64,000 nt of DNA. Source: Bifidobacterium olomucense (GTDB taxonomy: Bacteria > Actinomycetota > Actinomycetes > Actinomycetales > Bifidobacteriaceae). Position numbers and translations under genes: made by a program. Below the pieces are notes generated by a model. The model was not told the origin of the DNA. It did no database searches and was given only the letters and a program-made list of their open reading frames with translations. Where the stretch lies: positions 1 through 64,000 of the forward strand of contig NZ_JAAIIG010000004.1 in assembly GCF_012932375.1 (NCBI RefSeq), given 5' to 3'. Positions within the stretch are counted from its first letter, which is position 1. The number at the start of each line of letters is the position of its first letter. Shown piece by piece: positions 1 to 64,000 of this stretch.

Positions 1-533
1 GAACAAGCCAACACGAAAAGTCAAGCACCCGACCGGATTAACGCCCGGACCGTTAATCACGCCCCGACACGCAAGACAGGAGAACGCCCAACCCCGGATT
101 TAAGACCCACGTTTCTTTACTTAACCCTCGATTCCATCAACCGCAACGTAGGGTTTAGCCCAGTCCCCCGTTATCTCTCGGGGCTATGCACCATGCGCGC
201 GTCAACGCGAGACAAGTCAATCGCTCTACACGCATAGGGCTTACGTCACTAGCGGCACCAATTCCATGGCGGTAAGCCGCTCGCCTATCCTCATAGCCGC
301 CAACATGTTGGGGCTAGTGTCGGCACCTTTACTAGCCATGTCTGACGTGCTTTCATCCCGCCCGGTATCGGATACCTTGGGACTACTCGCCTACGCTGAC
401 TAGACCGACGTTCGGTAACACTGTTGATTTATCAAGCCTCTGACCGCCTGACCATGCGCCGCTCACTGTGAACTTTGCTTGGTGGGGGGGTGTACCGTTT
501 GGCTGTCTGCCTTGCGGTAGTTATCAATATATA

Positions 534-551
534 CGCTACAATTCTGTAGCG
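534..551. promoter_or_regulatory. Palindromic operator candidate
   Basis: Two perfect 7-bp arms, CGCTACA and TGTAGCG, flank a 4-base centre. On the minus strand a TTGACT hexamer (554-559) lies just outside and an AT-rich TATATT (526-531) just beyond, so a bound protein would sit between the promoter elements. The 22-base spacing is longer than ideal. The half site TTGTAGCG recurs on the minus strand at 31697-31704, upstream of the integrase operon. A phage regulator binding site is an inference. Confidence 0.45.
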
Positions 552-645
552 CAAGTCAAGCATTACAGACACCACGTAAACCATTGCAAACACTAGCGTT
601 TATCGGCGTGTCGAAAATGACAAACAAACCACAAAAACAATAAAC

Positions 646-730
646 CATGCATCGCACGCTCACACATACCCACATAGCGCATACGCGCACGTAGGCACGC
701 GCGCACGCTACGGACGCACGCGCGCAATAC
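646..730. repeat. Alternating purine-pyrimidine tract
   Basis: About 85 bases made largely of CA/TG and CG steps, including CGCGCACG and GCACGCGCGCAA blocks. Such runs favour left-handed (Z) DNA under negative supercoiling. The tract explains the odd composition of the minus-strand frames that cross it. Confidence 0.5.
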
Positions 731-957
731 CACCAACCACCGATTAGACACACCATATACCCGGCATGGGGAGGGTACCCCCGCCATAAAAAATTTGGCC
801 GTTCAGGGTCTGGTTCTGCCCGTGAATGCTGTTTTCTGGACTTTTGGAATTAGCGTGACATGATTTGTTGTGCTGGTTTCGTATAGGCGCAACGCTCTGC
901 AACGTGTGTTGCAACGCTTGGTGTGTTAGAATACCGGTGGTTTTGAATATTTGATTG

Positions 958-986
958 AAGGCTGGCCTTGGCGGCTGGCCTTTTTT
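958..986 (+). terminator. Rho-independent terminator
   Basis: A 10-base-pair stem (958-967 with 973-982, two G-T pairs) with a 5-base loop is followed directly by a run of six T on the plus strand (981-986). It separates the gene-poor left region from the tRNA cluster, so any plus-strand transcript entering from the left should end here. Confidence 0.7.
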
Positions 987-1097
987 GATGCTTGCCTTGG
1001 GCGAAAACATTGTAGACCAGTTCAATTTGGAAAGATTGTCTTGTTCTTACAGCTTCTTTTCAATCATTGCCGGACTCTTCCGAGGCGTGGCGTTTTC

Positions 1098-1182
1098 GGA
1101 TGATTGGCCGAGTGGCTTATGGCGCTCCCCTGCTAAGGGAGTAACGGTAGAACGTTCGCAGGTTCGAATCCTGCATCATCCG
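1098..1182 (+). tRNA. tRNA-Ser (GCT)
   Basis: A 7-bp acceptor stem GGATGAT/ATCATCC, an anticodon loop CTGCTAA in a CTCCC/GGGAG stem (anticodon GCT), a long class II variable arm and the T-loop GGTTCGAATCC all fit a serine tRNA reading AGC/AGT. Discriminator base G. The CCA end is not encoded. It is the first of five tRNA genes in 840 bases just ahead of the phage packaging genes, so probably phage-borne. Confidence 0.93.
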
Positions 1183-1358
1183 CGTAATGGTCAGTAAGGC
1201 CGGTCAAGGTCGTGACTGTCGAACGGGGTTTGACCGCCCGTGGTTCGGCGCTGTGCAGAATCTCCGCACGGCATTGCTGCTGGCTCCCCGTCTTAGGCGG
1301 GTCTTGACGCTGGTTGAGGAGTGCCCTTTTCGGGCAGGGGCGCTGGAATGCGTCTCAT

Positions 1359-1437
1359 GGCGGTATGCACGTGGAGTGCGCGTCGGCTGTAACCCGACTG
1401 TCTTCGGATGCTGGGAGTTCGATTCTCTCTGCCGCCA
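1359..1437 (+). tRNA. tRNA-Tyr (GTA)
   Basis: The acceptor stem GGCGGTA/TGCCGCC has one G-T pair and discriminator A. The anticodon loop CTGTAAC sits in a GTCGG/CCGAC stem (anticodon GTA). A variable arm with a TTCG loop and a T-arm GGGAGTTCGATTCTCTC are present. The D-arm is short and lacks the usual GG loop, so this is a somewhat divergent, probably phage, tyrosine tRNA. Confidence 0.85.
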
Positions 1438-1571
1438 CAATCGCAGGTAGCTCATTACGCCCGGCAGGCGGCTTCATGCCGTAGCTGTCACGATAGAGCG
1501 GCCACGCGGGATTCTAGATGCGCGTGGACGATAGCCGATCAGCACGGACTAACCCGGCACTGCGAGATTTT

Positions 1572-1656
1572 GGAGAGGCCAGCCGATGGGTGGCGGCGAC
1601 TGTTTCGAAAACAGTTTGCGCATATGCGCGTATGGGTTCGACTCCCATCCTCTCCG
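1572..1656 (+). tRNA. tRNA-Ser (CGA)
   Basis: Acceptor stem GGAGAGG/CCTCTCC with discriminator G, anticodon stem ACTGT/ACAGT with loop TTCGAAA (anticodon CGA), a long variable arm and the T-arm ATGGGTTCGACTCCCAT. It reads TCG, a codon seen very often in the phage late genes downstream. Confidence 0.93.
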
Positions 1657-1660
1657 CTAT

Positions 1661-1734
1661 ATGCCCGTAGTTCAGATGGCGAGAATGTCGGTCTCCAAAA
1701 CCGAGGGTCGCTGGTTCGAGTCCAGCCGGGTATG
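1661..1734 (+). tRNA. tRNA-Trp (CCA)
   Basis: Acceptor ATGCCCG/CGGGTAT with discriminator G as is usual for bacterial tryptophan tRNA, anticodon stem TCGGT/ACCGA with loop CTCCAAA (anticodon CCA), and T-arm GCTGGTTCGAGTCCAGC. Only four bases separate it from the preceding tRNA-Ser, so the two are probably processed from one transcript. Confidence 0.93.
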
Positions 1735-1862
1735 CGAAACCGTGGCAGCGCGGTTGTTTGCGGTGTGCTGCATTGCATCGCCAAGTGCCGGAGAGAGATT
1801 TCAGACTCTGGGCCGGTTTCGATAATTGAATAACAGGACGTGGGGCATTCCCTACGTCCGAG

Positions 1863-1936
1863 GGCATTGTAGCTCAGCTGGTGAGAGCGGACGCCTCGTA
1901 AGCGTCAGGTCGTGGGTTCGAGTCCCACCATTGCCT
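1863..1936 (+). tRNA. tRNA-Thr (CGT)
   Basis: Acceptor GGCATTG/CATTGCC with one T-T mismatch, D-arm GCTC/GAGC, anticodon stem GACGC/GCGTC with loop CTCGTAA (anticodon CGT), and T-arm GTGGGTTCGAGTCCCAC. It reads ACG, which is conspicuously common in the tail genes. The mismatch and the unusual discriminator T suggest a divergent phage copy, but the fold is intact. Confidence 0.9.
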
Positions 1937-2030
1937 CTAGGCACCGGGCAGACCACGGACGCCCGCCTTGTATCGGCTTCAATCCCATTGGCTCATACTT
2001 GCCGTGCAACAACCGGTGCCGCCCCTCTTA

Positions 2031-2062
2031 TATATAAGGAGTCCGCTATATAAGGAGTCCGC
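2031..2062 (+). repeat. Tandem duplication of a ribosome binding site
   Basis: The 16-bp unit TATATAAGGAGTCCGC occurs twice without a gap. Each copy carries an AAGGAG Shine-Dalgarno core. The second lies 6 bases before the ATG of the HNH nuclease gene. The unit also contains a TATATAA element that could act as a -10. Confidence 0.9.
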
Positions 2063-2063
2063 T

Positions 2064-2408
2064 ATGGCATGGTCGAACTCCCATCGCAAGGACCGGTTCA
2101 ATCCCGGTTGGGAACGGACCCGGAAGCTCATATTGGAACGTGACCATCATCAATGCCAGCGTTGGATAACCGATGTTGACGGTTATACGCGGCATAAGTG
2201 CTTGGCTCCCGCGAACGAGGTGGACCATATTCGTCGCGCCCTAGATGGCGTGGATGATGATTCGCCCGGAAATCTTGAATCCCTGTGCCATTGGCATCAC
2301 GTGCAGAAGACGGCGAACGAGTCCGCCGAGCAACGCAAGGTGAATCGTGAACGCCGGAAGGAAGCAGCATGGTATTCGCATCCGGCGTATCGAAGGACTG
2401 CATCGTAG
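2064..2408 (+). CDS. Phage HNH endonuclease
   Basis: A 114-residue HNH nuclease of the kind found next to terminase genes in cos-type phages, where it assists DNA packaging. The core is visible: a Cys (CLAP), then EVDHIRRALDG with the catalytic His, then NLESLCHWHHVQKTA with the Asn-Cys-His-His cluster. A longer frame begins at 1968, but the ATG at 2064 has AAGGAG 6 bases upstream and gives the normal family length. Its 3' end overlaps the next gene by 40 bases, pointing to co-translation. It opens the late operon. Confidence 0.88.
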   Translation: MAWSNSHRKDRFNPGWERTRKLILERDHHQCQRWITDVDGYTRHKCLAPANEVDHIRRALDGVDDDSPGNLESLCHWHHVQKTANESAEQRKVNRERRKEAAWYSHPAYRRTAS

Positions 2409-2887
2409 CCGGTTGCACCGAGTTGGCCGTGGCTGGAGGCTTGTGCCGTTCGCATTATGATCGTCGTGCTTATTCGGGTAGGCCGGTCGCTCCGATTCGC
2501 AGTCGTGTCTGTCCGATGTGTGGTATGGCGTTCCAACTGATTCGCGCTTCCAAACGTTTCTGTTCGGCAACCTGCCGCAAACGGTATCAGCGGCGGTGTG
2601 CAAAACAGTCCGTCCCGCCGTTCGGCACTGATTCAAATCCGATTATTGAATCCGAGCCGGTGACTCCGAAGCCGGTGCGTTCCATGACTTACGGGGCTTT
2701 CACGGAGGCCGATATCTGGGCTAAGTGCGATGGCACCTGCTATGGGTGCGGCGAAGCCGTCGTAAAAGATGTTGACAGTCCTGACGCGGGTACTCCCGGT
2801 TGGATTGTCCCGCCCGAGGACGGTGGCGAACCGTCGTTCGAGAATCGGGCGATTTTCCATTACCGGTGCGTCAGACGCCACGTCTGA
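2369..2887 (+). CDS. Phage zinc-finger protein
   Basis: 172 residues, unrecognised as a named family. Three Cys-rich segments are clear: CIVAGC with CRSHY near residue 27, CPMC with FCSATC from about residue 48 to 70 (a treble-clef look), and CDGTCYGCGEAV near residue 120 with a later HYRC. These suggest two or three zinc sites and nucleic acid binding. The start has GGAAGGAAG upstream and lies inside the HNH gene. Placed between HNH nuclease and terminase, a packaging or transcription role is possible but not shown. Confidence 0.7.
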   Translation: MVFASGVSKDCIVAGCTELAVAGGLCRSHYDRRAYSGRPVAPIRSRVCPMCGMAFQLIRASKRFCSATCRKRYQRRCAKQSVPPFGTDSNPIIESEPVTPKPVRSMTYGAFTEADIWAKCDGTCYGCGEAVVKDVDSPDAGTPGWIVPPEDGGEPSFENRAIFHYRCVRRHV

Positions 2888-2936
2888 GGCGCTATCCGCA
2901 GGACGAGGCCCGTCATGGGCCGAAGGCTGGTGAATC

Positions 2937-3416
2937 ATGGCTGGAAACGGAAGGAAGGCGGCGAAGCCGAGGGTCGGCGGAGATTACGCAAACGCCACGC
3001 CTTTGGGGAACGTGCCGGAGGATTGGACGTTCGAGGAGCTGGAGCCTATAGGCCCGGATTTGCCGGACGCCACGGAATTGAATCTCATCGACGGCACGTG
3101 GAGCAAGTTCGTCCGCAAATATTATGAGGCGTTCCGCAAGACCCCGCAGGCCCGGCAGTTGCGCACCGAATGGGAATGGTGGAACTTCTTCTACAAGCTG
3201 GCCGTGATGGACAAGAGCATCAAGAAACGCTCCTATGACGGTCTCGCCCCGGAGATGCGCCAGTCCATGAACCAGTACGGCGACACCCCGGACGCGAAAC
3301 GCAAGCTGAAGATGGAGGAGCCGAAGGCGAACGACATGGCGGCCGGCATCGTCGGCTTCCAGATTCCCGATGACCCGAACGATGATTTCGAGGCTCGTGC
3401 GCAAGCGGTGATGTGA
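2937..3416 (+). CDS. Terminase small subunit (likely)
   Basis: 159 residues immediately upstream of the large terminase, ending 1 base before its GTG start. It has a disordered, basic N-terminus (GNGRKAAKPR), a central helical part with several Trp (EWEWWNFFYKL) and an acidic tail (DDPNDDFEA), which fits small terminases that bind the packaging site and load the large subunit. Identification rests mainly on position and size. Confidence 0.72.
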   Translation: MAGNGRKAAKPRVGGDYANATPLGNVPEDWTFEELEPIGPDLPDATELNLIDGTWSKFVRKYYEAFRKTPQARQLRTEWEWWNFFYKLAVMDKSIKKRSYDGLAPEMRQSMNQYGDTPDAKRKLKMEEPKANDMAAGIVGFQIPDDPNDDFEARAQAVM

Positions 3417-3417
3417 C

Positions 3418-5310
3418 GTGCACGACGTGATACCGAAGCTTGACGCGAAGGACCGTAAACGTTCGCTCGGCAAGCTCGCGGCTTGGTGGATTGAGAAGTT
3501 CACGCTTATCGGCCGTGGTGACGCGAAGGGCAAGCGGATACGCCACTCCCCCGAATATTTGCAGTTCATCATCGACTGCTATGCGTTGGACCGTTACGGG
3601 CGACGCAGGTTCGGCCATGTGTTCCTCAGCCGTCCGAAGGGTTGCAACAAAAGCGGTTTCGCCGCCGAGATAGCCATGTTCGAGGCGTTTGGTCCTTGTC
3701 GTTTCGCCGGTTGGGCGAAGGGTGGGGAGACGTACACGTTCCTCGGCAAGACCTACCGGTATGAGAAGGGCGAGCCGATGGGGCGTCCCATCAAATCCCC
3801 ATTGGTCGTCTGCTTGGCCACGGCCGAGGAACAGACCGGCGAGATCTACGACACCATCTACTACAACTGCACGGAAGGATATCTGAGGTTCCTTGCCGGG
3901 GAGGGCATGGACGCGGGCAAGACCCGCATCCTCTGGCCGAAGACCGGCATGGAGATCAGGTACTCCACCGCCGCCGCGCGAAGCAAGGACGGCGGCTTGC
4001 AGACGTTCGTCTGCTTCGATGAGACCCACCAGTACAACAACAAGCGGCTTCGTGACCTGTACGACATCATGACGCAGAACCTGACCAAGCGTGGCGTCGA
4101 GGCGGACCCGTGGTTTCTTGAGACCACCACCATGTACAGGCCAGGTGAGGAGAGCGTGGCCGAGCTCACCTACAAGACCGCGAAGGATCTCGAAGAGGGG
4201 CGTCTGCGCGGCTGGGAGGATTTGCTGTTCGACCATCGTTACGCGAATCTCTCCCGCGAGGATTTCGCGAACGACGAGAAGCTGACGCATGCCGTCTATG
4301 AGGCGTATGGTTCGGCCATGAAATCGCCTGACGACAGGGATTACATCTTCTTGCCGGACGGCCGTATGGTGCCGGTCGGCCCCGATGGGCGTTCCTCCGA
4401 AGGGTGGTCGTTGAAGGACGAGGGCGTCGAGCCCGGCCCGTCGAGATACGGTTGGTGTGATCTGCGCAGGACCGTGAAGAAGATTCTCGACCCCGCGTAT
4501 GACCCGGACAATGCGACGAGATTCTATTTCAACAATCTCGCTTCCGCGCGTGACGCTTGGCTGAGCGAGGACATGATTCAATCGCATCTCGCCTACCGTG
4601 ACGTGGTGGACGCGGCGTTGAAGACCCGCAGTCTGCGCAGATTGGATGAGGCTTGGACCCATGTGGTCGATAGACGCGAGGAGATCATGCTCGGCTTCGA
4701 CGGCTCCATCTCCGATGATTCCACAGCCTTGGTGGGATGCCGTGTCAGGGATGGCCTGTTGTTCCTTGTCAAGATCGAGCAGAAACCGGACGGCCCGCAG
4801 GGTGCCGACTGGCGTGTGGACCGTGATTCGTTCGACGGCAAGGTGCGTTGGATGTTCAGCAACTACAACGTGATAGGCATGTTCGCGGACACGGACGAAT
4901 GGGAGCCGTACATCGCGCAATGGGAATTGGATTACGGCGGTAGGCTGCGCGTGTTCCCCCGCTCCAACGGCCACCACATCCGCTTCCCGATGAACGGCTA
5001 CAAGTCGGATGTGCGCGCCGAACTGAAGACCCTGTATGCGGCGTTCTCGTATCCGATGCAGGAAGTTCCCAAGGGCAGGAAGCCGATACCGGAGAATGTG
5101 ATGCTGTTCGCGGACCCGCGTCTCATCGACCATTTCCGCAACGGCAGGCGCAAGGACACGTCGGAAGGCTATCTCGTGTTCAAGGAGACCCCGAACTCGC
5201 CGCACAAGATCGACGCGGCCATGGCCGGCGTGCTCGCCTACCGTGCGCGCTCCATATATCTGGGCACCGCCACCGGCAAGCATGTGATAGCCCCATACAA
5301 ACTCCGATAG
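3418..5310 (+). CDS. terL: Terminase large subunit
   Basis: 630 residues, the packaging motor: an N-terminal ATPase drives DNA into the prohead and a C-terminal RNase H-like nuclease cuts genomes. Visible are a Walker A-like PKGCNKS near residue 70, a Walker B FDETHQ near residue 200, and nuclease acidic positions in GFDGSISDDST (about residue 425) and FADTDEW (about residue 485). The GTG start follows the small terminase stop by one base, so the two are translationally coupled. Length and domain order match HK97-like terminases. Confidence 0.93.
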   Translation: MHDVIPKLDAKDRKRSLGKLAAWWIEKFTLIGRGDAKGKRIRHSPEYLQFIIDCYALDRYGRRRFGHVFLSRPKGCNKSGFAAEIAMFEAFGPCRFAGWAKGGETYTFLGKTYRYEKGEPMGRPIKSPLVVCLATAEEQTGEIYDTIYYNCTEGYLRFLAGEGMDAGKTRILWPKTGMEIRYSTAAARSKDGGLQTFVCFDETHQYNNKRLRDLYDIMTQNLTKRGVEADPWFLETTTMYRPGEESVAELTYKTAKDLEEGRLRGWEDLLFDHRYANLSREDFANDEKLTHAVYEAYGSAMKSPDDRDYIFLPDGRMVPVGPDGRSSEGWSLKDEGVEPGPSRYGWCDLRRTVKKILDPAYDPDNATRFYFNNLASARDAWLSEDMIQSHLAYRDVVDAALKTRSLRRLDEAWTHVVDRREEIMLGFDGSISDDSTALVGCRVRDGLLFLVKIEQKPDGPQGADWRVDRDSFDGKVRWMFSNYNVIGMFADTDEWEPYIAQWELDYGGRLRVFPRSNGHHIRFPMNGYKSDVRAELKTLYAAFSYPMQEVPKGRKPIPENVMLFADPRLIDHFRNGRRKDTSEGYLVFKETPNSPHKIDAAMAGVLAYRARSIYLGTATGKHVIAPYKLR

Positions 5311-5325
5311 AAGCGAGGTGACATT

Positions 5326-6936
5326 TTGGCTCAGACCACCAGCATCGTCCAAGATGATACGGAGCCCGACGGCGACGGCATGACCCTGACCCGTCTGGCT
5401 GTCGCATTGGGTGAAGGCCAACCGTTGCGTTGCTTCGAGAAGACGTTCTACGACGGCACCGAAACAATCCCCACATTGGCGATTCCCCGTGGCGTGGACG
5501 ACCGTAGCGTACCCATCTACCGACGTTTCGCGCAGATCGGGCATGTGAATCTCGCGCGCATCATCGTTGACGCCGCCGTGTCAAGGCAGCGCATCAACGG
5601 GTTCCGTCTGGTCAACGACAAGACCATGCGCAGCACCGCCGCCGACGACATGTACGCGAGAAGCCGTATGAGCGTCAAAGCGCCGAAATGCTTCCGCGAC
5701 GTGGGCGTGCACGGACGCAGCTACCTGTATGTGACAGGCCCCAACGACAATAACCTTGTCGAACATCTATCCCCATGGCAATGCTATGCGACAGAGGATG
5801 CGGCTTGCGTCTACGCCTACGACGAGGTGAATCAGGTCGAGCGGCTGATGCTGTTGCGTCTTGTCAAAGATAAGGACGGCGGAGTATCGGACGTTTATGT
5901 TCGTACCGCATCCCGCGCATCGGAGAAGCGAACGCTTATCCGGGAATCCGATGACCCGAGCGTGACGGACTGCGCGAAGACATGGAGCACCGACCGGCCT
6001 TCAGTCTGGAATCCATCCACCGACTTCCAATGGGAAGGAGCCAAGCAGAGTCTGGACTACGCAGTGAAATGCGGCAGACTCCCGATCTTCACCGTGGAAT
6101 CGCCTGACGGGCGCAGTCAGCTGTTCCCCCATTTCAGCAGTCTGCAACGCATCGACCAACATCTGTTCGACCGCATGTGCATCATGGCCGTGCAATCGTT
6201 CAAGCAGCGCGCGTTGAAAGGCACGCTGCCCACCACATACTCCGCCGATGACCCCGCAGTGTTGAACGGCTGGGCCGAGGAAGGCGACCCCATCGACTAT
6301 TCGAACCAGTTCGAGACCGGTTTCGCGACGATGTGGATGCTGCCCAAGGACGTGGATATCTGGGAGTCGGAGAACACCGATCTCACCCCGTACGAGACGA
6401 TATTGAGCGGCGAGGTGAAACGTCTGGCAGCGGCCAGCGCCACCCCGTTGGATATTCTCAGCCCGGATGTGGCCGGCAGCGCCGAAGGCGCGAGCTTGAA
6501 ACGTGAAGGCCTCGTGTTCAAGGTCGAGGAGCTGAATAGGCTCGCCAATGACGCGCTCGTAGGCGCATTGCAGATGGCACTCGTGGCGGACGGCGAGACC
6601 GGAGCCGCCGAAGAGCGCTTTGAAACCATGTGGCTTCCGGTCGAACTGCGCTCGTGGACTGACATCTCACAGGCGGTCAGTCAAGGCAAGGGCGTGTTCC
6701 CCGTGAAGACCATGTGGCGCAAGATCGCCGGCTTCACCGAACAGGAGATGGCGGAAGCCGAACAGGATTTGACCGACACCGCATTCCAGCAGGCGCTTGC
6801 CGCCGAAGCCTCGGCCATGGACTCCAAGACGCAGGCCCAATCACCCGGAACGTTGGAGGGAACCTTGGATTCGTCTTCGACGTTGGGAGACCAGTCGGTA
6901 CCCGCATCGTTCTCTGACGTCGGAGGCGATGTCTGA
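5326..6936 (+). CDS. Portal protein
   Basis: 536 residues, the dodecameric ring at the capsid vertex through which DNA enters and leaves and to which the tail connects. Position directly after the large terminase, length, and features such as the NDKTMRS and ATPLDILSPD regions fit the SPP1-type portal family. Translation most likely starts at TTG 5326, with GAGGTG 7 bases upstream and no better ATG nearby. The stop overlaps the next start (TGATG), indicating coupling. Confidence 0.88.
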   Translation: MAQTTSIVQDDTEPDGDGMTLTRLAVALGEGQPLRCFEKTFYDGTETIPTLAIPRGVDDRSVPIYRRFAQIGHVNLARIIVDAAVSRQRINGFRLVNDKTMRSTAADDMYARSRMSVKAPKCFRDVGVHGRSYLYVTGPNDNNLVEHLSPWQCYATEDAACVYAYDEVNQVERLMLLRLVKDKDGGVSDVYVRTASRASEKRTLIRESDDPSVTDCAKTWSTDRPSVWNPSTDFQWEGAKQSLDYAVKCGRLPIFTVESPDGRSQLFPHFSSLQRIDQHLFDRMCIMAVQSFKQRALKGTLPTTYSADDPAVLNGWAEEGDPIDYSNQFETGFATMWMLPKDVDIWESENTDLTPYETILSGEVKRLAAASATPLDILSPDVAGSAEGASLKREGLVFKVEELNRLANDALVGALQMALVADGETGAAEERFETMWLPVELRSWTDISQAVSQGKGVFPVKTMWRKIAGFTEQEMAEAEQDLTDTAFQQALAAEASAMDSKTQAQSPGTLEGTLDSSSTLGDQSVPASFSDVGGDV

Positions 6937-8012
6937 TGGCCGCAGATCTGGCGGCCATGACCGTCTCCGTGGAGGAGCTGCGTGCCAAGCTGGTCAACCA
7001 GTATGTGAGCACAGCTCGAATCATGTGGGATTCGCTGACCCCCTCGGATTGGTGGAACGACGCCGTGACCACAGGGTCTGCGGCATATCTGGCCCTCATC
7101 GAGACACGGATGATCGCCCAGGTCAGACGGCTGGGCATATCCTACGCCGACGCCACGTTACGGCAGATGGGGGTCACGCCATCGGGCCAAGTCGATACGG
7201 GCATCTATCCGAGGGCGAACACCGACCCTTGGCTGGTGGCGGCGCGTCCCGCCGACACGTATCGCAGCCTGTCGTCGAAAACCCCTGATGTCAGGCCGTC
7301 TGCATGGCCCGATGAAGGCGACGGATTCTACGATACGGTGCAGCAGTGGCTCGACGCAGCCTATCAACGATTGGAGCTCACCGCCGACACCGACGCTCAC
7401 GCCGCGCAGACATCCGCGACCATCGACAGGTATAGGGGAAGCAAGGTGCTCGAATATCGTCGAGTGATTCACCCGGAACTGTCCAAGACCGGCTCGTGCG
7501 GCCTGTGCATCGTGGCCGCCGACCGATGGTATTCAACCAGCAACCTGCTTCCCCTGCACGACCGGTGCAAATGCGGCGTGGCCCCAGCCGGCGCAGACTA
7601 TGACCCCGGTTTCGAGTTGAACAACCGGGATTTGCAGGACATCTACGATGCCGCTGGCGGCAGGAAGGCCAAAGACCTCGTGAACGTGCGCGTGCAGACC
7701 GTCACCCACGGGGAGCTTGGCCCGATATTGCAGAAGGCGGATGTGAAACCGCGCGACGATTCGGAGATTTCCGCCAAGGAATGGCGTACGCCGGACCGTC
7801 AGCTCACCCGCCAGCAGATACGCCAGCAGATAGACAGGGCCATCGAGTTCGGACGCCGCTACCGTCAGGTAGACGAAACGCTGGAACCGGTCACGTTTCG
7901 ATACGGGGGCCGCAAATACACGTTCAAACCATCACCACACAACGATCAGGCCCGCCAATACATGAGCCTGTACGTGAAAGCGCTGCGCGCCCAGTTGGGC
8001 GAGGCGGCGTGA
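6936..8012 (+). CDS. MuF-like minor head protein
   Basis: 358 residues, located between portal and scaffold, where Mu gpF/SPP1 gp7-like minor capsid proteins occur. The diagnostic segment is near residues 188-215: CGLCIVAADRW followed by LPLHDRCKCGVAP, the Cys/His cluster of the MuF domain. The C-terminal 60 residues are strongly basic and glutamine-rich. Such proteins ride inside the head and assist assembly or DNA delivery. The start overlaps the portal stop by one base. Confidence 0.82.
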   Translation: MAADLAAMTVSVEELRAKLVNQYVSTARIMWDSLTPSDWWNDAVTTGSAAYLALIETRMIAQVRRLGISYADATLRQMGVTPSGQVDTGIYPRANTDPWLVAARPADTYRSLSSKTPDVRPSAWPDEGDGFYDTVQQWLDAAYQRLELTADTDAHAAQTSATIDRYRGSKVLEYRRVIHPELSKTGSCGLCIVAADRWYSTSNLLPLHDRCKCGVAPAGADYDPGFELNNRDLQDIYDAAGGRKAKDLVNVRVQTVTHGELGPILQKADVKPRDDSEISAKEWRTPDRQLTRQQIRQQIDRAIEFGRRYRQVDETLEPVTFRYGGRKYTFKPSPHNDQARQYMSLYVKALRAQLGEAA

Positions 8013-8035
8013 GCATCCCGAAAGGTAAGAGACCA

Positions 8036-8623
8036 ATGGAGAACACTGAGACCGCCACGGTCGAAGAGAACCAGACCAAGGACGCGGAACAGGCCGGCAC
8101 GGTCGAATCCGTCGCGAAGCCGGAAGAGTCTCCGGCAGTGGAACAGAAGCCGCAGGACGACGCCAAGCCGCCGCTGCGCGAGCTTCCCCTCGAAGAACAG
8201 TTGTCGGTATGGCAGAAGACGGCCCGCAAGCACGAAGATCAGGCGAAGGCGAACAAGCGTGACCTCGACAAGGCGAACGCCGACCTGTCCGAACGCGAGA
8301 CGGAACTGCTTGAGGCCCGTATCGAGAACGCGAAACTGCATCTGAAGCTCGACCACCCCGAACTGCCGGACGCGCTTATCGCCACATGCGACCGCACCGA
8401 CCCGGACTCGGTCAAGGCATGGGGCGAGCAGATGAGCGAGATTTGGGGCGCATCCCACGGCTCCGGCCGCAAGGCGGCAATCAACGAGACCATGCAATCG
8501 TTCAACCGCACCTTGCACAGCGAATCCAACACTCCTTCCGGCAAGACCGGCTCACCGAGCTTCAACGACCTCATGCAGCAGCGCCTCAAGGAGGCGCGCG
8601 CCCAATACAGTAAGGAGAAATAA
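8036..8623 (+). CDS. Capsid scaffolding protein
   Basis: 195 residues, very acidic at the N-terminus (EENQTKDAEQ), then a long charged helix rich in Lys, Glu and Leu (about residues 60-120) typical of phage scaffolds, and a basic C-terminus that would bind the capsid shell. The ATG at 8036 has AAGG upstream. A GTG at 8009 overlapping the previous stop is the alternative and adds 9 residues. The stop overlaps the next ATG (TAATG). Confidence 0.8.
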   Translation: MENTETATVEENQTKDAEQAGTVESVAKPEESPAVEQKPQDDAKPPLRELPLEEQLSVWQKTARKHEDQAKANKRDLDKANADLSERETELLEARIENAKLHLKLDHPELPDALIATCDRTDPDSVKAWGEQMSEIWGASHGSGRKAAINETMQSFNRTLHSESNTPSGKTGSPSFNDLMQQRLKEARAQYSKEK

Positions 8624-9393
8624 TGCCAATCGGCGTAATCACCACCAATACGAACGCTCCCAAGGAAGACCAGCGTTGGCTTGTGGGCGACTTCGGCCAG
8701 CAGGCGCGAGCCGTCACCCTCGACCTGACCACGTTCCAGGGAGCCAAGCAGAACGACTATCTCGCCAACGTGCCGGGCGACACCGACATCTACGGCTGGA
8801 TTCAGGCGGGCATCCCGCTCGTCCGCATCCCCGCCAGCGGACTCTACGGCCCGTACGACCCGGACGCCACGGACGGCCGGAACGGCAAGGTGGAAGGATT
8901 CCTCCGCTCCCAGATTCAGGTGCAGTTCGGCGTCAACGGATGGGTCGGTGTCAACGAGAACATCGGCATGATGTACACGGGCGTCATCGACACCCAGTAT
9001 CTGCCGGTCAGCATCGACACGGCCACGGTCGGCGGATTCTTCCTCAAATACAACGAGGACGGTTCCGTCGCGCCGCTCACCACGCTTTCCGAAACCGCGC
9101 CCACCGCCACGGTGGACACGCTTTCCGGCGCATCCGACACCGGCAAGACGATCATGAAGGCCAAGGACGCCGCCACGGCGCGCACGGCCATCGGAGCCGG
9201 CACGTCCAACTTCTCCGGCTCGTACAACGATCTGACGAACAAGCCGAACATCCCCGCAGCACCCACGTGGGCGAACATCGGCGGCAAGCCCGCCGCCGCT
9301 GCCGCCATCGCCGACCTGACCGCCGCCCCGGCAGCGGCCGACGTGAACAAGATTCTGGCCGCGTTGCGCGCGTTCGGCATCATCGCCAAGTAG
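8623..9393 (+). CDS. Head fibre / decoration protein
   Basis: 256 residues. The N-terminal 150 residues look like a compact beta-rich capsid-binding domain. Then comes an Ala/Thr-rich stretch with the fibre motif SYNDLTNKPNIP (about residue 205) and a second WANIGGKP repeat, as in phage head fibre proteins and Phage_fiber_2-type segments. It lies between scaffold and major capsid, separated from the capsid gene by a terminator-like hairpin. It probably decorates the outside of the head. Confidence 0.72.
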   Translation: MPIGVITTNTNAPKEDQRWLVGDFGQQARAVTLDLTTFQGAKQNDYLANVPGDTDIYGWIQAGIPLVRIPASGLYGPYDPDATDGRNGKVEGFLRSQIQVQFGVNGWVGVNENIGMMYTGVIDTQYLPVSIDTATVGGFFLKYNEDGSVAPLTTLSETAPTATVDTLSGASDTGKTIMKAKDAATARTAIGAGTSNFSGSYNDLTNKPNIPAAPTWANIGGKPAAAAAIADLTAAPAAADVNKILAALRAFGIIAK

Positions 9394-9414
9394 CCATCGC
9401 ACGATCATCCAAAT

Positions 9415-9440
9415 AACCCGCCCTCCGTGGCGGGTTTTCT
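9415..9440 (+). terminator. Hairpin upstream of capsid gene
   Basis: AACCCGCC pairs with GGCGGGTT across a 6-base loop, followed by TTCT. It looks like an intrinsic terminator, yet it sits 20 bases before the capsid gene inside the late operon. It may be a partial terminator, a processing point or a 5' stabilising hairpin for the most abundant mRNA. Confidence 0.6.
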
Positions 9441-9460
9441 CATATCTGAAAGGAACATAG

Positions 9461-10516
9461 ATGAATCTCACCTATGATGATTCGATCATCAGCGGTGCCG
9501 AAGCGACCAGCATCGTCCGCTCGGAGATGCAGGCGCTCAACGAGCAGCTTCCCCTCGCACCGGTATTCCCGAACCAGTCCAACGGCAAGGACAAGACCGT
9601 CAGCTGGACGCCGAACGTTCTCCAGAACCGTCCTGACGGCGCTCACTTCAGCGCATGGGACGCGGAGCCTGAACGTTCCGCCACCACCACGTTCGGGGTC
9701 AAGAAGCACCTCGACCTCACCCCCATCCGCATGATGATGGACGTGACCGAACGCAACCTTATCGACAACGTGGATTCGACCGAATGGAAGCGTCAGAAGC
9801 TTGAGGAGAATCTGAAGCTTCAGGCCAAGCAGATCGAATGGCGTTTCGAGAAGGTGCGACTCGACGCCATCGTCAACGCTCATATCGTTCTGGACGAGAA
9901 CAACGTCAAGGGCGATATCAACTTCGACCGCGACCGCGCACTGAGCCCGACGCTCGCCGCCGCGAAGAAGTGGGATCAGGCCGACACCGACCCGTACAAG
10001 GACATCAAGGGTTGGGTCAAGATGCTCACCGACCGTGAGGACGGCGCGGTTCCGACCGCCGTGCTGACCAGCACGAGCGTCATCGACGCACTGTCTGAGA
10101 ACGCGAAGTTCATCCAGAACTGCTTCGGCGTGGCCGCAACCACCCTGCCGACCACGATCAGCCGCGAACAGGTCATCGGCACGCTTGCCAAGCTGGGTCT
10201 GACCGATGTGCGTCTGATCGATGAGGAATACAACAAGCTCGGCTACAAGCGTGACTCCGGCATCAACGACTTCTATCCGAAGAACACGTTCACGCTGTTG
10301 CCCGCCCTGAACTCCCCAAGCCTTGGTTTCACCGCCATCGGCCCGACCGTGGAGTCCGGCATCAGCGATTACGGCATCCCGTCCGGCGACGGCTCCGGTT
10401 TCATCGGCCTCGCCTACCGTGCCGAAATGCCGGTGCGTCTCGGCTCCTACGTGAACGGTTCCGGCATGCCGGTCCTCGTCGCGCAGAACAGCACGTTGAA
10501 CGCGACCGTCCTCTAA
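9461..10516 (+). CDS. Major capsid protein
   Basis: 351 residues, the HK97-fold shell protein of the lambda gpE-like class. Length, position after scaffold and decoration genes, and segments such as FGVKKHLDLTPIRMM, VLTSTSVIDAL and FIGLAYRAEMPVRLGSYV near the C-terminus fit. A strong GAAAGGAAC ribosome binding site precedes the ATG. The hairpin at 9415-9440 lies immediately upstream. No N-terminal prodomain is obvious, consistent with use of a separate scaffold. Confidence 0.88.
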   Translation: MNLTYDDSIISGAEATSIVRSEMQALNEQLPLAPVFPNQSNGKDKTVSWTPNVLQNRPDGAHFSAWDAEPERSATTTFGVKKHLDLTPIRMMMDVTERNLIDNVDSTEWKRQKLEENLKLQAKQIEWRFEKVRLDAIVNAHIVLDENNVKGDINFDRDRALSPTLAAAKKWDQADTDPYKDIKGWVKMLTDREDGAVPTAVLTSTSVIDALSENAKFIQNCFGVAATTLPTTISREQVIGTLAKLGLTDVRLIDEEYNKLGYKRDSGINDFYPKNTFTLLPALNSPSLGFTAIGPTVESGISDYGIPSGDGSGFIGLAYRAEMPVRLGSYVNGSGMPVLVAQNSTLNATVL

Positions 10517-10532
10517 AGGAAAGGAGGCCGGC

Positions 10533-10973
10533 ATGGCATCGACCATGGACTCCGTTGACTACGTGCAATGGTTCAAAACGTACATGTCGGCCCATGCCGA
10601 CCTGTTCCCCGAAAGCGTGGACGAGGTTTGGGTGTCGAGCATGGCTCAGGTGGCCGTGCAGATCGTGAAGGTCGAATGCCCCGGCGCTCAGGCGAGATGG
10701 CGTCGCGGCAAGCTGACCGAGCCGACGCTCGGCTATGTGGTGTCGTGCATGATCGCTCGCGTGGCCATGTTCAAGCTTCGCAAGACGGAATCGAACGGCG
10801 TCTACCAGCGCACCGACTACGAGCCGTTGGAGACGCCGCCCCAGTTCACCCCCTCCCCTGACCTGTTCCTGAAGAAGTCGGAGAAGTCACTGTTGGACGG
10901 GGTGGGCAACGGGAAGAGCGCCATCGGCAGCGTGCCCATCGGCTTGGGACGTGTTCTGGAGGTGCCGTCGTGA
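10533..10973 (+). CDS. Head-tail connector (adaptor)
   Basis: 146 residues, directly after the capsid gene. A mostly helical N-terminal part (VDYVQWFKTYM, SSMAQVAVQIV) and a flexible C-terminal tail match adaptor proteins that cap the portal. The sequence is not otherwise distinctive, so the call is positional. AAAGGAGG lies 9 bases before the ATG. The stop overlaps the GTG of the next gene (GTGA). Confidence 0.65.
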   Translation: MASTMDSVDYVQWFKTYMSAHADLFPESVDEVWVSSMAQVAVQIVKVECPGAQARWRRGKLTEPTLGYVVSCMIARVAMFKLRKTESNGVYQRTDYEPLETPPQFTPSPDLFLKKSEKSLLDGVGNGKSAIGSVPIGLGRVLEVPS

Positions 10974-11455
10974 CATCCTCGCTGTTCGACACCGAAGAGG
11001 AGCGCACGCCAGTGTTCTCCGACGAGCAGAGGCTTCTCGCATCCACCGCCATCTACACGAAGGACAGGGTGTACGTGCAGCTGCGCCACCGTGTCGATGG
11101 GGCGCACGGCGACCATCTGGTCGAAGACGGCGACCCCATCGAAGTGGCGTGCTCGGTCGAAGGGCGCGCCCAGCAGGCGGGCATGTTCTCCATCAGCGGC
11201 GCAGAGGACAAGACGCCCGGCTCGCAGGGCGGTTTGCAGGAAGTCACCCCGATACAGATTCTCGCGCTTGAATGGCCGGGCGACATCGATTCGGCCATCT
11301 GGTTCGAGGGTGACAAGTACGACGCCGATGGCGCGCCCGTCCACCGGGAGCATGGGCTCGTGCCCCATTACGAAATACGAGCCCGTCGAGTCTGGGACCA
11401 TACGTTCGCGGTCAGCAACAAGCCGGAGGTGGCCGATGGCTCACGTACCGATTGA
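10970..11455 (+). CDS. Head-tail connector (stopper-like)
   Basis: 161 residues, predicted beta-rich (VYVQLRHRV, IQILALEWPGD, YEIRARRVWDHTF), as expected of stopper proteins that close the DNA channel after packaging. It starts with GTG overlapping the previous stop and its end overlaps the next gene by 20 bases. The function is inferred from its place in the conserved head-tail gene order. Confidence 0.62.
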   Translation: MTSSLFDTEEERTPVFSDEQRLLASTAIYTKDRVYVQLRHRVDGAHGDHLVEDGDPIEVACSVEGRAQQAGMFSISGAEDKTPGSQGGLQEVTPIQILALEWPGDIDSAIWFEGDKYDADGAPVHREHGLVPHYEIRARRVWDHTFAVSNKPEVADGSRTD

Positions 11456-11792
11456 CATCGGCACCGAGATCGCGCTGCGTTTGGGCGGTGAGATCACCCG
11501 GCCGTTGGCCGAGAAGATCGCCGCCAAAGGAGACGCCAACACGCGAGAGGTCATCAAGGCCGGCAAGCTCGACGCAGATGTGGACGTGGACGTGCGTTAC
11601 AACGGCGCGGACCATGTGGTCGATCTGAGCGTCGTCACCCGTGACCGCAAGAAGCCCGAGAACGACGGGCGTCAGATCGCGTCGTTCCTTGAGTTCGGTT
11701 TCCACAGCAGCGTATGGGGCACCTATCCGCAGGGCGAAGGCCCGTGGGTCGAGGGGCGTCACATGATGCGCAGGGCCGCGATGGGAGGCTAG
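11436..11792 (+). CDS. HK97 gp10-like tail component
   Basis: 118 residues. The N-terminal helix with AEKIAAKGDAN and the basic C-terminal ASFLEFGFHSS...GRHMMRRAA segment resemble HK97 gp10-like neck proteins that join head and tail. The ATG at 11436 has CGGAGGT upstream and lies inside the previous gene. It is followed after 3 bases by the next gene. Confidence 0.65.
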   Translation: MAHVPIDIGTEIALRLGGEITRPLAEKIAAKGDANTREVIKAGKLDADVDVDVRYNGADHVVDLSVVTRDRKKPENDGRQIASFLEFGFHSSVWGTYPQGEGPWVEGRHMMRRAAMGG

Positions 11793-11795
11793 ATC

Positions 11796-12269
11796 ATGGC
11801 GTCAGTGTTCCGCAGCCTCGCATTGGACGTGCGCCCCCAGTTGGACGCGGAATCCTTGGTGTTCGACCTGTTGAAACGCGTCTATGACGCGAATCCGATG
11901 TTCTCCGACGTGCATGTGCAATCGGAGATCAATCTGACATCCAATGACTACGCGGCGAACGGGCGTCTCATCATCGTCTCCACCGGCAGCCCCTACCAGT
12001 CCGAGGCGAAGGCTTGGGTGTGGCGGATACCTCTCACGTTCGCCGTGCTGGGCTCGAACCCGGACGGTGCGAGCGAGCTCGCGGCGGACCTGTACCGGAC
12101 GGTCATGGAATGGCCGTTCTCGGAGGGCACCAGTGTGGGGGCCGTGAGCCGAATCATCTCATTCACGGGATTCCAACGGGTCAACAAGCTCAAGGAAAAC
12201 CAAGGCAAATCAATCACCGAATACGCCTCCGACTGTCTGATCGAGGCGCATGACCGTTACGGACGCTGA
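11796..12269 (+). CDS. Tail terminator protein
   Basis: 157 residues. Tail terminators form the ring that ends tail growth and docks to the head. Position just before the major tail protein, size, and the alternation of a helix (SLVFDLLKRVYDANP) with strands (RLIIVSTGSPYQ, VWRIPLTFAVLG) support this. The stop codon lies inside the 5' arm of a terminator-like hairpin (12261-12289). Confidence 0.68.
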   Translation: MASVFRSLALDVRPQLDAESLVFDLLKRVYDANPMFSDVHVQSEINLTSNDYAANGRLIIVSTGSPYQSEAKAWVWRIPLTFAVLGSNPDGASELAADLYRTVMEWPFSEGTSVGAVSRIISFTGFQRVNKLKENQGKSITEYASDCLIEAHDRYGR

Positions 12270-12289
12270 AACGATTCGGCGTCCTTTTT
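12261..12289 (+). terminator. Hairpin before major tail gene
   Basis: GGACGC pairs with GCGTCC (plus a T-G pair) and is followed by five T. As with the capsid gene, a terminator-like hairpin stands just upstream of a high-copy structural gene within the operon. Confidence 0.6.
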
Positions 12290-12314
12290 CATCCCCCAAA
12301 CGAAAGGAACCATC

Positions 12315-12923
12315 ATGGCTATCAATGATGCGGGACTCATGCAGGCGACGCGAGGCACCGTGTTCACCGCGCCGGCGAAGACCGCCCTGCCGGATGATCT
12401 GTCCGCGTTCATCCTGAACGCCGACAACATCAAGGTCGGCACCGGCGAGAACGCCCCAGTCTGGACGAACACCGGCCATTCCGCGAACGGCAGCAAGCCG
12501 ACGTTCAACAAGGACGGCGGCGACACGTCCTCCCTTGACACGTGGCTCAAGGAAGGTGTGAAGACCACCGTGGCGGCGACCAAGTGGAGCGTGGCCATCA
12601 CGAGCGTGCAGGCCGACAAGAAGAGTCTTCAGGAAACCACCGGAGGCTGGGCGGGTGCCAACAACAAGGGCATCGTCGTACCGTCCACGCCGACCACCCA
12701 GCATAAGGCGCTGGTGGTCCTCTGCTACGATTCGGCGGACAAGCTCAGCTTCGCGGTCTACTCCCCCGAAGCAGATCAGGTGTTCGACAACATCAACATG
12801 TCCGGCGACGAGTTCATCGAGTTCTCCTACAATGCGACGTTCAAGTCCACCGACGTGTTGCCGAAGGGTCCGAACGGCGAGAACGGCATGTTCCTGCTGC
12901 TCAGCCCGGAGGATTTCAAGTAG
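12315..12923 (+). CDS. Major tail protein
   Basis: 202 residues, forming the stacked rings of the tail tube. Position and size fit, as do beta-rich segments such as ALVVLCYDSADKLSFAVYSP and DEFIEFSYNATFKS. GAAAGG precedes the ATG at good spacing. The frame ends with TAG at 12921, but a -1 frame stays open from before this stop through an Ig-like domain to 13489, so a longer minor form is likely (see next entry). Confidence 0.85.
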   Translation: MAINDAGLMQATRGTVFTAPAKTALPDDLSAFILNADNIKVGTGENAPVWTNTGHSANGSKPTFNKDGGDTSSLDTWLKEGVKTTVAATKWSVAITSVQADKKSLQETTGGWAGANNKGIVVPSTPTTQHKALVVLCYDSADKLSFAVYSPEADQVFDNINMSGDEFIEFSYNATFKSTDVLPKGPNGENGMFLLLSPEDFK

Positions 12924-13489
12924 GGTCCGCAGCCATCCGTTCGATGGATGGCGGAGACCCGCCGACCACAGTCGAGGTCGGCAAGGACATTTCCCTGGGA
13001 GTGCAGGCCACCACCACGGGCGGCACGAAGCTGCCGGTCTCCGCGCTGGCCGCATGGTCTTCCGACAATGTTCGCGCCCTTACCGTCAAGGACGGTGTGG
13101 CGCACGGCGTCGCGGCTGGCACGGTGAACGTGACCGCCTCCGCATACGGCGTCACGACGCCCCCGTTGAAGGTGACCGTCACTAACCCGCCGTTGGGCGC
13201 GTTGACCGTCAAGGCCACGGCCCGCGAAGGCGGGCAGACGCTCACGGTCACCGAAACCGTGGGTTCGGGCATGCTGCGCCGCTACAAGCTGACCGCCGCG
13301 AACCAGAAGCCCACGGTCTCCTATGACACGGTGTGCGCGACGGCGGACGGCTGGCTGGATTTGCCCGCGAACGGCGCGGTCTCCGGCACGGAAGGCCAGA
13401 TCGCCACCGTGGTCGAACAGACCACGCAGGGCGCGAAGGCGCGCAAGAAGGGCGAGGCCGTGTTGCCCGCCCCGACCGCATCCGCCTGA
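12920..13489 (+). CDS. Ig-like C-terminal extension of major tail protein (-1 frame)
   Basis: An open frame of about 189 residues lies in the -1 frame relative to the major tail gene and overlaps its stop. It encodes a Big_2/Ig-like fold (KDISLGVQATTTGGTKL, AAWSSDNVRALTV, DGVAHGVAAGTVNVTA). The first ATG (12944) has no ribosome binding site. A GGAGGA stands 10 bases before the tail gene stop. Production by -1 ribosomal frameshifting, giving a tail tube protein with surface Ig domain, is the simplest reading. A canonical slippery heptamer is not seen, and GATTTC is the best local candidate. Confidence 0.7.
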   Translation, partial: VGSAAIRSMDGGDPPTTVEVGKDISLGVQATTTGGTKLPVSALAAWSSDNVRALTVKDGVAHGVAAGTVNVTASAYGVTTPPLKVTVTNPPLGALTVKATAREGGQTLTVTETVGSGMLRRYKLTAANQKPTVSYDTVCATADGWLDLPANGAVSGTEGQIATVVEQTTQGAKARKKGEAVLPAPTASA

Positions 13490-13500
13490 CATTGATTCCT

Positions 13501-13537
13501 CCCCGGCATGGGTGTCTCCTATCCGCCCATGCCGGGG
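13501..13537 (+). other. Perfect 12-bp hairpin after tail protein
   Basis: CCCCGGCATGGG and CCCATGCCGGGG form a perfect stem with a 13-base loop. It is followed by ACCATTTCC rather than a T run, so it is more likely an mRNA-stabilising or processing hairpin than a terminator. Together with 12261-12289 it brackets the major tail protein message. Confidence 0.7.
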
Positions 13538-13590
13538 ACCATTTCCGATTCTTTTGATAGGACATTGATTCTTTTCAGATAGGAGACATC

Positions 13591-14004
13591 ATGGCAGACA
13601 GCAAGACCTCCAACGCGGACGAACCGCAGAACATCACCCAGCTCATCGGGCAGACGCCCGAGCTCACCGACCTCCCGGAACTGGTCCAGACCGAGGACTT
13701 CACCGCGTTGAACTCCGCGGACTTCGCACTCCTCGCGGCGGCCGTCAGCGAAAACTCGGTCACGCTCCGCAGGAAGACCGCATCCATGACGGACAAGGCG
13801 CTGGCCATCCGTGGCATCATCGCCAACGCGGACTTCTTCTTCAAGGGCATCGCCAAGGACGGGAAGGCCTACGACGAATGGTCCAAGGACCGCACCCCGG
13901 ATGAACTGTTCACCGCATACATGGCATTGTTCGGCTTCTACGCGGGCCGACTGGGAAAATCCAAGCGTTCGTCAGCCGATTCCAAGAATGCAGAATCGAA
14001 CTGA
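13591..14004 (+). CDS. Tail assembly chaperone (gpG-like)
   Basis: 137 residues, acidic N-terminus then helices (SADFALLAAAV, FTAYMALFGFYAGRL). Such proteins coat the tape measure during tail assembly and lie between major tail and tape measure genes, as here. AGGAGA precedes the ATG. Codons 122-123 fall in the slippery heptamer GGGAAAA (13953-13959) read as G GGA AAA, the classic -1 shift site used to make the GT fusion. Confidence 0.85.
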   Translation: MADSKTSNADEPQNITQLIGQTPELTDLPELVQTEDFTALNSADFALLAAAVSENSVTLRRKTASMTDKALAIRGIIANADFFFKGIAKDGKAYDEWSKDRTPDELFTAYMALFGFYAGRLGKSKRSSADSKNAESN

Positions 14005-14393
14005 CCGCAGACTTCCAACGATTCTATTCCATCAGGATAACCGACCCCATGCAGGCGATACGAGCCCATGGGGTCGATTGGTTGACGGCATTGCTCCAAG
14101 GGCTTGAAGGCTACGATTCCAGCCTCTACCGGGAATGGATGCTCAACAACACCACATCGGATTCCGACGTCGGCGAAGACCAGCCACGGCTCTCCTACCA
14201 CGCCTACACGCAGGACACGATGCTGCTCAACCAGATTCTCATCCAGACCACGCTCCTCTGCCAGTCGCTCGTACGCGACAGGAGCGGCAAGCCTGCCATC
14301 GACCCCGTGTACTTCCAGCCGCCCGGACCGTCCATCGAACCGGAGCCAGCGGAGGCCACCTACGAGTCGATGAAGGCGTGGATGCGCCCATAA
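13959..14393 (+). CDS. Tail chaperone T domain, by -1 frameshift
   Basis: After slipping at GGGAAAA the ribosome would enter this frame at ATC 13959 and read 144 more residues, giving a 267-residue fusion. The frame is open through the overlap with the upstream gene. The only internal ATG (14049) lacks a ribosome binding site. The segment FYSIRITDPMQAIR through VDWLTALLQGL fits T-domain proteins. The geometry matches lambda G/GT. The shift itself is inferred from the conserved arrangement. Confidence 0.85.
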   Translation: MQAFVSRFQECRIELTADFQRFYSIRITDPMQAIRAHGVDWLTALLQGLEGYDSSLYREWMLNNTTSDSDVGEDQPRLSYHAYTQDTMLLNQILIQTTLLCQSLVRDRSGKPAIDPVYFQPPGPSIEPEPAEATYESMKAWMRP

Positions 14394-14409
14394 CTTAAAA
14401 GGAGCCGAC

Positions 14410-17400
14410 ATGACGACCATCGAAGGGTCCCGTGTAGAAGTCAAGGTCACGCCCAACACCAAGGGATTCTACGAATCGTTGCGCTCCTACCTGCGCCGCG
14501 TGGAGCATAATCTCAACGTAGGCGTGGACATCATCCCGGATTTGGACCGGTATCGTCTCGTCACCCGCGAGATAGAGGCCACGGAACTGGAACAGTCCGT
14601 GAACCTCATCCCCGACAATCAACGCATCGAGAAGGCGCTCAAAGCGCAGGGCGGGAAGGATCTCCAGCAGAAGATCGCGCTGATGCCGGAGGACAAGGAG
14701 CTTCGCCGGGACATCGACCGGTTGTCGGAGAAGGCGGAGCGCACGTTCAGCCGCGCCACCAAGAACGGTTTCGACATCAAACAGTCGGACATCCGCAAGC
14801 AGGTGGCCAAACTGGAAGCGGCCGCCAACAAGGCGGATTTCCATTGGACCGCCGAACTTGAACTGGACACCGACAACGCGCACCGTGACCTCGCCAGACT
14901 GAGCCGCGCCATAGACGTGGCGGACCGGATGGAACGCGAGGTGCGGGCCGCCGAGAACTCCATCCGCCGATTGAACCGGCAGCGCATCAGCCCGGCCGTC
15001 AAACTCGATGTCGATGGTCTGAACCGTCAGCTTGCCGACTACCAGCGGACCGTGAACGATTCCCTGACCGTGGACCCGAAGGACCGTGCGAAACTGCTGG
15101 CCTCGCTCAAGGACATCGAAACGAACGTGGACCTCCAGTTGGGTGAGGCGCGCCGCAGGTTCGAGGAGTTTCAGGACAAGCACGACAAGATCGAAGCGGA
15201 CCTCGACCTGAAGACCGCTTTGGCTCGGGCCCATATGATGTCGTTCACCCGGCCGCGCAGCGTGGAGATCATCGCCAGATTGAACACCACGCAGGCCGGG
15301 AAAATCCTCAACGGCATGCTGTACGGCTCCACCGGGTTGAAGGGCGTGGAGAACCAGTTCGAACGTTTGGTGAACCTGTTCGACAAGTTCGACACAGTGG
15401 TGCCGAAGATCGCCGTCATCGGCGGCGTATTGGGCTCCGTGTCGGCGGGGGCCATCAACCTTTCACGCAGCATCCTCGGAGTCGGCTCCTCTCTCGTCAC
15501 CATGAGCAAGGCGGCGCTGGCGGCTCCCGCAGCCCTTTCGGGGCTCGCGGCGGCGGGCTACGTGGGATACCGGATATACGGGGATTTGGGCGAGAAGTTC
15601 GACGTGGCCTCCACCGCGTTGTCGAATCTCAACCATGAGCTCGGCGAGAACTCGTGGAAGGAGTACGGCGACAACCTGTACCGTCTGGCGGACGACATCG
15701 CCCCGACCCTCACCAAGGGTTTGAACGGCATCGCCACGGAGGAGGGCAAGGTTCTCAACGGGCTCATCGACGTGGCGCGCCAGGCTGACAACCTGCAATG
15801 GCTGCCCACGATCTTCGAACGCTCCCGTCAGGCAGTGTCCAACCTGAGCCCCGGATTGCAGGACCTCGTCAAAGGGTTCCTGAATCTGGGCGACGCGACC
15901 AGCCAATATCTGCCGCGCGCCGCCACCTACATCAGCGACGTCTCCACTCGGTTCGCGGACTGGGTGACGCAGGCCGAACGCACGGGCGCGATCACCGCCG
16001 CGATGCGCAAGGTCATCGAACAGGCCGGCTATCTGAAGTCCAGCATCCAAAGCGTGACCGGCATCCTCACCGGATTGTATTCGGGATTGGCCGAAAGCGA
16101 GAACGGGATACAGGGCTTCTCCGAGGCGTTGGGCTCCGCGAACCGTGCGGTCAACTCGTTCAGGTTCCAGCAGGTGCTGCACGCTTTGGGCAACGGCGCG
16201 CAATGGGCGCAGGAGGCGGTCAGGGGCTCGTTCTCCGACATCGGTTCGGCCGCGTATTCGTTGAAGGACACGTTCGCGGACGCCTTGGGCAATGCGGGCC
16301 GTATCGTGTCGTCGCTCGTCTCGAACATCAGTCGTGTGCTGTCCGGTTCGAAGTCCGGGTTGAATGATTTCAGCAACGGCATCACCCAAGGTTTCACGAA
16401 GGCGATGGATGCGATAGGCGACGCGGCACCCATGTTCGACAGTCTGCTGAGCATGGTGGGCCAGTTGTCGAAGACATTCGGCGGCACGTTCGCCGCATCG
16501 TTGAAGGCGGCCGCACCGCTCATCCAATCCATCGCGAAGGCCACCGAAGCCGTGTCCAAGGCGTTCTCGGCACTGCCGGCACCGTTGCAAGCTGCGATAG
16601 GCCTGTACATGACGTTCGGCAGGGCCGGCAAGTCCGCGTGGAACACGTTGAAGACCGCCACATTGGACAACGTGATGCAGATGGCCGACTATTCGAGGAA
16701 GCTTTCCTCGATGGGCGTGACCATGAAAGGCTTCACACCATCCATCCTTGACGTGGCGGCGGCATGGGGTTCCATGCAGACCTCGGCCAAGACCGCCGCG
16801 TCCGGCGTGGAGGCGTCGGGCAAATCCATCGCTTCGGCGTCCACGATGATGGACAAGCTGAAGATGGCTGGCGGCGGGGCCGTCGCCGCGCTCTCCTCCA
16901 TGGGGCCGGCGATAGGCGTCGCCATGGGCATCACCGCGTTGACGACCGCCTACGCGGACTACACGATGAAGGCTCAGGCGACGGAGACCGGAACCAACGC
17001 CATCAAGGACTCCCTGAACAACGTGGATACGTCATTGGCCGCGACGACCGGCCATGTGACCGAACTCAACCGTCAGATCAAGGAACTGTTCGCCGACAAG
17101 AACTACGGCGAAACGGGTTTGAACTGGCTGAGCGACTGGGAGACCGGATTCGACACCGCCAAGGACGCGGCCCACGAGCTGGGAATCACCACGCAGGAGC
17201 TGGCCGACTCCATCACCGATGGAGGCAACGCCTACGAGCAGATGCACGACAAGCTCCAGCAGATCATCGACGACGAGAACAATTACATCACCCTCGACAC
17301 CGGAACGGTCGAAAACAACAAGGTCAAGGCGGCGGAGAAGGTCCTCGACAGTCTGGAGAAGCAGCATCAGGCGTATCTGGACAACGCGAACGCCACGGCC

Positions 17401-19104
17401 TTGGCAAACGGCTACGCCGAGGATTACGCCAGTCATCTGGACGCCTTGGGCGAGAGCGCGGATTCCGTGGCTATCAGCATCATGTCCGCCGACGAGAAGA
17501 TGGCCTTGCAGAACAGGGCCATGCAGACCGCCGCCTCGCTGACCAGCCAGTTGGCCAAGGCGCAACGCACCGCGAGGGACAGCGCGAGCAACTATTATTC
17601 GACGGTCGATAGCCTCGGCCAGTCGATAGAACAGGTGAACGCCCTCGTGGCCAACGGTCAGACCATTTGGGATGACGCGGCGAACAACTTCAACTTCGCG
17701 AGCGAAGCCGGCCGAGCCGCGCAAGCCACGATGGACAATCTCGGCCAGTCGGCGCAATCCTACATTCAGGCGTTGGTCGATGCGGGAACCTCGCAGGATG
17801 ATGTGAAGGCCAAAGCCGAGGAACTGTCCGGCCAGTTGGCGGCCACGGCCGACTCGTTCGGTTTGCCGAAGAGCGCGGTCGAGGCGTTGCAGGAGCAGTA
17901 CTCCTTGACTCCCTCCGAGATCGAGACACTGTTCAAGGTGAAGACCGAGGAGTCGAAGGCCGCGCTCACCTCCTATCTTGCCGACTATCAGGCCGCGTTC
18001 CCCGACGAGGGGCGCACGGCCATCTACCAGTCGGTGCTTGAAGGCATCAATTCGGGTGCGTTGACCAGCATCGAGGACGTGCAGGCGCGATGCGACGAGC
18101 TCATCAAAGACCCGTATCAGGCGAAGCTCGACGTTGACCCGCTCAGCATCGATGAGGTGGCTGGCGCAGTGGATGCGGCGAACGCGTCCCTGCGCACGTT
18201 CGCCACCAAGGAGAACGTGGCGCATCTTGTGGCGGACGATCAGGCGACGGCGGTCATCAACACGGTGAACGCCACCGGCCTGCTGCCGAAGGACACGAAG
18301 CTGACGGCCGACGATATGACCTCGGCCGTCATCGACTACGTCAACTCGCGTAACCTCGACCCGAAGACCACGAGCCTGTCGGCCGAAGATTACGCGACGG
18401 CGATCATCGAATATGTTCAGAAGCAGAATCTGCTGCCGAAGGACACGAAGCTGAGCGCCACCGATCTGGCGACCACTGTCATCGCAAACATCAACAAGCA
18501 GAGGATGGCCGATAAGGGATTCAGCGTCAACGCGAACGACAACGCCACGCAGATCATCTCCCGTGTGCAGCAGTTGCAGATCGCGGATAAGACGTTCAAC
18601 GTGACCGCCTACTATACGAGCGCCGGCGAAAAGGTCATCGGCGGCACCATACCCAAGAACGCGTACGCGACTGGCGGACGCATCTATGGGCCGGGATCCG
18701 GCACGTCCGATTCGATTCCCGCTTTGCTGTCGAACGGCGAGCATGTGGTGCGGGCGGCAAGCGTGAAAAAGCTTGACGCATTGTATGGCGGCGGATTCCT
18801 CGACTATCTCAACAAGTACGGGAAACTGCCGACCGAAATGCCGGTCAGGCATACGGCGAGCTTCCGCAGCCAGCAGCGCGCGTTCGCTTCGGGTGGACGA
18901 GTGCAGGCCACGTTCAAACCGGACATGACCATCAACATCAATCCGGTGGTTCGTGTCGCATTGCCTGAATCCCAGTCGAAACCGGATATGCATGTGACGC
19001 AGAACTTCAACACGAAGATCGTGCGTCCGGCCGATGACATGTACGTGGCCGCGTCGATCATGCACAGGAACGCCACCCAAATGGCAGGAAGGCTGACCCG
19101 ATGA
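14410..19104 (+). CDS. Tail tape measure protein
   Basis: 1564 residues, the largest gene. It sets tail length and enters the cell envelope at infection. The first 300 residues are long charged helices (coiled coil). A hydrophobic, Ala/Gly/Ser-rich segment follows at about 333-400. The C-terminal third carries degenerate 30-residue repeats at about residues 1260-1400 (LLPKDTKLTADD, LDPKTTSLSAED, LLPKDTKLSATD). The family's closing motif GPGSGTSDSIPALLSNGEHV is at about 1433. An AAAAGGAG site precedes the ATG. Confidence 0.93.
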   Translation: MTTIEGSRVEVKVTPNTKGFYESLRSYLRRVEHNLNVGVDIIPDLDRYRLVTREIEATELEQSVNLIPDNQRIEKALKAQGGKDLQQKIALMPEDKELRRDIDRLSEKAERTFSRATKNGFDIKQSDIRKQVAKLEAAANKADFHWTAELELDTDNAHRDLARLSRAIDVADRMEREVRAAENSIRRLNRQRISPAVKLDVDGLNRQLADYQRTVNDSLTVDPKDRAKLLASLKDIETNVDLQLGEARRRFEEFQDKHDKIEADLDLKTALARAHMMSFTRPRSVEIIARLNTTQAGKILNGMLYGSTGLKGVENQFERLVNLFDKFDTVVPKIAVIGGVLGSVSAGAINLSRSILGVGSSLVTMSKAALAAPAALSGLAAAGYVGYRIYGDLGEKFDVASTALSNLNHELGENSWKEYGDNLYRLADDIAPTLTKGLNGIATEEGKVLNGLIDVARQADNLQWLPTIFERSRQAVSNLSPGLQDLVKGFLNLGDATSQYLPRAATYISDVSTRFADWVTQAERTGAITAAMRKVIEQAGYLKSSIQSVTGILTGLYSGLAESENGIQGFSEALGSANRAVNSFRFQQVLHALGNGAQWAQEAVRGSFSDIGSAAYSLKDTFADALGNAGRIVSSLVSNISRVLSGSKSGLNDFSNGITQGFTKAMDAIGDAAPMFDSLLSMVGQLSKTFGGTFAASLKAAAPLIQSIAKATEAVSKAFSALPAPLQAAIGLYMTFGRAGKSAWNTLKTATLDNVMQMADYSRKLSSMGVTMKGFTPSILDVAAAWGSMQTSAKTAASGVEASGKSIASASTMMDKLKMAGGGAVAALSSMGPAIGVAMGITALTTAYADYTMKAQATETGTNAIKDSLNNVDTSLAATTGHVTELNRQIKELFADKNYGETGLNWLSDWETGFDTAKDAAHELGITTQELADSITDGGNAYEQMHDKLQQIIDDENNYITLDTGTVENNKVKAAEKVLDSLEKQHQAYLDNANATALANGYAEDYASHLDALGESADSVAISIMSADEKMALQNRAMQTAASLTSQLAKAQRTARDSASNYYSTVDSLGQSIEQVNALVANGQTIWDDAANNFNFASEAGRAAQATMDNLGQSAQSYIQALVDAGTSQDDVKAKAEELSGQLAATADSFGLPKSAVEALQEQYSLTPSEIETLFKVKTEESKAALTSYLADYQAAFPDEGRTAIYQSVLEGINSGALTSIEDVQARCDELIKDPYQAKLDVDPLSIDEVAGAVDAANASLRTFATKENVAHLVADDQATAVINTVNATGLLPKDTKLTADDMTSAVIDYVNSRNLDPKTTSLSAEDYATAIIEYVQKQNLLPKDTKLSATDLATTVIANINKQRMADKGFSVNANDNATQIISRVQQLQIADKTFNVTAYYTSAGEKVIGGTIPKNAYATGGRIYGPGSGTSDSIPALLSNGEHVVRAASVKKLDALYGGGFLDYLNKYGKLPTEMPVRHTASFRSQQRAFASGGRVQATFKPDMTININPVVRVALPESQSKPDMHVTQNFNTKIVRPADDMYVAASIMHRNATQMAGRLTR

Positions 19105-19970
19105 CCGCGTTCATGGAATTAAGCGTCTCCGGTTACACGGTGCGTTTGGACGGTGACGGCATCAACCCGACCGGCCTGTACGTCACGTCGGATGGCGTGG
19201 AGGGCTGGTACGGGACGCCTGACCTGAAAATCCAGTTCACGGAACGCGGCCAGGGCGACGGCGCGCATGACGTGCCGGAATCGGACGCGATCTATTCGGC
19301 GCGTACTGTGACCGTGCATTACGGTTGCGTGGGCTTGGACCGGGCAGACGCGTTGCAATATCTGATGAGAGTGCAGCGTTTCGCGCATCGCATGGTCACG
19401 GTCCGGGTTGTTGACGGCGGCATGGACACGTACTGCCAAGGCTATGTGAGCAGCACGGTCACGCCCACGTGGGATTCGGATTACTCGTGGGATGACACGC
19501 TGACGATAGTGTGCGCGCGTCCTGAACGCTTGTCGTGGGACGCGCACCGGTTCCAACTGCTGCCGACCCGTGACGGCAACGGGGGTTTGTTCTACGGGGA
19601 TTCGGCACCCGGGCTGGTGTACCCGTTGTCGTACGGGAAGGCCGCGTCTGACGCGCGCAACGTGGGCGTCCTGTTGAACAACGGTTCCTCCCGCGCCTAC
19701 CCGGTGTTCACCGTGTACGGTTCGTTCCCCAACGGCGTGGAATTGCAGTTCACCGGCCGGTCCAGTCTTCGACTGGACCGGCCGGTAGGTGCCGTTCCCG
19801 TCGTGTTGGACTCGCGTAGCGCGACGGCCACGTTGGCCGGTCAGGACGTGTCGAGGTCCTTGACGGCGCGCGGCTTCCCCGTCGTGCAACCGTATTCGAG
19901 CCTGTCGGTCTCCCTGCAATCGGCGGGAACCGGGTACGTGGACTGTCTGATACGCGACACCTACATGTAG
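19101..19970 (+). CDS. Distal tail protein (Dit-like)
   Basis: 289 residues, overlapping the tape measure stop by 4 bases (ATGA). Distal tail proteins form the hub between tube and baseplate. Position right after the tape measure and the beta-rich sequence with SARTVTVHYGCVG and DDTLTIVCARPERL support the call. Codon choice shifts visibly here towards ACG, TCG and GCG and stays so through the fibre gene. Confidence 0.78.
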   Translation: MTAFMELSVSGYTVRLDGDGINPTGLYVTSDGVEGWYGTPDLKIQFTERGQGDGAHDVPESDAIYSARTVTVHYGCVGLDRADALQYLMRVQRFAHRMVTVRVVDGGMDTYCQGYVSSTVTPTWDSDYSWDDTLTIVCARPERLSWDAHRFQLLPTRDGNGGLFYGDSAPGLVYPLSYGKAASDARNVGVLLNNGSSRAYPVFTVYGSFPNGVELQFTGRSSLRLDRPVGAVPVVLDSRSATATLAGQDVSRSLTARGFPVVQPYSSLSVSLQSAGTGYVDCLIRDTYM

Positions 19971-19985
19971 TGAAGGAGTTTTCTT

Positions 19986-20918
19986 ATGGCTGTTACGGCT
20001 TTGGGCATCGCGCCGGACGATACGGGCGCGGGCGTCACCCCGTTGACCCACCGGCAGATATTGAAGGCGCATTGGGAGAACACGGGCGTGATCACCGGTC
20101 TGACCATATCCGGGCGAAGCGATCTGACGTACTCTGTGGCGGCGGGCGTGGCGGTATGCTCGCGCGGCGCGGCCGACGGGTACACGGAGGCGTACTGGCC
20201 GGGCGGCAACACGCCGGCCGTGGCGGCGGGCGGCGCGAACCCGCGCATCGACGTGATCTGGATTCGGGCGAACGACCCCACGCAGGGCGACGCGGACAAC
20301 CACGTGACCATCGGGGTCACGCAGGGCGCGGCCTCCGCCACACCCGTCAAACCCTCCGCTCCGGCCGGCTGCACGGAGATCGGCTCGCGGCTCCTGCCCG
20401 CCAACGCGTCCAACACGAACGGTTCGACCGCGAACGATTCGGTCGCGTACGCGATACCGCATGGTGCGGGGCTCGGCCTGTTGGGGCAGAACGTGAACAC
20501 CGCCGACCTGCACGGGGACAGCACGGTGCGCAAATGGTATTACGAGAACGCGGTGCAGTTCACCGTGCCCACCGACCGTGTCGTCGAACTGGTGCACGAG
20601 TGCACGTTCGCGGTCGGCGAGGGCAACGGCACGACCCGTGACGGCTGGATCAGCTGGGCGGTGGCCGCGTTCCAGATCGACGGCGTGGACATCCCGCATT
20701 CGGGCGCGGAGTTCCAGGCGTCGAACGGCGTGTGGGAGGACCATTCGATCAGCTGCATCACGACCGTGAAGGCCGGCACGCATGTGGCGCGCGTCCGCAA
20801 CGGATTGGCGAACTCGTCGAAGGCCGGCTTGCACCCGTACTTCCGGTATTCGGAGAACAACGGGATCAGCTACAAGGGGCGCACCCTGCGCGTCTGGGAC
20901 CGGGGCGTGGCCCGGTGA
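19986..20918 (+). CDS. Baseplate / receptor-binding candidate
   Basis: 310 residues, unrecognised by motif. The first 170 residues resemble N-terminal shoulder domains of phage tail proteins (TPLTHRQILKAHW, LTYSVAAGVAVCSRG, IDVIWIRANDP). The C-terminal 130 residues are beta-rich (ELVHECTFAVGEGNGTT, WAVAAFQIDGVDI) and could be a carbohydrate or receptor head. AAGGAG stands 9 bases before the ATG. The stop overlaps the next gene's GTG (GTGA). Confidence 0.55.
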   Translation: MAVTALGIAPDDTGAGVTPLTHRQILKAHWENTGVITGLTISGRSDLTYSVAAGVAVCSRGAADGYTEAYWPGGNTPAVAAGGANPRIDVIWIRANDPTQGDADNHVTIGVTQGAASATPVKPSAPAGCTEIGSRLLPANASNTNGSTANDSVAYAIPHGAGLGLLGQNVNTADLHGDSTVRKWYYENAVQFTVPTDRVVELVHECTFAVGEGNGTTRDGWISWAVAAFQIDGVDIPHSGAEFQASNGVWEDHSISCITTVKAGTHVARVRNGLANSSKAGLHPYFRYSENNGISYKGRTLRVWDRGVAR

Positions 20919-22129
20919 GCTGGAGGGCGTACATCTGCGACACGATGACCGGCCAGCTGGTCGCGCCCGTGGACATCCCCTCGTTCGGCTGGTCGGTGTC
21001 GGTGTCGGATTCGACGCTGGCGACCACGAAGGACAAGGGCACGGGCGAATACGAGGCCACCGGCCTGACCCTGCCATGGGCCAGCGTGCCGGGCGCGACA
21101 GCCTCGGACAAGGCGAACCTGCTGACGCAGGACAAGCGCGCCATATGCCTCATGTGGAAGACCAGCACGGACCCGATGGACATAGGCACGCCGATCCTGT
21201 TCGGCTCCATCTCGCCGCGCACCGACGGATGGCTGGACACGAGCTTCACGCTGAACTCGATGCTCGACCTGCTGGACTCCCGCTACTGCGTGCGCGAGAA
21301 GGCGTACGGCGCCGGCAGGAACGGCACGAGCACGGACGAGATCAAATACCGGGGTATGTCCCTCAGGGGCATCGCCTCGGAGGTCGGCTGGCTGTGCACC
21401 ATGGGCAAGCCGGGCGGCATACTGCCCATCGACTGGCAGTACCGGGGCGAGAAGGGCCCGCATGAGCGCACGTACAACGCGTTCGACATCCAGAACCTGT
21501 CCTGCAAGCAGATATTCACCAAACTGTCGAACGTGATCGGCGGACCCGACATGCAATTGCGCCCCTACTTGGCGGACTCGCAGCATGTGCGCCTGAGGTT
21601 CGAGGCCGCTTCGGACGGCGACGTATACCTCGGCCAGAGACAGGTGCACCGTCTGCACTGCCGCCGTTACGGCGGCGACTTGGAGGACGTGACCGTGGAC
21701 CATGTGGGCCCAGTGCAACGCGTCTACGGTTCCGGAGCCGGCACGGACAAGGCGCAGCTCACCTGCCTGGCCGAGGACCTGACCCTGTGCGAGACGGACG
21801 ACCCGTGGCCGCTGCGGGAGATGACCTATTCGGACACGGATACGGACAAGCTCGACCTGCTCGAAAGCCACGCGCGGGCCGTGCTGAACGCGAACAAGAC
21901 CCCGTTGATGCAGTTGAAAGGCAGCATCGACGCGAACGACACGGACGCCACCGGCATGCCGCTCCACCCGTTGGGAAGCTTCTGGCCGGGCGAGATCGTG
22001 GAGGTCGCGTTGGACGGGTTCCCGGGGCTCCCGGACGGCGTGTACCGGACCCGGCTCATGCAGATGAGCGGGGACGAGACCTCGAAGGTATCCCTGACGT
22101 TCGACGTGATGGAGGATCCCATCCGCTGA
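20915..22129 (+). CDS. Minor tail protein (baseplate hub-like)
   Basis: 404 residues, starting at GTG 20915, which overlaps the previous stop. It sits where siphophages place the tail-associated hub protein, between distal tail and fibre genes. The sequence is beta-rich (YICDTMTGQLVAPVDIP, TPILFGSISPRTDGWLDTSF) with a C-terminal part (LGSFWPGEIVEVALDG, GVYRTRLMQM) like hub domains. No peptidase motif is evident. Confidence 0.65.
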   Translation: MSWRAYICDTMTGQLVAPVDIPSFGWSVSVSDSTLATTKDKGTGEYEATGLTLPWASVPGATASDKANLLTQDKRAICLMWKTSTDPMDIGTPILFGSISPRTDGWLDTSFTLNSMLDLLDSRYCVREKAYGAGRNGTSTDEIKYRGMSLRGIASEVGWLCTMGKPGGILPIDWQYRGEKGPHERTYNAFDIQNLSCKQIFTKLSNVIGGPDMQLRPYLADSQHVRLRFEAASDGDVYLGQRQVHRLHCRRYGGDLEDVTVDHVGPVQRVYGSGAGTDKAQLTCLAEDLTLCETDDPWPLREMTYSDTDTDKLDLLESHARAVLNANKTPLMQLKGSIDANDTDATGMPLHPLGSFWPGEIVEVALDGFPGLPDGVYRTRLMQMSGDETSKVSLTFDVMEDPIR

Positions 22130-22145
22130 CTTTTCTGGAGGACAT

Positions 22146-25100
22146 ATGGCTTCTCACTACGAATTGGTCCCGGACCCTCAATCGCTGCCGTTGAGCCTGT
22201 CGCAGGAGGCGTTGCGATTGGCGCGCACCATGCAGACCGCGAACGCGGGCAGCATCTGGGTTCCCAACGGGGACGGGACCGGCACATTGATCGGCGAACA
22301 GGCCGGCACCGACGAGACGGGCAAGCCGAACGGCTCCCTGAAGTTCGTGGGAGACACCACGGCACCGTCCGCCCCCACCGGCGTGACCGCCGACTGCGTG
22401 ACCGGCTGCATCCTCATGACATGGGACGGCACCCTCGCACAGGGCATGCCCGCCGACTTCCGCTACGTCGCCTTCTACATCCAACGCAAGGGCGAGCCGG
22501 TCGTGGAGCTCGGCTGGCTCACCACGAAGGGCTCGATCAGCTCCGGCCTTCTGGCGGAGGACGATTGGGAGTGCTGGGCCGTGGCCGTGGACGTCCAAGC
22601 CAACCGCAGCCCGGAGTCCGGGCACATCACCGTGCACGTGTCGGACCCGTTGGCCGAAGCGCAGAGGCAGATGGACGAGGCGGCGAAGAAGGCCGATCAG
22701 GCGTCGCAGAAGGCGCAGGAGGCGGTGGACGCGGCCGAACAGACCCGCAAGGACGCCGCCAGCGCGGTCCAGCAGGTCAGGGACGACGCGGCCCAAGCGA
22801 AACAGGATGCGGCGGACGCGAAGAAGAAAGCCGACGACGCGGCCGCGAAGGCGGACGAGACGGCGGGCAGGGCCGATACGATGGCGTCCCGTATCACGAA
22901 TGTGGAGAAGACCGTCACCGATCAGGGCGTCAAGCTGTCCGGCGCGGTCAAGAACGCGGACGCGGCGCTCACCGCATCATCCGAAACCAAGCAGACACTC
23001 ACCGAACTGTCCAGCACGGTGGAGTCGCATTACACGGAGCAACAGGCCACGGACGCGAAGGCCGACAAGGCCGCGAACGACGCGGCCACCTCGCTGGACC
23101 GCGTGTCGAAGGTGGAGCAGACCGCCGCCTCCATCACCTCGACGGTCGAATCCCACTACAAGGAGCAGCAGGCCGCCGCAGCCAAGGCGGACAAGGCCGC
23201 AAACGACGCGGCCGCCTCGTTGGACCGTGTGAGCAAGGTGGAGCAGACGGCCGCCTCCATCACCTCACGGGTGACGGAGGTGTCCAGGACCGCCGACAGC
23301 GCCCTGACGACCGCCACGACGGCGAAGCAGACGGCGGACGGGCTGACGGCGAAGGTCGCCCAGGCGTACACGACCGCCAGCAGCGCGCTGGACAGGGCCA
23401 CCACGGTCGAAACCAACCTGGACGGGTTCAAGACCACGGTCTCCACCACGTACGCGACGAACGAGAAGGTGGACAGCATGCGGCTGGGCGGCGTGAACCT
23501 CGCGCGCCTCGGCCAGCTCGTCCACTGGAACGAGACCAGCTTCACGTACGACCGTGACACGGACACGTACACGATCACCAGCCCGGCCGGCACGAACGCG
23601 TTCGGCTACGGCTTGCAGGTGCGCAAGGACGACGCGTACCGGATGCTGGTCCCGTACGGCAAGCCCATGCTGTTCAGCCTCGACGTGTACTCGCCCGTCG
23701 CCGGGCGCATACAGTTCGACACGAACTGCTATCCGGTGTCCGGCTCCGCATGGTCCGGCAACGACAACGACAATACGGCAAAGCGCGTCTACACGCAGCT
23801 CGTGAAGGCGAACACGTGGACGCAGGTCACCGCACTGTACTGGAACACGGATTCGCACAACACGGTCCATGTGGACTTGTACGACTGCTCCACGATCGGC
23901 TTCGACACGCGCGAACGCACCGAGCCGGTCACGTGGAAGATACGCCGCTTCAAGGCGGAGCTGGGCACCAAGCCCACGGAATGGTCGTCGAACCAAGCCG
24001 ACCTGGACGCGGTGTACGCGACGAAGTCGGAGCTCACGCAGACGGATTCGCGCATCAGCGCGAAGGTGTCGGAGAACGCGAAATCCGCGAAGGCCGCGAT
24101 GGACAAGGCCACCACGGTCGAGCAGACCGCCAACGGGTTGAAGGCCACCGTGTCGGAACAGGCCAAGACCCTTTCCGGGCATACGACCACGATAGGCCAG
24201 TTGCAGGTCAAGGCCGACTCGTTCACCACCCAGTTGACGCAGACGAACCAGAAGATCGACGGACTGGAGCTGGGCGGCACGAACCTGCTCAGGGACACGA
24301 AGGCGTTCTACAGAACGAACGTGTCCGCGTCGGAGACCGGCTACCTGACCGGCTTCTCCGCCACGTTGGGCGAATCATACCGAGGGTTCACCTCGCGCAG
24401 GGTCACGGCCTCGGGCGGCGGCGTGCTGGGCGAATGGCAGGTCAACGACTGCCAGCCCGGCGACGAATACGTGTTCAGCTTCTGGGCGAAGGGCACGGGC
24501 AAGCTCAGGGCCTACTTCTACGGGCCCTCCGGCTACATCCCATGCGAGGGCGGCTCGTCCAGCACCGGGGAGACGGTCGGCGGCATGGATGGGCAGACGA
24601 ACCTGACGCTCGCCTCGACATGGAAGCGCTATTGGATCAGGTGGAAGCTCAGGACGAGCGGCGGCTCCTCGAACACGAAGCTCGCGCTTCTGCGCAACGA
24701 CAACAAGGGCGACTGGCAGGCGTGCGGCGCGAAACTGGAGAAGGGCAACAAGGTCTCGGACTGGAGTCCCAGCCCGTTGGACGCCCAGTCCACCGCGGAC
24801 GCGGCGGTCACGCGCACCACCAGTCTGGAGCAGAACCTGAACGGGTTCAAGACCACGGTCGGACAGACCTACGAGACGAAATCGGATTCGTTGAAGAAGC
24901 AGACGACCCTCCAGCAGAACCTCGACTCGTTCAAGACGACCGTGTCCCAGACGTACGAAACGAAATCGGATTCGCTGAAGAAGCAGACCACGTTGCAGCA
25001 GAACCTCGACGGGTTCAAAAGCACCGTGTCCGCCACGTACAGCACGAAGACCGAGATGAACGGGGTGAAATCCACCGCCGAACATGCGAACACGCTCGCC

Positions 25101-26594
25101 TCGGACGCGTTGTCGAAGGCCGTGAAGCTCATCCCCGACCCCACGATGCGTAACAATCCGAGCCCCTACGGTGGCATGGCGCAGAACCAGACCTCCGGCG
25201 CGCCCGCCGCGCCGCCGACCGGATACAGCACGTACGCGAAACTCACCGCACGAGACAACGGGTTGAACCAGCTGATCAACGTGACCCGCGACTGCACGTA
25301 TCTGATAGAGGCGTGGGTGTGCAGCGCGCCCGGCGAGACGTTCTACCTCAATTTCGGATTCACCGCCTACGACAAGGACAACAAGCCGAGCTGGCCCATC
25401 GTCAGCGGCTCGGCTCCGACGACCACGTGGAAAAAAGTGAGTGTGAGGGTGAGCGTGAGCGGCCTGAACGTCCGCACGATGAAACCGTTCATCCAGATCA
25501 GCAACAGCGGCACCACGCCGATCAAGGGCTGGTACGTGACCGGATGGCAGATCACGGACATCACCGACGTGAGGAACCTCGAAACCTCGGTCGCGTCCAC
25601 GTACACGACGAAAACGGAGTTCACGCAGACCACGAGCAGCATCACCGCGACGGTCAGCAAGAAACTCGATTCCGCCACGGCCGCCTCCACGTACGCCAGA
25701 GCCACCGAGGTCAAACAGACCACGGACAGTCTGAGCGTGCGCATCACCACCGCGCAGAACACGGCGAACAGCGCGAACACGGCGGCGGGCAAGGCCCAAT
25801 CCACGGCGGACGCGAAGGTGTCGAAGGGCACGTCCGGCATCGCCTCGCTGGAGACCGCGCTCACGATGGACGCCAACGGGGTCACCGTGTCGAAGAAGGT
25901 CAACGGGGTGGCGCAGGGCTACCAGACCCGGCTGACGAACAACGGTTTGGACATCCTCGACCAGGCCGGCGCGCAGGTCGCCTCCTATCAGGGCAACGAC
26001 GTGCACTTGGGCAAGAAGTCCGACGTGTCGATGCTCTACCTCGCCGGAGACAAGCTCACCATCGGCACCGGCGCGAACGGCGTCAACAAGGGATTCACCA
26101 TCGAGAACAAGACGGTCGGATGCCATGTGATATCCGGCGTTGACGGCACGTCGGTGCAAAGCCCCGCAGGAGACGAATACTCCAACGGCAAAGGCGGTCT
26201 GGCGCTCAAGTGGAAGAACGGTCTCGGCCTGTTCGGCAGCTTGGACGGGAGCATGAGCATCGGCGGATATCTGATACCGCTTCTCGCCGCCCGCAACACC
26301 GCCACGGGAGTCTACAAGGGCATGCCGAGACTCCTGTACGGGTCCGTGGAGGGGAAATTCAACGCCAAGACGTCGATGGACGCGGTGACCGTCAGCGGAC
26401 TGCCGTTCACTTCATGGGACTCGTACATCGTCCTCTTGCAGATCATGAACAACAACAGCGGCACGACGTTGGATTTCATGCAATTGCATGTCATACCCTC
26501 CGATTTCACCCCTACGTCGTTCAAGATTCGCGGGTGGAGCGATGCGGCCACCACACGCAACTACCGTGTCGGCTGGTTCGCGTTCGGCCGTTGA
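22146..26594 (+). CDS. Long tail fibre / host-specificity protein
   Basis: 1482 residues. After a short N-terminal attachment part comes an FN3-like domain (about 75-170, SAPTGVTADCVTGCILMTWDG). A long Ala/Lys/Asp coiled coil follows (175-420). Two carbohydrate-binding-like beta domains come next (around 440-620 and 720-880), each introduced by a GGxNL motif, then more coiled coil and a C-terminal domain. Two exact-phase repeats are visible: 42 residues twice (23019-23270) and 28 residues twice (24867-25034). It probably contacts the host surface. Confidence 0.85.
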   Translation: MASHYELVPDPQSLPLSLSQEALRLARTMQTANAGSIWVPNGDGTGTLIGEQAGTDETGKPNGSLKFVGDTTAPSAPTGVTADCVTGCILMTWDGTLAQGMPADFRYVAFYIQRKGEPVVELGWLTTKGSISSGLLAEDDWECWAVAVDVQANRSPESGHITVHVSDPLAEAQRQMDEAAKKADQASQKAQEAVDAAEQTRKDAASAVQQVRDDAAQAKQDAADAKKKADDAAAKADETAGRADTMASRITNVEKTVTDQGVKLSGAVKNADAALTASSETKQTLTELSSTVESHYTEQQATDAKADKAANDAATSLDRVSKVEQTAASITSTVESHYKEQQAAAAKADKAANDAAASLDRVSKVEQTAASITSRVTEVSRTADSALTTATTAKQTADGLTAKVAQAYTTASSALDRATTVETNLDGFKTTVSTTYATNEKVDSMRLGGVNLARLGQLVHWNETSFTYDRDTDTYTITSPAGTNAFGYGLQVRKDDAYRMLVPYGKPMLFSLDVYSPVAGRIQFDTNCYPVSGSAWSGNDNDNTAKRVYTQLVKANTWTQVTALYWNTDSHNTVHVDLYDCSTIGFDTRERTEPVTWKIRRFKAELGTKPTEWSSNQADLDAVYATKSELTQTDSRISAKVSENAKSAKAAMDKATTVEQTANGLKATVSEQAKTLSGHTTTIGQLQVKADSFTTQLTQTNQKIDGLELGGTNLLRDTKAFYRTNVSASETGYLTGFSATLGESYRGFTSRRVTASGGGVLGEWQVNDCQPGDEYVFSFWAKGTGKLRAYFYGPSGYIPCEGGSSSTGETVGGMDGQTNLTLASTWKRYWIRWKLRTSGGSSNTKLALLRNDNKGDWQACGAKLEKGNKVSDWSPSPLDAQSTADAAVTRTTSLEQNLNGFKTTVGQTYETKSDSLKKQTTLQQNLDSFKTTVSQTYETKSDSLKKQTTLQQNLDGFKSTVSATYSTKTEMNGVKSTAEHANTLASDALSKAVKLIPDPTMRNNPSPYGGMAQNQTSGAPAAPPTGYSTYAKLTARDNGLNQLINVTRDCTYLIEAWVCSAPGETFYLNFGFTAYDKDNKPSWPIVSGSAPTTTWKKVSVRVSVSGLNVRTMKPFIQISNSGTTPIKGWYVTGWQITDITDVRNLETSVASTYTTKTEFTQTTSSITATVSKKLDSATAASTYARATEVKQTTDSLSVRITTAQNTANSANTAAGKAQSTADAKVSKGTSGIASLETALTMDANGVTVSKKVNGVAQGYQTRLTNNGLDILDQAGAQVASYQGNDVHLGKKSDVSMLYLAGDKLTIGTGANGVNKGFTIENKTVGCHVISGVDGTSVQSPAGDEYSNGKGGLALKWKNGLGLFGSLDGSMSIGGYLIPLLAARNTATGVYKGMPRLLYGSVEGKFNAKTSMDAVTVSGLPFTSWDSYIVLLQIMNNNSGTTLDFMQLHVIPSDFTPTSFKIRGWSDAATTRNYRVGWFAFGR

Positions 26595-26637
26595 CCCCGG
26601 CAACCCCCTCAAAAAACAATTATGAAAAGGAGAAATC

Positions 26638-26925
26638 ATGGCTGAAGCCAAACCTTCCGACATCCTCGACCTGCGTCCCAAGCAGGGCAGCATCCTGTAC
26701 GAGATGCTCCGCCTGGGCCTCGTGTTCGACCATTCGGACGACGGGACCGCGCAGACGTGGTGCGATTACGAGAAGAACCTGCGCGCCGACTTCCAGAGCA
26801 TCGACGCCGGCAAGGTCACGTTCACGGACATGGACACGCGGCTCGCGTCGGACGTGGACGTGGCGGACCTGCCGGCCGTCGCGGAGATCGTCACGTGGAA
26901 AAGCTCGCAGTCGGAGACCGTGTGA
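26638..26925 (+). CDS. Phage hypothetical protein
   Basis: 95 residues, acidic, unrecognised. It lies between fibre and lysis genes, with AAAAGGAG 7 bases before the ATG, and its stop overlaps the next start (TGATG). The pattern SDILDLRPKQGSILYEMLRLG followed by an acidic half (DMDTRLASDVDVADLP) suggests a small soluble helical protein. Small genes here are often lysis accessory or fibre-related, but nothing shows which. Confidence 0.75.
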   Translation: MAEAKPSDILDLRPKQGSILYEMLRLGLVFDHSDDGTAQTWCDYEKNLRADFQSIDAGKVTFTDMDTRLASDVDVADLPAVAEIVTWKSSQSETV

Positions 26926-27371
26926 TGCCGCCCTTCCAGCAGTTGTTCGCAAGCAGCGAGTTCTGGAGCACGCTCATCCTCGCGCTCGTGTCGGGCGGCG
27001 GATTGGGCGGCGTCGTCACCCTGATCGCCACGCGCAACCGCACGCGCGCGGAGACCGAGCACGAGTCGGCCGAGGCGGACAAGCTCGCCACCGAGGCCGC
27101 GCATCAGGCCGTCACCATCCTCACCGACAGCGTCATCCGCCCCCTGCGCGAGCAGGTGGACCTGCAAGAGGCGCAGATCGACCATTTGGAGAAGCAGCAG
27201 GAACGCTACTTCGTGGCCACGGGCTACATCCGCAGCCTGTGCCATTGGCTCGACCCGGCCGTGCGCGCCATGGAACCCGACTACATGGCGCAACATCCCA
27301 AACCGGCGTTGCCGGACGTATTGCGCGAGCAGATCGCGCCCGAGACCATCAAGGGAAAGGAGACCCCATGA
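26925..27371 (+). CDS. Phage membrane protein with coiled coil
   Basis: 148 residues. One clear transmembrane helix (about residues 11-34, FWSTLILALVSGGGLGGVVTLIA) is followed by a basic stop-transfer segment (TRNRTRAE) and a long helix rich in Glu, Ala and Gln to about residue 90. The shape recalls single-span lysis accessory or spanin-like/DUF2746-type proteins of actinophages. It overlaps the upstream gene by one base and the endolysin by four (ATGA), so it is expressed with the lysis module. Confidence 0.7.
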   Translation: MPPFQQLFASSEFWSTLILALVSGGGLGGVVTLIATRNRTRAETEHESAEADKLATEAAHQAVTILTDSVIRPLREQVDLQEAQIDHLEKQQERYFVATGYIRSLCHWLDPAVRAMEPDYMAQHPKPALPDVLREQIAPETIKGKETP

Positions 27372-28285
27372 CCGGTTCCACGCTCGCCACGTGGGCGGGC
27401 AGTCCGAACCATTACAACGGCCGCAACGGGTACGCGGTGGACCACATCACCCTGCACATCATGGTCGGCACGCTCGAATCCTGTAGGAACTGGTTCGCGC
27501 TTCCACAGGCGCGGGCCGCATCCCATTACGGCGTCGGCCCGGACCGCGTCTACCAGTTCGTGGACGAGGACAACGGGAGCTGGGCGGACGCGAACATGGC
27601 TTCCGACTGTTCGGGCGTCACCATCGAGCACGAGGGCGGCATGGCGGGCGTGCCCGTCACCGACGGCGAGGTGGAGCTCTCCGCCCGCCTGTGCGCGGAC
27701 ATCGCCCGCCGCTACGGGTGGAAACGCCTGTGGCACGACCCGACCGGCAGCCTGAAGGGCAACGTGTATTTGCACCGGGAGATTCCCGGCACCGACCACA
27801 TGCAATGCCCCGACCTCGCGGTCAACGGACTGCCCGTGGACCGCATCATCAACCGAGCAAACCAGTTATTGGGAAATGAAGGAGACGACGACATGGTAAC
27901 TGCACAGGACATCAACAAGATCGCCGAGGCGGTGTGGAACTTCAACCAGAACGGCACGAAATGCCGCGACCGGTTGCAGGGCATCGACAAGGCCGCGAAC
28001 GACATCGTCAAGACCGTGGGCGAACGCGTGTGGAGCTTCCCCATCCAGTCCGTACAGGCGCGTGACCGCCTCTACGGGCTGGACAAGCTGCAAGTGCCCG
28101 CGTTGAGCAAGCAGGTCGCCCAGTTGACCGCCACGGTCACGGCCCAGCAGACCGCCATCGACACGCTCGCCAAATCCCTCGGCGCGAACCCGGCCGATAT
28201 CAGCGAGGCGGTCGAGAAGGCCGTGAAGGCCAAGCTCGACTCCTTGCAGATCACCGTCACCACCGACGACAAGGAGGCCGAATGA
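27368..28285 (+). CDS. Endolysin, N-acetylmuramoyl-L-alanine amidase
   Basis: 305 residues. The Amidase_2 domain covers about residues 15-165 and cleaves the amide bond between muramic acid and the stem peptide. Zinc ligands visible are His30 (ITLHIMVG), His136 (YLHREIPG) and Cys147 (QCPDL). Residues 176-305 hold two copies of a motif (AVWNF...CRDRLQGIDKA and RVWSF...ARDRLYGLDKL) and a C-terminal helix, probably for wall binding or multimerisation. An in-frame ATG at codon 176 (27893) has a perfect AAGGAG 8 bases upstream. No signal peptide, so export depends on the holin. Confidence 0.9.
   Translation: MTGSTLATWAGSPNHYNGRNGYAVDHITLHIMVGTLESCRNWFALPQARAASHYGVGPDRVYQFVDEDNGSWADANMASDCSGVTIEHEGGMAGVPVTDGEVELSARLCADIARRYGWKRLWHDPTGSLKGNVYLHREIPGTDHMQCPDLAVNGLPVDRIINRANQLLGNEGDDDMVTAQDINKIAEAVWNFNQNGTKCRDRLQGIDKAANDIVKTVGERVWSFPIQSVQARDRLYGLDKLQVPALSKQVAQLTATVTAQQTAIDTLAKSLGANPADISEAVEKAVKAKLDSLQITVTTDDKEAE
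27893..28285 (+). CDS. Internal-start C-terminal endolysin product (candidate)
   Basis: A second translation start within the endolysin gene would give a separate 130-residue C-terminal domain. AAGGAG at 27879-27884 and ATG at 27893 have ideal spacing, better than at many true starts here. Internal starts producing a binding-domain partner are known in several phage endolysins. Here the evidence is only the start signal and its place exactly at the domain boundary. Confidence 0.6.
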   Translation: MVTAQDINKIAEAVWNFNQNGTKCRDRLQGIDKAANDIVKTVGERVWSFPIQSVQARDRLYGLDKLQVPALSKQVAQLTATVTAQQTAIDTLAKSLGANPADISEAVEKAVKAKLDSLQITVTTDDKEAE

Positions 28286-28560
28286 TGGCATACGACAATG
28301 ACACCGAGGAGCATGTGGAGGAGTCCGACCTGAACCATGACAACGTGCCCGACTGGCTCATCCCGAGCCGCGTGTACGACGTCCTGAAATGGGTGGCGTT
28401 GATCGTGTTCCCGGCCTTGGCCACGTTGGTGGGCGCGTTGGGCCCCGTATGGGGATTCACCGGCCTCGCCTCGGCAATCGCGACCACGCTCAACGCGTTG
28501 GGACTGTTCACCGGCGTCATCATCGGCGCTTCCGCGATCAAAGCCAACGCGGGCAAGTGA
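28282..28560 (+). CDS. Holin
   Basis: 92 residues with an acidic, soluble N-terminus (about 30 residues), then VLKWVALIVFPALATLVGAL and a second span NALGLFTGVIIGASAI, the layout of Dp-1-like holins that form the membrane lesion releasing endolysin. AAGGAGG precedes two adjacent ATG codons (28282 and 28285). The second has the better spacing. It overlaps the endolysin stop and is the last gene of the late operon. Confidence 0.85.
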   Translation: MMAYDNDTEEHVEESDLNHDNVPDWLIPSRVYDVLKWVALIVFPALATLVGALGPVWGFTGLASAIATTLNALGLFTGVIIGASAIKANAGK

Positions 28561-28665
28561 TGTTAAAAACGTGGTTGGAAATTTCAAAACGGACTAAAAA
28601 TTTCAAACAGGCGGATAATTGCCGTCCATGCAGTCCTAATGGAATAATTCACGCCATGATTTAAG

Positions 28666-28716
28666 AAAAAACCGCCCTCCCCTACAGCCTCACGCTGTCA
28701 CGGGGAGGGCGGTTTT
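28666..28716. terminator. Strong bidirectional terminator
   Basis: An uninterrupted stem AAAACCGCCCTCCCC/GGGGAGGGCGGTTTT encloses an inner hairpin ACAGC/GCTGT. T tracts on both strands make it work both for the late operon (plus) and for the converging minus-strand gene. Confidence 0.9.
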
Positions 28717-28753
28717 CCCATAAGCACAGGCATTCCCTTAACCCGTGCCGCCA

Positions 28754-29254
28754 CTACTGCAATCCGTAATAGGCCTTTGCGATTCGTTCCGCCTCGGCGT
28801 TTTCCTCGGGCGTGCCGAGCAGCAGAAGCCACACGTTGTTCGTTCCCGTGAAGTTGCTCGCCTTCACCAGCTTCTTGATGACGCCTCGTTTTTCGAGAAT
28901 CCCATGAAGTTCGCTAATCCGCTTGGTGGCCTTCTCCATCCTCGCAGCCGTGGAGTCTACGGCTTCGTCAGACGTCGCCTCACCTAGGTCTCCCCTCATC
29001 TCGGGGGAAAACAGCATGCCCATTTCGGAGGCCATAGTCGAATTGCCGCCCCAGTAGCACCAATAGGGCATCCTGCTTTTCTCGGTCTTGCCCGGCCGAT
29101 AGTCCTCTTTGCTTTTCGCCCGGAGCGCCATATACATGAGGACGTTCAGCAGGCGGTCATCGAGGCGGGGTCTTCCGTCCCGATAAATGGCAAGCTTGCC
29201 TTGACGTGCGAGGGGATATACCCTATCCGCATTCTTGTATCCCATGAAAGCCAT
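28754..29254 (-). CDS. Hypothetical mobile-element protein
   Basis: 166 residues, unrecognised. The ATG at 29254 has GGAGG 8 bases upstream, much better than the TTG at 29302. The sequence begins GYKNADRVYPLARQGKLAIYRDGRP, then a helical, possibly winged-helix part (LLNVLMYMALRAKSKEDYR) and a helical region around RMEKATKRISELHGILEKRGVI. This resembles small DNA-binding or replication-linked proteins, but I cannot assign it. It converges on the holin and lies downstream of the integrase operon on the same strand. Confidence 0.7.
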   Translation of the reverse strand: MAFMGYKNADRVYPLARQGKLAIYRDGRPRLDDRLLNVLMYMALRAKSKEDYRPGKTEKSRMPYWCYWGGNSTMASEMGMLFSPEMRGDLGEATSDEAVDSTAARMEKATKRISELHGILEKRGVIKKLVKASNFTGTNNVWLLLLGTPEENAEAERIAKAYYGLQ

Positions 29255-29317
29255 GAGCCTTTCCTCCACGTCTCGCGGTAAACTAGCCGTGGAAAATCTC
29301 AATCCGGTTTTCTGCTA

Positions 29318-29356
29318 GCCTCGGACTGCCGCTAACAGTCCGGGGCTTTTCTTTTT
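29318..29356 (+). terminator. Plus-strand terminator without a plus-strand gene
   Basis: An 11-base-pair stem (29318-29328 with 29336-29346, one T-G pair) and a T-rich tail CTTTTCTTTTT point in the plus direction. No plus-strand gene is seen between the late-operon terminator and this site, so it either ends an unseen small RNA or blocks antisense transcription into the integrase gene. Confidence 0.6.
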
Positions 29357-29520
29357 GCTGACTCCCACTATAGCCCTGTACTGACTCCAGACACACCGGG
29401 AGTATAGGTACCATTGCAAAAGGAGTCTATAGGTGCGGCTGCAATAGGACCTAAAAAGAAAGAAACGAAAGTAAGTAAAGAATATCTAAAGAAAGCGATA
29501 TCGACCGAACCAGCCCGCCT

Positions 29521-30417
29521 TCAGCGCCCGTCATCATAGGGGTTCCCTCCTTTCCCGCATCTTTGCAACGATTCCGTTACGGCGATGCTGGCCGTGTTCT
29601 CCACAGCGAGCCTGTTCATGTCGTACCGGTCAAGCATCTCGCGCGTGCTCCAACCGCCCGACGCCATGATCTCCCGGTCCGGCACCCGCTGCCGGCGCGC
29701 CGTCGTGGCGAACGTACGACGCAGGGAATGCGGCGTGATGCGCCGCTCGACCCCGCATCGTTCGCCAAGGCCCGCGACCTCTGCGACGAGTTTCGGATAC
29801 GTCACGCGTCTGCCCCGGCAGACCAGCAGCGAGCCTTTCCTGCGCTCTCCCTTGGCCCGTTCCACCGATCTGGCGACGCGTTCGCTCAGACCCACCTCCT
29901 GCATCCAGTCGAATTTACGGTTGACATGCACCACGGGCATGCCGCCGACACGATGGTAGTCGGCGGCATCAAGCCCCAGCACCTCGCTCGCGCGCAATCC
30001 GTTGAGCAGGAGCAGGCAGCACGCGGCCGCGACGAACGGTCTGCGGTCCCCCTCGGCGAGTTCGAGGAACAAGGCGGCCTGTTCGACGGACAGCCATGAG
30101 CCGTCGCTCCACCTGCGCACGGCCGGGCGCTTCACATGCTCGGCGGGGTTCCGTTCGATGTATCGTTCCTGCCACAGGTATTCGTAGAAGCAGCAGATCG
30201 GCGACAGTTCGGTGGCGATGGTGTTCCGGCTGGCACCCATGCGTTCGCGCCATATCCTGTAGGAGTCGATGTGGAACCGGCGCGCATGCATCACGTCGAT
30301 GCCGTTGTCCCCGCAGAACCCGAGCCACGCATCCAGCACCCTGCGGTAGAACGCTCGGCTTTTCGACGGCACGCTCGCCAGATACTCACCCATCAGACGG
30401 CTCACAGTCTGCGCCAT
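29521..30417 (-). CDS. int: Tyrosine-family integrase
   Basis: 298 residues. An N-terminal SAM-like core-binding domain (MGEYLASVPSKSRAFYRRVL, about 1-90) is followed by the catalytic domain with Arg in LRASEVLGLD, HSLRRTF (His-x-x-Arg), GGWSTREM, and the nucleophilic Tyr in DRYDMN near the C-terminus. The start at 30417 gives the usual domain layout. A longer frame upstream overlaps another gene. Its first 16 bases overlap the upstream gene's end, so translation is coupled. It may integrate this prophage or a separate element next to it. Confidence 0.9.
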   Translation of the reverse strand: MAQTVSRLMGEYLASVPSKSRAFYRRVLDAWLGFCGDNGIDVMHARRFHIDSYRIWRERMGASRNTIATELSPICCFYEYLWQERYIERNPAEHVKRPAVRRWSDGSWLSVEQAALFLELAEGDRRPFVAAACCLLLLNGLRASEVLGLDAADYHRVGGMPVVHVNRKFDWMQEVGLSERVARSVERAKGERRKGSLLVCRGRRVTYPKLVAEVAGLGERCGVERRITPHSLRRTFATTARRQRVPDREIMASGGWSTREMLDRYDMNRLAVENTASIAVTESLQRCGKGGNPYDDGR

Positions 30418-31250
30418 ATTCTCACCGATTCCTTCACGATCAGGGGTGTTCCCGCAGGCCCCTTGACGTATGGGGGTATCCATTGGCGGCGGCGCAGCGA
30501 ATTGTTCGGCCCGTACTGCTGGTTGCGGTAGAAGCCGCGCACAATATACCGGTGGTCGGGCGCGCGTCGCCCCGCCCCTCCCCCGTTTCCCATGGATGTT
30601 CTGGCCGGTGGACGCAGCACGATCATCTTGACCTTGGCTGCCTGCGTCATCGACCGTGGCTGCGGGCCGTCCCTTCGCAGGTCCCATCGGCTTTCGGAGA
30701 CGGCCGTCACGCTCGGCTGGCCCATCAGCGCGAACGCGACCGAAAGAAGCGTTATCACCGACGCGTCAAGGGTCTCGTCATCGATGGTTCCCATCGGCGC
30801 TATCGGCAGGCTTTTGTCCATGAGCCTTCCCATGGCGTTTCTCATGGAATCACCGAACAGGCGAATCATGACACCCGGAACACCTCCATGCATGGAACCC
30901 GCCCGCTCCCAGCTCACCGCCGCGACCGGCACGTCTGCCATCCCCCGCGAAGAGAACACGACACCGCCCTCGAACACGATAAGGCCCGTGGCGGTGGGCA
31001 ACGGTTCCACGGGAGGCAACGGCCCGTTCTCCACCGTGTCCACGCATAGTTTCTTCATGTCCTCGCTCACCCACCACAGGGGCGCACGAGCCAGGGCGTC
31101 CATCTCATCGAAGAACTCCCTTGCCAGCCGTTCGCTCACCGTGCCCCGCTCCCCGGCCATCACAGCCTGCTTCCGGCCTTCCACGACCAGATGGTCACGG
31201 ATGACCGGAAGCCATGACGGGGTGAGCCGCAGTCTCCTACTCCTGCCCAT
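30402..31250 (-). CDS. Actinobacterial mobile-element protein of unknown function
   Basis: 282 residues. The C-terminal 50 residues (RYIVRGFYRNQQYG, RQWIPPYVKGPAGTPL) match a pattern I associate with a widespread but uncharacterised family in actinobacterial genomes, plasmids and prophages, usually ending in a WxxPYxKGPxGxPL-like motif. The N-terminal half has WWVSEDMKKLC and a hydrophobic strand region (GLIVFEGGVVFS). The start at 31250 overlaps the upstream gene by 14 bases and its end overlaps the integrase, so the three genes form one coupled operon. Confidence 0.72.
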   Translation of the reverse strand: MGRSRRLRLTPSWLPVIRDHLVVEGRKQAVMAGERGTVSERLAREFFDEMDALARAPLWWVSEDMKKLCVDTVENGPLPPVEPLPTATGLIVFEGGVVFSSRGMADVPVAAVSWERAGSMHGGVPGVMIRLFGDSMRNAMGRLMDKSLPIAPMGTIDDETLDASVITLLSVAFALMGQPSVTAVSESRWDLRRDGPQPRSMTQAAKVKMIVLRPPARTSMGNGGGAGRRAPDHRYIVRGFYRNQQYGPNNSLRRRQWIPPYVKGPAGTPLIVKESVRIWRRL

Positions 31251-31515
31251 CGGCCCGAACCGGTTCGTCCACGAGCACCGTCTGGTTCGGCTGCGGGCCG
31301 GCATCGGCGTAATCCCCGTCGCCGGCCACCATGTCATTGGCCTGATCGATGCAATACTGCACGTCGGCGACCTCGTATATGCCATCGCCGAGGTTCTTGA
31401 GGCCACCGACCTCAAAGAAATCGGCGCTCCAGTCCGGTCCGTAGCTGGAGGTTTCCTCGTTCCATTCGCGGATGGTGATGTCGATGGTGCGCTTATGGTC
31501 GGTTAGAACTGTCAT
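31237..31515 (-). CDS. Small acidic protein, first gene of integrase operon
   Basis: 92 residues, strongly acidic (clusters such as REWNEETSS, VAGDGDYADAG, VDEPVRADGQE), unrecognised. AAGGAG stands 6 bases before the ATG. It overlaps the following gene by 14 bases. Acidic first genes of such operons can be regulators, antitoxins or DNA mimics. None of these is shown here. Confidence 0.75.
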   Translation of the reverse strand: MTVLTDHKRTIDITIREWNEETSSYGPDWSADFFEVGGLKNLGDGIYEVADVQYCIDQANDMVAGDGDYADAGPQPNQTVLVDEPVRADGQE

Positions 31516-31826
31516 GATGACTCCTTGGAAAAATCGTGAAGACGGTATGCTTGCGCTGGCCCGGCCATAGACCGGGCATAGCGCAATAGAGAAAAGTTTT
31601 CAATCCACACCCATGACGGGCGACAACATGGCGAATAGTACCGATATGAATAAGTGTAGCTCACCCGTCGATGACGAAGCCGAAGATAATGCGCATCGCT
31701 ACAACACGGCAACAGTGATTACTTATATGCGTGTAATTACGGGTTTATACAGGAGCGGCACCGTTGCAATCAGACTCGGTCGGCACCCTCTTTCGCGACA
31801 CGCCAAAACCTGAAAAATGAAATTTG

Positions 31827-31854
31827 TTGACACCTGTTGGCGAACGGCTATAAG
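31827..31854 (+). promoter_or_regulatory. Near-consensus promoter facing the ilvE terminator
   Basis: TTGACA (31827-31832) and TATAAG (31849-31854) are separated by 16 bases. It points at the 3' end of ilvE, which is on the other strand. A transcript would start near 31862 and meet the ilvE hairpin about 30 bases later. Confidence 0.55.
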
Positions 31855-31887
31855 TCTTATCCTTGAACACCTGCCCCAACATGACGA

Positions 31888-31922
31888 AACCCCTTGGAAT
31901 CATTGGGATTCCAAGGGGTTAG
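31888..31922. terminator. ilvE terminator
   Basis: An AACCCCTTGGAATC/GATTCCAAGGGGTT stem with a short loop lies 20 bases beyond the ilvE stop. The stem is palindromic and would act on both strands. Confidence 0.8.
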
Positions 31923-31944
31923 GCGTCCGGTCAGGGAAAGTTAA

Positions 31945-33072
31945 TCAGCAAACCTTCCACATCCAGTTGTGCGGATCTTCGACTTCGCCGAGCTGGATGC
32001 CGAGCAACTCGTTGCGCAGTGCAACAGTCAGCTCGCCGGAATTGCCGTCAGCGACGGTGACGTCGAACTTCTCGGACTTAAAGCGGCCAATCGGGGTGAT
32101 GATGGCGGCGGTACCGCAAGCGAACACCTCAGTGACCTCACCGGACTTGATGTCCTCGAGCAGCTGCTCAAGCGGAATCATGGTCTCCACCACGTCGCGG
32201 CCCTTATCCTGCAGCAGCTGAATCAGGGAGCGGCGGGTGACACCCGGCAGAATGTTGCCGGTCAGGGACGGGGTCTCCACGTGGCCGTCCTTGTGCACGA
32301 CCATCATGTTCATGCCGCCGAGCTCCTCAAGGTAGGTCTTGGTGGCAGCGTCCACGAAGCAGACCTGCTGGCAGCCGTTGGCAATACCCGTGTACTCGCC
32401 GAGCAGGGATGCAGCGTAGTTACCACCGCACTTGGCGAAACCGGTGCCGCCAGGGCCGGTGCGGAACCACTTGTCTTCAACCCAGATGCTCACCGGCTTC
32501 ACACCGCCCGGGAAGTACGGGCCGGAAGGAGAAGCGATCACGCAGTAATCCACTTCCTGCGGGGCACGCACACCGAGGAACGGCTCAGAAGCGAACATGA
32601 ACGGACGCATGTACAGCGTGTACTCACGACGGGACGGAACCCAAGCGGCATCACGCTTGACCAGTGCAGCCACAGAGCCGAGGAAGTCATCAATCGGCAG
32701 TTCGGGCAGGTACAGACGCTTGGCGGAGTTCTGGAAACGCTCGGCATTTGCATCCGGGCGGAACAGCCATGTGGAGCCGTCGGCATGACGGTATGCCTTC
32801 AGACCTTCGAAGCACTCCTGTGCGTAGTGCAGCACTGAAGCACCCGGATCCATCTTCAGCGGAGCGTACGGCTCAACGCGACGATCAGACCAACCTTCGC
32901 CCTTGGTCCAGGTCATATGGGTCATGTTATCGGAGAACACCTGACCGAAAGCCGGCTTATCGATGAGAGACTGACGCTTCTCATCAGAGGCAGGATTGTC
33001 GTTAGGCAGTACGGTGAACGGTTCGGTGAGCTTATCGAGCGCCGCCGGATCGTGATGCGTGTTTTCAGTCAT
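31945..33072 (-). CDS. ilvE: Branched-chain amino acid aminotransferase
   Basis: 375 residues, a fold-type IV PLP enzyme exchanging amino groups between glutamate and the keto acids of Leu, Ile and Val. The PLP lysine lies in FAKCGGNYAASL, the family signature, preceded by TGPGGTG. Substrate-side motifs WTKGEGWSD and YAQECFEGLKAYR are present, and length is normal for the actinobacterial form. The 5' leader carries a TTGGCGG/CCGCCAA hairpin just before the start and a GTTGCGCAAC palindrome (33170-33179) further up, both possible control sites. Confidence 0.94.
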   Translation of the reverse strand: MTENTHHDPAALDKLTEPFTVLPNDNPASDEKRQSLIDKPAFGQVFSDNMTHMTWTKGEGWSDRRVEPYAPLKMDPGASVLHYAQECFEGLKAYRHADGSTWLFRPDANAERFQNSAKRLYLPELPIDDFLGSVAALVKRDAAWVPSRREYTLYMRPFMFASEPFLGVRAPQEVDYCVIASPSGPYFPGGVKPVSIWVEDKWFRTGPGGTGFAKCGGNYAASLLGEYTGIANGCQQVCFVDAATKTYLEELGGMNMMVVHKDGHVETPSLTGNILPGVTRRSLIQLLQDKGRDVVETMIPLEQLLEDIKSGEVTEVFACGTAAIITPIGRFKSEKFDVTVADGNSGELTVALRNELLGIQLGEVEDPHNWMWKVC

Positions 33073-33306
33073 TGCTAACTACTTCTTCTTGACTTTGGCG
33101 GAACAAACCGCCAATGGGGTTATGCTTGTGCGCTTGTGGCGCAGGCTCTGTTGGATACTTTTGCACACTGTTGCGCAACGGGTGCAGGAGCGTTCACATG
33201 GTGAAAACCGGTACGCCGCACCTGCGATATCTCGCGCACAGTACCGTTTTTCGGGCTCAATTCCGCAAAAAATTCCACAACAACCGCGGCAAAGCGTCGT
33301 AATCAA

Positions 33307-33341
33307 GGAAGCCCGCGCCATTCATACAGGCGCGGGCTTCC
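33307..33341 (-). terminator. rplY terminator
   Basis: A perfect 13-bp stem GGAAGCCCGCGCC/GGCGCGGGCTTCC with a 9-base loop, about 80 bases beyond the rplY stop on the minus strand. The T tail is weak. Confidence 0.65.
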
Positions 33342-33423
33342 TACAGTCCTCATTGCATGCTACGCGCATAATGCACGAGCGCAGATCAGCTGCAATACAT
33401 CAACTTAATGCCGACGATTGGAC

Positions 33424-34050
33424 TCACTTGGCGTCGGCGGCCGGAGCAGCAGCATCAGCAGCGGCAGCGTCGGCGGCCGGAGCAGCAGCCTCGGTGGACT
33501 CAGCGGCATCTTCCGGCACCTCGACGGTGACGACGGACTCTTCCGGATCCTCAACGTCCAGCTCAACACCCTCGGGCAGGACAACGTCCTTGGCGAAGAC
33601 CTTGGTGCCATCGGTCAGGCCGTCGACGTTCACGACGATCTTCTCGGGCAGGTTGGCCACGTCGGCGCGGACCTTGAGCTCCTGAATGTCCACGAAGGCC
33701 ACGGCAGCGCCCTTCGGGGTACCCTCGACGAACACCGGCACCTCGACGTCGATCTTCTCACCGGCCTTGACCTCAAGGAAGTCAATGTGCTCGATGATGC
33801 GCTTGACCGGGTTCTTCTGCACGTCCTTGACGACAGCCATCTTGGTCTCGCCACCGAAGGCAATGGTGAACAGGGCGTTGGTGTGGCGCAGAGCCAGAGT
33901 GGTCTCGCGCATCGGCAGGCTCACGAAAGCAGGCTCTTCACCGCCGGCGTAGATGGTGGCCGGGATCTTCTTGGCAACGCGCAGACGGCGGGCAACACCC
34001 TTGCCGAACTCAGTACGGGCTTCACCCTCAAGCTTGATATTGGTAGCCAT
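33424..34050 (-). CDS. rplY: 50S ribosomal protein L25 (Ctc form)
   Basis: 208 residues. The N-terminal L25 domain (about 1-95, TEFGKGVARRLR, TIYAGGEEPAFVSL) binds 5S rRNA. The C-terminal TL5/Ctc domain follows to about 175, and the tail is a low-complexity Ala/Glu/Asp segment typical of bifidobacterial forms. The ATG at 34050 has CAAGGAG 8 bases upstream, and the GTG at 34059 is too close to it. The leader (34051 to about 34210) contains the exact 16S 3'-end sequence TCACCTCCTT, able to pair with this ribosome binding site. Confidence 0.93.
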   Translation of the reverse strand: MATNIKLEGEARTEFGKGVARRLRVAKKIPATIYAGGEEPAFVSLPMRETTLALRHTNALFTIAFGGETKMAVVKDVQKNPVKRIIEHIDFLEVKAGEKIDVEVPVFVEGTPKGAAVAFVDIQELKVRADVANLPEKIVVNVDGLTDGTKVFAKDVVLPEGVELDVEDPEESVVTVEVPEDAAESTEAAAPAADAAAADAAAPAADAK

Positions 34051-34128
34051 AACAGGCACTCCTTGTTATTTTTCGGTGTTACTTATCGTTTTGTCTGTTT
34101 GACGCCACGACGCGCCGCAGAACACACC

Positions 34129-34139
34129 CAAGGAGGTGA
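34129..34139 (-). promoter_or_regulatory. Anti-Shine-Dalgarno segment in rplY leader
   Basis: On the rplY mRNA this reads TCACCTCCTTG, identical to the 16S rRNA 3' end. Its CTCCTTG can pair with CAAGGAG, the rplY ribosome binding site at 34059-34065, 63 bases downstream. It lies beside a 12-base palindrome GTGAAATTTCAC (34136-34147). Confidence 0.55.
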
Positions 34140-34217
34140 AATTTCACGCCGAGTCGATAACGGAAGAAACCGACTCTTTCGAGACCGTATCTTCCCTCGC
34201 CAAAGCAACAGGCAATA

Positions 34218-34245
34218 AGTATATACACCATGGTCAGACATGCAA
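34218..34245 (-). promoter_or_regulatory. rplY promoter
   Basis: On the minus strand TTGCAT (34240-34245) and TATACT (34218-34223) are 16 bases apart, placing the transcript start near 34210 and giving a leader of about 160 bases. Confidence 0.6.
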
Positions 34246-34292
34246 CTTGGCTACAATAAAGAGTGCATCTATCGTGGGGAATCGAGGCCGCA

Positions 34293-35291
34293 ATGAAGCG
34301 TATCACCAAGAATCTCATCATCGCAGCGGGGGCCGCAACCGCGGCATTCGGCGCCGGCACCTTCGCTTTGGCGGACTTCATGTTCCATCTGTCGCTCGAC
34401 AAGCGATGTGCGGGACGGATGGAGAAACTGATGGCGGGCGGCGCCACGGCCGATTACCTGCAAACACCGCATGCCGACGCCGCCGAGGAGCGTGAGGCCG
34501 CGCGCTGGTTCGAGGAGTCCAGGCAGCCGGTCGCGATAACCAGCGAGGACGGATTGAAGCTGCACGGCTGGCTGTTCGACGCGGACAAGGCCTCCCCCGC
34601 ACCGCATCTGTATGCCATCTGCATGCATGGATACACGGGCACGCCCGCGGAGATGGCCAAGTACGCGCACCGGTTCGCGCGACTGGGGTTCACCGTGCTG
34701 GTGCCGGCCCAACGCGCCCACGAGCTGAGCGAGGGACGATTCGTCGGCATGGGCTGGCTGGAACGTCGCGACCTGATGTGCTGGATCCGCCTGATCGTGG
34801 AGAGCGATCCCAAGGCGCGCATCCTGCTGGACGGCATTTCGATGGGTGCGGCGACCGTGATGATGACGGTCGGCGAACCTGATCTGCCCCGCAACGTCAT
34901 GGCCGCCATCGAGGACTGCGGGTACTCCTCGGTCTGGGATCAGTTCCTGTACAACGCCAAGGGCATGTACCATCTTCCGCGCCGCTGGATGGCCGTGCCG
35001 GTCGTGGCCGCCATGAGCGGCATCTCGAAGTGGGTAGCCGGTTACGGTTTCAGGGAGGCGTCCAGTCTGGATTCGCTGCGCCGGGCGACGATGCCGATGA
35101 TGTTCATTCACGGCGGGGCCGATACGTTCGTGGATCCGGCTTTCCTGGACCACAACGTCGCGGCCTGCGCCAGCATCGACCGCGAGCGGCTGCTGGTTCC
35201 GGGCGCCGCGCATGCACTGAGCGCCAGCACCGATCCCGTGCGTTACTGGAAGCGCGTCACCGCCTTCGTCACCCGTGTATTCGGACTGTGA
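34293..35291 (+). CDS. Alpha/beta hydrolase, membrane-anchored
   Basis: 332 residues. An N-terminal basic and hydrophobic stretch (residues 2-30, KRITKNLIIAAGAATAAFG) is a signal anchor or signal peptide. The hydrolase domain follows, with oxyanion-side HGYTGTP, nucleophile Ser in DGISMGAAT, acid Asp in GGADTFVDP and His in PGAAHALS. Such proteins are serine esterases or peptidases of unknown substrate. The ATG at 34293 is preceded by GAGG. A start at 34263 is possible but lacks a site. Divergent from rplY. Confidence 0.85.
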   Translation: MKRITKNLIIAAGAATAAFGAGTFALADFMFHLSLDKRCAGRMEKLMAGGATADYLQTPHADAAEEREAARWFEESRQPVAITSEDGLKLHGWLFDADKASPAPHLYAICMHGYTGTPAEMAKYAHRFARLGFTVLVPAQRAHELSEGRFVGMGWLERRDLMCWIRLIVESDPKARILLDGISMGAATVMMTVGEPDLPRNVMAAIEDCGYSSVWDQFLYNAKGMYHLPRRWMAVPVVAAMSGISKWVAGYGFREASSLDSLRRATMPMMFIHGGADTFVDPAFLDHNVAACASIDRERLLVPGAAHALSASTDPVRYWKRVTAFVTRVFGL

Positions 35292-35404
35292 ATCGCCCGC
35301 GGGATGACAAGAAAAGCCCGCCCGTACGGCTTGTCCGATACACGCGAAAAAGGGAAAACGTGCATGCGGACCCTCCGTATGGGAGGGCCGGTTCGTCGCC
35401 GGAA

Positions 35405-36263
35405 TCAGTCGGCGGACCGCTTGGCGGCGACGGCGATGGACAGCGACGGATCGTGCAGCGGGATCATCATCGACTGCGTGGCGTGATACAGGTCGGACTT
35501 GCCCGGCCACACCGTGCCGATGGGATGGTTCCCGGCATCAAGCTGGTGGAACCATGATCCGTTGTCATGGTCGATGACCTTGTCGTCGGCATAGGCGAGG
35601 AACCGCGAATACCATTCGCCGTATTCGGGCCTGCCCGTCACGCGCGCGAGCGTCGCGGACGTGTTGATGGCCTCCGCGAGCGTCCAGTGCATGCGGTCGT
35701 GGACGACCGGACGGCCCTGCCAATCGGTGGTGTAGACGATGCCCGGCGCCCCATCGATGTTCCAGCCATCCGCCACGGCCCGGTGGAACAGGTTCTCGGC
35801 GGCATCGACCAGACGAGCCTTATCCGATTCGGACAGATCCGGCGCGCTCAGTGCGTACTGGGTGATGAGACGGGACCATTCGATGCCGTGTCCGGGAGTG
35901 GCTCCGTAGGGCTTGAACTGGTCGCCCTTCCTATCCGCATTGCATTCGAGATCGAGACTCCAGTCCTCGTGGAAGTGCTCGGGGGTGCGCCATTCGTTGT
36001 TCGATGCCCAGCCGAGGACGTGGTCGATGATGCGTCCGGCACGGGTCCGCCAGCTTTCGTCGCCGGTCACGTCGGCGACGGCCAGGAACGCCTCGACCGA
36101 ATGCATGTTGGCGTTAAGCCCGCGATACCGGTCAAGCTCGGTGAAGTCCTCGTTCCAGGTGTCGACGGATAGCCCGGTCTCATCGTCCCAGAACCGATCG
36201 AGGAACGTCTTCTGGGCTTCGGTAAGCAATTCCGCGGAGACGGGGAAGGATGACGAATTTCAT
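35405..36263 (-). pseudogene. Truncated AGE-family epimerase/isomerase
   Basis: About 274 codons of an N-acylglucosamine 2-epimerase-family enzyme (mannose isomerase type), normally near 400 residues. The core and C-terminus are well kept (YRGLNANMHSVEAFLA, KPYGATPGHGIEWSRL, HDRMHWTLAEAINT, WPGKSDLYHATQS). The first 120-130 residues are missing. A good start (TAAGGAG before ATG 36263) is in another frame, so a deletion has removed the N-terminal coding part and shifted the frame. A weak TTG at 36229 is the only in-frame start. The shared LacI operator ties it to mannose/mannoside use. Confidence 0.75.
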
Positions 36264-36305
36264 GATGGGCTCCTTAGATTTAGTGTTTCAGCGCCCTTGC
36301 TTAAC

Positions 36306-36317
36306 TTAATCGCTTAA
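36306..36317. promoter_or_regulatory. LacI-type operator, epimerase promoter
   Basis: TTAATCGCTTAA, a 12-bp near-palindrome with central CG typical of LacI-family sites. It lies directly downstream of a minus-strand -10 box TATACT. The same site and spacing occur before the beta-mannosidase gene. Confidence 0.7.
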
Positions 36318-36491
36318 GTAAAGTATAGGGCTGAACGGAGGCGGCGACACGCCCAAAACGCTGAATTATCCGCAAACAGGGTACCGATTTATGAAATTTT
36401 GAAGAAGTTATAGATTAACCGGTTTATCTACAGTGCATCCGAATGTCCTGCCGGCCCATGGATCGGTCCGACACGTGCATTCCAACGCAAA

Positions 36492-36535
36492 CGGCCGTGA
36501 TCACGCCGCCCCGACGGGGCACGCGATCACGGCCG
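36492..36535 (-). terminator. Hairpin downstream of gene remnant
   Basis: An 11-base-pair stem CGGCCGTGATC/GATCACGGCCG with an inner CCCC/GGGG hairpin. It follows the stop of the minus-strand remnant at 36548 and is probably that gene's old terminator. Confidence 0.5.
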
Positions 36536-36547
36536 CCCCATGCGCCA

Positions 36548-36722
36548 TCACTTCGCGGAGAACACCTCGAAGATACGTGCGGATGGGTGTTCGACTTCAT
36601 CTACATGGATGCGTACAACGGTGTCGGTGAGACGCTCGACGGCCCACGGCGCGGCGTGAGACACATGTTCCGGCCGCCGAGGATCGGGAAACACCTGGCG
36701 GACCGATGCATGTGCCGGCAGC
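36548..36722 (-). pseudogene. 3' remnant of an unidentified gene
   Basis: About 57 codons with normal protein composition (FPDPRRPEHVSHAAPW, LTDTVVRIHVDEVEHPSAR) end at a TGA just before a terminator-like hairpin. Upstream of 36722 the frame runs antisense to the Fic gene and looks random, so the real gene was cut here. I do not recognise the protein. Confidence 0.4.
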
Positions 36723-36725
36723 ACC

Positions 36726-37457
36726 ATGTACATAGGATTCGCCCGCACGCCTCTGGCCTTCGGCGGACGGTTCAAGGACACCGACAACGTCATCGTCGAA
36801 CGGACCTCAGACGGCACCCAATCGGTCCGGTTCACGCCACCGCCGGCCATCATAACGCCGGAACCCATGCAACAAGCCTGCGCCGCATATCGTGACGTCA
36901 CAGAACACAGCCGTGTCGATCCGCTGCTTGCAACCGCCATGTTCGTCTTCGACGTCACCTGCATCCACCCGTTCAACGACGGCAACGGCCGTATGAGTCG
37001 ACCGCTGACGTTGCTGCTGCTGTCTCGCAGCGGATTCGAGGTCGGCAAGTACATCAACATCGAGCATATCATCGAACAGACGAAGGATGCCTACTATGAC
37101 GCACTTGCGGCGAGCACGCAAGGCTGGAACGACGACGCGAACGATTACGCGCCGTTCGTCACATATCTGCTCGGAGTGATACTCACTGCATATCAGGATT
37201 TCGATGAACGTATCAGCGCAGTGATGACGGGGACAACGACTGCGGCGAACGGCCGCGTGGCTACCAAGGAGTCGCGTATCGCCGCATTGTTCGAACGATC
37301 GTTGGCACCGATGGCCAAGGCCGATGCAATGGCGCAGCTTCCCGACATCAGCATGTCGACCGTCGAACGCACGCTGAAGCATCTGCTGGACGCGGGCGTC
37401 ATCGTCAAGATCGGTGCGGGCCGAGCCACCCGGTACGTCGCCCGCCGCGACGCTTAA
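36726..37457 (+). pseudogene. Fic-family protein, N-terminally truncated
   Basis: 243 codons. The Fic core is clear: HPFNDGNGRMSRP (catalytic His and phosphate-binding loop) near residue 82, preceded by a helix (ATAMFVFDVTCI). A C-terminal winged helix (MSTVERTLKHLLDAGVI) is present. Such enzymes transfer AMP or related groups to proteins. The usual N-terminal 100 or more residues, including any inhibitory (S/T)xxxE helix, are absent. There is an in-frame stop at 36657 and no ribosome binding site before the ATG, so it is probably a deletion remnant. Confidence 0.65.
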
Positions 37458-37464
37458 TCAGCCA

Positions 37465-37510
37465 ACGGACATACAGCCGATTTGGGGCACGAAATCGGCT
37501 GTATGTCCGT
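37465..37510. terminator. Convergent-gene terminator hairpin
   Basis: A perfect 19-bp stem (37465-37483 with 37492-37510) and 8-base loop stand between the convergent Fic and LacI genes. The T runs are short, but the position and length favour a bidirectional terminator. Confidence 0.65.
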
Positions 37511-37538
37511 AAATGAGGGAAAGGAAGCGCGCATGAAC

Positions 37539-38561
37539 CTACCCGACGAGCGGACCGCTGGAGTCGCGGAAGACGAGCTCGCTGGGGACGTCGGTCGTGG
37601 ACTTGACGTCCTGACCGTCGATCATGCCGAGCAGCATGCGTGCGCAGGCGCGGCCGCGGGCCACGACATCGCGGCTCAGCGCGGTGATGGACGGCATGTT
37701 GACCTGACACAGGAACGAGTCGTCCCACGCGATGATCGACAGCTGGTCTGGCACGCTGATACCGAGTTTCTTGGCGGTACGCACGGCCGAGACGGCCATG
37801 ACATCGTTGTCGTAGATGATGGCGGTCGGCGGCTTGGACAGCGACAGCAACCGTTCCGTGCATTTGCGCCCGGATTCGGGCGAATAGTCGGTGTGGAAGC
37901 AGCTGTACTGCAGGTCGAGTTCGGCGGTCTCCTCCATGAACGCGTTGTCGCGGATGAAGGTGTGGCTCAGCTCCTCGGGCCCGGCGATGCGGGCGATGCG
38001 CTGGTGTCCGAGTTCGTGGCAGTAGTCGACGAGCAGGTGCGCGGTGCTCTGTTCATCGTCCGACAGCGCGGTCAGGCCGCCGGCGACCGACGAGTCGCAC
38101 AGCAGCAGCACCGGCATTTCGGGGTGTTCGGAGAACAGTTCGACGCGCGGATCGCCGAGTTCGATGTTCATCAGCAGCACGCCGTCCACGCCGCCGGTTG
38201 CGATCCAGTCGCGCAGCACGTCCATTTCCGCCTGCTGATTGCTTGCATAGCGGATGGTCAGCGAGTAGCCTTCCTTCTCCAGTTCGGAGGTCAGGCCGGC
38301 GATGAGCTCCATCGTGTACGCTTCGACGGACAGCACCTGCGTGTCGTAGGTCAGGACCATGCCGATGGACTGCACGCTCGCGTTGGACAGCGATTTGGCG
38401 GCCATGTTCGGACGCCAGCCCATTTTGTCGGCGACCTTGAGCACTTTGTCGCGCGTTGCGGCGGATACGCCCGGCTTGTCGTTCAGGGCGTAGGAGACGG
38501 CGCTGCTGGATACGCCGGCGGCTTTGGCCACGTCGGAAATGGTCACCTTTGACTTGAGCAT
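37539..38561 (-). CDS. LacI-family transcriptional regulator
   Basis: 340 residues. The N-terminal HTH is typical (TISDVAKAAGVSSSAVSYALN, residues 7-27), followed by a hinge (NMAAKSLSNASVQSIG) and a periplasmic-binding-like sensor domain. AAAGGAG precedes the ATG. Lying beside the beta-mannosidase and the epimerase remnant, both with a LacI-type operator, it probably represses mannoside use until a mannose-derived ligand binds. Its own promoter (TACAAT near 38620 on the minus strand) does not show the same operator. Confidence 0.92.
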   Translation of the reverse strand: MLKSKVTISDVAKAAGVSSSAVSYALNDKPGVSAATRDKVLKVADKMGWRPNMAAKSLSNASVQSIGMVLTYDTQVLSVEAYTMELIAGLTSELEKEGYSLTIRYASNQQAEMDVLRDWIATGGVDGVLLMNIELGDPRVELFSEHPEMPVLLLCDSSVAGGLTALSDDEQSTAHLLVDYCHELGHQRIARIAGPEELSHTFIRDNAFMEETAELDLQYSCFHTDYSPESGRKCTERLLSLSKPPTAIIYDNDVMAVSAVRTAKKLGISVPDQLSIIAWDDSFLCQVNMPSITALSRDVVARGRACARMLLGMIDGQDVKSTTDVPSELVFRDSSGPLVG

Positions 38562-38664
38562 GGTTCCGTTCTCCTTTCTTGCTGTAGCGGTTGAGTACGG
38601 TTATGACTGCTACTTATTGTACCGACGATGTGGTGGGGAATGACTGTATGTTATGGGATATGAC

Positions 38665-38700
38665 GGTCTTGGCTCCCCCCAGGTAGGGAGAGCCAAGACC
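38665..38700 (-). terminator. Beta-mannosidase terminator
   Basis: GGTCTTGGCT pairs with AGCCAAGACC, with a C/G-rich loop, 8 bases after the beta-mannosidase stop. It separates the enzyme gene from lacI, so lacI needs its own promoter. Confidence 0.7.
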
Positions 38701-38707
38701 GGAAACG

Positions 38708-41464
38708 TCAACGCTTGAGATCGTTGGCAGTGCGCAGCACGTTCGACGCGGCGAACGCGGCCGGGTCAAGTCCGGCGGCGGCCGTGATGTGCCACGTCAC
38801 CGATTCGCCCGGCAACAGCGTGACCATGCCGCCGTCGATCGCAGCGTCCTGGTCGACCTTGTCGACCATGCAGAACACGTCGCGAACGTACGCATGCGCG
38901 GTGACGGTCAGGTCGTAGCCACCGTTCGCATTGACGACAACGTTTGCGTCGATCGGCGTACGGTCGAGCTGCTGATCGATCACGTCGGCCGGGTTGTAGA
39001 TCACGCGCGCGAACTCTGCCGCACCGTCAGTCACGGCACCGGCCACGACCGGCGTCGCCACGAGGATCTCTCGCGACGGATCACCGAACGACGCAACCGC
39101 TTCATCCAGCGTCAGCGTCACATGCCCCGGCTCGCCGACCTCGAACGTCACGTCGAACGACTTCGACGCAAGCACCGCACCACCGGCGATATCACGGCGT
39201 TCCACCGTCCACGTGCCTGACCAAGCCGAAAGCGTGTCGTTCGCCACGACGAGCGCGAGCTGATCGGTCGCGACCGGCACGCCCTCCCAGCTGTGCTCCT
39301 CACGGAACCGTTCGGAAGTACGCGGCTGGATCGTCGCGAAACGCGGCGCGAAGAAGTCGCGCGACGCGTGCCACAGGGGCTTGCGGTGCCCGTAGTAGTC
39401 GACGGCCGCCCACGAGACGACCGGCCAGTCGTCGTTGAGCTGCCAGATCAGCGCGCCCGCGTTGACCGGTTCGAGCGAGCGCATGTGCGAGACACCGAAA
39501 CGGATCGCCTGCGCCTGCTGGAGCTGGCATGCCCAGTGCCAGTCCTCGATCGACGCCCACCGGTCGGTCGGGATGAGCCAACTGTGCTCGCCGTCGGACG
39601 GCCTGCCGTTGACCACGCCGCCGTAGCTCACGTCGTCGATATGGCCGGGAGTCAAGTGGCCGCGCATGCCGCGGGCCAGCTTGACGTTGCCGCCGGACGC
39701 CTTCTGGTGCACGAGCATCTGCTTGCCGAACGGGTCGAGCGGCTCGTCATGCACGACGCGCGTGAGCGTGCTGAACGCGGGCGGTGCCTGATAGCCGAAT
39801 TCGTCGGCGAAGCGCGGCGTGTAGTCCGCGTACTTCGTGTAGTCGACGCGGTTCCACACGTCCCAGATGTGCATGGTACCGTCGCCGGACTTGTTCGCGT
39901 CCACGAACGGCGTGAAGCTCATCGGCGAGCTCGGCAGGTAGACGTGGGTCGGGTCGAGTTCGGCAAGCAGTTTCGGGAACAGTTCGCTGTAATACCAGTC
40001 GCCCCAGCCCTTCTCACCGTAGCCGTACACGTTGGTTGGCTTGTCGTCGTCGCGCAGCGCCTGCTTGAACCCGCCCCACTCGGCATAGGCCACGTAGTTC
40101 TCGTTCGATCCGTTCCACACGATCAGGCTCGGGTGCGGGCTTAAGCGGTTGATGTGCTCGCGCGCCTCGGCCTCGATCTCCGCGCGCGTGGCCGCGTCCT
40201 CCGGATACGCGGCGCATGCGAGCATGAAGTCCTGCCAGACCATGATGCCCAGCTCGTCGGCCAGATCGTAGAAATCGTCGGACTCGTAGATGCTGCCGCC
40301 CCACGCGCGCACCATGTTCGAGTTCGACTCGACCAGATCCGCGAACCGCTGCGCGTAGAACGCGCGGTCGCCACGCGACAGGAACGCGTCAATCGGCACC
40401 CAGTTGTAGCCGCGCGCATGCACCGGCACCTCGTTGACATAGATCTGGAACGGACGGCCGTCCGCATCCGCACGCGTGTCGACACGCGTGGTACGGAAGC
40501 CCACACGGCCGGTCCACGTCGCCGCCGGCCCGCCATCGGCCGACGCGGCGGCACCGGCCGTCACGGTCACATCGTACAGCGGTTGCTCGCCATATCCAAG
40601 CGGCCACCACAGCCGCGCATCCGGCACGACCGCGGTGATCGTCGCGGCATCACGGCCGTATTCGACCTCGCCGGCCACCTCAACCGCTTCAGTCAATCCT
40701 GGACCGGCAATGGTCACCGTGACCGGCACCGGCTTCTGCTGCGTGTGCGCGTCGGCTGAGGTCATCACACGGCCCTCGCCCTCGCGTTCGATCTCGACCG
40801 TGGTCGTGAGCACGCCGACACCGTCAGGCCGCACATCGACCAGCGGGCGGACGGCTTTGAACCGCACGTCGGACCACGAATCGATGCCGATCTCGCGCCA
40901 CATGCCCGCGTTCGCCACGTCGATGCCCCAATCCCAGCCGAACTGGTAGCTCGGCTTGCGCAACTGGTTGAACGCGTGATGCTCGGTATGCGGATAGTAG
41001 CCAAGCTCCCGTTCGCGGCGGTCGGACTCGCGCACCGACGACGCGAACGTGACCGCCAGCGTGTTCACACCCTCGCACAGCTGGCCGCGCACGTCCCATC
41101 GGTAGGAGCGGTGATAGTTCTGCGCGACCCCGACAAGCTGTCCGTTAAGCGTTACAGTAGCGACCGTATCCAGTCCGCACGCGACGAGATCATGCCGAGC
41201 CTTGCCGTCCGCATGCCAGTCGAACGTCGTCTCGAACTGCCAATCGACATCGCCGATCCACTGCTGACGGTCCTCGTTGTCGCCGTCGAACGGCTCGTCG
41301 ATAAGACCGGCGTTGAGCAGATCCAGCGTAACCTCGCCGGGGACCGCGGCCGGAATGCCCACCGAGATCGCATCACGCACCGACTCCGGCGCAGCCTGAG
41401 GATTAAGAGCACGGACCGTCCAGCCATCGCTGATCGCCGCAAACGTATTCGGTGTATGGGTCAT
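38708..41464 (-). CDS. Beta-mannosidase (GH2)
   Basis: 918 residues, releasing non-reducing mannose from beta-mannosides such as mannobiose or N-glycan cores. The GH2 layout is seen: an N-terminal sugar-binding domain, an Ig-like domain, a TIM barrel and C-terminal beta domains. The acid/base Glu455 lies in WNGSNEN and the nucleophile Glu555 in FADEFGYQ, both family hallmarks. No signal peptide, so it acts inside the cell on imported oligosaccharides. The start at 41464 has AAGGA upstream. An operator lies 70-80 bases before it. Confidence 0.93.
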   Translation of the reverse strand: MTHTPNTFAAISDGWTVRALNPQAAPESVRDAISVGIPAAVPGEVTLDLLNAGLIDEPFDGDNEDRQQWIGDVDWQFETTFDWHADGKARHDLVACGLDTVATVTLNGQLVGVAQNYHRSYRWDVRGQLCEGVNTLAVTFASSVRESDRRERELGYYPHTEHHAFNQLRKPSYQFGWDWGIDVANAGMWREIGIDSWSDVRFKAVRPLVDVRPDGVGVLTTTVEIEREGEGRVMTSADAHTQQKPVPVTVTIAGPGLTEAVEVAGEVEYGRDAATITAVVPDARLWWPLGYGEQPLYDVTVTAGAAASADGGPAATWTGRVGFRTTRVDTRADADGRPFQIYVNEVPVHARGYNWVPIDAFLSRGDRAFYAQRFADLVESNSNMVRAWGGSIYESDDFYDLADELGIMVWQDFMLACAAYPEDAATRAEIEAEAREHINRLSPHPSLIVWNGSNENYVAYAEWGGFKQALRDDDKPTNVYGYGEKGWGDWYYSELFPKLLAELDPTHVYLPSSPMSFTPFVDANKSGDGTMHIWDVWNRVDYTKYADYTPRFADEFGYQAPPAFSTLTRVVHDEPLDPFGKQMLVHQKASGGNVKLARGMRGHLTPGHIDDVSYGGVVNGRPSDGEHSWLIPTDRWASIEDWHWACQLQQAQAIRFGVSHMRSLEPVNAGALIWQLNDDWPVVSWAAVDYYGHRKPLWHASRDFFAPRFATIQPRTSERFREEHSWEGVPVATDQLALVVANDTLSAWSGTWTVERRDIAGGAVLASKSFDVTFEVGEPGHVTLTLDEAVASFGDPSREILVATPVVAGAVTDGAAEFARVIYNPADVIDQQLDRTPIDANVVVNANGGYDLTVTAHAYVRDVFCMVDKVDQDAAIDGGMVTLLPGESVTWHITAAAGLDPAAFAASNVLRTANDLKR

Positions 41465-41533
41465 GTCAGACATCCTTATCTCATGTTCCAAAAGTATGGC
41501 TGCACCATCCAGATACCGCCATATATCAGCATA

Positions 41534-41545
41534 TTAAACGCTTAA
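41534..41545. promoter_or_regulatory. LacI-type operator, beta-mannosidase promoter
   Basis: TTAAACGCTTAA, one base different from the site at 36306-36317. It sits just downstream of a minus-strand TATAGT -10 box, with TTTACTTAAGCG shared in the same place. Bound repressor would block transcription start. Confidence 0.72.
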
Positions 41546-41610
41546 GTAAATACTATATCGTCACACCGGGAAAGACAACAGGCCGACGGCATGTCGCCGC
41601 CGGTCCGCCA

Positions 41611-41745
41611 TCACGCCGCTGTCCGCTGCGCCGCGCGCAGCTCACGCAGACGCCGTTCCGGATCGGGCGCGGCCCCGATCAACGTCTTCGTGTACTCGCT
41701 CTTCGGGTGCAAAATCACGTCGTCCGCAGGGCCCCGCTCCACGAT
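41611..41745 (-). pseudogene. 3' remnant of peptide-type ABC transporter ATPase
   Basis: The last 44 codons of an oligopeptide/dipeptide-type ABC ATPase: IVERGPADDVILHPKSEYTK matches the region after the D-loop in OppD/OppF-like proteins. The IS element begins exactly at its 5' side. The transporter may have imported mannosides or peptides, and its body is gone. Confidence 0.7.
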
Positions 41746-41774
41746 TGGATTGGCAACAGTGTGTTGGACTGTTT

Positions 41775-42624
41775 CTAGAGGGTTTTTCCTTGTTGTGTGA
41801 ACTCCACGGGGCTCAGGTATCCGAGGGTCGAGTGGAGTCGTTGGCGGTTGTACCACCACACGTACCGGTTGACGTCCGAGCGCAGTCGATCCACGCTCGT
41901 GTAGACGTTCCTGTGGATGAGCTCCTTCTTGACGAGCCGGTTGGTGGATTCCACCACCGCGTTGTCGTACGGGTTGCCCGGCCTGGAAAGGGAACGCGTG
42001 ATGCCGAACACGTCGAGCATGCGTTCGATGCGTTCCCCGGTGAACTCGCCGCCGCGGTCCGTGTGGAACACCTCGATCTCATCCAGGGGGGGAAGCGCAG
42101 CGCGGCGAACGCGGCCAGCACGAGATCGGTGTCATGCCTGACTCCCACGGAATGGCCGGCGATCTGCCGGTTGGCCAGGTCGCCGGGCAGGCAGACGTAC
42201 GCCCAACCGTTGCCCACCCTCACGTAGGTCAGATCGGAGGCCAGATGCGTGCGCGGCCTATAGCCGTCGAACTCACGGCCGAGGATGTTCGGGGCCGGAT
42301 CGTCGTTCGGCTTCGACGGATGCGGCCGGTACCGGGCCCTCGAATACGAGCTCGCCATGCCCCCGGCCTTCATGATCCGGTTGATGCGGCGGCGCGACAT
42401 GACGATATGCTCACGGCGCAGCCGGGCCTTGATCTTCCTGGCCCCGTACACCTCGCCGCTGTCCCTCCACACGCGCTCCACATCGCCCTTATGGGGATCG
42501 ACGCGTTCGGTCTCGGGGTGCTCGAGCATCCAGTAGTATGTCGACTTGGCAACGCCCAGGATCCTGCACTGCGCTGATACGGGGTAACGGCCGGCGTTGG
42601 ACCGTATGACCTCTACTTTCGCGC
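41775..42624 (-). pseudogene. IS3 transposase OrfB, frameshifted
   Basis: The DDE catalytic part of the transposase. The first Asp lies in ASDLTYVRV, the second in VFHTDRGGEF, the Glu in NAVVESTNRLVKKE, and the end in YNRQRLHSTLGYLSP. Codons before and after 42086-42092 are in different frames. A run of seven G (plus strand) is one short of what the protein needs, so a single-base deletion breaks the gene. OrfB would normally be made as an OrfAB fusion by a -1 shift near GCGCGAAAG at the end of orfA. Confidence 0.8.
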
Positions 42625-42900
42625 GAATACCGGCGCCGCTTGTTTCAGAACATCCACCTCCATCTCCAACTGGCGGTTGCGTTTGCGCAATTCGACCGGC
42701 TCGTTCTCCTCGGGCGTGCGGTTGTCGGCCGCCCTGGTCGAGCCGCTGTTGCGGATCCCCCGCACCCACCGGTGCAGGGTGGAATGGCAGATGCCGTACT
42801 CGCGCTCGATCTCCACCGTCGGCTTGCCGTTCTCGTACAACTGCACGATCTGCCGCTTAAACTCCTCGGTGAACCTGCGCGGATGCCTCGGATCGGCCAT
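42613..42900 (-). CDS. IS3 transposase OrfA
   Basis: 95 residues with an HTH of the IS3 OrfA type (RRFTEEFKRQIVQLYENGK, IEREYGICHSTLHRWV) and a C-terminal leucine-zipper-like helix (ELRKRNRQLEMEVDVLKQA). It binds the element ends and, fused to OrfB, gives the transposase. AAGGAG stands 9 bases before the ATG. It overlaps orfB in the -1 frame. Confidence 0.85.
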   Translation of the reverse strand: MADPRHPRRFTEEFKRQIVQLYENGKPTVEIEREYGICHSTLHRWVRGIRNSGSTRAADNRTPEENEPVELRKRNRQLEMEVDVLKQAAPVFARK

Positions 42901-42963
42901 GACCATCAACTCCTTCGTTGCCCAGTCCCTCAATAAACCGTCCAATACATTGGAGCCAATCCA

Positions 42964-43124
42964 CGGTCTATCATCCCGCGGACGCACTCATCGATGGCGA
43001 AGCGGTGATCGTGGCGTCGCCCGACGTTCCCGAACCGACGCACGTACGCTATGGCTGGTACAGCTGGGGGCCCGCTTCGCTGTTCAACGCCATAGGGCTT
43101 CCGGCCGCCCCATTCACGGCATAA
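42964..43124 (+). pseudogene. 3' remnant of sialate O-acetylesterase-like gene
   Basis: 53 codons ending in TAA. The sequence AVIVASPDVPEPTHVRYGW with SLFNAIGLPAAPF matches the C-terminus of sialate O-acetylesterase-type esterases (VRYxW...NLxNxxGLPAxPF pattern). The 5' side is cut by the IS end. This enzyme removes acetyl groups from sugars, in keeping with a glycan-use locus. Confidence 0.7.
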
Positions 43125-43184
43125 GGTTCACAGCTCCCGGATGCGCGCATCGTCTTCGTCACACTCGCATCCGGGCCGTATATC

Positions 43185-43212
43185 AAAAAAGGCTCCCCTC
43201 TTGAGGGGAGCC
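43185..43212 (-). terminator. pnt operon terminator
   Basis: On the minus strand GGCTCCCCTC/GAGGGGAGCC with a short loop is followed by six T. It lies 130 bases beyond the pntB stop. Confidence 0.85.
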
Positions 43213-43271
43213 AGAACGCCTATCGACGCTCCATTACGCGAGCAATGTAATTGCTGGCATGATGCGTGCGG

Positions 43272-43333
43272 CCTCGGTGCCGCAGTAGGTGAAGGCGTAC
43301 GCAGGGTACGTCGAACCTGCTGCGGTGCCGAGG
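43272..43333 (-). other. Structured element in pntB 3' untranslated region
   Basis: A 14-base-pair imperfect stem (43272-43285 with 43320-43333, two adjacent G-T wobble pairs) encloses an inner GCGTAC/GTACGT hairpin. It lies between the pntB stop and the operon terminator. Confidence 0.5.
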
Positions 43334-43341
43334 ACGCTCCA

Positions 43342-44766
43342 TCAGGCCAGCAATTCCTTGACGGCGTTGATGACGGCTTGCAAACTCTTCTTCGCGTCGC
43401 CGAACAGCATCTGCGTGTTGTCCTCGAAGTAGAGCTCGTTCTGGATGCCGGCATAGCCCATGCCGCGGCCGCGCTTCATGACGACCACGTTCTGGGCTTT
43501 GTCCACGTCGAGGATCGGCATGCCGGAGACCGGGGTGCCGGGTCGGCGGGCGGCCGGGTTGGTCACGTCGTTGGCGCCGACGACCAGGGCCACGTTGGCC
43601 TGCGGGAACTGAGGATTGATCTCGTCGAGATCGACCAGCTCCTCGTAGGGCACATTGGCTTCGGCCAGCAGCACGTTCATATGGCCAGGCATACGTCCCG
43701 CCACCGGGTGAATGGCGTAGGAGACCTCAACGCCATGAGCCTTGAGTAGTTCACCCAGATCGGCGAGTTCACGCTGAGCCTGAGCCTGAGCCAGGCCGAA
43801 GCCGGGCACGAAGATGACCTTTTCGGCGTAGACGAGTTGGACAGCCAGATCATCGGCCGTAGTCTCTTTCATGGTGCCTTCCGGACCGTCGCCGGCTGCG
43901 GCGGCTCCGGAGCCGCCGCCGAAGCCGCCAGCGAGGACGGACAGCAGCGGACGGTTCATGGCCTGTGCCATGAGGATGGACAGTGTCACACCGGCGGAGC
44001 CGACCAAGGCACCAGCCACGATGAGGGCCACGTTATCGATGGCCAGACCGGACATGGCCACAGCCGTACCGGTGCAGGCGTTGAGCACGGAGATCACGAC
44101 GGGCATATCAGCACCGCCGATCGGAATCACGAAGACCAAGCCATAGCACAGCGCGAACACGGTGGTCAGCACGGACCACAGCAGTCGCTGTTCGGGCTGG
44201 ACGCACAGCATGACCAGCGAGGCGATGGACAGGACCGCGAACAGCACATTCCAAATGCCCTTGCCCGGCAGAGCAAGCTTCTTCACCCACTTGATGCCCT
44301 GCAACTTGCCGGCGGCGATGAGCGAGCCGGTGAAGGTCACGGAGCCGATCAGAATGCCGAGGCCTGCGGTGATGAGCACCACGATGTCAGGCGTGCCATC
44401 CTTGGTCAGGATGTCGTTGAGAGCCACGAGCGCGGCAGCACCGCCGCCCACCGTGTTGAACACGGAGACCAGCTGCGGCATATCGGTCATCTGCACTTTC
44501 TTGGCGGAGACCACACCGGCCACCGCGCCAATGAGGATGCCCACTACAAGCACCACAACGGCAATGGTGTTGATGAAGCCCTTGGCAAACAGCACGACGA
44601 ACGCCATCAGCACGGCGACAACCATACCGAATGCGGAGATCTGGTTGCCTTTGCGTGCGGTCTTCGGGGAGTTCATGAAATGCAGACCGACCACGAACAT
44701 GACGGCCGAGAACAGGTAGACGAACCATGCGACGATGTCGATGGTTCCCACGGTTGCGGAGGTCAT
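43342..44766 (-). CDS. pntB: NAD(P) transhydrogenase subunit beta
   Basis: 474 residues. The N-terminal two-thirds are transmembrane helices (start VGTIDIVAWFVYLFSAVMFVVGL). The C-terminal 180 residues are the NADP-binding domain III (VIFVPGFGLAQAQAQ, VALVVGANDVTNPAA, KRGRGMGYAG). With the alpha parts it couples proton flow to hydride transfer from NADH to NADP, supplying NADPH. It overlaps the upstream gene by one base (TAATG). Confidence 0.95.
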   Translation of the reverse strand: MTSATVGTIDIVAWFVYLFSAVMFVVGLHFMNSPKTARKGNQISAFGMVVAVLMAFVVLFAKGFINTIAVVVLVVGILIGAVAGVVSAKKVQMTDMPQLVSVFNTVGGGAAALVALNDILTKDGTPDIVVLITAGLGILIGSVTFTGSLIAAGKLQGIKWVKKLALPGKGIWNVLFAVLSIASLVMLCVQPEQRLLWSVLTTVFALCYGLVFVIPIGGADMPVVISVLNACTGTAVAMSGLAIDNVALIVAGALVGSAGVTLSILMAQAMNRPLLSVLAGGFGGGSGAAAAGDGPEGTMKETTADDLAVQLVYAEKVIFVPGFGLAQAQAQRELADLGELLKAHGVEVSYAIHPVAGRMPGHMNVLLAEANVPYEELVDLDEINPQFPQANVALVVGANDVTNPAARRPGTPVSGMPILDVDKAQNVVVMKRGRGMGYAGIQNELYFEDNTQMLFGDAKKSLQAVINAVKELLA

Positions 44767-45071
44767 TACTTCGACTCCCCCTTCTTCTCGTTCTTGTTGG
44801 ACTTGAACATCTCCAGCATGCGATCGGTGACCACATAGCCGCCGACCACATTCATGGTGCCGAGCACTGCGGCGAGGAAGATGAAAACGTAGGCGAGCGG
44901 CGAGTTGGCTTCCGCGGCCACAATCACCACGCCGACGATAACGATGCCGTGGATGGAATTCGCGCCGGACATCAGCGGCGTATGCAAAGTGGCAGGCACC
45001 TTGCCAATCACCTCGATGCCGATCAGCAGAGCAAGCACGAACAGGGTGATGGAAACGACGAGAGTAGGCAT
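44766..45071 (-). CDS. pntAB: NAD(P) transhydrogenase alpha subunit, membrane part
   Basis: 101 residues with three or four transmembrane helices (LVVSITLFVLALLIGIEVIG, IHGIVIVGVVIVA, YVFIFLAAVLGTMNVVGGYVV). It corresponds to the membrane end of E. coli PntA, here encoded separately as in Rhodospirillum-type enzymes. It lies between the soluble alpha gene and pntB in one operon. Confidence 0.92.
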   Translation of the reverse strand: MPTLVVSITLFVLALLIGIEVIGKVPATLHTPLMSGANSIHGIVIVGVVIVAAEANSPLAYVFIFLAAVLGTMNVVGGYVVTDRMLEMFKSNKNEKKGESK

Positions 45072-45092
45072 GATGTTCCTTCTTCCTCTTCC

Positions 45093-46256
45093 TTAGTTGC
45101 CGGCCTGATTGGATTCGGCTGCATCCGGCTGCGTTGCGACTCGGCCGGCGACAACCAATGCGTCATCAAGCTCTTCGCTCAGATCCTGGCTGAGCTTGCC
45201 GTCACGCACGAAATGGACGAGGATGTCGGCCACATTGCGCGCAAGCAGGTTGGATGCGGTGGTGGCCACGCCCGAGGCGAGGTACGGAGCGCCAATCAGC
45301 TTGACGCCGCCTTCCGTCACCTGTTCGCCGATCACAGAGCCTTCTACATTGCCGCCAAGATCAGATGCCGCGCAGTCTACGACCACGGCACCGCGATGCA
45401 ATCCCTTGACACCAGCGGCGGTGAGCAGCACCGGGGGCTTGCGACCGGGAACCTTGGCGGTGGTGATGATGATGTCGAAGCCGGCGGCCTTCTCATCGAC
45501 CGCGGCCTGCTGAGCGGCCTGCTCTTCGGCCGTCAAGGCGCGAGCGTAGCCGCCTTCGCCCTGCCCTGCAGAGAAGTCAAGTCCAAGGTCCAGGAACTTG
45601 GCACCCAACGACTCAACTTCTCCCTTGGATGCGGGACGCACGTCATAAGCGGTGACCACTGCGCCGAGTCGACGCAGCGTGCCGATGGCCTGAAGTCCGG
45701 CGATACCCGCGCCCAGCACCAATGCCTTGGCGGGACGGATGGTGCCTGCTGCAGTGGTCATCATCGGCAGGAACGAGCCGTAGGCATCAGCTGCGGCGAT
45801 GGCGGCCTTATAGCCCATCACGGAATTCTGCGAGGTCATCTCGTCCATGGACTGAGCGCTGGACAGCTTGCGCGGCAGCTTTTCGATGCCAATACCCACC
45901 AAACCAGCCTGTTCAAGTGCGGCGATGTAGTCGGCATCGGTGAAGGAACCGAGCATGCCGATCACCCACTGTCCGGCCTTCAGGGACGCCACGATCTCCG
46001 AAGAAGGACGATCCACAAAGCCGAGGGCATCGGCTTCGGCCAATACTTCATTGCGGCCGGCCACCTTCGCACCAGCCTTTTCGTAATCTTCATCGGTGTA
46101 TTCGGCGGCAATGCCGGCACCCGATTCAATAATCGAGGAGATTCCACTCCTCTTCAGCCGGGTGACGATATCCGGCGTCAGTGCGACGCGAGATTCCGTT
46201 GCCGACGTTTCATTGAGAACGCCGAACACCACGGTGGCTTCTTGGTTTTGCGCCAT
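45093..46256 (-). CDS. pntAA: NAD(P) transhydrogenase alpha subunit, NAD-binding part
   Basis: 387 residues, related to alanine dehydrogenase. The NAD-binding Rossmann motif is VLGAGIAGLQAIG (about residue 165), with an N-terminal ESRVALTPD signature and a QNSVMGYKAAI segment. It binds NADH and passes hydride to domain III of PntB. The ATG at 46256 has AAAGGG upstream, and a longer frame to 46376 lacks support. First gene of the pnt operon. Confidence 0.94.
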   Translation of the reverse strand: MAQNQEATVVFGVLNETSATESRVALTPDIVTRLKRSGISSIIESGAGIAAEYTDEDYEKAGAKVAGRNEVLAEADALGFVDRPSSEIVASLKAGQWVIGMLGSFTDADYIAALEQAGLVGIGIEKLPRKLSSAQSMDEMTSQNSVMGYKAAIAAADAYGSFLPMMTTAAGTIRPAKALVLGAGIAGLQAIGTLRRLGAVVTAYDVRPASKGEVESLGAKFLDLGLDFSAGQGEGGYARALTAEEQAAQQAAVDEKAAGFDIIITTAKVPGRKPPVLLTAAGVKGLHRGAVVVDCAASDLGGNVEGSVIGEQVTEGGVKLIGAPYLASGVATTASNLLARNVADILVHFVRDGKLSQDLSEELDDALVVAGRVATQPDAAESNQAGN

Positions 46257-46402
46257 GAGAGCCCTTTCTTTTTTCGTTGCTCGAAACGGACATAACGTCC
46301 ATCGGACATAATTATCCGAAGGTAAGTGTAGCCGAAAGCCGCGAATCCAAGGCATGCAGCAGGTGATTTTGGACAAGGCTCGGTTGAAGCATCACCGCGA
46401 AA

Positions 46403-46440
46403 CCTACGGTTACGTAGGGTTTTCCTACGGTTGCGTAAGG
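46403..46440. promoter_or_regulatory. Tandem palindromic operator upstream of acyl-CoA synthetase
   Basis: CCTACGGTTACGTAGG (46403-46418, perfect 6-base arms) and CCTACGGTTGCGTAAGG (46424-46440, one imperfection) start exactly 21 bases apart, two helical turns, so proteins would bind the same face. The second abuts a plausible -35/-10 (GTGACG, then TACAAT at 46463-46468). Probably controls the acyl-CoA synthetase gene, perhaps also pnt. Confidence 0.65.
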
Positions 46441-46532
46441 TGACGAGTTCTGCTGCGCCTATTACAATTGGCTGGTTGAGAAGCGTTCGCCGCATCGGTC
46501 GGACGACACTGAAAGGTTTACAGGAGTAAGAC

Positions 46533-48569
46533 TTGTCGGTTATCAATTCCTTTACGCAGCACACCATCAACCTCACCCGAAAAGCGCTCCGGTTGGGATC
46601 CGACTTCGTTCACCCGGTTCATGACGACACCCCGGATGAGCCCGATTATCTCTCGAACGCGGATGTTCCTGCGGAGACGGACATCGCCTTGCCTCATACC
46701 GACGATTGGGACGATGGTCATCTGACCGTCACCGACATCGATCCGGTTACCGGACTGCTGACCACCTCCACCGAAGGCAACCCGCCGCTGGACGAAGGCA
46801 TGTCCATCTATGACCTGTACGCGGATCGTGCCGCACGCATGGGTGATGAGCCGCTCTACACCTATAAGGTGGGCGACGAATGGACCACCGTAACCGCCAA
46901 TGAATTCCTTGCCGATGTACGCGCCGTGGCCAAGGGTCTGCTGCACTATGGTCTCAAGAAGGGCGACGGCGTGGCTTTCATGTGCCGCACTTCTTACGAA
47001 TGGGATTTGACGGATGCTGCCATCATGGCTTGCGGCGGCGTGCTGGCCACTATCTACGACACCGATTCCGCCGAGCAGATCCGCAACATCGTGAACAATT
47101 CGGACGCTCGTCTGCTCATCGTGCAGGACACCGCCATGCGAGACAAAGCAGACGGTGCCGTGGAGGAATGCCCCTCCCTTGAGCACATCATCACGATCGA
47201 GACTGGTGGACTCGACGAGATCAAGGCGTATGGTGCCGGAGTCTCGGATGAAGAACTCGATGAGCGCATCGATTCCATCAAAAAGACCGACCTGTGCTCC
47301 ATCGTGTATACTTCCGGTTCCACGGCTGCGCCGAAGGGCGTGGAGATGACACATGAGCACTACTGCCAGACCGCGCTGAATCTGCCCGACTATATGCCGG
47401 ACCTGTTGCACGACAAGAAGAACACCATTCTTCTGTTCCTGCCGCAGGCACATTCCTTCGCACGTGCCATCAACTACATTGTGGTGGCATCCAATATTCA
47501 TATCTATATCGCTACCGGCATCAAGACGCTCATCGCCGACTTGCAGGTGGCCAAGCCGTCCATCATGATCGTGGTGCCCCGCGTGCTGGAAAAGGTGTAC
47601 AACGCTGCCTCTCAGAAGGCCGGCCACGGTCCCAAGGGCGTGGTGTTCGCCTCTGCGGTGGTGGCTGCGCAGAACTATATGAAGGAGATTTCCGCGAACG
47701 GCAAGGCCGGTGCCTTGGCCCGCGCCAAGCGCGCCGCATTCGATCCGGTGGTGTACTCCTCGCTGCGTGAGGTGCTGGGCGGCCGTGCGAAGTGGATCGT
47801 GGCCGGCGGCGCTCCGCTGGATCCCGAGCTGCTCGCATTCTTCCGTGGTGCCGGTGTGCCGGTTTACGAAGGCTATGGTCTGACCGAAACCACTGCCCCG
47901 TGTGCATTCAATCCGTTGGGCACGCCGTTCCACGCCGGTTCCGTGGGCATCGCATTCCCTGGATTCTCGTTGCGCATCGCCGAAGATGGTGAGATTCAGG
48001 TCAAGGGCCGTGCTGTTTTCCCGCGTTATCACAAGAACGACGAAGCCACCGAATTGTCCTTCACCGAGGACGGATGGTACGCCACCGGCGATCTCGGTCG
48101 CATCGATAACGACGGCTTCCTGTACATCACCGGCCGCAAGAAGGATCTGATCATCACCGCAGGCGGCAAGAACGTTTCCCCCGGTCCGATCGAAGAGGTC
48201 ATCCAGCGTTGCGAAATTGTCTCGCAGGCACTGGTGCTGGGTGATAAGCGCCCGTTTATCTCTGCGCTTATCACGCTGGACGAGGAGGCGCTGCGTCCAT
48301 GGTTGGCCGCCAAGGGACTGGATGAGAACATGTCCATGGAAGACGCCACGCAGAATGCCGCGGTGCGCGCTGAGGTGCAGAAGTGGGTCGATCAGGCCAA
48401 CGAAGGTGTCTCCCGCGCCGAATCGGTTCGTAAGTTCATTCTGCTGCCTGAAGAGTTTAGCCAAGAGAACGGTCTGATGACCGCCTCGATGAAGGTGATT
48501 CGTCCGAAGGTGATCAAGCGTTACACTACGCTACTGAACACGCAGATGTACGTGGCTCGCAAGAAGTAG
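46533..48569 (+). CDS. fadD: Long-chain acyl-CoA synthetase
   Basis: 678 residues of the AMP-forming family, activating fatty acids with ATP and CoA. The P-loop-like YTSGSTAAPKGVEMTH (about residue 258), the YEGYGLTETT motif (about 450), and the GWYATGDLG and GRKKDLIITAGGKNVSP hinge and C-terminal motifs are all present. The TTG start at 46533 has CAGGAG 7 bases upstream. Bifidobacteria do not run beta-oxidation, so a role in lipid recycling or exogenous fatty acid use is more likely. Confidence 0.93.
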   Translation: MSVINSFTQHTINLTRKALRLGSDFVHPVHDDTPDEPDYLSNADVPAETDIALPHTDDWDDGHLTVTDIDPVTGLLTTSTEGNPPLDEGMSIYDLYADRAARMGDEPLYTYKVGDEWTTVTANEFLADVRAVAKGLLHYGLKKGDGVAFMCRTSYEWDLTDAAIMACGGVLATIYDTDSAEQIRNIVNNSDARLLIVQDTAMRDKADGAVEECPSLEHIITIETGGLDEIKAYGAGVSDEELDERIDSIKKTDLCSIVYTSGSTAAPKGVEMTHEHYCQTALNLPDYMPDLLHDKKNTILLFLPQAHSFARAINYIVVASNIHIYIATGIKTLIADLQVAKPSIMIVVPRVLEKVYNAASQKAGHGPKGVVFASAVVAAQNYMKEISANGKAGALARAKRAAFDPVVYSSLREVLGGRAKWIVAGGAPLDPELLAFFRGAGVPVYEGYGLTETTAPCAFNPLGTPFHAGSVGIAFPGFSLRIAEDGEIQVKGRAVFPRYHKNDEATELSFTEDGWYATGDLGRIDNDGFLYITGRKKDLIITAGGKNVSPGPIEEVIQRCEIVSQALVLGDKRPFISALITLDEEALRPWLAAKGLDENMSMEDATQNAAVRAEVQKWVDQANEGVSRAESVRKFILLPEEFSQENGLMTASMKVIRPKVIKRYTTLLNTQMYVARKK

Positions 48570-48635
48570 GCACAGTAAAAATGGGTGAGGTACGCGGTGA
48601 TGCACCTCGCCCATAGCGATGCCCATAGCAATTAC

Positions 48636-48682
48636 AAAACGGTGTCGCCCCGCTTTCGATGAAGCAGGGCGACACCGTTTTG
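48636..48682 (+). terminator. Acyl-CoA synthetase terminator
   Basis: A 15-base-pair stem AAAACGGTGTCGCCC/GGGCGACACCGTTTT with T/A flanks. It can serve both the plus-strand gene and the minus-strand aro genes. Confidence 0.88.
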
Positions 48683-48776
48683 TTATAGACAATGTCTGAG
48701 GCTTAAGCCGTCACAATTCAGGCAATCCCGAACATCCTTTTCGCTGTATGCCGTACCAAGGAGCGTCTTCGACGCA

Positions 48777-49223
48777 TCAGTTGTTGACAAGATGTGCGAT
48801 GGATTCGAGCGCCAGCTTGTAACCAAAGAATCCCATGCCGGTGATGGTGCCGGTGGCGACCGGTGAAATCACGGAACGCTTGCGGAATTCATCACGCGCG
48901 GACGGATTGGAGATATGCACTTCCATCAGCGGCAATCCTGCATCGCCAACCATATGCGCGGCATCCGCCAGCGCATAGGAATAATGGGTGAATGCGGCAG
49001 GGTTCATCACGACCGGTGTCTTCTCATCGGCGGCCTGATGCATCCAGCGAACCATCTCCGCTTCATCATCGCTTTGGCGCACCTCGACATCGAGCCCCAA
49101 TTCCGCGCCCCAAGACATGCACAGACGGCGTAATTCCTCCAAATCCTGCCGGCCATATACATCCGGCTGACGCACACCAAGACGTCCGAGGTTAGGCCCA
49201 TTGACAACGATGACTTTGGTCAT
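48777..49223 (-). CDS. aroQ: 3-dehydroquinate dehydratase, type II
   Basis: 148 residues, dehydrating 3-dehydroquinate in the shikimate pathway. Family motifs VNGPNLGRLGVRQPDVYG (catalytic Tyr), the central NPAAFTHYSYAL with PxAxTH-like active site, and EVHISNPSARDEFR are clear. AAAGGAG precedes the ATG at 49223. Last gene of the aroC-aroKB-aroQ string on this strand. Confidence 0.95.
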   Translation of the reverse strand: MTKVIVVNGPNLGRLGVRQPDVYGRQDLEELRRLCMSWGAELGLDVEVRQSDDEAEMVRWMHQAADEKTPVVMNPAAFTHYSYALADAAHMVGDAGLPLMEVHISNPSARDEFRKRSVISPVATGTITGMGFFGYKLALESIAHLVNN

Positions 49224-49376
49224 GATCGCTCCTTTGATCGATGGCAGAGTTGAGTGAAATAATCTTCCACTAAGAAACCTGAGATTATGTCTTCCGAGTG
49301 ACTCCTCTGATGAGAAAAGAGCCACTCGGAAAATAATGTGTCGAACAGTAACGGAGTCGCAGCTTCGGTGGCGGGA

Positions 49377-50993
49377 TCAGCGCCGGATCCGCTCGAACGC
49401 CTCGCGCACGGCATCGGCGGGCGGATTGTCAAGATGCACCACATGTCCGATGGAGTCGAGCACCACGAAACGCAGCTCGTTGCCGCGAGCCTTCTTGTCG
49501 CGATGCATCAGTGCAAGCACGTCTTCGAACGAACCGTCATGCCATGAGGTCGGCAGTCCCAAAGAGGTCAGCAGCGTACGATGGTAATCCACCAGATCAC
49601 GGTCGATATAGCCCAAAATGCATGCGAGCTCCGCCGCATATACCATGCCTACCGCCACCGCGTTGCCATGCCGCCAGCGGAAGTGTTCCAGCTTCTCGAT
49701 GGCATGCCCCAACGTATGTCCGTAATTGAGGAATTCCCGCAGTCCTTTTTCCTTCAGGTCAGCGGAAACATGACGGGCTTTGACACTCACCGTACGCTCA
49801 ATAAGTTCACAGACCACGTTCTCCAACGGTGTACCCAGAAAAACGGCACCGTTGAAAGCGCGCAGCTCATCGGCATGAGCCTCCAGCAACGAAAGAATTT
49901 CGGGGTCACCGATGAAGCCGGACTTGGCTACCTCGCCCAATCCTTCGATGAAGATGTCGTTAGGCAGCGAGGCCAAGGTCTTGGTATCGGCCAATACGCC
50001 GGCCGGCGTATAGAACGATCCCACAAGATTCTTGCCCTGCGGCGTATTGATGCCGGTTTTACCGCCGGTGGAGGCATCCACCATGGCCAGCAGTGAAGTG
50101 GGGCAATTCACGTATCGCACTCCACGCATCCAGGTAGCGGCGACAAAGCCAGCCAAATCAGTAGCGGCACCGCCGCCGAGTCCCACCACGGCGTCGGATC
50201 TGGTGAAGCCTTCTTCGCCGAGACGTTCCCAAATGCCGTTTGCCACGGCACTGGTTTTGCCGGATTCCGCATCGGGAATCACGATATCGGACACCTCATA
50301 GCCGCTCTGACGAAGCAGCGCACGCGCTCGATCAGAATGACGCTGCACCGGCTGCGTATGAATCAACGCGACACGCACCGGCTTGTCTCCAAGTACGTCA
50401 GCCAAATGGTTCATCGCGCCTTGTCCGATGGCCACATCATATGGATCAATCGAAGTGCCGGTAACATGTACGGTTCTCTGCGAAACCATATCAATCACCT
50501 TTCTGGCCGCTCCCTGAGGGGTCATGCCACGAGTATGTACATGGACGTTCGCAACCGAGCGGAACACCGGATCGCGTTGGGCGAACAGCATCTTCCAGCG
50601 GGCGTTGGCATCACCATTGAGCATGGGACGGCCACCTCCACGGTTTGCGCGTTCCATGGCCTCCGCAGGGTCTGCATCAAGGTAGACCACCCGTCCACCA
50701 TCTTCGATGTACGAAGCCAACGCATCCTGAGTGGATGCCGTCATTGGGGCGCCGCCTCCCAAAGAGAAGATACCGTCGAAATCCTCCAGGAAATACGCGA
50801 TGAGCTCGGCTTCGACTTTACGGAACGCCGGTTCGCCATAGCGCTCGAAGTATGCAGGAATTTTCATTCCCACTTCACGCTCGATCTCTACATCGGCGTC
50901 GGCGAACGGCAGATGCATGATATGCGCTACCTCTTTGCCGACGCGGGTCTTGCCTGCACCCATCATACCGATGATGACAGCGCGGGGACGCAT
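49377..50993 (-). CDS. aroK-aroB: Fused shikimate kinase / 3-dehydroquinate synthase
   Basis: 538 residues joining two shikimate-pathway enzymes. Residues 1-175 are shikimate kinase (Walker [22 protein letters not shown], RxxxY-like GRVVYLDAD). From about 185 to the end is 3-dehydroquinate synthase ([49 protein letters not shown] with metal-binding His). The ATG at 50993 follows AGGTGAG. A GTG at 51005 overlapping the aroC stop is equally possible and adds 4 residues. Confidence 0.94.
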
Positions 50994-51001
50994 AGCTTTG
51001 C

Positions 51002-52195
51002 TCACCTCATGTGCTCCGGCCAGGAAGCGAGATACTGCTCGCAATTACGACGCGTCTCCTCAACGCTGTCGCCACCGAACTTCTCCAACGCATACTTGGC
51101 CAATGTCAACCGAACCATGGCCTCGGCCACCACGGCGGCGGCGGGCACGGCGGTCGAATCCGAACGCTGGTTGATGGCGGCGGCAGCTTCTCCGGTCAGC
51201 ACGTCCACAGTGCGAAGCGCTCTGGGAATGGAAGGAATCGGTTTCATGGCCGCACGTACACGAATCGGCTGTCCATTGGACATGCCGCCCTCAATGCCGC
51301 CGGCACGGTTGGTCAACCGCGTGATATGTCCGTCTTCTCCGGGCACCATCTCATCGTGGGCCGCAGAGCCGGGACGCACCGCTTCCAGGAAGCCATCACC
51401 GATTTCCACACCCTTGATGGCCTGAATGCCCATTACGGCACCGGCAAGCGCCGCATCAAGACGACGGTCGGATTCCACGTACGTGCCTACACCGGCAGGC
51501 ATGCCGTAGGCGATGACTTCAATCACGCCCCCGACGGTATCCGCATTGGACTTGATCTCATCAATACGTGCGATCATGCGCTTCTCGGCGGCCTGGTCCA
51601 AGGTGCGTACCGGCGAAGCATCAAGTGCGGCTACATCATCAGGGGTAGGCAGCACGGCGTGGTCGGCATCCTCAACGCCAGCGCCGCCAATAGAAATCAC
51701 ATGGGAGACAGTGCGTACGCCCAGTGCCTGTTCAAGGAATTGACGCGCCACCTCGCCCAAAGCCACACGGGATGCGGTTTCGCGTGCGCTGGAACGCTCA
51801 AGCACCGGACGGGCGTCATCGAATCCGTATTTGCGCATACCGGTCAGGTCAGCATGTCCAGGACGGGGACGGCTTAGCGGAGCGTTACGTCCCTCACGCG
51901 GCAACTCGTGGTCAAGCGCATCCGCACTCATGACTTCAGTCCACTTGGGCCATTCGGTATTGGCGATTTCGATGGCAACCGGCGAACCCAACGTCAACCC
52001 GTGACGAACGCCGGTAAGCAGTCGTACTTTGTCCTGCTCAAACTTCATACGCGCGCCACGGCCATAGCCGAGACGTCGACGGGCCAATGCCGCGACAATG
52101 TCGTCCGTGCTGATACGAATGCCAGCCGGAAGTCCTTCAATCATGGCCACCAGCGCCTCGCCATGCGACTCCCCTGCCGTCTGCCAACGCAACAT
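51002..52195 (-). CDS. aroC: Chorismate synthase
   Basis: 397 residues, the last common step, converting EPSP to chorismate with reduced FMN. Signatures [19 protein letters not shown] at the start, [16 protein letters not shown] and [17 protein letters not shown] near the C-terminus are intact. GAGGAG stands 7 bases before the ATG. The gene is directly followed by the fused aroKB. Confidence 0.96.
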
Positions 52196-52244
52196 AGCGT
52201 TTCTCCTCTTTCGTCGGTCGATAACTAGGGGATAATGGTAAGCC

Positions 52245-52715
52245 ATGCCATACCTGTTCACGTTGCCCGGTCTGCTATGTGGGCTCGCCTTGTCCATTGA
52301 AGATCTGCGACACCGCCGTGTACCGGTGATCTGGATGATGATCGGCGCTATACTCCAGCTTGCCGCGGATTTCGCCTACGGTGTGTGGACAAATGATTTG
52401 TTTGCGCTGTTGCAGGCCTTGTTGTTCACCGTGCTGTGTGCATTCATTCAGCTCGCTTTGGCACTGGCGGCACCGAAATCGCTGGGCTTCGGCGATGTGA
52501 CGGCCATGATTCCGATGGGATTGGCAGTAGGTTTGCTGGGACTGACTTACATTGTGGTCTGGTGGCTGGCAATGGGTGTATGCGGATTGATGTGGATTGC
52601 GCTGTGGACCAAATTCGATCCACAGCGCAATCCGGCGTATGCGGGGAAAATCCCGTATGTTCCGGCGATACTGACGGGAGCAGCCATTTCGGTTGCCTTG
52701 GCCGCTATCGCGTGA
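52245..52715 (+). CDS. Prepilin peptidase (A24 family)
   Basis: 156 residues, almost entirely transmembrane. The two catalytic Asp are in [11 protein letters not shown] (residue 20) and [10 protein letters not shown] (residue 81), the aspartic prepilin peptidase pattern. The N-methylation domain is absent, as in TadV/CpaA-like forms. It would process type IVb (Tad) prepilins, whose genes are not in this window. Confidence 0.85.
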
Positions 52716-52728
52716 CGATTACGGAGTC

Positions 52729-53907
52729 CTACTGATTGTCAGCCTGCCATTGACGCAGTTCAGCCACATTCTGCTCATGCTCTTCTGCCGTGACAGCGAA
52801 CTTCGTCTCGCCGGTGTTGAGGTTCACGGTGCAGAAGTACAGCCAGTCACCATCTTCGGGGTGCAATGCCGCCTGAATAGCATTGTCTCCCGGGTTGCTG
52901 ATCGGCGTCGGCGGCAAGCCTGCGATCTTGTAGGTATTGTAGGGGTTCGAATCATCTTCGATCATGGCTGTAGTGACCTGCGCCGGCTTCACATCATTGC
53001 CATAGGCAACAGTGGAATCCATGCCCAAGGTCATACCTTGTTCCAGACGGTTCTCGATGACACGCGTCACTTTCCCGTAATAATCCTCTTTATTGACTTC
53101 CGCCTCGGCGATAGATGCGATAATCATCACCCGTTCACGTTCGGAACCAGTAGGAACACCCAGCTCATCAAGTTTGGCGATACGCTTGTCCACCATGGTC
53201 TTGAGTATTTCCGAAGCGTCTTTCATGCCTTTGACGTTATAGGTACCGGGCTCGAACCAGCCTTCAAAGCTTCCCGCCGCTTCGTCCGGGAGAATTCCCT
53301 TGCCTTTGTTTTTTACAATGGCGTCGAAATCACTCTGGTCGATGCCTGAAAGCTGCGCGGCCGAAGCGATCACGGCGGAAGCACGTTCGCCAGGCTTGAC
53401 TTCAAGGAAACCGGAAGCCTGATTCGGATCCGACAAGATGGCAATCACATCCGAAGCCGCCATATGCCGCTTCAACGTGAAGGTTCCTGGATACAGCGTG
53501 ACATCATTGGCGTCCACCACGCTGGTGAACGCCGCAGTGGACTTGATGATTTCTGCTTTCAACAGGTTATTAGCGACTTCGACTGCGCCTTCCCCTTCAG
53601 CGACAGTGAACTGCACCTCGCCGTCACCGGGCCCCGGATAATCCGCAATGGCCGTGGTCTGAGTATGACTATCACGCCATGCGATAACCTTGCTCACGCC
53701 AACATACCCTATGCCAATAAGCAACGCCGCTATGATGACGGCAATGATGATGCCACCCATCTTTTTACGCTTGCGCTGTGCGCGACGTTGACGCATCTCC
53801 TTACGAGATTTCGGTGGCTGAGGCGGCTCGGAGACACCGTCGGCCTCATTTCCTGAGGAAACCCAATGCGCGTTGTCTCCGAAAAAATCATTAAAATCAT
53901 CAGACAT
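52729..53907 (-). CDS. mltG: Endolytic murein transglycosylase
   Basis: 392 residues. A cytoplasmic N-terminus rich in Arg/Lys (SRKEMRQRRAQRKRKK) precedes one transmembrane helix (about 51-73, GGIIIAVIIAALLIGIGYVG). The extracellular YceG domain holds ASIAEAEVNK, with the catalytic Glu, and GLPPTPISNPG. The enzyme cleaves nascent glycan strands and sets their length. It follows ruvX with a 10-base gap, in the usual alaS-ruvX-mltG order of actinobacteria. Confidence 0.93.
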   Translation of the reverse strand: MSDDFNDFFGDNAHWVSSGNEADGVSEPPQPPKSRKEMRQRRAQRKRKKMGGIIIAVIIAALLIGIGYVGVSKVIAWRDSHTQTTAIADYPGPGDGEVQFTVAEGEGAVEVANNLLKAEIIKSTAAFTSVVDANDVTLYPGTFTLKRHMAASDVIAILSDPNQASGFLEVKPGERASAVIASAAQLSGIDQSDFDAIVKNKGKGILPDEAAGSFEGWFEPGTYNVKGMKDASEILKTMVDKRIAKLDELGVPTGSERERVMIIASIAEAEVNKEDYYGKVTRVIENRLEQGMTLGMDSTVAYGNDVKPAQVTTAMIEDDSNPYNTYKIAGLPPTPISNPGDNAIQAALHPEDGDWLYFCTVNLNTGETKFAVTAEEHEQNVAELRQWQADNQ

Positions 53908-53917
53908 GACCGGTACC

Positions 53918-54376
53918 TCACTGTTCCCTTGCGCGGTCAAGCGCCGTCTGCAAAATCACTACTGCCGACTGCTGATCCACTACCGGCCTATGCTTGTTTG
54001 AGGACCTATGTGCCTCAAACAACTGACGATGCGCACTGACTGTCGTCAATCTCTCATCCACTAATGATACCTGCGGAATCTGGTGTTCCTCCTCATAACT
54101 TTCTTCGCTCTGCGCCTCAAGCCTTTTGCTGAGATTGGCCGCCCATCGACGTGCCTTTTTGGCGCTCTTACCTTCAGTACCGTCCATTTGCAACGGCAGG
54201 CCCACTACAACGTGAGTCACATGCTCGTCTTCTATGACGTCAAGAACCTCATCAATAGCAAAGAAGTAGTCACCGCCGACATGAATATTGCCGGCAGGAT
54301 GTGCAAAAGTAAGCTCCGGGTCGGACAATGCAAGTCCGACCCGGGCATTACCTAGATCAACGCCTAACCAGACCAC
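53918..54376 (-). CDS. ruvX: RuvX/YqgF family protein
   Basis: 152 residues with an RNase H-like fold: GVDLGNARVGLALSD at the N-terminus (first catalytic Asp), HVVVGLPLQMDG in the middle and LVDERLTT with conserved acidic residues. The family acts in 16S rRNA 5' processing or as a Holliday junction resolvase-like nuclease. GTG start, 8 bases after the alaS stop, in the same operon. Confidence 0.92.
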   Translation of the reverse strand: MVWLGVDLGNARVGLALSDPELTFAHPAGNIHVGGDYFFAIDEVLDVIEDEHVTHVVVGLPLQMDGTEGKSAKKARRWAANLSKRLEAQSEESYEEEHQIPQVSLVDERLTTVSAHRQLFEAHRSSNKHRPVVDQQSAVVILQTALDRAREQ

Positions 54377-54384
54377 GGGCTTGG

Positions 54385-57066
54385 TCAGGCCTTCTGCGCC
54401 TCGTGCTTGAGCGCTTCGAGGGCTTCGTCAATCTTTGTGGCATCGGCACCGCCGCCCTGGGCGAAGTCCGGCTTGCCGCCGCCGCCACCGCCGAGGATCT
54501 TGGAGGCTCCACGCACCAGATCGCCAGCCTTGATACCGGCCTTGCGTGCGGCCTCATTGGTAGCCACGGCGACCATCGGCTTGTCATCGGCGGAGACACC
54601 GGCAAGAGCCACTACCGCCGGCGCATCCTCACCGAGCTGGCCGCGCACGTCCAGCACCGTCTTGCGCAGTGCATCGAACGAGCCGAAATGACCCACGTTC
54701 TTGACCGCAGCCTTGACCGGCGCATCGGAATCCTTGGCGGCAGCCACCAGTGCAGGCACAGCCGCAGCAAGCTGGCCCTCATACATGGCAGCAAGACGAC
54801 GATCGGCTTCCTTGAGCTTGGCCAGAAGGGTGTTCACGCGTTCCGCCAGCTCATCGGGGCGAGCATTAAGCTTGTCGGACAGCTGGGAGACCAGCGCATG
54901 CTCACGGGCGTTGAAGTCGTAGGCACCCTGGCCCACGACGGCATCCACACGACGCACACCTTGGCCAATGGACGCCTCGGACAGGATGTTGACCATACCG
55001 ATCTTGCCGACGTGATCAACGTGAGTACCACCGCACAGCTCGCGGCTCCAACCGTCTTCGCCGATGGAGACCACGCGCACGATGTCGCCGTACTTCTCAC
55101 CGAACAGGTGCATGGCACCAAGGGCGATGGCGTCGTCAAACTTCATTTCCTTGGTGGTCACCGCCAGATTGTCGCGCAGCTTGTCGTTTACGCGCTCTTC
55201 GACCGCGGAGATCACGGACTTGGCCGGAGCCTTGGACCACTGGAAGTCGAAACGAAGACGGTTCGGGGCATCTTCGGAACCACGCTGGGTAGCCTGCGGA
55301 CCGAGCTCCTCGCGCAGCGCCTTATGCACCATGTGGGTGGCGGTGTGGGAACGGGCGATGGCGCCACGACGGTTCAGGTCGATGTTGGCGTTCACCTCGG
55401 CACCGACCACCAAGGTGCCTTCGGTCAGACGGCACTGGTGAACGATAAGATCCTTGATCGGCTTCTGCACGTCATCAACTTCAAGCACGGCACCATCGTC
55501 GGAGAGAATCTCGCCCTGATCGGCCAGCTGGCCGCCGGCCTCCGCGTAGAACGGAGTGCGGTCAAGGATGACTTCGATGTTGGCCGGGCCGGTGACTGCG
55601 GGTACGGAACCCTTGCCTTCCTGCATGATGCCGATGACCTTGGCACGGGCGGACATATCGGTGTAACCGAGGAAGTCGATCGGCTTGGCCAAAGTCTTCT
55701 TGAAATCGTCGTAGACAGACAGATCCACGTTGTGACGCTTCTTCAAAGCGTCGGCGCGGGCGCGGGACTTCTGTTCGGCCATCAGTTCACGGAACTTGGC
55801 TTCGTCCACCTTCACACCCTGCTCAGCCGCCATTTCGAGGGTGAGCTCGATCGGGAAGCCATAGGTATCGTGCAGCTTGAACGCGTCTTCACCGGTCACG
55901 GTCGGCTCGGAGGAATCGCTCTTGGCCTTGTTGACGGCAACATCGAGAATGGTGGTACCGGTTTCCAGCGTACGGCGGAAGGCGTCCTCCTCACCATATG
56001 CGGACTCGGACACCTCATGGAAGGTGTCGTTGAGCTCCGGGTAGCTGGCTTCCATCGCAGCCTTGGAGGTCGGGAAGAGGGTCGGCAGCACCGGATCGGT
56101 GACACCGAGCATACGCATGGAACGCACGGTGCGACGCAGCAGACGACGCAGCACGTAGCCACGGCCCACATTGGAGGGACGCACGCCATCGGACATGATC
56201 ATCAGGGCGGAACGCACGTGGTCGGCCACAACGCGGAAACGTACATCGGCGTCCGCATCCTCGCCATACTTCAAACCGGACAGGCGTTCGGCGGCTTCGA
56301 TGACCGGGAAGACCTCGTCAGTCTCGTAGATGTTGTTCTTGCCCTGCATCAGATAGGCAAGACGCTCCAGACCGGCACCGGTATCGATGTTCTTGTTCTC
56401 AAGCTCACCGACGATGTGAAGGTCGGTCTTGGACTTGACGTTGTCGACCTCGTAGTTTTCGAACACGAGGTCCCAAATCTCGATGTAACGGTTTTCGTCG
56501 GCGATCGGACCGCCTTCCTTACCGAATTCGGGGCCGCGATCCACATAGATCTCGGAGCAGGGGCCGCCGGGGCCGGGGCCACCGGTGGTCCAGAAGTTGT
56601 CTTCCATGCCCATCTTTTGAATGTGCTCAGGATCCACGCCCTCATTGATCCACAGGGAGCGGGCCTCGTCGTCATCGGTGAAGGTGGTCATCCACAGCTT
56701 TTCCGGGTCGAAACCATAGCCGCCCTGATCCTGCGGGGTGGTGAGCAGCTCCCATGCGTAATGGATGGCCTCTTCCTTGAAGTAATCACCGAAGGAGAAA
56801 TTGCCGAGCATCTGGAAGAAGGTGCCGTGGCGAGTGGTCTTGCCGACTTCGTCGATATCAAGGGTACGCACGCACTTCTGGTTGGAGGCCATGCGATGCT
56901 TCGGCGGAGTCTGCTCGCCCATCAGATACGGGATAAACGGCACCATGCCTGCGATGGTGAACAGCGTGGTGGGATTCGGGGAGATCAGCGACGCCGAAGG
57001 CACAACAAGATGGTCATGCTTGGCGAAGTAATCGAGGTATCGCTTTGCGATTTCCGCAGTGCGCAT
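54385..57066 (-). CDS. alaS: Alanyl-tRNA synthetase
   Basis: 893 residues. The class II catalytic core is N-terminal ([18 protein letters not shown], then [13 protein letters not shown]). The editing domain has HTATHMVHK and CGGTH zinc-site motifs near residues 590-700. The C-terminal Gly-rich [14 protein letters not shown] is the C-Ala end. The ATG at 57066 has AAGGAG 12 bases upstream. A longer frame to 57153 has no start signal. Confidence 0.96.
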
Positions 57067-57181
57067 GTCGGGATGTACTCCTTGTTGGTTTTTAGGCACA
57101 ATGGCCCGGTTTGATTTGGGGAAAGAATTGTTCGATTGAGGCGGGATCAACACCGAATTATCGACATCTCAAGCCGATCGG

Positions 57182-57418
57182 CTATCTGGTCCGCTCGATG
57201 TATTGGCGGTTCAGCTCGTCCTCACGGGCTCGACGTATGGTGTTGAATTCGTTGATCAGTCCTTCTAATGTCCTGACCGCGACGTGTTCCTGATCGGGAC
57301 CGAGCAGGAACTGGCGAGCCTTATCCGGCGTATTGGCCTTCACATAGGCCTGTGCCTTGGTGACGGCGACAATACCGACTGCCATTCCGAGCCCGACCCA
57401 GAAGATGCGTTTGAACAT
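57182..57418 (-). CDS. Small membrane-anchored hypothetical protein
   Basis: 78 residues. One N-terminal transmembrane or signal segment (FKRIFWVGLGMAVGIVAVTKA), then a charged helix (LEGLINEFNTIRRARED). The pair with the DUF948-type gene upstream is common before alaS in actinobacteria. AAGGAG lies 5 bases before the ATG, which overlaps the upstream stop (TGATG). Function unknown. Confidence 0.85.
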   Translation of the reverse strand: MFKRIFWVGLGMAVGIVAVTKAQAYVKANTPDKARQFLLGPDQEHVAVRTLEGLINEFNTIRRAREDELNRQYIERTR

Positions 57419-57810
57419 CACTGCTCCTTTACGCTGTCCGAAGCGGTTTTGGCGACGCCTTCGGCGAGGAAGGACTGTGCGGTTGCCTTCAGCGCATATA
57501 CACTGGAGGCAACCTTGATAACGGGCTTGCCAAGGAAGGACCCGTACAGATCGGTCAAAGCTCCAACGTTATTGGCGGTGGTGGAAGCTGCGGCGGATAT
57601 CTTATTGACATCCTCAAGCGACTTGTTGACCTGTCGGACAGTGGTTACGCCTTCGTCCAATGCGGGAATGGCATGCTCACCGGATTCCTTGACGGTCTGC
57701 GCAATCTGATCGAACATCTTGCCCAACCTGATCAGCGGATAGATCATGAATCCGGCCAGTACTGCAAACGCGATGGCCGCGATCAGGCCAGCGATCTCTC
57801 CGACTCCCAT
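57418..57810 (-). CDS. DUF948-like membrane protein
   Basis: 130 residues. An N-terminal transmembrane helix (IAGLIAAIAFAVLAGFMIYPL) is followed by a long amphipathic region (MFDQIAQTVKESGEHAIP, LEDVNKISAAASTTANN) as in DUF948 proteins, which are anchored outside-facing coiled coils with general-stress associations. Coupled to the next small gene and upstream of alaS. Confidence 0.85.
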   Translation of the reverse strand: MGVGEIAGLIAAIAFAVLAGFMIYPLIRLGKMFDQIAQTVKESGEHAIPALDEGVTTVRQVNKSLEDVNKISAAASTTANNVGALTDLYGSFLGKPVIKVASSVYALKATAQSFLAEGVAKTASDSVKEQ

Positions 57811-57939
57811 TGTTGCCTCCTTGAGGTCACATTTACTCGCTTAAGGGTAGCACTCCTCCCCTATTTCCTCGGCATATCACGGTCAAATCCCATGATTGCA
57901 ACCGTTGCCGCGCATCGGCCAGAGCCTTCAGGCATACTG

Positions 57940-58614
57940 TCATTGACCGTATGACACGATGGTCAACGCTTGCGCGAACGGCTTGTCGGTATCGAAATCG
58001 ATACGAGTGACCGATCCATTGGCCGGACGCACGCTCAGATCAAGATCAGGACCACCGAACCGATGGCCGAGGCTCAGCAGGGTATTGCCGTGCGAGATCT
58101 GCAGCACATCGTCACCATCCTTGAGTATCGGATTTGCTGCGATCAAGGCAAACGCACCTTCCACGCGAGCCCAGTACTCCTCATCAGATTCCGCGTCATG
58201 GAATGGATCGGCTTCCTTAAGAAAATCGCGGGAAGCCGACAGACCGAATTTCTCCACGATCTCGTTGTAGGTCTTGGCTCCGTGAGGGGCACCGGCGGCA
58301 TACCAAGCCATGGCCATATCAAGACCTTCGTAATAACCATAGAACTGCTCGCGAAGATGCATGTCAGCGATCAGGTCCGGCCGCGGATTGCCGGCGGTCT
58401 CATTGATATCGAGAATCGTCTGTGCCGTCTGCTGCGCACGAGTGGTATCCGAACAATAGGCTGCTGCAAAACGAATCTGCTTGAGACGCTCTCCGGCTTT
58501 GACGGCATCGGCAATGCCGGATTCGGTCAGCGGCGAATTGGACCATCCCTGAAGACGGTTGTAGCGGTTGAAGTACGTCTGTCCGTGACGGACCAGATGA
58601 AGATGAAGCATCAT
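57940..58614 (-). CDS. Histidine phosphatase family protein
   Basis: 224 residues of the phosphoglycerate mutase-like superfamily. The phospho-His motif LVRHGQTYFN is at residues 7-16, with a second-site SDTTRAQQTA and the C-terminal catalytic QISHGNTLL. The family includes small-molecule and sugar phosphate phosphatases. The substrate cannot be read from the sequence. Divergent from the acyltransferase gene. Confidence 0.9.
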   Translation of the reverse strand: MMLHLHLVRHGQTYFNRYNRLQGWSNSPLTESGIADAVKAGERLKQIRFAAAYCSDTTRAQQTAQTILDINETAGNPRPDLIADMHLREQFYGYYEGLDMAMAWYAAGAPHGAKTYNEIVEKFGLSASRDFLKEADPFHDAESDEEYWARVEGAFALIAANPILKDGDDVLQISHGNTLLSLGHRFGGPDLDLSVRPANGSVTRIDFDTDKPFAQALTIVSYGQ

Positions 58615-58700
58615 GTTTTCTGATTATGCACCATCGCGCGGGTTTTAGCACACGGAATACGACGTTTGGAGGATACTTTTCGAGAGTATTTTACGGTGCT

Positions 58701-60701
58701 ATGAGCACACCAGCCGTTGATCCGACATCGCGAACCGCATCGATTGCCTCCCCTGCCAGCACCGCATCATCCACGCGGCGTCCGGTTCATTGGAAAGGTA
58801 TCGACGGGCTCCGTGCACTAGCCATCCTTGGCGTTATCGCCTTCCATACGCGTCCCTCCCTGTTGCAAGGCGGTTTCATCGGAGTCACATTGTTTTTCGT
58901 CATCACCGGTTTTCTGGCCACACGATCGGTGATGAACGCTGTAGATGCGACAGGTACTTTTGATTATGGGCGGTATCTGATCAAACGCATCACACGCATC
59001 TGGCCCGTATTGCTCTCGACCATAGCCATAGTGCCGTGGTTGGCCTGGTTATTTGCGCCCAGCCTTTTGATCAAAATCGTCTCGGATGCGCTACCCAGCG
59101 CGTTATTCGCCAGCAACTGGGTATACATCTTTCGTAAGGTCCCCTATTTTCAGGCTGCGGGACTGCCATCCCCTTTGACCCACCTCTGGTTTCTAAGCGT
59201 GACGATGCAGTTTTATGTGATCTGGCCCTTCGCGATATGGGCATTGGCAAGAATCACCCGATCCAAATGGATACGTTCGCTGGTTGTCATAATCGTCATG
59301 CTGAGTTCGGCCACCGCCATGTACCTGTTGTTTGACCCATCCAGCACCTCCCGCGTCTATTACGGTACCGACACCCGTTTGGCCGAGCTTGCGGCAGGCG
59401 GATTGCTGGCCATATGGACGACTTCATCGAACACGACCAGGCATCACGATATCTCAGCAGGTTGCGGACAATCACGGATACCCGTCATCATCCGCAACCT
59501 GGTTGGAGGCTTGGCACTGGCAGCCATCTTGGCGAGCTTTTGGTTTGCGAACGGATACGTCGCATACATGTATCAGGGCGGCTATCTGATCGCCGCCTTG
59601 GTCTGCCTTGCTGCTTTGGCCTGTGCGATGGACGACCGTTCAGTATGGCCGAAGATATTGGGATGCGTACCGTTGCGATATGTCGGTTCGCGTTCGTTCT
59701 CGCTGTATGTCATGCATTATCCGTTGTTGCAATTCATGAACCCGGCGACGCGCACCCAACCGTTGCCATGGTGGGGTTGGCTGGCAGAGACGGCCGTCAT
59801 TCTCGTGGCGTCTGAGCTCTTCTATCGGTTGGTTGAGGCCGTTCGTACGCCAATGCTCTTGCCACGCAGCCATCATGCCGCAGCTGTACAGATACCACGG
59901 TCCGGCTTACGGCCAGCGTCATGGGTGTTGTCCTCCATTGCAGTGCTCACTGTGGTCGCGCTGGCTTGGGCGCCGGTCGATTGGCAAGGCATCGCTCAGA
60001 CTCGCGCCGTGCAGCTTCGTCCGGAGTTGGCGAACACCGCACGATCAGTCAAGCCTCGGCACCCAGCTCCGTCCACCGCGCCCCGAAGCGAAGCCCCATC
60101 ATCATCCGGCACCGATGGCGACCAAAGCCCTGTGCAACCGGCAGCTCCGGCCATCAAACCTATAGCGGAAAAGGTACCGAACAATTTGGATATCACCCGC
60201 TATACATATGATCCCGCCACGGAAAGCTGCAGTGCCGATATGATGATGATCGGCGATTCGGTAACCTCCGGCACCTCGGACGCCATCCAAGCGGCATTTC
60301 CCAACGCTTTCATCGACGGCCATCCCAATCGTCAACTGTCGCAGGCCACCGATGTATTGCAGCAGGATACCGCCAGCGGACATACCGGCAGCGTAATGGT
60401 GTTTGGTCTGGGAACCAACGGGGTCATCGACAGCGAGGAGCAAGTACAACAACTCATCGATCTGACGGACGGCAAGCCGACATACTTCATCACCATCCGA
60501 ATGCCTTATCCATGGCAGGAGAACAATAACAACACCATGCTTCGCAAGGCGGCCAGCAAGAATCCGAATGTGGGCATCATCGACTGGCACGCCTACAGCG
60601 AGGGACATCCTGAATTTCTTAATGACGATGGCATACACCCGACCATGACCGGCGCATATGCCTATGCCACGATGATTCGCCAAGCTGTATGCGGCCAATA
60701 A
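58701..60701 (+). CDS. OatA-like acyltransferase with SGNH domain
   Basis: 666 residues. After a short Ser/Thr/Ala-rich start comes an acyltransferase-3 membrane domain (GIDGLRALAILGVIAFHT, about ten spans to residue 430). An extracellular linker rich in Pro/Ser follows, then an SGNH hydrolase-like domain with GDSVTSGTSD and DGIHPTMTGA catalytic motifs. This is the layout of OatA-type enzymes that O-acetylate peptidoglycan or other wall glycans. The start at 58701 lacks a strong ribosome binding site, and an upstream in-frame ATG at 58626 is possible. Confidence 0.88.
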   Translation: MSTPAVDPTSRTASIASPASTASSTRRPVHWKGIDGLRALAILGVIAFHTRPSLLQGGFIGVTLFFVITGFLATRSVMNAVDATGTFDYGRYLIKRITRIWPVLLSTIAIVPWLAWLFAPSLLIKIVSDALPSALFASNWVYIFRKVPYFQAAGLPSPLTHLWFLSVTMQFYVIWPFAIWALARITRSKWIRSLVVIIVMLSSATAMYLLFDPSSTSRVYYGTDTRLAELAAGGLLAIWTTSSNTTRHHDISAGCGQSRIPVIIRNLVGGLALAAILASFWFANGYVAYMYQGGYLIAALVCLAALACAMDDRSVWPKILGCVPLRYVGSRSFSLYVMHYPLLQFMNPATRTQPLPWWGWLAETAVILVASELFYRLVEAVRTPMLLPRSHHAAAVQIPRSGLRPASWVLSSIAVLTVVALAWAPVDWQGIAQTRAVQLRPELANTARSVKPRHPAPSTAPRSEAPSSSGTDGDQSPVQPAAPAIKPIAEKVPNNLDITRYTYDPATESCSADMMMIGDSVTSGTSDAIQAAFPNAFIDGHPNRQLSQATDVLQQDTASGHTGSVMVFGLGTNGVIDSEEQVQQLIDLTDGKPTYFITIRMPYPWQENNNNTMLRKAASKNPNVGIIDWHAYSEGHPEFLNDDGIHPTMTGAYAYATMIRQAVCGQ

Positions 60702-60831
60702 CCATAACGCATACGACTACGACACATACGGCAAGATCAACGTTGCCGGGTATGTCCTGTCCGGCAATGACGGGCCTCCATCTGGCCAATTGGCTAGGTG
60801 AAGTTTGTTGCGGAATGTTGCGGAATGAGCA

Positions 60832-61716
60832 TCAGAGGCCCTTCGTGACCACCTCCACAGCCTCATCCGGGTCGTCCGTCAACGTCACGAGATGCGGGTC
60901 GATGGAGGAAATCATGCCGTGATCGCTTACAGGCCCACGAAGCCAGTCGAAAAGCCCTTGCCAGTAGGCTTTATCGAACAATACGACCGGCATGTCCGCC
61001 ACCTTGTGGGTCTGCACCAATGTCAATAATTCGAACATCTCGTCCAGCGTGCCGAAACCTCCCGGGCAGACGATCACGCCGGAGGAATACTTGACGAACA
61101 TGGTCTTTCTCACGAAGAAGTATCGGAAACTCATTCCGAGGTTCACCCACTGGTTCAACCCCTGTTCGTGTGGTAGCTCGATGCCCAATCCCACCGATTT
61201 GCCGCCTGCGAGCGCTGCTCCCCTATTGGCTGCTTCCATAACGCCCGGTCCGCCGCCGGTAATGACGGCAATGTTGCGCTTGGCGATCAGGCTTCCCATA
61301 CGACGTGCCGCTTTGTATATCGGATCGGTGCGCTCAGTCCGTGCCGATCCAAAGATGGAAACCGCGGGACCGAGTTCGGCGAGCGCGCCGAAGCCATCCA
61401 CGAATTCGGATTGGATGCGCAATACCCGCCATGGGTCCATATGCAGCCAGTCGGTGTCGGCGTCGGCCTTCAGCAGATTGGCGGTGGTGTTGTCGGTCGG
61501 AATCATCGGACCACGCAAGATCACCGGGCCACGGTGATAGGTGTCGCCCAGTGGTGAGGCGTCCTGCACGTTCTCGATCACCGTTTCGTTGAGATCCTCA
61601 GTATCGACTGATATATCGGTCTGAGCCTTATCCGCTACAGACGCAGTCTGCTGTATTTTTTTAGTGTCCTGCTGCTTATCGCCGTTCTTTTTTGCTTTCT
61701 TCTGCTTCTTGGCCAT
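60832..61716 (-). CDS. LOG/TIGR00730-family protein
   Basis: 294 residues. An N-terminal charged, Lys/Gln-rich tail of about 70 residues precedes the Rossmann-like domain with FGSARTERTDP, GGGPGVMEAANRGA and PGGFGTLDEMFE, the nucleotide-binding signature of LOG (cytokinin-type phosphoribohydrolase) and related lysine-decarboxylase-annotated proteins. Real activity is probably nucleotide 5'-monophosphate phosphoribohydrolase. The ATG at 61716 has AAGGAG 6 bases upstream. The long tail is unusual. Confidence 0.88.
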   Translation of the reverse strand: MAKKQKKAKKNGDKQQDTKKIQQTASVADKAQTDISVDTEDLNETVIENVQDASPLGDTYHRGPVILRGPMIPTDNTTANLLKADADTDWLHMDPWRVLRIQSEFVDGFGALAELGPAVSIFGSARTERTDPIYKAARRMGSLIAKRNIAVITGGGPGVMEAANRGAALAGGKSVGLGIELPHEQGLNQWVNLGMSFRYFFVRKTMFVKYSSGVIVCPGGFGTLDEMFELLTLVQTHKVADMPVVLFDKAYWQGLFDWLRGPVSDHGMISSIDPHLVTLTDDPDEAVEVVTKGL

Positions 61717-61787
61717 GACCGTCTCCTTGGACATCTGACTATCATCTGACTATTGGTTAAGCCTCATCACAGCAATGCCATCGCTGA

Positions 61788-63074
61788 TCACCGTGGTTCA
61801 CCGGCATGTGTTGTCCTCGCGAATTTCTTGGATTGACGATTGAGCAGTACGCCGGAAATGCACGCGGAGATCAGAGAGCCTACCAATACGCCGAATCTGG
61901 CCTCGGCGGACAGCTCCGCATTCGAGTAGGCCAAGGACGCGATGAGGAAGGATACGGTGAATCCGATGCCGCAGGCGCATGCGGTGGGAATCATATCGCG
62001 TACGGTGAGGCCTTTGGCCATCTTCAATCCGCCGATATGTGTGGACACCCAAGCCGTGGCGATGATACCCAACGGTTTGCCGATCACCAATGCCACAATC
62101 AAGGCGATAACCAGCGGCGACATCATCAGTGCAGGAGTGAGTTCGGCGAAATGCACTCCTGTCGCGAACAGCGCGAAAACCGGTAAGGCAAGCAGTGCGG
62201 AGAACGGTTGGAGCTTGGAAGCATACCGTTCGGCGCGCGGAGTGAGTTCACCATGTATCTCGCGCGCGGGCGTAGACAGTCCCACCAGAACGCCGGCCAA
62301 TGTGGGATGTATGCCGGCTTCGAACATCATCACCCATGCCAGAAGTCCCACAATGGCGACTGCCGGCCATGGCACTTTCTTCATTCGCACCAGATGCGCC
62401 CAGATCAGCGCACAGACCGCAATGCCGATGAACCAATACCACGCGTTGACCGAGGAGAAGAACACAGCGATCAGAATAATGGCCAGCAGATCATCCACGG
62501 TGGCGAGCGTCAGCAGAAAAGCGCGAATCGAACCGGGCAGGCCTTTGGCGAACAGAGCAAGCACCGCCAGAGAAAACGCGATATCCGTGGCGGTGGGAAC
62601 AGCCCACCCGTGTGCGAGATCAGCAAAAGGAATGACACTGCCCGTAGTGGTAAGCACCACGCTTCCCGCGTTTCCCGGCCCATATGCGGAAAACAGGGCT
62701 GCAACGGCTATGAACAATATCGGAGGAGCCATCATGCCTCCCACCGCGCACAGCATGGGCACGGCGGCGGCCTTCGGGTTAGACAGGGACCCGGTGGTGA
62801 GTTCTTGCCTGAGCTCCAAACCGACGGTCAGGAAAAAGATGGTCAGTAATCCGTCTTGGGCCCAATGACCGATCGGCAAGTTGATATTGGTATACGGAAT
62901 ACCGATATACGTTTCCGCTATGTTTTCGAACAGGTGGTAGGTCAACGGCAGATTCGCCGCTATCAGTCCGACAAACGCACAGCTCAGCATGATGAGTCCG
63001 GAGGCTCGGTCGGAGGCGGCGAGCCTTGTGATAGACGCCCATACGCCTCGTTGTGTACCGGTGGCCTGTGCCAT
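61788..63074 (-). CDS. nhaA: Na+/H+ antiporter NhaA
   Basis: 428 residues, about 11-12 transmembrane helices. The ion-binding pair of Asp is in LATVDDLLAIIL (about residue 170), with the TATDIAFSLAVLALF segment before it and GLELRQEL near residue 83. It exchanges Na+ for protons across the membrane, helping pH and salt tolerance. Monocistronic, with LOG and aminotransferase genes on both sides on the same strand. Confidence 0.95.
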   Translation of the reverse strand: MAQATGTQRGVWASITRLAASDRASGLIMLSCAFVGLIAANLPLTYHLFENIAETYIGIPYTNINLPIGHWAQDGLLTIFFLTVGLELRQELTTGSLSNPKAAAVPMLCAVGGMMAPPILFIAVAALFSAYGPGNAGSVVLTTTGSVIPFADLAHGWAVPTATDIAFSLAVLALFAKGLPGSIRAFLLTLATVDDLLAIILIAVFFSSVNAWYWFIGIAVCALIWAHLVRMKKVPWPAVAIVGLLAWVMMFEAGIHPTLAGVLVGLSTPAREIHGELTPRAERYASKLQPFSALLALPVFALFATGVHFAELTPALMMSPLVIALIVALVIGKPLGIIATAWVSTHIGGLKMAKGLTVRDMIPTACACGIGFTVSFLIASLAYSNAELSAEARFGVLVGSLISACISGVLLNRQSKKFARTTHAGEPR

Positions 63075-63187
63075 CGCCGCTCCTTCCGACTGCTTGCGTT
63101 CCCCTGGGACTGCCTATCCATAGTACGTCAGCGACAGCGGATGGTTATGCCGGGGGCTGAGCGCTAGCCTCCCGACGTGATTCCCGA

Positions 63188-64000
63188 CTATTTTCTGTCG
63201 GCTAACGCGCTTTCCATGTTGTTCAGTACACGTTTCAGCAAAGCCGTAGGACACGCGAGATTGATACGTTCAAAATAGTCGCCGGAACGCCCGAACAGCG
63301 AACCTTCATCGAACCAGACACGGGCTTTGAGGCGCATGAAGTCCCGCAATGCATCAGGCGTTTCAAATCCGAGTCCACGGCAGTCCAGCCATGCCAAATA
63401 TGTGCCTTCCGGCTCGATAAGGCGCAAGCCATCCACACGAGCGGCAAAATCCCGTACACAGGAAAGATTGCGTTCAAGCACCGTCATCAGCTCGTTCAGC
63501 CAACCTTCGGCATCATTGTAAGCGGCTTGACATGCCACAAGTCCGAAATGGCTGACAGTGAGACCGGCGATATTCTCTGCCGCCACGTCAAATCGGCACT
63601 TCAGCGATGGGTCGGGGATGATCACGTTCGAACACAGCAGGCCCGCCAAGTTGAATGTCTTGGTGGGTGCGGTGAACTCGAACAGATGCGAATGATATTG
63701 TTCTCCCAATGTGCCGAACATCGTAACCGGATGTCCCGGGTATGCGAAGTCGGCATGAATTTCATCGCACAACAGATACACGTCATGTTTCAGACAGATA
63801 TCACCGATGCGGCGCAATTCCCGCTCGCTCCACACACGGCCGACCGGATTGTGCGGATTGCACAGCATCATGGCCGTGCAACGGGGATCAGCGGCTTTGG
63901 CTTCCAGGTCATCAAAATCGATCGCATAACGGCCTGCCGCCTCATCCAGCACCAATTCATTGTCCAGAATAGTCAGACCATTGTGCTCAGCGGCAAACGT
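63188..64000 (-). CDS. MalY/PatB-type aminotransferase (C-terminal part)
   Basis: The frame is open to the window end, so the N-terminus is missing here only because of the cut. Fold-type I PLP enzyme: MMLCNPHNPVGRVW, LLCDEIHADFAYPG with the PLP Asp, and TAPTKTFNLAGL with the PLP Lys. This set is that of MalY/PatB cystathionine beta-lyases, which split cystathionine to homocysteine, pyruvate and ammonia. Confidence 0.92.
   Translation of the reverse strand, partial: TFAAEHNGLTILDNELVLDEAAGRYAIDFDDLEAKAADPRCTAMMLCNPHNPVGRVWSERELRRIGDICLKHDVYLLCDEIHADFAYPGHPVTMFGTLGEQYHSHLFEFTAPTKTFNLAGLLCSNVIIPDPSLKCRFDVAAENIAGLTVSHFGLVACQAAYNDAEGWLNELMTVLERNLSCVRDFAARVDGLRLIEPEGTYLAWLDCRGLGFETPDALRDFMRLKARVWFDEGSLFGRSGDYFERINLACPTALLKRVLNNMESALADRK

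Follow-up and report, generated by a model that had tools for sequence, protein, structure and literature searches.

The window, a stretch of 64,000 nucleotides from Bifidobacterium olomucense, is a Bifidobacterium prophage (contig G000:C33) that harbors a compact lysis cassette on its forward strand. The cassette encompasses, in order, an open reading frame of unassigned function that resembles PHROG 1397 (26925-27371), the endolysin gene (27368-28285) and a holin of the Dp-1 family (PF16938, E 3.2e-17; 28282-28560), with overlaps of a few bases between the genes. The lysin ATG shares bases with the stop codon of the upstream frame in the sequence ATGA at 27368-27371, and the start of the holin gene overlaps the stop of the lysin gene. 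Directly beyond the cassette, on the reverse strand, is a tyrosine-recombinase-like (integrase-like) open reading frame (29521-30687), so that an end of the prophage is probably near. Two more Dp-1-type holin loci are found near contig ends elsewhere in the host genome (L075 and L090, on contigs C4 and C7 of G000), which suggests further prophages.

The full-length lysin is a protein of 305 residues with a calculated mass of 33.2 kDa, and its start is preceded by an 8-nucleotide Shine-Dalgarno (SD) sequence, GAAAGGAG, at 27355-27362 with a spacing of 5; this and all other features of the lysin gene given below are on the forward strand. Residues 22-148 (27431-27811) form an Amidase_2 domain (PF01510), which is matched with an E value of 2.2e-15 and a score of 57.6 bits, above the curated cut-off of 26. 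The gene combines a recognizable catalytic domain with a place in a lysis cassette, adjacent to a Dp-1-type holin. The profile of PHROG 19265 covers the whole protein (residues 1-302, E 1.7e-70); this family is listed as having an unknown function, and two products are not mentioned there.

Within the lysin gene lies a second candidate start. The hexamer AAGGAG (27879-27884), embedded in the codons AAT GAA GGA GAC and conserved in relatives, is separated by 8 bases from an ATG (27893-27895; Met176 of 305) that is in frame with the ATG at 27368 and would begin a shorter product. This ATG is assigned to the domain boundary because the Amidase_2 domain ends at residue 148 and the AlphaFold model of the lysin has a low-confidence linker at residues 171-181; the start and its ribosome-binding site are outside the conserved domains, between the catalytic and C-terminal parts. 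The original prediction had described a perfect AAGGAG with 8-base spacing before an in-frame ATG at this boundary, and its site, frame and position all hold, but the word perfect was slightly generous, as the match covers 6 nucleotides of a longer anti-SD complement and the lysin's own SD covers 8. The anti-SD tail itself (GGATCACCTCCTTTCT), at the 3' end of the 16S rRNA, was located in the host's own genome. Among all in-frame ATG, GTG and TTG codons of the gene, the anti-SD duplex at the internal ATG (-9.7 kcal/mol) is second only to that of the true start (-13.5), and its local mRNA structure is the weakest (-9.0). No other internal start in the lysin gene is as strong as the ATG at 27893.

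Such a site could in principle be a product of chance, or the unused relic of an old gene fusion. In a sample of 150 host open reading frames of at least 200 residues, drawn from the window and 180 kb of its contig, an SD match of at least 6 nucleotides precedes 12 of 1008 internal in-frame ATGs, and these occur in 10 of the 150 frames (about 7%). A single site is therefore only suggestive on its own, and the observation is counted as real because the site is conserved in relatives. The codon bias described below, conservation across genera and retention after changes in the linker together make chance or an idle relic most improbable.

Initiation at 27893 would yield a C-terminal product of 130 residues and 14.1 kDa (27893-28285), and the computed masses of the two products agree with the 33 and 14 kDa that had been forecast. 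The C-terminal part carries the duplicated motif W-F...RDRL(Q/Y)G(I/L)DK, noticed at the outset, in two copies that are both present in the protein (WNFNQNGTKCRDRLQGIDK and WSFPIQSVQARDRLYGLDK). These define repeat 1 (AEAVWNFNQNGTKCRDRLQGID; 27923-27988) and repeat 2 (ERVWSFPIQSVQARDRLYGLD; 28022-28084), each of which adopts a helix-hairpin-helix arrangement in an AlphaFold model of moderate confidence (pLDDT 75, pTM 0.34). The repeats are followed by a helix of 26 residues (model residues 69-94; 28097-28174) with a heptad pattern, and then by a conserved tail (GANPADISEAVEKAVKAKLDSLQITVT; 28181-28261) that contains the last helix of the model (residues 100-117). When 21 relatives were compared, the repeats were found to be variable or replaced, and the last 55 residues conserved. 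Hydrophobic residues occupy the a and d positions of the helix at a frequency of 0.77, against a mean of 0.46 and a maximum of 0.66 in 2000 column permutations, and the helix of the window protein and its closest relative has an insertion of exactly 7 residues, that is one heptad, with respect to most relatives. The heptad pattern and the one-heptad indel are what a coiled coil would show, and the helix is a probable coiled coil.

No family could be assigned to this C-terminal part. A Pfam search returned no match above cut-off, a PDB profile search with the C-terminal alignment found no match, and Foldseek comparison of the model with PDB and BFVD gave nothing with an E value below 0.001. The part is accordingly outside the known families of cell-wall binding domains covered by these Pfam, PDB profile and fold searches, as had been supposed from the motif.

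Relatives of the lysin were collected by searches of Bifidobacterium genomes, IMG/VR and phage records. They include 39 distinct lysins, of which nearly all are from Bifidobacterium and each has either this or another short C-terminal part behind an Amidase_2, CHAP, NlpC/P60 or GH25 catalytic domain; the labels for catalytic and C-terminal types were given by visual inspection, and those of 20 proteins were checked with Pfam. The C-terminal part has near relatives in B. scaligerum, among others. Each of the 39 lysins has a start codon at the equivalent position, which is ATG in 37 and GTG in two. It follows an SD match of 5 or more nucleotides in 35 of the 39 and of 6 or more in 24, at spacings of 4-12; the other four (L017, L029, L034 and L108) have a match of only 4 nucleotides. 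The form of the SD varies between AAGGAG, AGGAGG, GGAGG and GAAAGGAG. In the lysins of phages BD811P1, P2 and P3 the linkers differ (QEGDDM, QGDDDM and RGGDDM, respectively) and the SD is kept (AAGGAG, AAGGAG and AGGAGG), and in L003 and L004 an SD and the ATG are both retained despite an indel between their linkers.

A number of individual cases deserve mention. The BD811P1-P3 lysins (L054, L055 and L056) belong to Bifidobacterium phages of 17.7 kb and are annotated merely as hypothetical proteins. Another short C-terminal type, with the pattern IIQxNDExxLxYxDG...HPDEV, is likewise found with its relatives behind an internal start, which takes the form AGGAGG-8-ATG in several cases; its carriers are the C-termini of L017, L024, L028 and L128, together with L037, L043 and L083, and the NlpC-type L128 matches the Pfam family ELLD (PF25309). 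L016 is a lysin of bifidobacterial type on a contig binned as a 'Bacteroidales bacterium' MAG, and this contig is probably mis-binned. L133, from another genus of Bifidobacteriaceae, was considered as a natural two-gene split form and rejected, as its C-terminal part is out of frame with the catalytic part; it looks like a decayed NlpC-type lysin gene, in which the junction GGAGGAGAAACAATG is still present. L137 was also rejected, being an unrelated open frame with a match limited to the helix part.

The synonymous sites of these genes give a measure of selection on the nucleotide sequence of the junction. Of the 47 glycine codons that fall within seven codons upstream of the junction, 45 are GGA, a codon used for 15% of glycines in the rest of these genes (Fisher p 4e-32), and when the lysins are grouped by combination of catalytic domain and C-terminal type, junction glycine is mostly GGA in all 17 combinations that have one (p about 1e-14). 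Synonymous shuffling of 20 representatives gave SD matches of at least 5 nucleotides in a mean of 6.2 and a maximum of 14 genes over 4000 trials, as compared with 16 observed; with all 39 lysins the mean was 11.6 and the maximum 21, as compared with 35 observed. A Fisher combination of the per-gene synonymous p-values across 20 combinations reaches only 0.003, which is modest because each gene on its own is weak, and the pooled counts form the better test. As a comparison within the genus, 10 distinct LysM-type lysins are without any ATG that follows an SD of 5 or more nucleotides between the catalytic domain and LysM, and two of the 10 have weak GTG or TTG candidates at the domain boundary. 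Codon choice and the conservation of the start codon across swapped catalytic domains provide comparative evidence that the internal start is under selection.

The search of actinophage lysins that had been advised in the original prediction led to a similar junction in lysins of Streptomyces phages and prophages. The C-terminal profile also reached L138, a GH25-like lysin whose junction reads AAGGAG-9-ATG and which comes from a Streptomyces-like genome; L138 led in turn to the Streptomyces phages OnionKnight and Dagobah, and to some 20 more lysins of phages or prophages. With the junction placed automatically by a protein motif in 25 lysins of this type, 24 have an ATG or GTG behind an SD of 5 or more nucleotides; in the single miss, L148, the junction had been misplaced, and the true junction reads GGAGG-8-ATG. 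In L151 the junction expression failed, and the reading frame seems to be disrupted. Where the junction residue is valine it is encoded by GTG in 10 of 10 cases, as compared with 30% of valines in these genes. Alignment by hhalign of the lysin C-terminal domain with those of the Streptomyces type, which have the pattern DVWAYKG..DAYAYLRG, gave a probability of 77% and an E value of 2e-5 over 48 columns that include the coiled coil. Both types have the layout VW-hairpin-(RDRL/DAYAYL)-G as well as the junction start, and homology between the Bifidobacterium and Streptomyces types is tentatively suggested. Gordonia phage matches to the Streptomyces-type domain (E 0.6) were dismissed as chance, since the other strand carries annotated genes at these places.

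Modules are exchanged exactly at the junction, with four or more unrelated catalytic domains on one side and several C-terminal types on the other. The junction might for this reason be thought of as a boundary element at the DNA level, one that favors recombination of the modules and at which initiation is incidental. The DNA sequence is not fixed, however: the form of the SD, the spacing, from 4 to 11 bases, and the choice of ATG or GTG all vary, and what persists are the requirements of the ribosome; this explanation is very unlikely. Alternatively, an SD-like sequence in a linker that follows a folded domain could serve to slow ribosomes between the domains in order to assist folding, in the absence of any initiation. 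A start codon is needless for pausing, yet ATG or GTG is found at the right spacing and the valine codon is never another one (10 of 10 GTG), which leaves the pausing explanation with hardly any likelihood. Read from sequence comparison, the site, its position, the selection on its SD and start codon, and the swapping of modules with the site retained are the secure elements, and it is very probable that the internal start is translated. The claim of a two-product lysin is in this way strongly supported by the conserved junction starts and SDs in 39 lysins with non-homologous catalytic domains, the codon bias within the SD, and the LysM lysins of the genus, which have no ATG behind an SD at that place.

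Two-product endolysins are an established kind. Of 3,780 endolysins surveyed by Pinto et al., roughly half are predicted to have internal starts, mainly on the basis of predicted initiation rates (PMC9430671), and the main text of that survey makes no mention of Bifidobacterium or Streptomyces. The enterococcal lysins Lys170 (phage F170/08) and LysIME-EF1 have one catalytic and one C-terminal domain with an internal ribosome-binding site and start between them, as here, and assemble as 1 full-length and 3 C-terminal chains (PMC7098653, PMC9430671). Their binding domains tetramerize as a compact ring, in contrast to the heptad helix of the present domain, which has no Pfam family, and the catalytic domain of LysIME-EF1 is a CHAP rather than an Amidase_2. 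In the clostridial lysins CTP1L, CD27L and CS74L an internal start gives rise to a separate binding domain, which forms a complex with the full-length enzyme; these lysins showed no homology to the present C-terminal part in the PDB profile search, and their stoichiometry and domain are not transferable. LysP7951, from a phage of S. thermophilus, is a single gene for two polypeptides whose activity, according to the survey, is seen only with a 1:5 complex (PMC9430671), although both the host and the C-terminal domain differ from those considered here. LysA of mycobacteriophages Ms6 and Pollywog, also of an actinobacterial host, is there credited with a second product that begins at an internal in-frame start (PMC9430671); this product consists of a second catalytic domain and a binding domain, whereas no catalytic domain is recognized in the short product here.

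By analogy with Lys170, LysIME-EF1, CTP1L and LysP7951, in which free binding domains join the full enzyme, the same may be proposed for the present domain. Ribosomes starting at 27368 would produce the amidase with its C-terminal domain, and independent initiation at 27893, directed by an SD inside the linker codons, would produce the C-terminal domain alone. The variable N-terminal portion of this domain, here the two W-hairpin-RDRL repeats, is taken as the putative wall-binding part, and the constant heptad helix and tail as the putative oligomerization part. Free domains would then probably join the full-length chain by means of the coiled coil, so that one or a few catalytic domains are carried by several binding domains, with a gain in avidity or a control of activity as the possible outcome. 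That this gene specifies a two-product endolysin of an amidase chain and free C-terminal domains that assemble by a coiled coil is, on balance, probable, and binding of the wall by the C-terminal domain is about as likely. A hetero-oligomer of the free domain and the full-length chain, taken by itself, is favored somewhat less strongly, and here it is the heptad pattern that would argue for it. The part of the domain that is most strongly conserved is the heptad helix and tail, with its one-heptad indel, and it is this that suggests co-assembly with the full enzyme.

The main rival is that two products are made without assembly, the free domain acting alone, for instance in that it takes up wall sites on debris and neighboring cells, limits the diffusion of the enzyme or times lysis. 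All of the evidence for the start site fits this equally well, and there are precedents: LysJavan488 is reported as two non-interacting products (PMC9430671), and the binding domain of CD16/50L is credited with limiting diffusion and thereby sparing neighboring hosts (PMC9045149). However, conservation in the domain is strongest in the heptad helix and tail, where the indel measures exactly one heptad, which suggests oligomerization, and the reported complexes occur in lysins with one catalytic domain and a start before the binding domain, as here (PMC9430671). Action of the free domain without assembly is thus rather unlikely, and an assembling two-product lysin is preferred.

Three things are new here: the C-terminal family itself, the fact that it moves between catalytic domains together with its own start, and the evidence of selection from codon usage. 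It is an even question whether, in phages of Actinobacteria (at least those of Bifidobacterium and Streptomyces), ribosome-binding site, start codon, targeting repeat and coiled coil form one travelling 'gene within a gene' cassette behind amidase, CHAP, NlpC/P60 and GH25 domains, giving obligate two-product assemblies by a coiled-coil mode of oligomerization that we did not find described for endolysins. Comparative evidence for selection on an internal start adds to a survey based mainly on predicted initiation rates (PMC9430671), and in a survey of bifidoprophages the endolysins are described as single proteins (PMC8705816). Endolysins of bifidophages are candidates for selective assays and tools, and if the second chain is needed, constructs that are codon-optimized, or tagged at the N-terminus only, could lose or hide it.

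Bifidobacterium appears with two lysin strategies in one genus, the internal-start type and a second class that combines GH25 with LysM. Members of the latter (L067, L068, L070, L076-L078, L080, L084 and L092) adjoin Dp-1 holins and are without the internal start, and most of them have an N-terminal stretch that resembles a signal peptide.
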